DNA from: a virus
Reading direction: 5' to 3' (one strand)
Virus record (IMG/VR): IMGVR_UViG_3300009840_000002
Coordinates: 1-22,837 of that record
Length of the DNA stretch: 22,837 bases
How positions within the stretch are numbered: the first letter of the stretch is position 1; every line of letters begins with the position of its first letter. The notes beneath the pieces are model-generated. The model was given only the letters and a program-made list of their open reading frames with translations. It was not told the DNA's origin and made no database searches. The translations under genes and the position numbers were made by a program. Shown here piece after piece: positions 1 to 22,837 of the stretch.

Positions 1-221
1 AGGCTCCACTCCGCGGGGACCAGGACGACAAACTCATCGCTGTCGGGCAGGTGAAACGTCACCGGCTGGTAGAGCGCCTTCGTATAGCTCACCGTCTCGG
101 CGGTCAGGCTCTCGATCGGCCGGGCGGGGATGGGCGGCCTGAGCGCGACCTCAAGAAACGACTGACCGTCCCAGTGGGCGACCTGGCCGGCGGCCGGGCC
201 GCCGATGATGTTGACCCTCAT
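1..221 (-). CDS. Partial hypothetical phage protein, cut by the window edge
   Basis: Reading leftward from the ATG at 219-221, an open frame of 73 codons runs off the left edge, so the C-terminus is missing. The product starts MRVNIIGGPAAGQVAHWDG and contains short beta-rich stretches (FLEVAL, VTFHLP, EFVVLVP). Small phage proteins opening with an 'I-x-GGP-x-x-G' motif are common, but no function is known to me. A GGGGAGAG Shine-Dalgarno sequence lies just upstream of the ATG on the minus strand. The plus-strand frame over the same bases is Arg/Pro-rich and looks like a shadow. The gene diverges from the capsid gene at 393, an unusual orientation inside a rightward late module. Confidence 0.65.
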   Translation of the reverse strand, partial: MRVNIIGGPAAGQVAHWDGQSFLEVALRPPIPARPIESLTAETVSYTKALYQPVTFHLPDSDEFVVLVPAEWS

Positions 222-231
222 CTCTCTCCCC

Positions 232-268
232 AAGAGTGCATCCCGCCCCCCGGGGGGGTGGGTTAGAG
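232..268 (+). repeat. Dispersed spacer repeat, copy A, with G/C-run hairpin
   Basis: The 13-mer AAGAGTGCATCCC at 232-244 is followed by a C-run facing a G-run (CCGCCCCCC then GGGGGGGTGGG), which can fold into a GC-only stem with one bulge. The same 13-mer followed by a similar hairpin occurs at 13268-13304, and a split version at 15478-15530. This copy sits in the 171-bp spacer between the divergent gene at 221 and the capsid gene at 393. No gene or clear sigma-70 promoter is visible in the rest of that spacer. The hairpin lacks a T-tract, so it is not a textbook intrinsic terminator. Confidence 0.6.
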
Positions 269-392
269 CGAGAGCACGGCCCGCATAGGCCCGTTCAAGC
301 TCCGAGGGCCCGCAAGGACATACCCGACGACGAGCGCGGCGGACACACCTGGCTGAGGTCCGACACCTCCCCTCTTGCCAGGATCATTCGCC

Positions 393-1250
393 ATGAGCGC
401 GACAATCTCCAACAGCTTCGCTGCCCAGTTCGAGGCCGAAGTTCATACGGCCTATCAGCGGATGGGCTCGAAGCTGACCAACTGCGTGCGGAAGAAGAAC
501 AACGTCAAGAACACCACGACCTTCCAGAAGATCGGGAAGGGCTCGGCCGGTCAGAAGACCCGCCACGGCAACGTTCCGACGATGTCGCTCGACCACACGC
601 CCCTCACCGCGACCCTCGCCGACTACTACGCTGCGGATTACGTCGACAAGCTCGACGAGCTCCGCATCGAGCACGACGAGCGGGCCGTGGTCGCCAATGC
701 GATTGCCGGCGCGATGGGCCGCAAGTCCGACCAGATCCTCTTCGAGACGATGGACACCTGCACCAGCGTCACGTCCGAGGGCGGCACCGTCGGCCTCGCG
801 ACCGCAGCCTCGCGCGCCAAGATCGAGACGGTGTTCGAGTCTTTCGGCAACAACGACGTGCCGGATGACGGCGAGCGTTATGCCGTGATCGCCCCGTCGG
901 CGTGGATCGACCTGCTCACGCAGGCCGCCTTCACCTCCGCGGACTACATCAAGTCCGAGGACCTGCCGTTCCAGGGCGGCATGGTGGCCAAGCGCTGGCT
1001 GTCGTTCATGTGGTTCGTCCACTCCGGCGTGCCGGTCGTGTCGACCACGATCCGGAAGAACTACTTCTTCCACAAGACGGCGCTCGGCTTCGCCAGCGGC
1101 CAGGACGTGAAGTCGGAGATCAACTACATCCCGGAGAAGGTCGCTCACCTCGTGACCGCCTACCTCCAGCAGGGTGCGGTTCTGATCGACAACAACGGCA
1201 TCTACGAAGTCCAGTCCTACGGCGCCACCTCGTTCTCGGGCGGCGAGTAA
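393..1250 (+). CDS. Major capsid protein
   Basis: This 285-aa protein is the likely major head subunit. Its sequence fits the HK97-fold 'phage capsid protein' family seen in podoviruses (PF19821-like). The N-terminus is short (SATISNSFAAQFEAEVHTAYQ). A central helical stretch (DELRIEHDERAVVANAIAG) follows, and the C-terminal part has the pattern 'FFHKTALGFASG ... EKVAHLVTAYLQQGAVLIDNNGIYEV', typical of capsid A-domains. I chose ATG 393, preceded by AGGA at 381-384, over an in-frame TTG at 375 that has no better ribosome site. No scaffold gene is visible upstream within the window. The putative decoration protein follows after a 59-bp spacer holding a hairpin. The assignment rests on family resemblance and on position ahead of the tail tube genes. 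Confidence 0.85.
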   Translation: MSATISNSFAAQFEAEVHTAYQRMGSKLTNCVRKKNNVKNTTTFQKIGKGSAGQKTRHGNVPTMSLDHTPLTATLADYYAADYVDKLDELRIEHDERAVVANAIAGAMGRKSDQILFETMDTCTSVTSEGGTVGLATAASRAKIETVFESFGNNDVPDDGERYAVIAPSAWIDLLTQAAFTSADYIKSEDLPFQGGMVAKRWLSFMWFVHSGVPVVSTTIRKNYFFHKTALGFASGQDVKSEINYIPEKVAHLVTAYLQQGAVLIDNNGIYEVQSYGATSFSGGE

Positions 1251-1258
1251 TCCCACAG

Positions 1259-1280
1259 CCTGGGGGAGTGATCCCCCGGG
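1259..1280 (+). terminator. Stem-loop between capsid and decoration genes
   Basis: CCTGGGGG (1259-1266) can pair with CCCCCGGG (1273-1280) around the loop AGTGAT, giving an 8-bp stem with one T-G wobble. A pyrimidine stretch CTCTTTT follows at 1288-1294. It may be a leaky terminator or an RNA-stabilising or processing hairpin that sets the dose of the genes on either side. No experiment or search supports the role. Confidence 0.5.
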
Positions 1281-1309
1281 CCCTGATCTCTTTTGCAAGG
1301 ATTGCCACG

Positions 1310-1558
1310 ATGGCATTCGCACAGACCGGCCTTCGCAAGGTTGCCGAAGGTCTCTTCATCTACTCGGCCGGCGCCGACACTGCCGCCACGGTCATCGCGT
1401 CGGGCTACTTCAGCACCGTCACCAAGCAGCTCAAGCAGGGCGACGTGATCCTCATCCTCGGCAACACGCTCGCTTCGATCGACGTCGCGTTCGTGAACTC
1501 GGCCACCGGCGCGACCACGGTCACGACCGTCGCGGTCGAGGGTGTCACCGCCACCTAA
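1310..1558 (+). CDS. Small putative head decoration protein
   Basis: The product is 82 aa, begins MAFAQTGLRKVAEGLFIYSA and ends in TVAVEGVTAT. It has no cysteine and is rich in Ala, Thr and Val, as expected for a compact beta structure. Proteins of this size and style ('GL-x-x-x-A-x-G-L-x-x-Y ... GYF ... L-x-x-GD-x-I') often sit directly after podovirus capsid genes and are presumed decoration or head-stabilising subunits; I infer that role from position. ATG 1310 was chosen because AAGG precedes it by about 10 bases and the upstream part of the open frame is an Arg-rich shadow of the capsid gene. It is bracketed by two GC hairpins, which suggests separate expression control. Confidence 0.75.
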   Translation: MAFAQTGLRKVAEGLFIYSAGADTAATVIASGYFSTVTKQLKQGDVILILGNTLASIDVAFVNSATGATTVTTVAVEGVTAT

Positions 1559-1566
1559 TGACGATC

Positions 1567-1589
1567 GGGGGGCGCCATCCGCGCCCCCC
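1567..1589 (+). terminator. Perfect 9-bp GC stem-loop after the decoration gene
   Basis: GGGGGGCGC (1567-1575) and GCGCCCCCC (1581-1589) are perfect inverted repeats around the loop CATCC. No T-run follows (ACTCTCC), so it may act as a pause, an RNase-processing site or a 3'-end stabiliser rather than a strong terminator. It separates the highly expressed head genes from the tail genes. Confidence 0.55.
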
Positions 1590-1621
1590 ACTCTCCACAC
1601 GAATACACATCTGGGGCATCG

Positions 1622-2191
1622 ATGGCCGACACCGATATCGACATCTGTTCGCGTGCCCTGGTCCTGCTCGGCGAAGCGCCGATCACCTCTTTCAATCAGA
1701 ACACCACGGCCTCGCGCACCGCGAAACTGCTCTACGAGGCGACCGTCACCGACCTGCTCGGCGGCCGGCGCTGGCACTTCGCGCAGACCACCGCGCAGAT
1801 GTCGCGGCTCGCGGCCGAACCCGTCTCTGACTGGGATGCCGAATACACCCGCCCCTCGGGGGCGCTGGTGGTTCACCGCGTCACCATCGACGACGTGCCG
1901 ATCGAGTTCGAGCTCGGCGAGAACACCATCCGCTGCAACGCGGATGAGACCAACGAGGTCTACTGCACCTACACGGTCCGCACGCTCGAGGCCTACTGGC
2001 CGCCGTACTTCCGCGGTGCCGTCGAGAAGGAGCTCGCGGCCCGCTTCGCCTTTCCCGTGACCGCCCAGGAGGCGCTCGCCGCCAAGGCCCAGACGCTCGC
2101 CGATCGCGCGCTGCGCCAAGCCCGGCTGCTCGACAGCCAGTCCCAGACCGCCCCGACCGTGCGCCAGAGCCGGTTCAAGTCGGCACGCTGA
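1622..2191 (+). CDS. Tail tubular protein A-like head-tail adaptor (T7 gp11-like)
   Basis: This 189-aa protein is close to the 196 aa of T7 gp11. The N-terminus DIDICSRALVLLGEAPITSF, followed by a Tyr/Leu-rich helix and 'GGRRWHFAQTTAQM', is the hallmark pattern of gp11-like gatekeeper/adaptor proteins. These form a ring between portal and nozzle. A long helical C-terminus (VEKELAARFAFPVTAQEALAAKAQTLADRALRQARLLDSQ) also fits. The gene is followed by its usual partner, the tubular protein B gene, with a one-base TGATG overlap that suggests coupled translation. The start ATG 1622 has only a weak upstream TGGGG. Confidence 0.85.
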   Translation: MADTDIDICSRALVLLGEAPITSFNQNTTASRTAKLLYEATVTDLLGGRRWHFAQTTAQMSRLAAEPVSDWDAEYTRPSGALVVHRVTIDDVPIEFELGENTIRCNADETNEVYCTYTVRTLEAYWPPYFRGAVEKELAARFAFPVTAQEALAAKAQTLADRALRQARLLDSQSQTAPTVRQSRFKSAR

Positions 2192-4392
2192 TGTCCCGCA
2201 TTCACACGGTCCAGACGAACTTCTCGAGCGGGGAGATCGACCCCGACATGCGCGTGCGCGTCGATACCGGCGCCTACCAGAACGGGGCGCGCACCCTGAC
2301 CAACGTGCGCATTCTCAACACCGGCGGCGTCGAGCGCCGGCCCGGCACCTGGACGGTCGCGCCGCTGCCCGGCCTGTGCCGCCTCGAGCGCTTCGTCTTC
2401 GACCAGGACGAGGTTTATATCTTCGCGTTCCGCGCCAGCCATTGCACGATTTACGATGCCGACGGCGTCGAAATCGATGACGTGGCGGGCAACTGGACCG
2501 CCGACGAGGTTTGGGAGCTGACCTTCGCGCAGCTCGCCGACACGATGTTCGTGTTCCACCCCGACAACAAGCCGCGTGTCATCACCCGCACCGGGCTGAC
2601 CACCTTCACGGCGAGCTACATCGACTTCGAGAACTCGCTCGACAACACGAAGACCTATCAGCCCTATTACAAGTTCGCGGCGGAGACGATCGCGCTCAAG
2701 TCGTCCGCGCTCTCCGGCGCTGGCGCCACCATCACGGCCTCGGCTGCGGTCTTCACCGCCGACCACGTCGGGGTGCGGCTGCGCATCTACGGCGTCGAGG
2801 TCGCGGTCACGGCCTACACGAGCTCGACCCAGGTCACGGGCACCCTGAAGGGCAAGATCCGGGCGCTGCTGGAGCCCGATCCGTACAAGGTCACGAAGGG
2901 CTCGACGACAGTCATCTGCACCCACGTCGCGCACGGGCTCGCCGACGGCGACACCATCACGCTGGCCGGCTCGAACGACACCGGCGGCATTGCCTCGGCC
3001 GATCTCAACGGCGCCCGGACCGTCAACGTCATCGACGAAAACTCGTATTCGTTCACGGCGGGCGGCTCGGCGACGAGCTCGGTCGACGGCGGCGGGCCGT
3101 CGGTGTCGTTTAACGCCGTCAACCTGTGGACCCGGGCCTGGGACGAGGCCGCCTACTCGAACGCCCGCGGCTGGCCGTCGGCCGGCTGCTTCCACGCGAA
3201 CAGGTTCTGGATCGGCGGCGGCTACGAGCTGCCAGCCGCCCTGTTTGGCTCGAAGGTCGGACGTTATCTGAACTTCGATCTCGGCTCGGCGGGTGAAACC
3301 GATGGGATCGGCGTCATCATCGGGCAGGATCGGGTGGTCTCCATTCGTCATATCTGCTCCTCCAAGCACCTGCAGATCTTCACCGACGCCGCGGAATACT
3401 ACATCCCGAACCCGCAAGAGCAGCCGACGACGCCGCTCAACATCCGGGCCGAGAAGGCGACGCCTTACGGGATCTCGTCGATCAACCCTTACGTCTTCGA
3501 CGGCGCCACGATCTTCGTGCAGCGCTCGAAGAAGGCGGTGCGCGAGTTCATCTACTCCGATCAGGAACGCCAGTACGCCGCCAACCCGCTGTCGCTGGCC
3601 GCGACCCACCTTTTGACCGGGCCGCGCGATCTCGCGGTGGTCTATGGCACCGAGGACCGGCCCGAGCAGTACGCGATCATCGTCAACGACGACGGCACCC
3701 TGGCGGTTCTGCACTCGCAGCGCGTCGAGCGCCTGGCCGGCTGGGTGCGCTGGACGACCTTAAGCGAGGACGGCACCACCAACGGGTTCCAGTCGGTGAC
3801 GGTCATCGACGGCACGATCTGGGCCTGCGTCCACCGCCGCGGCGCCTACTGGCTCGAGCGCTTCGACACCTCCGGCACTCTGACGCTCGACGGCGCGGTC
3901 AGCCTGTCGGCCGCCTCGAGCAAGGTCTGGAGCGTCGGGACGTGGGGCGCGTCGGGCACGGCGTCGATCGTGTCGCGGCGCGAGGACGATGACGACAGCC
4001 AGGTCTGCTACTCGTTCGGCTCGCTCACCGTCGCGGCGAGCGCGGTGACGCTGCCGGCCGCCGTCGACAACATCATCATCGGCGACGACTACGGCATCGA
4101 GATCGAGACGCTGCCGCCGGCGATCCAGACCGACGCCGGCACGCTGCTCGGTGACAAGAAGCGGATCGTCAAGGCGAAGGTCGCGGTGTCGGACACCATG
4201 CAGCTCGTGGTCGGCGGTGACGAGATGATCCTGCGCGCCACCACCGACGACCTGTCGCTGCCGCCGGTCGCGCTCACCGGGTACTACGAGTTCACGCAGC
4301 TCGGCTATCTCGAGGAGCCGACGATCACGTTCACGCAGGACGACGCGCTGCCCATGCGCCTGATGGGTGTCGTGATGAAGGTTTCGGTCTGA
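2191..4392 (+). CDS. Tail tubular protein B-like nozzle protein (T7 gp12-like)
   Basis: This 733-aa protein should form the tail nozzle through which DNA leaves. The N-terminal motif 'NFSSGEIDPDMRVRVDTGAYQNGARTLTNVRILNTGGVERRPGT' is the conserved opening of gp12-like nozzle proteins. Later motifs (NRFWIGGGYELP, QIFTDAAEYYIP, VREFIYSDQERQYAANPLSLAATHLL) match the same family. Around residues 228-305 there is an inserted beta domain with 'HGLADGDTITLAGS ... LNGARTVNVIDENSYSFTAGG', which automated pipelines often label a ubiquitin-activating E1 FCCH-like domain. Here I read it as a structural Ig/beta insertion, not a ubiquitin enzyme. The start overlaps the stop of the adaptor gene, and the stop overlaps the start of the next gene. 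Confidence 0.87.
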   Translation: MSRIHTVQTNFSSGEIDPDMRVRVDTGAYQNGARTLTNVRILNTGGVERRPGTWTVAPLPGLCRLERFVFDQDEVYIFAFRASHCTIYDADGVEIDDVAGNWTADEVWELTFAQLADTMFVFHPDNKPRVITRTGLTTFTASYIDFENSLDNTKTYQPYYKFAAETIALKSSALSGAGATITASAAVFTADHVGVRLRIYGVEVAVTAYTSSTQVTGTLKGKIRALLEPDPYKVTKGSTTVICTHVAHGLADGDTITLAGSNDTGGIASADLNGARTVNVIDENSYSFTAGGSATSSVDGGGPSVSFNAVNLWTRAWDEAAYSNARGWPSAGCFHANRFWIGGGYELPAALFGSKVGRYLNFDLGSAGETDGIGVIIGQDRVVSIRHICSSKHLQIFTDAAEYYIPNPQEQPTTPLNIRAEKATPYGISSINPYVFDGATIFVQRSKKAVREFIYSDQERQYAANPLSLAATHLLTGPRDLAVVYGTEDRPEQYAIIVNDDGTLAVLHSQRVERLAGWVRWTTLSEDGTTNGFQSVTVIDGTIWACVHRRGAYWLERFDTSGTLTLDGAVSLSAASSKVWSVGTWGASGTASIVSRREDDDDSQVCYSFGSLTVAASAVTLPAAVDNIIIGDDYGIEIETLPPAIQTDAGTLLGDKKRIVKAKVAVSDTMQLVVGGDEMILRATTDDLSLPPVALTGYYEFTQLGYLEEPTITFTQDDALPMRLMGVVMKVSV

Positions 4393-4958
4393 TGGGAATG
4401 GAAAGCCTGATCTTCGGCGGGCTCTCCGCGATCGGCGGCATGATGTCGTCGGGCGCCGCGAACCGCGCCGCCAAGCAAAATACGCTCTCGGCGATCATGG
4501 AGCTGCAGGGCCAGTACCAGCAGGTCAATACCCAGAACGAGCAGCTGCTGCAGGAGGTCGACCTCATCCGCATGAACGCGGAGGGGCAGTTCAACGAGCG
4601 CTACCAGCAGCTCCAGGACGTCAAGGAGAACAACCGGCTGTTTGTCGCGACCTCCGGGCTGTCGACGAACCAGTCCGAGCAGGTCGCCTCCGAGGTGTCG
4701 GACCGCAAGGCCTACAACGACATCGGCGCGATCGAGTTCTCGGCCGCCGCGCAGCGCCGCAACATTTCGCAGCAGATCAAGGTCAACCGCGACTCCTTAA
4801 AGTTCGCCGGCTTCAAGGCGGCGGGCTCGATCCAGAACTCCGTGCACCACGCGCAGGGCGTCGCGCAGCAGGCCGTGCTGTCGACCGTCTCGTCGCTGTT
4901 CAAGTACGCCCCGCCCGGCACCTTCGGCGCCGGCTCCGGCATGAAGACCTACCCATAA
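4392..4958 (+). CDS. Internal virion protein, T7 gp14-like
   Basis: This 188-aa protein is near the 196 aa of T7 gp14, the internal protein ejected into the outer membrane during infection. The N-terminus (LIFGGLSAIGGMMSSGAANRAAKQN) is a Gly/Ala/Met-rich amphipathic or membrane-inserting segment. A long Gln-rich helix (LQGQYQQVNTQNEQLLQEV) and the family-like stretch 'NNRLFVATSGLSTNQSEQVASEVSDRKAYNDIGAIEFSAAAQRRNI' follow. It starts in a TGATG overlap with the nozzle gene. A second ATG two codons later is possible. Position between the nozzle gene and two very large proteins matches the T7 order 12-14-15-16. Confidence 0.78.
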   Translation: MGMESLIFGGLSAIGGMMSSGAANRAAKQNTLSAIMELQGQYQQVNTQNEQLLQEVDLIRMNAEGQFNERYQQLQDVKENNRLFVATSGLSTNQSEQVASEVSDRKAYNDIGAIEFSAAAQRRNISQQIKVNRDSLKFAGFKAAGSIQNSVHHAQGVAQQAVLSTVSSLFKYAPPGTFGAGSGMKTYP

Positions 4959-4970
4959 GGACGTTTAAAA

Positions 4971-7865
4971 ATGTCACGCGGCTTCGGCATGGTGGTGGAC
5001 GAGGACAAGCAGGTCGTGCGCCAGACCGGCGTCGGTCAGGGCTTGATCCGCGGGTTCAACACGAACCTGCCGACCGCGGATAACAGCCAGCTCATCAATG
5101 CCGGCAAGTCATTGCAAGGCGTCGCCGACGACCTGTTGCGCCTGACCGGCACCGAGGCGGCCGAGAAGGCGGCGCGGGAAACCAAGATCGGCCAGGACGC
5201 CGACGGCAATTACATCCGGCCCGAGACCCCGATGATGGGCCTCGCGCTGCGCGGTCACTTCAACAAGATCGTCGATCAGTCGTTCATCGAGCGTGTTCAC
5301 CAGGACCTCTCGGCCGACCTCAACCAGATCCAGACGGACCACTTTCAGGATCCCCAGGTGGCCGGGCCCAAGATGACCCAGGCCGTGACGGCGCGGCTCA
5401 ACAAGGTCGGCGACGAGGGGTTGAAGAACCAGCTCGGCATGCTCGCCGGCCGTGACGTCAACGAGCGCATGCGCTCGATCTCGACGACCCGCGCGCACAT
5501 GGATTTCCGCAACGAGGTCGAGCACCTCGACTACACCATGAAGTCGCATACCGACCGCTACTTCTCGGCGCTGACCGTCGGCGATCCCGAGAAGGCGGCC
5601 GAGGAGATGGAGCTCATCCGCAACGCGCAAGGCCGCAAGATCGGCATGGGCGTTGACGGTCCTTTCGCGATGGAGAAGGTCACGGACGACCTGCGCCAGA
5701 TGGGAGCGGCGGCGAAGATCTACCGGGTGCTGGAGCAGAAGCTCGAGGACGGCACGCTGACCGAACAGCACTTCCGGCTCTATTCGGCCTGGCTCGCCGG
5801 CGGCGGCTCCGACGAGGACAAGCTCGATGGCGTGACCAAGCGCGGGATCTTTGAGCAGATGCCCTCCGAGAAGGTGAGGGATCACCTGCGCTCCAAGCTC
5901 GGGGCGATCTATGAGCGGTACAAGGTGGCGGCCGGCGCACGGGCCACGGCCAACGCCGACGAGGTCCTCGAGAGCCACTGGAAGACCGTCGGCCGCGGCC
6001 AGCTTCCGCGCGGCGCCAGCGAGGATGACTTTCAGGGCTGGTATCAGCGCCGGTTCGGCAGCGAGCTGACCCCCGAGGGGATCCAGAAGGCCTTCGCGGT
6101 TTCGGGCGACGTGCCCCAGACCATGATCAAGAAGGCGTTCGAGGGCGTGCGCGTCGGTGGCGCCGAGAAGGCCAAGCAGCTGCTGCAGGTCTACAACACG
6201 CTGGCCACGCTGCCGACCCCGGACGGCGGCACGACCTCCGCGAAGCTCGCCGGCATCAACGATAGCGATGCGGCCTTCATGTACCACTTCGCGCAAGGCC
6301 GGACGACCGACGGCCTCAACGACAAGGAAGCCGCCGAGAAGGCGGAGGCCATGGTCGCGCGGGGCGAGAAGGAGTGGAAGGAGAACAGCCAGCCGCTGGC
6401 GATTATCCGCGAGGCGCTCGGCCGCGATCCCACGATCACCGCCTATTCGGGCGGCGTCACCAATGCCGCCGTGAAGGCCCGCGTGTTCGCCAAGGCCAAG
6501 GAGCTCGACGACGGCGGCGCCCAGGACCTCGACCCGCGCGCCGAGACGGTGTTTCTCGGCGCCGTCGCGCGTCGGGTGGCGCTCGGGCAGCCGCTCGAGC
6601 AGGCCACGGCCGGCGCGCTGGCGACGTTTCACAAGACCTGGACCTACGACGAAAGTCTGTACAGCGGCGGCGCGAAGGGCCGCTGGGTCCCGAACGGGAC
6701 CTCGGTGCCGAAGATCCCCGACGTGACGGGCCGGCGTGCTGACACCGACGATTACATGAAGCCGATCGTCGCCGCGCTGTTGCGCGCCAAGCCCGACCGG
6801 ACGCAGCCCAAGGACGAGGAAGCCGCGGTCAAGGATTACGCCCGCTGGATCCCCAAGGTGCAGCAGGGCAACTACGACAAGGACGGCAAGCTCGTGAAGG
6901 GCTCCGGCATCGACATCAGCGATGGCGAGTGGGGCAAGAACATCAAGGCGGTCCCGGCGACCGAGGGCGGCAACGCCGGCAACCCGACCTTTAACCTGAT
7001 TTACACATTCCCCGACGGCCGCGGGCTCGTGCTGCGCGACCACGAGCTCAAGCCGGTGAAGATCCAGCTTGGCGAGGAAGCGCGGGTTCAGAGCAAGGCG
7101 GCCGTGGACTACCTCAACAAGCCGGGCGGCTACGAGGCAGACCTTCGGCGGGCCCAGACCGCGGGAACCAAGTGGGGCGTGTCGGACATCCCCGACCTGC
7201 TGGCGGGGCGCACGCCTGGAACCTACGGCAAGCCGGCCCCTGGGGGGGTGGTTCTCGACCGGGTCATCGTGCGCGAGGATCCGGCCGCGATCAAGGATCC
7301 CGGGATCGTCTCGAAGGGCGGGACCGGCGGCCGGCGCCGCGGCTTTGCGCCCGACCGGGTCAACGATGGCTCGCCGGAGCTGTTCGGCCCCTCGGCCGAC
7401 CTCGAGGCCGACGACGCCCGCTTCGTGGTGCAGAACTTCGCGATCGACGAGCGCCGCAAGCAGCAGGTGCTGAACATGCACCCGGGCTTCGCCAAGGCGG
7501 TGGCGGCCGGCGTGAGGGACATGCCGCCCGAGGTGCGCCGGGTGTTCCGGGTCGTCTCGGCGCACCGCAGCCACGAGCTGCAGCAGCACCTCTGGGACAA
7601 CGAGGTCGCCGAGCGCGGCTCGTGGGCGGCCGCCCGCGCGGCCGGGATGGTCGCGCAGCCGGGCCGCTCGAACCACGAGCGCGGTCAGGCGATCGACATC
7701 GACCGGCGCTCACCCGGCGCCTCGGCGGCGATCGAGTGGTGGCACGCCAATGCCGAGAAGTACGGCCTGTTTTTTCCGATGAAGCGCGAGCCCTGGCACA
7801 TGGAGCCGATCCGCAAGGTGCCGGTCGCGTCGAACGACCCGGACGGGGACGACCTCTATGGATGA
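4971..7865 (+). CDS. Internal virion protein (gp15-like position) with C-terminal M15 peptidase
   Basis: This 964-aa protein takes the place of T7 gp15. Residues 1-840 are mostly charged and helical with no family I recognise. The last ~120 residues are an M15 (VanY / L-Ala-D-Glu peptidase type) zinc peptidase. It shows 'VVSAHRSHELQQHLW', then SNHERGQAIDID with zinc ligands H902 and D909, then EPWH with E940 as likely catalytic base and H943 as third ligand. All three ligands are present, so the domain looks active. I infer that it cuts peptidoglycan crosslinks or stem peptides during DNA entry, as a virion-associated lysin. AAGGA at 4957-4961, overlapping the upstream stop, serves ATG 4971. 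The 3' end overlaps the next gene by 8 bases. Confidence 0.82.
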   Translation: MSRGFGMVVDEDKQVVRQTGVGQGLIRGFNTNLPTADNSQLINAGKSLQGVADDLLRLTGTEAAEKAARETKIGQDADGNYIRPETPMMGLALRGHFNKIVDQSFIERVHQDLSADLNQIQTDHFQDPQVAGPKMTQAVTARLNKVGDEGLKNQLGMLAGRDVNERMRSISTTRAHMDFRNEVEHLDYTMKSHTDRYFSALTVGDPEKAAEEMELIRNAQGRKIGMGVDGPFAMEKVTDDLRQMGAAAKIYRVLEQKLEDGTLTEQHFRLYSAWLAGGGSDEDKLDGVTKRGIFEQMPSEKVRDHLRSKLGAIYERYKVAAGARATANADEVLESHWKTVGRGQLPRGASEDDFQGWYQRRFGSELTPEGIQKAFAVSGDVPQTMIKKAFEGVRVGGAEKAKQLLQVYNTLATLPTPDGGTTSAKLAGINDSDAAFMYHFAQGRTTDGLNDKEAAEKAEAMVARGEKEWKENSQPLAIIREALGRDPTITAYSGGVTNAAVKARVFAKAKELDDGGAQDLDPRAETVFLGAVARRVALGQPLEQATAGALATFHKTWTYDESLYSGGAKGRWVPNGTSVPKIPDVTGRRADTDDYMKPIVAALLRAKPDRTQPKDEEAAVKDYARWIPKVQQGNYDKDGKLVKGSGIDISDGEWGKNIKAVPATEGGNAGNPTFNLIYTFPDGRGLVLRDHELKPVKIQLGEEARVQSKAAVDYLNKPGGYEADLRRAQTAGTKWGVSDIPDLLAGRTPGTYGKPAPGGVVLDRVIVREDPAAIKDPGIVSKGGTGGRRRGFAPDRVNDGSPELFGPSADLEADDARFVVQNFAIDERRKQQVLNMHPGFAKAVAAGVRDMPPEVRRVFRVVSAHRSHELQQHLWDNEVAERGSWAAARAAGMVAQPGRSNHERGQAIDIDRRSPGASAAIEWWHANAEKYGLFFPMKREPWHMEPIRKVPVASNDPDGDDLYG

Positions 7866-10800
7866 TCTCGACCTCGGCCCGCTGCCGCTTCCGACCACGG
7901 AGGATCCAGGCCCGAACCCGTTCAAGCAGCTGCCCGACGAGGGGCGGCGCTCGCTCGTCGGCACGCCGGTCGGCGCCATCGGGACGGCGGACCCTGGCCA
8001 TGTCCAGCTGATCACCGACAACTACCACCTGACCGGGATCATGCAGGGGATCGGCCACCTCGGCGAGACCCTGATGCCGGCTGAGCCCGGCTACGATCCC
8101 CACCAGGATCCGCAGCTCGACGGCGACATGCGCCGGATGATGCCGTGGTTCATCGACAGCAAGAGCCACCAGGAGACGGCGGTCCGCAAGGCGCGCTTCG
8201 AGGAGAACTCCGCCCGCGAGGCGCGGGTGTCGGAGCACGGCTACTGGTATCACGCGCTGATCGGCGGGGCGTTGACCCCGGACAACGCGATCCCGGGCGT
8301 CGGCGCCGTCGGTAAGGGTCTCGTGAAAGGCGCGGCGCAGGGCGCGGCCTGGGGCTTCGGGCTCGGCCTCGGCGACGAGGCGATCCGGCTGCGCACCTCG
8401 AACGTCGGCGCCGACGACGTCGACCTGACCTCACTCATGTATGGCACCGCCGCCGGCGCGCTGTTGGGCGGGCTCGGCGGCGGCCTTACGGCTCTGAAGC
8501 GGGATCCCCACGCACAGGTGGGCGCATTCGCGCGGGCCATGGCGGAGGACCATGTCCGGCTCGACGAGCTCGCCACCCGGCCGGGGTTCGATCCGAACAA
8601 GATCGGCTACGAAGCTCTGCCCACGGCTGACCCGCGTGACGTGCGGGCGAAGCCAGTGTTTTTAGAGCTGCAAGAGTTGATGGGGATTGGCGGAGTGTGG
8701 AACCCGGTGGGCTCCGCACTGGGGTGGCTGGTCCAGACGGGCCATCGCGCGATCTCTGATTGGGCGACCCTAGTGGGCGGCGACTTCGCCTTTCTCCTTG
8801 GGGAGAATGCGAAAGGTCAGAGCGCAGGTGCATCCGTTCACCTCCTTGCGGGACGGTGGCGGGCCCTCGGCGCGGATGCGATCCGAGGGATCGACAACGA
8901 TTACGCGACCTACTTGGGATCCCCCGACGCGCTGGCGCCCGTCGGCATGAACCTTCGGGTTCAAGGAGCTAAGCTTGGCGATGCCGTGCGGTCAGCCCGG
9001 GGAAAGACCCGGAGCGATGGTAGGCTTTCCGTCGACGAATACCAGCGGGCTGTGACCCGAGCCCGCATGCAAGGCGGCGTCACGGTCGACACCGAATGGC
9101 TACGGGACAAGAGCCCGGCGGCTGTCAAAGCCGTCAACGACGGCGCCCAAAAGCTGGGGAAATTTCTCGATCAGGCGCGTGAGGAGGCGATCAAGCACGG
9201 TTACTTCGGCCCCGACAGCCTGAAGCAGAAGACCACCAAGCTGCTCGATCGCCACGACAAGAACGCCAAGGAGATCGCGGCGCTCGAGGCCAAGCGGACG
9301 ACCGCCACGGGCGGCACGACGACCACGACCACGACGCCGAACAGCACCACGACGACCACGATCGGGGCCACGCCGGGCACGCTCACCCCCAACGAGGCGG
9401 CGCGGCTGACGTTGCTCAAGCAGCACCAGGCCGAGCTCGAGAAGGAGATCCCCGAGGCAACCTTCAAAGATCGTCGCTACGACACGCTGCGGAGCTCGTA
9501 CACGGCGATGATGGGTGAAGTGGTCCGGCTACGCGGGTTGGTGAAGGACGCGCCCTACGAGGGCCGCAAGGGCTTCTACGACGCGATCCGCCTCCAGATC
9601 GAACAGGCTCGCCCGCTCCACGAGGAGCTGAGGGCGCTCGAGGAAGAGGGGATTTGGGGCTCGCGGCCGTCGCGCGCCCGCTTCGAGATGCAGCCGGTCC
9701 AGACCGGGTTCGCGGCGCCGGATGTTGCGGCCAACCGCAACGTCCCGGGCGAGGGCATGCCGGTCCCGGCCAACGATCAGCCGGGTCTGCCGCCCGGCAT
9801 GGCGCCCCCGGCCAACGACAGGCCGGATGTTTCACGTGAAACATCGGGTGTATCGGCGGGTGATACTGCCGGCGATACCACCATCGAGGTGCAGGGCCAG
9901 GCCGTGAAGGCCTATGCCACCACCGAGCCGGCCTTCAATCCGCCCGCCAACGACAGCGGCGTGACCTTCATGCCGTTCGAGGGGCAGGCCCGCGAGCCGG
10001 TCATCCAAGGCGGCACGAAGGACGAGGCGCTGAACGCCGTCGCCGACCGCGCCCCGAGCTTCGAGGCCTATCGCGACGACGCCCTCAAAGCGGTGGCCGA
10101 GGCGTTCGACAACGGCGGCTTCTCGCCGGAGATGTACGATCGCCTCAAGTATGGCATCGAGATCAAGCTGCCCGCGGACCTCGACGACATCCCGCTCGAC
10201 GAGAGGCACTTCATCGAGAACAAGTTGCTGATCATCGGGATGGACAATTCCGGTCCGGCGATGACGAAGATCAAGCTCGAGGTGATGCTGCGCGAAGCCG
10301 CCGCCAAGCGCATCGAGGCGATCGTCGTGAAGGCGCTCGAGGGCCGCGAGGTCGTGCCGGGCTACGAGACCTTCAAGACCGGCCAGCCCGTGGTGGCCGA
10401 CACCTTCCACGGCACGCGCCGGGTTCTGAAGGACGGCGAGTTCAAGCTCGAGATGTCGGGCACGGGGGCCGGCGGCGGCGACACCGACGGCGTGATCTAC
10501 TCGGCGATGAACCCCGAGACCACGAACGATTACGCGGGCTACCACGGCCCGAGCTCGACGCTCGCCGAGAAGCCGACCAAGACCTCGAGCTATGAGGGCC
10601 TCGACGACGACGTGCTGTGGGCTGGCGACAAGCCAGCCTCGAAAACCTCATGGGAGACGATCGCCGATCCTGACGGCGTCCTGGGCCCCGAGGAGATCGA
10701 CGACGCCTATCAGCAGTACAAGGACGGCTGGGCCGAGAGCAAAGCGCTCGCCGAGCTCGACAAGAAAATCGAGGCGGGCATCGCCAAGCTCGAGGCGGAC

Positions 10801-13269
10801 AAGAAAATCGAGGCGATCTTCGCCGAGCTCGAAGCGCTCGGCGGCAAGACGTCCGACCAGGAGCCGTTCGAACCGGCGCCTGTGACCTTCGGCAAGAAGA
10901 AGCCGACCGGGCCGCTCGATGCTAAGGCGCCGTTCACCTATGACGAGTGGCTGGCGCAGTACCCGCATATCAAGAAGGACAGCGTCGAGGCCATCGAGGC
11001 CATCGAGGGCTATCACATCTACACCGCCGAGTGGACGCCCGCGTCGGCTGGTGCCGACGCAGTGCCGGAGCGCGCGCCGAACGTCGTCATGTCGCGCGTG
11101 CGCATGAACAACCCGCTCGTCTACGACAACGTCGAGGCACTGGGCTGGAGCCCGCAGCGCAACCGCGACCTGATCGCCCGCGCCAGAGCCGAGGGCCGCG
11201 ACGGCGTGATCATCCTCAACACCCGCGACGGCGGTTCGACCGACCACATCTTCATCACCTTCTCGCCGGACCAGATGCGCTGGCGCTTCGACCCCGAGGC
11301 GCACGCGCGCAAGAAGCTGCACGCCAATTTCGTGGAGCGGCTCGGCGAGCCGGTGCCGGTCGGCCGCCCGGACAACGACAACTACCTGCCGCTCGACGAC
11401 GAGACCGAGCTGCCGCGCCGCGCCGATGGCTCGCGCACCGACCGGCTCAGCGACGCCGAGATGGTGAAGCTCGAAGCCAACAACGACAACCGCAAGGGCG
11501 CCGGCAACCCGGCCGACTACAAGGGACCGGAGAGCGATCCGAACTATGTGCCCCGGCTGTGGGACAAGGAGGCGATCCGCGCCAACCCAGACGCCTTGCG
11601 CGAGGCGTTCAGGAAGTGGCACGCCGAGCAGGGCGTCGATCATTTTTCCGACGACGACTGGGCCAAGATCCTCGACAACATCCTGTCCGGCCGCGGCACC
11701 GCGTCGGCCGACGGCACGCCGATCGGCGGCTCGTTCCGCATCGGCCGCAAGCTCGACATCCCGAACGAGCGCGTCACCGACTTCATCGAGGACCGCGCGC
11801 AGGACCTGCTGCACTTCTACTCCGGCCGCTTCGGGCCGGGCTTCGAGATGCACCGCATGCTCGGCTCGCGCGACGGCCGGCTGTCGATGTACGACGCGCA
11901 GCTGCAGGCGATCAGCGAGCGCCAGGGCACCGAGCAGGAGCTGTTGAACTTCGCGGCCCAGACCCGCAAGCGGCAGGAGTTCCTGCGCGACCAGGTCCTC
12001 GGCGACCTCGCCTCGAAGGACGAGCTGACCTACACCAAGGTCGGGGTCGAGGCCATCAAGGCGTGGGTCATGACGACCTCGATGGGCAAGGTGCTGTTCT
12101 CGCAGATCCCCGAGATCGCGCGGCCGATGATGGTGCACGGCTTCACGACCAATTATCAGTTCATGACCGAGACCGTGATCGGCAACATGGCGGGCTTCAA
12201 GCAGGAGCTCGGCCACCTGCTGCCGGTGGTCGGCGAGGTGCTCGACACCGTGCTCGGCATGGCGGGCTATCGCATGTTCGAGATGGGCGACCTCACCAGC
12301 CTGCCCGGCAGCCGCGGCGCGGAGCGGGCGCGCGCCGTGCTCAAGCCGTTCCTCGATTTCGCCAACGGCCCCTACAACATTTTGAATTTAATGGGCCCGA
12401 TCACCGACGTGATGAAGGGCTACACCATGGTGCTGTCTTCGCACCTGTTGATCGAGGACATCCAGCGGGTGGCGCGCGGGACCGCCGGCAAGAAGACGAT
12501 CGCGCGGCTCGGCGGCGTCGGCCTCAACAACGAGACCGTGGCTGCCCTCGCGGCCATGCCGTTCGACAAGTCGGGACGCTTGAACCTATCCAACTTCGAC
12601 GCATGGCCGGAGGGCAACGAGGTCCTGAAGCAGCGCTTCGCGGCAGCGATCCGCGGTGAGGTGAACCGGGTCATCAACACGCCGGGTCCCTCGACCAAGA
12701 GCGCCATTCAGCAGGGATACCTGGACTACGCGGAAGGGCGGCGGCAGCACGCGCTGCTCACCATCCCGTTCCAGTTCCTGAGCTGGGGTCTGGCGGCCTC
12801 GCAGAAGGTGACGCTGTCCGCGCTGCAGGGGCGTGACGCCTCGATGTTCTCGGGCGCCATGGGCATGGTCGGGCTGACCATCCTGTCGCAGTACCTCAAG
12901 ACCAGCGACGCCGCCTGGGAGCGGATGCCCTGGGAGGAGAAGGTTCTGTCGGGGGTCGAGCAGTCGGGGGTGCTCGGGATCTGGGGCAACCTCAACGGCA
13001 TGCTCGAGCGCGGCACCATGGGCCAGCTCGGGATGCGCCCGAGCCTCGGGCTGCCGCCGCAGTTCGGCGATCCCGAGAACACCGACCCGCTCGAGACCAT
13101 CGGCGGCGCCGGCACCACCAAGCTGATCGACGCCTGGCGCTACTTCGCGGATCCGACCCTGCCGGACTGGCGCAAGGCGGCGATCGGCCGGCGGGCCATC
13201 CCGCTCAACGACATCTGGCTGTGGGGTGGCCTGGTCAAGGACGCGCAGCGCGCCTGGAACCAGCCCTAA
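7858..13269 (+). CDS. Giant internal virion/ejection protein (gp16-like position) with ART-like region
   Basis: This 1803-aa protein should form part of the ejected channel. The N-terminal part has Gly/Ala-rich hydrophobic segments (residues ~138-175 and ~195-217) suited to membrane insertion. Residues 481-505 are a Thr-rich tract and ~620-700 a Pro/Asn-rich disordered linker that holds a parS palindrome. Residues ~846-1150 resemble an ART-PolyVal ADP-ribosyltransferase: 'TFHGT' (H851), 'GVIYSAMNPETTNDYAGY' (Y881), 'MNNPLVYDN' (~1083-1091), 'GRDGVIILN' and 'FITFSPDQM'. A charged ~120-residue insertion splits this region. From ~1230 on, 'NYVPRLW' and 'FSQIPEIARPMMVHG' belong to the conserved C-terminal part of such phage proteins. 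No lytic transglycosylase motif was found. Catalysis is unproven because the third active-site residue is not clear. Codon use changes at residues ~255-440. Confidence 0.78.
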   Translation: MDDLDLGPLPLPTTEDPGPNPFKQLPDEGRRSLVGTPVGAIGTADPGHVQLITDNYHLTGIMQGIGHLGETLMPAEPGYDPHQDPQLDGDMRRMMPWFIDSKSHQETAVRKARFEENSAREARVSEHGYWYHALIGGALTPDNAIPGVGAVGKGLVKGAAQGAAWGFGLGLGDEAIRLRTSNVGADDVDLTSLMYGTAAGALLGGLGGGLTALKRDPHAQVGAFARAMAEDHVRLDELATRPGFDPNKIGYEALPTADPRDVRAKPVFLELQELMGIGGVWNPVGSALGWLVQTGHRAISDWATLVGGDFAFLLGENAKGQSAGASVHLLAGRWRALGADAIRGIDNDYATYLGSPDALAPVGMNLRVQGAKLGDAVRSARGKTRSDGRLSVDEYQRAVTRARMQGGVTVDTEWLRDKSPAAVKAVNDGAQKLGKFLDQAREEAIKHGYFGPDSLKQKTTKLLDRHDKNAKEIAALEAKRTTATGGTTTTTTTPNSTTTTTIGATPGTLTPNEAARLTLLKQHQAELEKEIPEATFKDRRYDTLRSSYTAMMGEVVRLRGLVKDAPYEGRKGFYDAIRLQIEQARPLHEELRALEEEGIWGSRPSRARFEMQPVQTGFAAPDVAANRNVPGEGMPVPANDQPGLPPGMAPPANDRPDVSRETSGVSAGDTAGDTTIEVQGQAVKAYATTEPAFNPPANDSGVTFMPFEGQAREPVIQGGTKDEALNAVADRAPSFEAYRDDALKAVAEAFDNGGFSPEMYDRLKYGIEIKLPADLDDIPLDERHFIENKLLIIGMDNSGPAMTKIKLEVMLREAAAKRIEAIVVKALEGREVVPGYETFKTGQPVVADTFHGTRRVLKDGEFKLEMSGTGAGGGDTDGVIYSAMNPETTNDYAGYHGPSSTLAEKPTKTSSYEGLDDDVLWAGDKPASKTSWETIADPDGVLGPEEIDDAYQQYKDGWAESKALAELDKKIEAGIAKLEADKKIEAIFAELEALGGKTSDQEPFEPAPVTFGKKKPTGPLDAKAPFTYDEWLAQYPHIKKDSVEAIEAIEGYHIYTAEWTPASAGADAVPERAPNVVMSRVRMNNPLVYDNVEALGWSPQRNRDLIARARAEGRDGVIILNTRDGGSTDHIFITFSPDQMRWRFDPEAHARKKLHANFVERLGEPVPVGRPDNDNYLPLDDETELPRRADGSRTDRLSDAEMVKLEANNDNRKGAGNPADYKGPESDPNYVPRLWDKEAIRANPDALREAFRKWHAEQGVDHFSDDDWAKILDNILSGRGTASADGTPIGGSFRIGRKLDIPNERVTDFIEDRAQDLLHFYSGRFGPGFEMHRMLGSRDGRLSMYDAQLQAISERQGTEQELLNFAAQTRKRQEFLRDQVLGDLASKDELTYTKVGVEAIKAWVMTTSMGKVLFSQIPEIARPMMVHGFTTNYQFMTETVIGNMAGFKQELGHLLPVVGEVLDTVLGMAGYRMFEMGDLTSLPGSRGAERARAVLKPFLDFANGPYNILNLMGPITDVMKGYTMVLSSHLLIEDIQRVARGTAGKKTIARLGGVGLNNETVAALAAMPFDKSGRLNLSNFDAWPEGNEVLKQRFAAAIRGEVNRVINTPGPSTKSAIQQGYLDYAEGRRQHALLTIPFQFLSWGLAASQKVTLSALQGRDASMFSGAMGMVGLTILSQYLKTSDAAWERMPWEEKVLSGVEQSGVLGIWGNLNGMLERGTMGQLGMRPSLGLPPQFGDPENTDPLETIGGAGTTKLIDAWRYFADPTLPDWRKAAIGRRAIPLNDIWLWGGLVKDAQRAWNQP
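9826..9845. promoter_or_regulatory. Canonical parS centromere-like site inside the ejection-protein gene
   Basis: GATGTTTCACGTGAAACATC is a perfect 20-bp palindrome whose inner 16 bases (9828-9843) equal the bacterial chromosomal parS consensus bound by ParB/Spo0J. It encodes D657-V-S-R-E-T662 of the 1803-aa protein. All six codons (GAT GTT TCA CGT GAA ACA) end in A or T in a gene where most codons end in G or C, and the surrounding peptide is a Pro/Asn/Gly-rich linker with little constraint. Nucleotide-level selection is the simplest reading. ParB binding itself is inferred. Confidence 0.8.
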
Positions 13270-13304
13270 GAGTGCATCCCCCCTCCGGGGGGGAGCGGGT
13301 AAGC
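13268..13304 (+). repeat. Dispersed spacer repeat, copy B, with G/C-run hairpin
   Basis: AAGAGTGCATCCC (13268-13280) repeats the 13-mer at 232-244 and again leads into facing C- and G-runs (CCCCCCTCCGGGGGGG), which can fold as a 6-bp GC stem with a TCCG loop. It begins in the stop codon of the ejection-protein gene and lies 42 bases before the tail-fibre start. No T-run follows. The role could be RNA processing, attenuation or a phage-specific signal. Confidence 0.6.
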
Positions 13305-13345
13305 CGGGTCCATGAGCTGGCACAGCCAGCCGTGGGGGACCCTGG

Positions 13346-14671
13346 ATGGCCATGCTCGTCAACGCCGTGACGCCGCGGGTGGAGTACACCGCTACGTCCG
13401 GGCAGACCGTATTCACGGTGCCCTTCGAGTGGCTCGACGACGACGATCTCGAGGTCTACGTCGAAGGAGTCGAGGCCGACTTCACGGCGACCGGCGCCGG
13501 GGTCACGGGCGGCGGCTCGATCACGCTCGATACCGGCGCGGTGCTCGGCGATACCGTGGTGATCCTGCGCAACACCGAGATCCAGCGGCTCACCGACTTC
13601 CCGACCTCCGGCCCGTTCGACATCGAGCAGCTCAACCTCGAGCTCGACAACATCACGATGATCTTGCAGGAGCTGCGCGAGTTCGACGGCCGCGTGATGG
13701 CGCTCGATGCCACGGCCGCCGAGGACGAGGCGTCCTGGGATGCGCAGGGCCGGCGCATCATCAACGTCGGTGACGCCGAGGACAGCAAGGACGCCATCAA
13801 TAAGGACATGGCGATCCTGCTCGCCGAGATCGCGGCGATCGAATTGGGTGGCGGCACGGGCGGCAGCGGCGGGGGCGGGGGCGACGGCTACACCACGGTG
13901 CAGATCGACTACCTGCTGCAGACGCTGGAGAGCGACCTCACCACGCTGATCACCACGACCGTCAACTCGACGGTCACGACCCAGATCGCAGCCGCGCTGT
14001 CGACGAGCTACCGCATCCGCGAGATCGCGACGTTCACCGGACCTGGAACGCTGGCGATCCCCGACTGGTGCGTGGCCTATCGCTTCATCCCCTGCGGCGG
14101 CGGCGGCGGCGGCGGCTATGCCGACGGCGAGGGCGTCGGCGAGATCGGCGCCGGCAACGGCGGCGGCGGCGCCGCGACCGCCGTGTCGCCGTTCATCGAG
14201 AAGGGCAGCGCGACCCTGTTCACCGTGACGATCGGCGCGGCCGGCACCGGCGGCATTGCCTCGACCCTGACCCCGGCGACGCACGGCGGCACGACCACCG
14301 TCACGGATGGCACCAACACGACCACCGCCCAGGGCGGCCGGGCGGCCGGCTCGTCGGGCTCGACCACGGTCGACGCCCGCGCGAGCTCCTCGCCCGGCAA
14401 CGGCGGCTACACCTGCACCGGCCACCAGTACGTGATCCCCGGCCACAACGGTGAGCGCGGGGTGATCTTCGGCGTCGCGGGCAACGGCTTCGGCGGCGGT
14501 GGCGGCAACTCGTTCTTCGGCCGCGCCGGTCCTTCGAACGACGACAACCAGTCGGGCTATGGCGGCTCGGGCTACGGCGCCGGCGGCGGCGGCGGGTTCT
14601 CGGTCGGCACCTCCAACCGCAATGGCGGCGCCGGCACGGCCGGCCTCGCCCTCATCGAGATGTACGAATGA
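13346..14671 (+). CDS. Tail fibre: T7 gp17-like anchor with glycine-rich receptor-binding tip
   Basis: This 441-aa protein has three visible parts. Residues ~14-113 match the T7 tail-fibre N-terminal domain that docks on the tail: 'YTATSGQTVFTVPFEW', 'VEGVEADF', 'VVILRNTEIQRLTDF' and 'LNLELDNITMILQEL'. Residues ~125-165 and 183-225 are helical, likely trimeric coiled coil, joined by a Gly-rich hinge (168-181). From C250 on the chain is glycine-rich, starting with seven Gly (a GGC x7 tract at 14096-14116) and continuing with repeated GGGGG, GAGNGGGG and YGGSGYGAGGGGG motifs. Such tips form polyglycine-II bundles in known phage adhesins, so I infer receptor binding here. ATG 13346 has GGGGGA upstream. 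The stop overlaps the endolysin start (ATGA). Confidence 0.85.
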   Translation: MAMLVNAVTPRVEYTATSGQTVFTVPFEWLDDDDLEVYVEGVEADFTATGAGVTGGGSITLDTGAVLGDTVVILRNTEIQRLTDFPTSGPFDIEQLNLELDNITMILQELREFDGRVMALDATAAEDEASWDAQGRRIINVGDAEDSKDAINKDMAILLAEIAAIELGGGTGGSGGGGGDGYTTVQIDYLLQTLESDLTTLITTTVNSTVTTQIAAALSTSYRIREIATFTGPGTLAIPDWCVAYRFIPCGGGGGGGYADGEGVGEIGAGNGGGGAATAVSPFIEKGSATLFTVTIGAAGTGGIASTLTPATHGGTTTVTDGTNTTTAQGGRAAGSSGSTTVDARASSSPGNGGYTCTGHQYVIPGHNGERGVIFGVAGNGFGGGGGNSFFGRAGPSNDDNQSGYGGSGYGAGGGGGFSVGTSNRNGGAGTAGLALIEMYE

Positions 14672-15228
14672 GTTGTCTTCCGCCTGCGTTTCAGTGGCTC
14701 GCGAACGAGATCGCGCCCAAGCATCTGCTTCATGCGCTCGGCCTGTACGGGATCAAGGAGCGGATCGGCCAGACCGGCAAGGTCGACAACCCGGTCATCC
14801 TCGATTGGGCGCGCGAGCTCGGGGCGCTCGAGGTGTTCACCTCGACGCGCGTCCCGTGGTGCGGGCTGTTCCTCGCCAAGGTCATGCACGAGGCGGGGCG
14901 GCCGGCGCCGTCGGCGTTCTACCGGGCCCAGGAGTGGGGCCAGTGGGGGATCGCCTGCGGCGGCGGCCCGTCGCTCGGCGACGTGCTGACGTTCTGGCGC
15001 GACGGCGGCGGGCACGTCGGACTGTACGTCGGCGAGGGTCTCGTCAAGGGAACGAAGGTCTACTGGGTTCTGGGGGGAAATCAGAATGACCAGGTGTCGA
15101 TCGTGCCGCTCGCGCAAAGCCGCTTATCGACCGCCCGGCGACCGGCCTATGTCGCGAAGCCGGCGAACGTCCGGCGTGTCTTCATCACCGCCACCACCGC
15201 CGACACCCTCTCCCGTAACGAGGCCTGA
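14668..15228 (+). CDS. Endolysin, TIGR02594/CHAP-like cysteine peptidase
   Basis: This 186-aa protein fits the TIGR02594 group related to CHAP and NlpC/P60 peptidoglycan hydrolases. It shows 'ILDWARELG', then PWCGLFLAKV with nucleophile candidate C65, then 'GDVLTFWRDGGGHVGLYVGEG' with H116, then 'VLGGNQNDQVSIVPL' with N138 as third polar residue. No signal peptide is present, so export would depend on a holin. The next gene is a membrane-protein candidate for that job. The start lies in an ATGA overlap with the tail-fibre gene. The last ~40 residues after the domain are basic and of unknown use. Together with the virion M15 domain, this window holds two different wall-degrading activities. 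Confidence 0.82.
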   Translation: MSCLPPAFQWLANEIAPKHLLHALGLYGIKERIGQTGKVDNPVILDWARELGALEVFTSTRVPWCGLFLAKVMHEAGRPAPSAFYRAQEWGQWGIACGGGPSLGDVLTFWRDGGGHVGLYVGEGLVKGTKVYWVLGGNQNDQVSIVPLAQSRLSTARRPAYVAKPANVRRVFITATTADTLSRNEA

Positions 15229-15229
15229 G

Positions 15230-15436
15230 ATGAACGAGATCAAGAACCTGTTGCAGTCCAAAACCGTGTGGTCGAACATCATTGGGATCGCGTCGCTCTT
15301 GTCGCCGTCGGCCGCCAAGATCCTGCTCGGCGTCGATCCCGGCGCCATCGCCGAGGCGGTCTCGAACGGCATCGCGTTCGTCGCGTTCCTGACCTCGACG
15401 TGGTCGCGGATCGTCGCAACAAAGCGCCTCGTGTAA
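15230..15436 (+). CDS. Small membrane protein, holin candidate
   Basis: The product is 68 aa and begins MNEIKNLLQSKTVWSNIIGI. It has two hydrophobic segments (about residues 15-34 and 44-60) and ends in the basic tail 'SRIVATKRLV'. Size, position directly after the endolysin and the two-helix pattern resemble class II holins such as T7 gp17.5 (67 aa). Similar small phage proteins with a 'SKTVW ... IxATKR' layout are common, often without proven function. GAGG at 15220-15223 precedes the ATG by six bases and lies within the end of the endolysin gene. Holin function is inferred from context only. Confidence 0.7.
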   Translation: MNEIKNLLQSKTVWSNIIGIASLLSPSAAKILLGVDPGAIAEAVSNGIAFVAFLTSTWSRIVATKRLV

Positions 15437-15441
15437 CCGTT

Positions 15442-15466
15442 CAACATGGGTTCTTAACCCATGTTG
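15442..15466 (+). other. Perfect 11-bp inverted repeat next to a GGAGG site
   Basis: CAACATGGGTT (15442-15452) and AACCCATGTTG (15456-15466) are exact inverted repeats with a 3-base loop CTT. The stem begins five bases after the stop of the holin candidate, and its last base is the first G of GGAGG (15466-15470). It could be a weak terminator, an RNase III-type site, or a structure shaping translation of the next gene. Confidence 0.65.
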
Positions 15467-15477
15467 GAGGTCTTCGG

Positions 15478-15530
15478 TGCATCCCCAAAACGCTGCCGCT
15501 TTGAGATCGTCCCGCCCAGGGGGGTGGGTC
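15478..15530 (+). repeat. Diverged/split copy C of the spacer repeat
   Basis: TGCATCCC at 15478-15485 matches the left part of copies A and B. After a 25-bp unrelated stretch, CCCGCCCAGGGGGGTGGGT (15511-15529) matches the right part of copy A (CCCGCCC...GGGGGGTGGGT). It lies directly before ATG 15531, so its G-run may also serve as the ribosome-binding site. Confidence 0.5.
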
Positions 15531-15803
15531 ATGGTGTTGGGCAAACTGATCGAGTTCGACGGCAAGATCCCGGTGTGGGCGCTGCTCACCATGGGGGTCG
15601 CGCAGGTTCTCTACGGCTACCAGGCGCTCAACGATCTCGACAAGCGGCTGACGCTGCGCGAGCAATCGAGCGCCCAGTACAGCTTGATCGTGGACAAGCT
15701 TCAGCTCGACCAGCGTGAGGTCATGGCGATGAAGGGCGACATCTCGACACTGAAAGAGTTGTTGGTACGCATCGAGCGCAAGCTTGATAACCCGCCGCGG
15801 TGA
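15531..15803 (+). CDS. Small membrane-anchored coiled-coil protein, possible i-spanin
   Basis: The 90-aa product starts MVLGKLIEFDGKIPVWALLT, has one membrane helix (residues ~13-30) and then a charged helical, coiled-coil-like domain (KRLTLREQSSAQYSLIVDKL ... LKELLVRIERKLDNPP). This is the topology of inner-membrane spanins such as T7 gp18.5 and would fit the lysis cassette, but the size is small and no outer-membrane partner gene was recognised. I preferred ATG 15531 because bases upstream match a noncoding spacer repeat. A GTG at 15477 with an excellent GGAGG site would add 18 residues and cannot be excluded. It is the last rightward gene before the convergent terminator. Confidence 0.65.
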   Translation: MVLGKLIEFDGKIPVWALLTMGVAQVLYGYQALNDLDKRLTLREQSSAQYSLIVDKLQLDQREVMAMKGDISTLKELLVRIERKLDNPPR

Positions 15804-15858
15804 GGGCATTTTAAGGGTGTGCCACACCTGTGCTGGGTGAAACACATCACTTGTCTGA

Positions 15859-15891
15859 AGACCCTCGAGGCGTAGTGCCCCTCGGGGGTCT
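15859..15891. terminator. Convergent stem-loop terminator between late and early modules
   Basis: AGACCCTCGAGG (15859-15870) pairs with CCTCGGGGGTCT (15880-15891), a 12-bp stem with one G-T wobble and a 9-base loop. TTTACG follows on the plus strand, and the stem can extend by A58-T92. It lies 55 bases after the last rightward gene and 7 bases after the stop of the last leftward gene. A bidirectional terminator is the natural reading, though T-runs are short on both sides. Confidence 0.7.
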
Positions 15892-15898
15892 TTACGTT

Positions 15899-16174
15899 TC
15901 AGGGCTCCCCGAAGCGCTGGATCCGGCGGCACGCCGGGCAGGCGAGCGAGCCGCGAAACCCCTGCCGGATGTGCGACCAGCTCCACGTCGTGACGTGGCG
16001 GCAGGTCTGGAACTCGATGCGATGGTAGCCCGAGTACCCCGGCCAGTGCGGGTCGAGGGGCGTGAGCCCGTGCGCGGCCAGGAAGGCGTCGGCACGGGCG
16101 GGTCGTGGCCGCGGCGGGCGGGGGATGTACCCCCGCCACATCTTCGGCCAAGCCGGGTTACGGTCCTGGCTCAT
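15899..16174 (-). CDS. Hypothetical protein with possible zinc-binding cysteines
   Basis: This 91-aa basic, Pro- and Trp-rich protein starts MSQDRNPAWPKMWRGYIPRP. The start is ATG 16172-16174, in an ATGA overlap with the DUF932 gene, with GGGGAG just upstream. An open frame continuing further upstream is a shadow of DUF932. The C-terminal half contains H51, C58, H59 and a CPAC pair (C79, C82), which could bind zinc as a single knuckle. I do not recognise the family. It is the last gene of the leftward module and ends next to the terminator stem. Confidence 0.6.
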   Translation of the reverse strand: MSQDRNPAWPKMWRGYIPRPPRPRPARADAFLAAHGLTPLDPHWPGYSGYHRIEFQTCRHVTTWSWSHIRQGFRGSLACPACRRIQRFGEP

Positions 16175-17043
16175 AGCTCCCCTGTTTTGAAGGCTGCCAT
16201 CCGGTCGGCCAGAACCCAGAGCGCCCGGTTGAGGCGCACGTCCTGGTCGATGTTGTTGATCGGGCGGGTGGAGACGGAGCGGATCCGATTGTGGGCATCG
16301 CGCGCCTGGCCGTGCTGGCCGCCGCGGATGACGTTCTCCTGGATCCGGTTGAAGGTGCTCCACAGCGACGGCCCCATGTCGTGGGCGCGGCGCGTGCGCA
16401 GCAGGTCGTCGGGCTTGATGGCCTGACGCAGGGTGTCGGAGGCGCCCTCGAAGCGCAGCGTGTGCGCGGCCTCGGCGAGCACCAGGTCCTCGCCCTTCTT
16501 GAGCTCGATCGCGCGGAACTGCTCGACGCGGTTCATCACCCGCTCGGTCTCTTTGACCACGGACCAGGTGCCCTCGATCACCGTATCCGTGATGTTGCCG
16601 GTATGGCCGACACGTACATCATCAACGAGGTTGTCGGCGACCACCATCCCGTTGAGGCAGATGAGCCGAAACAGCCCTGCCATGATGCGATACGAAGACG
16701 TGCCGTCGTGTGAGTTGATGAGCACGATCTCCGGACGGGTATCACCCACCTGACGCATCTCCTGCGTTCCGTGCCGGAACCGGATGAGGTGCTTGGTGAA
16801 GTTCTCTTTGCCCTCGACACGGGATCTCCCCTGCTTGGCGACCATCGGCTCGAAGCCCTGCTCGCGCAGCGCGTTCACGATGCCGATCGTCGGGACGTAG
16901 GTGTAGCGCCGGCTCCGGCTCTCGTGCTTGTCGGGTGCGAAGATCGACGGCGCGAGGCGGTAGAGCTGGTCGTCGGTGAGCGGCTCGGTGCCGAGCCGTT
17001 GCGTCAGCGCGCGGCCGAGGCCACGCTGGATGTGCATGTTCAT
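16171..17043 (-). CDS. DUF932 domain protein
   Basis: This 290-aa protein belongs to DUF932 (phage/plasmid-like protein, TIGR03299 relatives). It shows 'LAPSIFAPDKHESRSRRYTYVPT' near the N-terminus, then 'FTKHLIRFRHG', 'PEIVLINSHDGTSSYRIMAGLFRLICLNGMVVAD' and 'RVGHTG', all typical of the family. DUF932 genes recur in phages, plasmids and integrative elements beside ssb and ParB-like genes, as here. The biochemical role is unknown. Start ATG 17043 has a weak GTGAGA upstream; a second ATG two codons later is possible. A 90-bp spacer with a hairpin separates it from ssb. Confidence 0.85.
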   Translation of the reverse strand: MNMHIQRGLGRALTQRLGTEPLTDDQLYRLAPSIFAPDKHESRSRRYTYVPTIGIVNALREQGFEPMVAKQGRSRVEGKENFTKHLIRFRHGTQEMRQVGDTRPEIVLINSHDGTSSYRIMAGLFRLICLNGMVVADNLVDDVRVGHTGNITDTVIEGTWSVVKETERVMNRVEQFRAIELKKGEDLVLAEAAHTLRFEGASDTLRQAIKPDDLLRTRRAHDMGPSLWSTFNRIQENVIRGGQHGQARDAHNRIRSVSTRPINNIDQDVRLNRALWVLADRMAAFKTGEL

Positions 17044-17070
17044 GTTGGTCTCACTTGTGCTGGGTTGAGT

Positions 17071-17095
17071 GGGGGGTTTCTGCGCCGGACCCCCC
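17071..17095 (-). terminator. Stem-loop between ssb and DUF932 genes
   Basis: GGGGGGT (17071-17077) and ACCCCCC (17089-17095) are exact inverted repeats with an 11-base loop. In leftward transcripts it follows the ssb stop (17134) and precedes the DUF932 start (17043). No T-run is present. It belongs to the set of G/C-run hairpins that fill most spacers in this window. Confidence 0.5.
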
Positions 17096-17133
17096 GGCCG
17101 ACAGGGGCGGGAATGGCTAACCCGCTGCAGCTC

Positions 17134-17634
17134 CTAGAAGGGGATCTCGTCGTCGAGGTCGAAGCCGTACTTGTCCTTCTCGGGCTTCTTCTCGGCGGGC
17201 TCGCCGCCCTTCTTCACGGTGCCCTTGACGGAAGTGCGTCCGTCGCGGGCGCCCGCGTAGTCGTCGCGTCCGGCGCTATCACGGTTGTCGTCCTTCGATC
17301 CAAGCAGCTTGATCTCGCCGTTGAATTTCTGGATCACGATCTCCGTGGTGTAGCGCGTGTTGCCCTCCTTATCCTCCCATTTTCTCGTTTGGATTTTTCC
17401 CTCGACGTAAACCTCTTTGCCTTTGGTGAGGTACTGCTCGGCGATCTCCCCCAATTTGTCATTGAAGATGACCACGTTGTGCCATTCGGTCCGCTCCTTG
17501 CGCTCGCCGCTGGCATCCCGCCATCGTTCGGAGGTGGCGATCGAGAAGGAAACCACTCGATCGCCGTTGTTGAGGTGCCGGACCTCGGGGTCTTTGCCGA
17601 GCCGGCCGATCAGAGTTGCCTTGTTCAGTGTCAT
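17134..17634 (-). CDS. ssb: Single-stranded DNA-binding protein
   Basis: This 166-aa protein is a standard bacterial-type SSB. The OB-fold occupies residues ~1-112 with 'LNKATLIGRLGKDPEVRHLNNGDRVVSFSIATSERW', 'ERTEWHNVVIFNDKLGEIAEQYL', 'GKEVYVEGKIQTRKWEDKEG' and 'TTEIVIQKFNGEIKLL'. A disordered linker rich in Asp, Gly and Lys follows. The acidic tip DLDDEIPF is the conserved tail that recruits repair and replication proteins. It coats single-stranded DNA during phage replication and recombination and is expected to work with the ERF annealing protein and YqaJ nuclease of this module. Its start overlaps the upstream gene by ATGA, implying coupled translation. Confidence 0.95.
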   Translation of the reverse strand: MTLNKATLIGRLGKDPEVRHLNNGDRVVSFSIATSERWRDASGERKERTEWHNVVIFNDKLGEIAEQYLTKGKEVYVEGKIQTRKWEDKEGNTRYTTEIVIQKFNGEIKLLGSKDDNRDSAGRDDYAGARDGRTSVKGTVKKGGEPAEKKPEKDKYGFDLDDEIPF

Positions 17635-17891
17635 AGCTTGTTCTCATGGCTCGGTCGGATGGGTCCTCCTGCCTTGGCGTACTCGACGGCGTCGCTGAGA
17701 CGATCCTCGAGCGGAAGGTTGGAGGCATTGAAGCGCTCGCAGAAGAGCTGCGCACGCTGGTCGCCGTCCTCGCCCTCGAACACGATGGTCGTGAACTGAC
17801 CGTCGAATGCGATGCGGAAGTGGACGTAGGCTTGTCGCGAGACGGGGCCGAAATAGATCTCGCGGCGAAAGGTGGCTTTGGTCTCTGCCAT
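17631..17891 (-). CDS. Hypothetical protein upstream of ssb
   Basis: The 86-aa product begins MAETKATFRREIYFGPVSRQ. It appears as alternating beta strands (AYVHFRIAFDGQFTTIVFEGE) followed by a helical, acidic C-terminus (RLSDAVEYAKAGG). I recognise no family, membrane helix or metal motif. AAGGAC precedes the ATG by a good distance. The four-base overlap with ssb suggests that it is translated together with SSB and may act in the same replication or recombination step; that is inference. Confidence 0.7.
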   Translation of the reverse strand: MAETKATFRREIYFGPVSRQAYVHFRIAFDGQFTTIVFEGEDGDQRAQLFCERFNASNLPLEDRLSDAVEYAKAGGPIRPSHENKL

Positions 17892-17908
17892 GTCTGGTCC
17901 TTGGGATG

Positions 17909-17937
17909 TGCCGGGGCTTACTCACTCCCCCCCGGCA
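17909..17937 (-). terminator. Perfect 8-bp stem-loop before the gene upstream of ssb
   Basis: TGCCGGGG (17909-17916) and CCCCGGCA (17930-17937) are exact inverted repeats with a 13-base loop. In leftward transcripts it lies just after the stop of the 30-aa membrane protein (17944) and 18 bases before ATG 17891. The stretch GGGGCTTACTC (17913-17923) recurs exactly at 19490-19500 beside another hairpin. Confidence 0.5.
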
Positions 17938-17943
17938 GGGAGG

Positions 17944-18036
17944 TCAGCGGTGGCTGATGCGGTTGATGACGATCCACGCGATCGTCATGCCGATCACGCC
18001 GAGGGCGAACGACGGGAAGTCGAACGCCCAGGTCAT
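17944..18036 (-). CDS. 30-aa single-pass membrane microprotein
   Basis: The ATG at 18034-18036 overlaps the ParB-like gene stop in an ATGA junction and opens a 30-codon frame: MTWAFDFPSFALGVIGMTIA then WIVINRISHR. A hydrophobic helix of about 18 residues ends in a basic tail, so the predicted topology is N-out, C-in. There is no separate Shine-Dalgarno site, so translation would depend on coupling to the ParB-like gene. It lies below usual gene-calling limits. The function is unknown; the tight link could tether or modulate the upstream product at the membrane. Confidence 0.6.
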   Translation of the reverse strand: MTWAFDFPSFALGVIGMTIAWIVINRISHR

Positions 18037-19442
18037 GCGTCGTGGCCGTTGGGCTTGCGCTTCTCGTCGACCCGCTTGGCGATGGCCGCGACCGCCTCCT
18101 GAGACGGCACGCCCTGGTCGGCGAACTCCTTCACGACGTCGTACTGGTCGGCCGTGATCCCGATTGTGAGCGCCCCGTCTTCCGTCTTGAGCACCACGTC
18201 AGGGCTCTCGGTGACGACGGCCGCCACCTCGGCTCCCTCCTCGAAGTACGAGGGTGGCGGAATGAGCGGGACCTCCTGTTGATTTGTGCTCCAATCAACA
18301 GAACCCGACGCCGGGTCGAGAAACCCAACAGGCGGATTGAGGAGCTGGTCTCGGCCGGCCTCGATCCACTGGATCACCAGCAGGACCGCCTCCTCGTGAC
18401 CGTAGCCCTCATCGACGAGCTGCTGCGCGACCTTCTCGGCTACTCCCTTGACCCGATCCCTCTGCTCCCAGGTCATCGGCTTGTCCTGCCAGCATTGGCG
18501 ATTGAGCTCGGCGCCGTAGCCGAATGAGATCACCACGTCCGTGTTGGCCCGTATCTTGGGATCGGTCGGCACGCTGTAGACCTGCGCGTGCGTGACATAG
18601 GTCGGCTTCTCGGGGTCTTGGTTCCACCACACCGTGCGCCAGCCTTCGGCCTTCACCTCGTCGTGCAGCCCGTCCATGCGCTCGTCGTAGAGCTTCTCGA
18701 TCAGGCCTGGGTTGGTGAGGTACTTCTGATCGCCGAACAGGTCCTGCTCGACCCGGCCGCCGGCGTCGAGGTAGGCCCGCATGCCGACGATCTGCACCTT
18801 GCTGTTGGCCTCGGTCAGCCGCTCGTCCTTGTCGAGGTACTCGCGCAGGTCCCAGGCATCGAGCGGCTCGAGGGCTCGTTCGTTGGGGTCCTGGTCCGCA
18901 CTGAACACCTCGTCGAACGCCTCGGCCTGCTTGCCCGGCTTCAGCTTGGCGAGCTTCTTGGCGATCTCGTCGTCGATCCAGCCGTTGCGCCAAGCGTCCA
19001 GCCATGCGGGGAGGATCGAGCCCAGCGCCAGGCGCTGCTTGACCTGCCGCTCGGTGAGGCTGAAGTGCTTGCCGATCTTCTTGAGGCTCACCCCGTCGAG
19101 TCGCAGCTTGGCGAACGCCCGGTACTCGTCGACCGGGTGCATGGCCTGACGCATGATGTTCTCGGTCAGCGCCAGCTCGGTGCCGGTCTTGACCCGGACG
19201 ACCGTCGCCGGGATCGAGCGGCATTCCAGCTTCTGCATGGCCGCGAAGCGGCGGTGGCCGGCGACGATGGTGTAGAGCTCACGGCCGTCGTCGTGCCCGG
19301 TCAGCCGGACGGTGATCGGATTGATCAGACCGAGCGCCTCGATATTGGCGGCGAGCTCGTCGATCCCCTCGAGGTCTCCGCTGCGTGGGTTGTCGGGATC
19401 CGGCAAGATCTGGTCGGGTGCCAGTTCGTGAATGATGGGCAT
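18033..19442 (-). CDS. ParB/Spo0J-like partition or DNA-binding protein
   Basis: This 469-aa protein has a ParB N-terminal domain. It shows 'DNPR' (17-20), the C-motif AGHRRFAAMQKL (61-72) and the P-motif ENIMRQ (94-99) followed by 'MHPVDEYRAFAKL'. The two motifs form the CTP pocket of ParB clamps, so CTP binding is plausible. A helix-turn-helix follows (VSLKKIGKHFSLTERQVKQR, ~118-137). The rest (~150-469) is long, acidic and unfamiliar, with no clear ParB dimerisation tail. No parA gene is visible. Proteins like this are common in phages and mobile elements beside ssb and DUF932 genes and need not act in partition. AAGGA lies 8 bases before ATG 19442. The window also carries a parS palindrome at 9826-9845. 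Confidence 0.87.
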   Translation of the reverse strand: MPIIHELAPDQILPDPDNPRSGDLEGIDELAANIEALGLINPITVRLTGHDDGRELYTIVAGHRRFAAMQKLECRSIPATVVRVKTGTELALTENIMRQAMHPVDEYRAFAKLRLDGVSLKKIGKHFSLTERQVKQRLALGSILPAWLDAWRNGWIDDEIAKKLAKLKPGKQAEAFDEVFSADQDPNERALEPLDAWDLREYLDKDERLTEANSKVQIVGMRAYLDAGGRVEQDLFGDQKYLTNPGLIEKLYDERMDGLHDEVKAEGWRTVWWNQDPEKPTYVTHAQVYSVPTDPKIRANTDVVISFGYGAELNRQCWQDKPMTWEQRDRVKGVAEKVAQQLVDEGYGHEEAVLLVIQWIEAGRDQLLNPPVGFLDPASGSVDWSTNQQEVPLIPPPSYFEEGAEVAAVVTESPDVVLKTEDGALTIGITADQYDVVKEFADQGVPSQEAVAAIAKRVDEKRKPNGHDA

Positions 19443-19479
19443 ATGCCTGTCCTTGTGCGTGCTGGGTGGAACCGGGGAA

Positions 19480-19493
19480 CCCCCCCGGGGGGG
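19480..19493 (-). terminator. C7G7 palindrome between ERF and ParB-like genes
   Basis: Seven C followed by seven G (19480-19493) lie directly after the ERF stop codon (19495-19497) in leftward transcripts and 38 bases before the ParB-like start. A hairpin would need an unpaired loop taken from the stem, and a nearby GGGG (19474-19477) offers alternative pairing. It could reduce read-through from ERF into the ParB-like gene, but there is no T-run. Confidence 0.45.
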
Positions 19494-19494
19494 C

Positions 19495-20193
19495 TTACTC
19501 GGCCTGTTCGGCCGGAGCTCGGGTGCGCTTGGTCGTCTCGGCCTCGGCTTGGTCAGCCTCGGCCTTCTGCGTCGCGGCCTTGTCCAAGGCCTCGGCCTTC
19601 TGGCGGCAGGCGGCGAGGTACTTGTGCGCCGTCGCCTTATCGAGCAGCCCGGCCGGGACCGCCGCCTTGATCTGCGTGTGCAGGGTGTTCAGGACCTTGA
19701 TGTCGGTGGCGTCCTCGATGCCGAGCTCGATCGAGAGCTTCGTCTCCTTGACCTCGGGGCTTTCGTAGATGGTCTCCTGATCCTGGTCGGGATCGTCGCC
19801 GCTCTCGAGGCCGAGCGCCTTGAGGAGCGCGTACTTCACGGCATAGGAGATCGCCTTGCCGGGGCCCTTGTCCTGCTCGTCGATGCCGTAGCCCATCGAG
19901 GCCACGTCGATGTAATCGGAGCGGTCGTCGATGTTCTCGAAGCGCACCGTCATGGTGCATTGCGTCCTGTTGCCCGACTGCTCGACCTTGATCTCGCGCG
20001 GGTAGTAGATCACGCCCTCGTTGACGAGCGCCGGCCGGACCTTTGCGGTGACGGCATCGTGCGACACGATGCTGTATTTCATGCCCTGCTTTTTTTCTTT
20101 CTCGACATACGTGACCGTGAACATCACGGCATTCAGCCGTTGCGCGATGTTGCGCTTCGGTGCCCCCTCAGTGGGGGCTTTTGGGTTCGCCAT
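19495..20193 (-). CDS. erf: ERF-family single-strand annealing recombinase
   Basis: This 232-aa protein matches the ERF/Sak-type annealing proteins (PF04404). The core spans residues ~20-140 with 'VSHDAVTAKVRPALVNEGVIYYP', 'MTVRFENIDDRSDYIDVASMGYGIDEQDKGPGKAISYAVKYALLKALGL' and the acidic 'SGDDPDQDQET'. The C-terminus is an Ala/Glu/Lys-rich helix. It should anneal complementary single strands and pair with the YqaJ exonuclease and SSB in the same module. AAGGAG stands eight bases before ATG 20193. The first codons overlap the upstream gene by 26 bases and include a GCCCCC/GGGGGC stem at codons 6-11. Confidence 0.9.
   Translation of the reverse strand: MANPKAPTEGAPKRNIAQRLNAVMFTVTYVEKEKKQGMKYSIVSHDAVTAKVRPALVNEGVIYYPREIKVEQSGNRTQCTMTVRFENIDDRSDYIDVASMGYGIDEQDKGPGKAISYAVKYALLKALGLESGDDPDQDQETIYESPEVKETKLSIELGIEDATDIKVLNTLHTQIKAAVPAGLLDKATAHKYLAACRQKAEALDKAATQKAEADQAEAETTKRTRAPAEQAE
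20162..20182 (+). terminator. Antisense intrinsic-terminator-like hairpin inside the ERF start
   Basis: GCCCCC (20162-20167), loop TCAGT and GGGGGC (20173-20178) are followed on the plus strand by TTTT. In that orientation it looks like an intrinsic terminator, but both genes here run leftward. It lies in ERF codons 6-11, and the stop codon of the 64-aa gene falls in the loop, so in the sense mRNA it may affect coupling between these two genes. Confidence 0.4.
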
Positions 20194-20362
20194 TGTCGTT
20201 CGCTCCTTCTCTCATACGCTGTTGAAACTCCGCGATCTCGTGGTGCATCGCGCGGGCGACGTCATGAGCGAGACGGACCTTCTCGTGGGGCGAGACGTTC
20301 CGGTCGGCCATGACCTTGACGATCGCTTCGAACGCTCGTCGGCATTTACTCAGGAGGTCCAA
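20168..20362 (-). CDS. Small hypothetical helical protein
   Basis: The 64-aa product starts from TTG at 20360-20362 and reads DLLSKCRRAFEAIVKVMADR, ending in 'REGANDNGEPKSPH'. It is predicted almost all helical and has no known domain. Codons strongly favour G/C at third positions, which supports a real gene. It overlaps the upstream gene by 17 bases and ERF by 26 bases, so it depends on translational coupling; a GGAG lies shortly upstream of the TTG. The function is unknown. Confidence 0.6.
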   Translation of the reverse strand: MDLLSKCRRAFEAIVKVMADRNVSPHEKVRLAHDVARAMHHEIAEFQQRMREGANDNGEPKSPH

Positions 20363-20552
20363 GCATTTTCTCCACGTGGGCGATGGACTGTTTGATCATC
20401 CCCTCCAGCGCTGCGACCTTGGCCTGGGCATTGAGGCCCGGGTTGTCGATGACCGAGAGGTAGAGCTGGTGAATGCGCACGAAGATCTGCGCCGCTCCCT
20501 TGTGCAGCTGCTGCTGCAGGAGCTCGTTGTCGTTGTCATTGGTCGGGGACAT
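20346..20552 (-). CDS. Small hypothetical coiled-coil protein
   Basis: The 68-aa product begins MSPTNDNDNELLQQQLHKGA and continues as long amphipathic helices (AQIFVRIHQLYLSVID, AKVAALEGMIKQSIAHVEKML). The start is ATG 20550-20552 with GGAGG nine bases upstream. The further upstream open frame is a shadow. It overlaps both neighbours by 17 bases. I recognise no family. The charged, Asn-rich N-terminus followed by helices suggests a small oligomeric accessory protein. Confidence 0.65.
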   Translation of the reverse strand: MSPTNDNDNELLQQQLHKGAAQIFVRIHQLYLSVIDNPGLNAQAKVAALEGMIKQSIAHVEKMLGPPE

Positions 20553-20820
20553 GCTGGCCTGCCTCCTCGGGGTGACGTCCTTCCCAGCGGGCAAGCAGCT
20601 CACGCAGCGCCACATGCACGTCGTTGCGGGCCCCGTTGCTGAGGTAGTTGATGCGGCCGCCCGAGACCTGGCCGAACTTGAAGGTGAGCAGCACGAAACC
20701 GATGCGCTTGGGATCGGCGATGCCGCCCTCGCCGTCACCGTTGAAGGCCTGGTCGAGGCCATGCGCGATGAGGTTCATGGTTCTGCTCATGTCCTCGCTC
20801 TCGACGGGTCCATGCGTCAT
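20536..20820 (-). CDS. Conserved phage hypothetical protein (GFVLLTFKF...NYLSNGARNDV)
   Basis: This 94-aa protein starts MTHGPVESEDMSRTMNLIAH at the ATG in a TGATG overlap with the upstream gene. The core 'RIGFVLLTFKFGQVSGGRINYLSNGARNDVHVALRELLARWEG' resembles a small protein that recurs in many phages and prophages of Proteobacteria with the pattern G-F-x-L-x-x-F-x-F then N-Y-x-S-N then D-V. No function is known to me. Its place between the exonuclease and ERF genes suggests an accessory role in DNA metabolism. Confidence 0.75.
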   Translation of the reverse strand: MTHGPVESEDMSRTMNLIAHGLDQAFNGDGEGGIADPKRIGFVLLTFKFGQVSGGRINYLSNGARNDVHVALRELLARWEGRHPEEAGQHVPDQ

Positions 20821-21122
20821 CAGTGTTTCTCCCTTCGGTTGATCAGGTCCTCGCGCATGGCGTCGAGGTGCGGGCGATTGGCGCGCACGTGCGCGCATGT
20901 CACCTCGACGAGGTTGTCGAGGAGCGGGAAGCAGGCCTCGCGCATCAGCCGGCGGGCGAGCTCCAGTTCACCGTCGGCGTCCTGCGCAAAGGCGTGGGCG
21001 AGCAGGTAGCTCAAGGCGTACTCGACGGTCTGGCTGGTCTCTCCATTCATGATCGGCGAGAGCTTGCGGGCGAGCGCTTCGCCCGAGGTGAACATCTTCA
21101 TGGTCTCATGCTGCAGGTTCAT
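20820..21122 (-). CDS. Hypothetical protein downstream of the exonuclease
   Basis: The 100-aa product begins MNLQHETMKMFTSGEALARK. The start is ATG 21120-21122 in an ATGA overlap with the exonuclease stop. It is helical (AYLLAHAFAQ-like segments, ELELARRLMREACFPLLDNLVEVTCAHV) and ends 'LINRREKH'. I see no membrane helix, metal motif or familiar domain. Tight coupling to the exonuclease and to the next gene makes a shared pathway likely. Confidence 0.7.
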   Translation of the reverse strand: MNLQHETMKMFTSGEALARKLSPIMNGETSQTVEYALSYLLAHAFAQDADGELELARRLMREACFPLLDNLVEVTCAHVRANRPHLDAMREDLINRREKH

Positions 21123-21931
21123 AGGCTGTCGTGCTCCTTCACGGTCAGGCGGTTGCGCTTGTCGCGGACGATTTGCACGCCGGCACCGAAGCAGCGCCGC
21201 CGGTCCTCGGGGATCAGCGCCTTGAGCTCCTGGCACACCTCGTAGAAGCGTTCGGCCTGGGGCTTCAGCGTGCGGTACTCGTCGCACAGGGCGGGCCAGC
21301 GATTGTCACGGCTCATGTCGAGGTCGGACTTGTAGCCACCGACCAGGATCTCCGAGACGTGCTCGGCGGCGGCGTTGATCTTCGCCGTCGGCAAGAGCTC
21401 GGGCTCGATGTCCTGCGTGACGTGCCACCAGAACGTCTTCTCGAGGTCGATCAGCTTCTCGATGTAGTCGTCGTGCCGCTGGATCTGGGTGGTCATCGGC
21501 TCGTCGTTGCCGGGGATGACGCTGAACCAGCACCAGTCGGAGCCCGTGACGGCGAGCTGGTGCTGCAGCTGCGGCATGTAGTAGTCGGCGCTCTCGCGCA
21601 GCGAGGCGTTCGAGTGCGAGTGCTTGGCCTCGAGGTGGGTGTCGTTGGTGAAGTCCCAGCCATCGAGGGTGGCGTAGATGAACGGGTGTGTGGGGTGGTG
21701 CTGCCGGACCCAGTCGCCGCCGGTCGCCACCTGCAGCTCGCGCTTCTCGCCGACCCACTTGATGTGAAACTCTTCGGTGATCTGGCCGAGCCGGACCCGG
21801 AAGATTTTGGAGAGGTCGGCCGGCTCCTGTCGTTTTGTTTTCTCCCGCCATAGCTGGTGCCAATCGCCGCTCATGATCAGCCGGGCGTCGCTGGCGCCGA
21901 TGCCCTGGGTACGATCGAACTCTTCACTCAC
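21119..21931 (-). CDS. YqaJ-type viral recombinase / alkaline exonuclease
   Basis: This 270-aa protein fits the YqaJ (PF09588) branch of the PD-(D/E)xK nucleases related to lambda exonuclease. It opens 'QGIGASDARLIMSGDW' and continues 'RVRLGQITEEFHIKWV' (E53/E54). It then shows the catalytic set D90 ('YATLDGW') and E101-A-K103 ('HLEAKHSHSN'), followed by 'YYMPQLQHQLAVTGSDWCWFSVIPGNDEP'. It should resect double-stranded ends 5' to 3' to give substrate for the ERF annealing protein. The start is GTG 21929-21931 with AGGAGG five bases upstream; the nearer ATG meets a stop at once. It lies one base after the stop of the 84-aa gene. Confidence 0.88.
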   Translation of the reverse strand: MSEEFDRTQGIGASDARLIMSGDWHQLWREKTKRQEPADLSKIFRVRLGQITEEFHIKWVGEKRELQVATGGDWVRQHHPTHPFIYATLDGWDFTNDTHLEAKHSHSNASLRESADYYMPQLQHQLAVTGSDWCWFSVIPGNDEPMTTQIQRHDDYIEKLIDLEKTFWWHVTQDIEPELLPTAKINAAAEHVSEILVGGYKSDLDMSRDNRWPALCDEYRTLKPQAERFYEVCQELKALIPEDRRRCFGAGVQIVRDKRNRLTVKEHDSL

Positions 21932-21932
21932 G

Positions 21933-22187
21933 TCATCCTCCTCGTGCTGGATAATCAGGCCATGCGTTGTGCTTCAGGCGCACGACCTCGCCGGCCAGGT
22001 GCTCAGCGTCGGCGACCTTGCGGGCGTAGGCTTGCTCGAGCTGGCTGCAGCGCACGGCCAGGTGCTCGCGCAGCTTCCAGTCGGTGCGCGCCTCCTGCTC
22101 GAGGGACCGGACCTGCTCTTCCAGGTCCCTGATGCGGGTGAGGTACGGCTTGAGCTCGGTTAAGTGCTCGCCTTCGGTCGGCTTCAC
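21933..22187 (-). CDS. Small coiled-coil hypothetical protein
   Basis: The 84-aa product starts from GTG at 22185-22187 and reads MKPTEGEHLTELKPYLTRIR, then a long coiled coil (DLEEQVRSLEQEA ... LEQAYARKVADAEHLAGEVVRLK). Nearly every codon ends in G or C up to the last ten, so I take this frame as coding. GAGGAG lies about nine bases upstream. It overlaps the open frame of the upstream gene by 185 bases. The stop is one base from the exonuclease start, and the last codons supply that gene's AGGAGG site. The function is unknown. Confidence 0.7.
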   Translation of the reverse strand: MKPTEGEHLTELKPYLTRIRDLEEQVRSLEQEARTDWKLREHLAVRCSQLEQAYARKVADAEHLAGEVVRLKHNAWPDYPARGG

Positions 22188-22473
22188 GCTGTCTCTCCTC
22201 GAATAGGACCAGGTCGATGGCTTCGATCTGATCTTGGGCGTGGTTCAGGCGGTCGATGCAGTCGCGGATGCGCACGTGGCGGAGGTCGTCCCAGCTTTCG
22301 CCCTGCTGTTCGTTGAGCTGGCGCCAGGTGCGGGCGCTTCGCACCTTCACGAAGCGCCATTGGATCAGGCGCCGGCGGCGAGGGTCGGTCGTGCGCCAGT
22401 AGCGACACAGCCGCAGCTGATAGGCATGCCACCACAGCGGATCGTCGAAGGACCGCCCCGTGAACCACGTCAT
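22003..22473 (-). CDS. Hypothetical protein with a long out-of-frame overlap
   Basis: The open frame gives 156 aa starting MTWFTGRSFDDPLWWHAYQL, in an ATGA overlap with the upstream gene. Residues 1-95 look like a real basic, Trp/Arg-rich helical protein (RYWRTTDPRRRRLIQWRFVK, RHVRIRDCIDRLNHAQDQIEAIDLVLFEE). After ~residue 95 the sequence turns into Arg/Pro/Ala/Gly-rich text typical of a shadow of the 84-aa gene in the other frame. Either the protein has an unconstrained tail, or a frameshift links the two. I do not recognise a family. Confidence 0.55.
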   Translation of the reverse strand: MTWFTGRSFDDPLWWHAYQLRLCRYWRTTDPRRRRLIQWRFVKVRSARTWRQLNEQQGESWDDLRHVRIRDCIDRLNHAQDQIEAIDLVLFEERQREADRRRALNRAQAVPHPHQGPGRAGPVPRAGGAHRLEAARAPGRALQPARASLRPQGRRR

Positions 22474-22721
22474 TGCCTCGTCGGGTGTTCGTCCACCTGC
22501 TGGACCGTGACGTGGTCGCCGAGCGCCTCGGTGAAGTAGTTGAGCGCCGCCTCGGCGGCCCGCAGCCAGCCCTCGGCCGCCTGTTGGGACGACAGGCCGG
22601 GTGCCGGGAGAAGCATGTTGGTCAGCACCACGTGCGGGTCAGGGTCCGGGCGCTCGAGCTGATAGGCGGCCTCGATCAGGCGCACGGCGAGCTCGCACTG
22701 GTTCATGACGACGGCTTTCAT
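22470..22721 (-). CDS. Small hypothetical protein
   Basis: The 83-aa product begins MKAVVMNQCELAVRLIEAAY and is mostly helical with a Pro-rich turn (ERPDPDPHVV) in the middle. The ATG lies in an ATGA overlap with the partial gene upstream, and GGAG stands eight bases before it. The stop overlaps the start of the next gene in the same way. There is no recognised domain; codon use matches the rest of the module. Confidence 0.65.
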   Translation of the reverse strand: MKAVVMNQCELAVRLIEAAYQLERPDPDPHVVLTNMLLPAPGLSSQQAAEGWLRAAEAALNYFTEALGDHVTVQQVDEHPTRQ

Positions 22722-22837
22722 GATGGCTTCTCCAGAAGGGCGATGGCCCGGTCGACCGACTGCGCCCAGAACTGCAGCTCGGCATGGGCAGGACCGCAGG
22801 CGGCCAGGATCTCGGCCGGGTACGGCAGGCGGGGATA
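22718..22837 (-). CDS. C-terminal fragment of a hypothetical protein, cut by the window edge
   Basis: An open frame enters from the right edge and ends at the TGA in the ATGA junction with the next gene. The visible 39 residues read YPRLPYPAEILAACGPAHAE followed by LQFWAQSVDRAIALLEKPS. G/C-ending codons and the overlap pattern support a real gene that begins outside the window. No function can be assigned from this piece. Confidence 0.55.
   Translation of the reverse strand, partial: YPRLPYPAEILAACGPAHAELQFWAQSVDRAIALLEKPS

Follow-up and report, generated by a model that had tools for sequence, protein, structure and literature searches.

A phage ParB-like protein of plasmid leading-region type and a parS palindrome, probably separate features of one podophage-type fragment

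Does a phage fragment that bears both a ParB-like gene and a parS palindrome hold a ParB-parS unit of its own, or two features with different partners? A sequence-only reading of this DNA favored the first answer. The window, meaning the whole stretch of DNA analyzed here, is a 22,837-bp IMG/VR virus record and represents a podophage-type fragment, encoding a Phage_capsid_2 major capsid protein and a phrog_376 tail protein recognized by Pfam and PHROG. Its nearest named relative is Pelagibacter phage EXVC031P Hodr, with a capsid identity of 49%, and its relatives are podophages of the lytic type whose genomes are small. Two contigs, L129 and L137, are near-identical (96-100% protein identity) and belong to the same phage, ending before the ParB gene and parS. 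A 964-aa protein at window 4971-7865 carries a VanY D-Ala-D-Ala carboxypeptidase domain at its C-terminus and is probably a virion-associated peptidoglycan hydrolase.

The parS palindrome that the sequence-only reading had pointed out is genuine, with the exact consensus at 9828-9843 enclosed in the longest perfect palindrome of the window. The site and the gene around it are as follows.

9826-9845, palindromic, no strand assigned: perfect 20-bp palindrome GATGTTTCACGTGAAACATC, whose core 9828-9843 is the exact 16-bp consensus parS (codon test; a separate feature)
7858-13269, plus strand: 1803-aa virion-type gene holding parS, which is translated as VSRET within a Pro/Asn-rich linker (ORF; phrog_16310 at the C-terminus)

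The encoded protein exceeds the open frames of its relatives by several hundred residues, many of those frames being truncated where the locus ends. The site falls around residue 657, in the unaligned middle of the protein (window 9826-12000), and an FHGT-containing stretch in the middle of the protein is reminiscent of polyvalent effector domains.

An accidental parS, be it a chance match, a VSRET peptide motif, or recently captured host DNA without function, would be consistent with a single copy placed within a coding linker. It agrees poorly with the chance expectation of 0.03 sites at up to three mismatches and with the codons used. The site is written GTT TCA CGT GAA ACA, a five-codon run with a codon-frequency product of 3.6e-7, lower than for any other of the 6,170 runs (third-position GC 0.906), which would be unexpected were the peptide alone important. 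So unlikely a run argues for a constraint on the DNA or a recent arrival, and the test does not tell these apart.

Fifty relatives of the window phage were gathered by their capsid and tail proteins, without use of ParB. None of the 50 has a ParB_N domain, and nine carry a parS-like site at two mismatches or fewer. In the less AT-rich members these sites have one mismatch and lie in two unrelated genes, and in the AT-rich members they lie in a scaffold-like gene; that the group has them in three different genes counts against an accident. The AT-rich members themselves lean the other way, as their imperfect sites keep the peptide VSxET and not the palindrome centre; these sites may be peptide-driven, DNA constraint being inseparable there from peptide conservation. 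Compared with 840 palindromes of equal composition, parS came second for near-matches in relatives (7 loci; mean 0.03), and a chance origin of the matches in relatives was rejected on this rank. The top-ranked palindrome has the appearance of a single conserved coding site, because most of its loci have it upstream of the scaffold gene with much the same spacing.

Beyond this group, the exact parS 16-mer is found in at least 120 viral contigs, compared with 33 for a control palindrome with changed central bases and one for a reversed control, in a sample whose contigs are not independent and may include some host contamination. Two to five exact copies occur in 17 of the 120 contigs and in none of the 33 controls (Fisher p=0.024; contigs not independent), examples being L045:10535-11462, L018:2657-3444, L011:5525-5566, and L064:276-910. 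Five exact copies each are kept by L045 and L018 amid immediate flanks that are little alike, a further point against an accident. A portal protein is among the products of L045, a contig whose record lacks a ParB_N domain. ParB_N is likewise absent from 46 of 50 parS-bearing viral records, and eight of ten checked parS loci encode phage-family proteins, mostly portal, tape-measure, terminase, and DNA polymerase. Cultured phages seldom carry the site. Among 15 named phages a parS within one mismatch was present in one, Pelagibacter phage HTVC027P (MN698241.1, 16412-16427, CGTTTCACGTGAAACA), which has no ParB_N, and an exact one in none; parS is therefore sporadic, and the proposal of a wide occurrence in cultured phages was dropped. 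Most named relatives lack the site, as an accident would predict. Taken with the chance expectation, the codon run, the three genes, and the multicopy contigs, an accidental origin of the window's parS is judged unlikely.

The protein presents a different set of features, all on the minus strand.

18033-19442, minus strand: orphan ParB-like protein, 469 aa, ATG start (ORF; PF02195 E=8.6e-13; phrog_7783 E=8.3e-33)
19155-19433, minus strand: ParB_N (ParB-CTPase fold) domain, PF02195, residues 5-96 (Pfam; fold match to Noc, Spo0J, KorB, and ParB-CTP structures)
19248-19259, minus strand: C-motif GHRR, residues 62-65, intact
19149-19163, minus strand: P-motif ENIMR, residues 94-98, intact
19020-19085, minus strand: helix-turn-helix (HTH), residues 120-141, with the parS-reading residues replaced (structure model; residue mapping)
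18627-18857, minus strand: family-specific post-HTH domain, residues 196-272, with invariant DLF (18735-18743) and GW (alignment with plasmid and phage relatives)

The two motifs and the HTH, named from the sequence alone, are borne out by the PF02195 match and the model. The motifs are also conserved among the homologues. In the C-motif the glycine is kept in 58/58, the first arginine in 54/58, and the second in 55/58, and in the P-motif asparagine is kept in 53/58 and arginine in 52/58. The AlphaFold2 model, built from 59 sequences, is of high confidence across most of the N-terminal half, including HTH helices 120-126 and 131-141, and of low confidence past about residue 270. Its best PDB matches are Noc (E=3e-10), Thermus Spo0J, KorB (E=6e-9), and CTP-bound ParB, the last being the comparison that the sequence-only reading had proposed. 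The motifs do not reveal whether CTP is the nucleotide, because some members of the ParB fold use ATP or GTP, and the choice is not predictable from sequence (PMC12704722).

Several proteins of phages and plasmids have been described as ParB-like DNases (reviewed in PMC5512222), the neighboring genes process DNA, and sulfiredoxins are weaker structural matches to the model, so the protein might instead belong to the ParB/sulfiredoxin superfamily as an NTP-controlled nuclease or nickase and process DNA for the recombination module. Such an activity is improbable here, given that the closest sequence and structure matches are clamp-type ParB, Noc, and KorB proteins with an HTH and that Pfam and PHROG scans recognized no nuclease domain. 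PADLOC returned a single match in the window, a weak one to a methyltransferase-associated ParB.

The best PHROG of the protein is phrog_7783, matched over residues 27-290, and the F-plasmid ParB2/YubM matches the same PHROG along its whole length (E=1.2e-257); the ORF between ssb and psiB in F is parB2 in related plasmids (PMC8406263). Homologues are found in at least 5,000 plasmid records, and a single-protein search of viral contigs with the window protein yielded no close relative. The match ends at profile position 288, the shared C-terminal region of phrog_7783 (profile positions about 290-634) is absent, and the last 180 residues do not align with the family and are poorly modelled; the protein is therefore a divergent, shortened relative of ParB2. 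The earlier remark that its C-terminus is unlike chromosomal ParB was right, with the amendment that residues to about 290 resemble plasmid ParB2-type proteins. Judged from these alignments, the protein belongs with the orphan ParBs of plasmid leading regions (ParB2/YubM) and not with chromosome-type ParB, and it adds to an already known orphan ParB family. The function of that family is unproven, because a plasmid deleted for parB2 showed neither a transfer nor an SOS phenotype (PMC8406263).

The neighborhood shows the same affinity, with the following genes around the ParB-like gene.

21119-21931, minus strand: YqaJ/RecE-like exonuclease (PF09588 E=5.2e-12; phrog_434)
19495-20193, minus strand: ERF single-strand annealing recombinase (PF04404 E=2.1e-18)
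17631-17891, minus strand: small ORF of 86 aa that separates the SSB and ParB-like genes, without a family match in Pfam or PHROG
17134-17634, minus strand: single-strand DNA-binding protein, SSB (PF00436 E=3.6e-38)
16171-17043, minus strand: DUF932 protein, phrog_12094 (Pfam; the same PHROG as the F-plasmid leading-region DUF932)

Read along the minus strand, the order is YqaJ exonuclease, ERF, ParB-like protein, small ORF, SSB, and DUF932. The F plasmid leading region contains SSB, ParB2, and DUF932; the phage module thus has three gene families in common with it, together with an annealing recombinase and an exonuclease. Related arrangements occur on two viral contigs, one (L300) with SSB, a weak DUF932 match, a ParB-like gene, and YqaJ, and the other (L302) with SSB, a ParB-like gene, and YqaJ. 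Among 79 ParB-like homologue loci, SSB is a neighbor in 11 and DUF932 in 10. Just upstream of the ParB-like start lies a 14-bp palindrome, CCCCCCCGGGGGGG (window 19480-19493), and a similar GC-rich stretch, GTAAGCCCC, lies upstream of the next gene; the palindrome is possibly a leader, a terminator, or a candidate operator of the ParB-like protein.

Recombination neighbors and the lack of an adjacent parA had both been read from the sequence, and both descriptions hold, with SSB, DUF932, ERF, and YqaJ adjoining the gene and ParA absent from the 22.8-kb fragment by a Pfam scan of the main genes and by phmmer with three ParA/SopA queries. The protein itself has no ParA-binding motif, and none of 17 viral records bearing a ParB-like homologue has a ParA over the cut-off. 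The phage might still be extrachromosomally temperate, a phage-plasmid partitioned by the host ParABS through parS or by its own ParA beyond the window, seeing that the window is an incomplete genome fragment, that homologues are widespread on plasmids, and that ParA is nearby in 15 of the 79 homologue loci. This lifestyle appears quite improbable, as no integrase, repressor, replication initiator, or ParA was recognized in the window and the relatives are of the lytic type.

Whether the protein could read parS was judged from its HTH. In Caulobacter ParB, Jalal and colleagues reported that Q162, G170, K171, S172, R173, N178, G201, and R204 contact parS (PMC7383237), and the specificity of ParB versus Noc is set by positions 173, 179, 184, and 201 (PMC7383237). 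By alignment, Q162, G170, K171, S172, R173, N178, T179, A184, G201, and R204 of the Caulobacter protein become L, S, L, T, E, Q, R, S, E, and K in the window protein, so that the C. crescentus identity is kept at none of the ten parS-contacting or discriminating positions. Across the homologues, position 173, an arginine in parS readers, is glutamate in 38/58, and position 179 is arginine in 52/58, which suggests that the family has its own DNA-recognition surface. Single substitutions in the HTH are no proof, because H. pylori Spo0J, known from a solved complex with parS (4umk), likewise has other residues in place of G170 and R204, with a lysine at the R204 position there too; for the same reason the non-parS argument leans on all ten positions jointly.

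The distribution of gene and site agrees with this. A parS within one mismatch lies near a ParB-like homologue in only one of the 79 loci, and among the 17 whole viral records with a homologue three have a site at one mismatch and none an exact one, so a link between the gene and parS appears unlikely. In the window 8 kb separates the two, which belong to different transcription units. A sliding clamp formed by the phage ParB, loaded at the phage parS with CTP and active on phage DNA during replication, would account for both features on one fragment, the intact nucleotide motifs, the fold match to CTP-bound ParB, and the three records, but with all ten reading positions replaced, relatives that carry parS-like sites without a ParB_N gene, the single locus of 79, and the separation in the window it is very improbable. 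The sequence-only reading accordingly stands in its parts, namely the ParB fold, the intact nucleotide pocket, the absence of ParA from view, the recombination neighbors, and the real parS, and falls where it joined protein and palindrome into a ParB-parS unit.

The best explanation, with a probability of roughly 0.6, is that the window holds two separate things, an orphan ParB2-type protein within a recombination module, acting at a non-parS operator, and a parS loaded by the host ParB. They are treated as separate because the parS contacts are lost, because sites occur in relatives that have no ParB_N (9/50 and 0/50, respectively), and because 46/50 parS-bearing records lack the domain. Under this explanation, the protein would bind a nucleotide, bind DNA at an operator different from parS, and, together with SSB, ERF, and the exonuclease, act on phage DNA in early replication and recombination as a clamp or regulator switched by the nucleotide. 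The chromosomal ParB of the presumed host would load at the parS in the virion gene, and, on the comparisons made here, the window parS is more likely a landing site for host ParB than a target of the phage ParB-like protein.

A wider generalization, put forward tentatively and at somewhat less than even odds, is that diverse ParB-less phages keep one to several exact parS sites by selection, thereby loading the host ParB clamp, and possibly SMC, on their DNA so that the genome is positioned, compacted, or protected. The window would then be one example, with its own ParB-like protein at a different site. An incomplete literature search found no direct precedent for a natural phage parS or for host ParB recruitment, and met parS on phage DNA only in engineered uses or in phage-plasmids with their own ParABS. 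In lambda with an engineered parS, imaged with CFP-ParB, ParB assembles on the phage DNA and infection still proceeds (PMC13190303).

The ParB-like protein connects phage recombination modules with the plasmid leading-region set of SSB, ParB2, and DUF932, and the phage version provides another route to ParB2 function. The separate parS raises the testable question of whether phages borrow the host chromosome-segregation clamp, and parS without a phage ParB is a more novel lead than the ParB-like protein.

Comparison with known systems places both features. Like F-plasmid ParB2/YubM, the phage protein is an orphan composed of ParB_N, an HTH, and a post-HTH DLF/GW domain, encoded beside ssb and near a DUF932 gene of the same PHROG; it differs in length (469 aa versus 652) and in its unalignable C-terminal 180 residues. 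Compared with the plasmid ssb-parB2-psiB-psiA cluster (PMC8406263), the phage lacks psiB and psiA and has ERF and YqaJ genes in their place. With chromosomal ParB/Spo0J of ParABS it shares the ParB-CTPase fold, the GxRR and ENxxR motifs, and the HTH, whereas ParA and the ParA-binding motif are missing, the parS-reading residues are replaced, and the C-terminal region is unrelated. KorB of plasmid RK2 and Noc have the same fold and are ParB-family CTP clamps used outside segregation; like them, the phage protein would be a DNA-binding member of the family other than a chromosome partition factor. At two mismatches or fewer, neither the KorB operator TTTAGCSGCTAAA nor the Noc-binding site has a match in the window, and the Noc specificity residues QKKR are replaced by E, R, S, and E. 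The parS site, in turn, is comparable to the engineered lambda-parS/CFP-ParB system (PMC13190303) in that both place parS on phage DNA, with the difference that the parS here is natural and the host ParB is its presumed partner.
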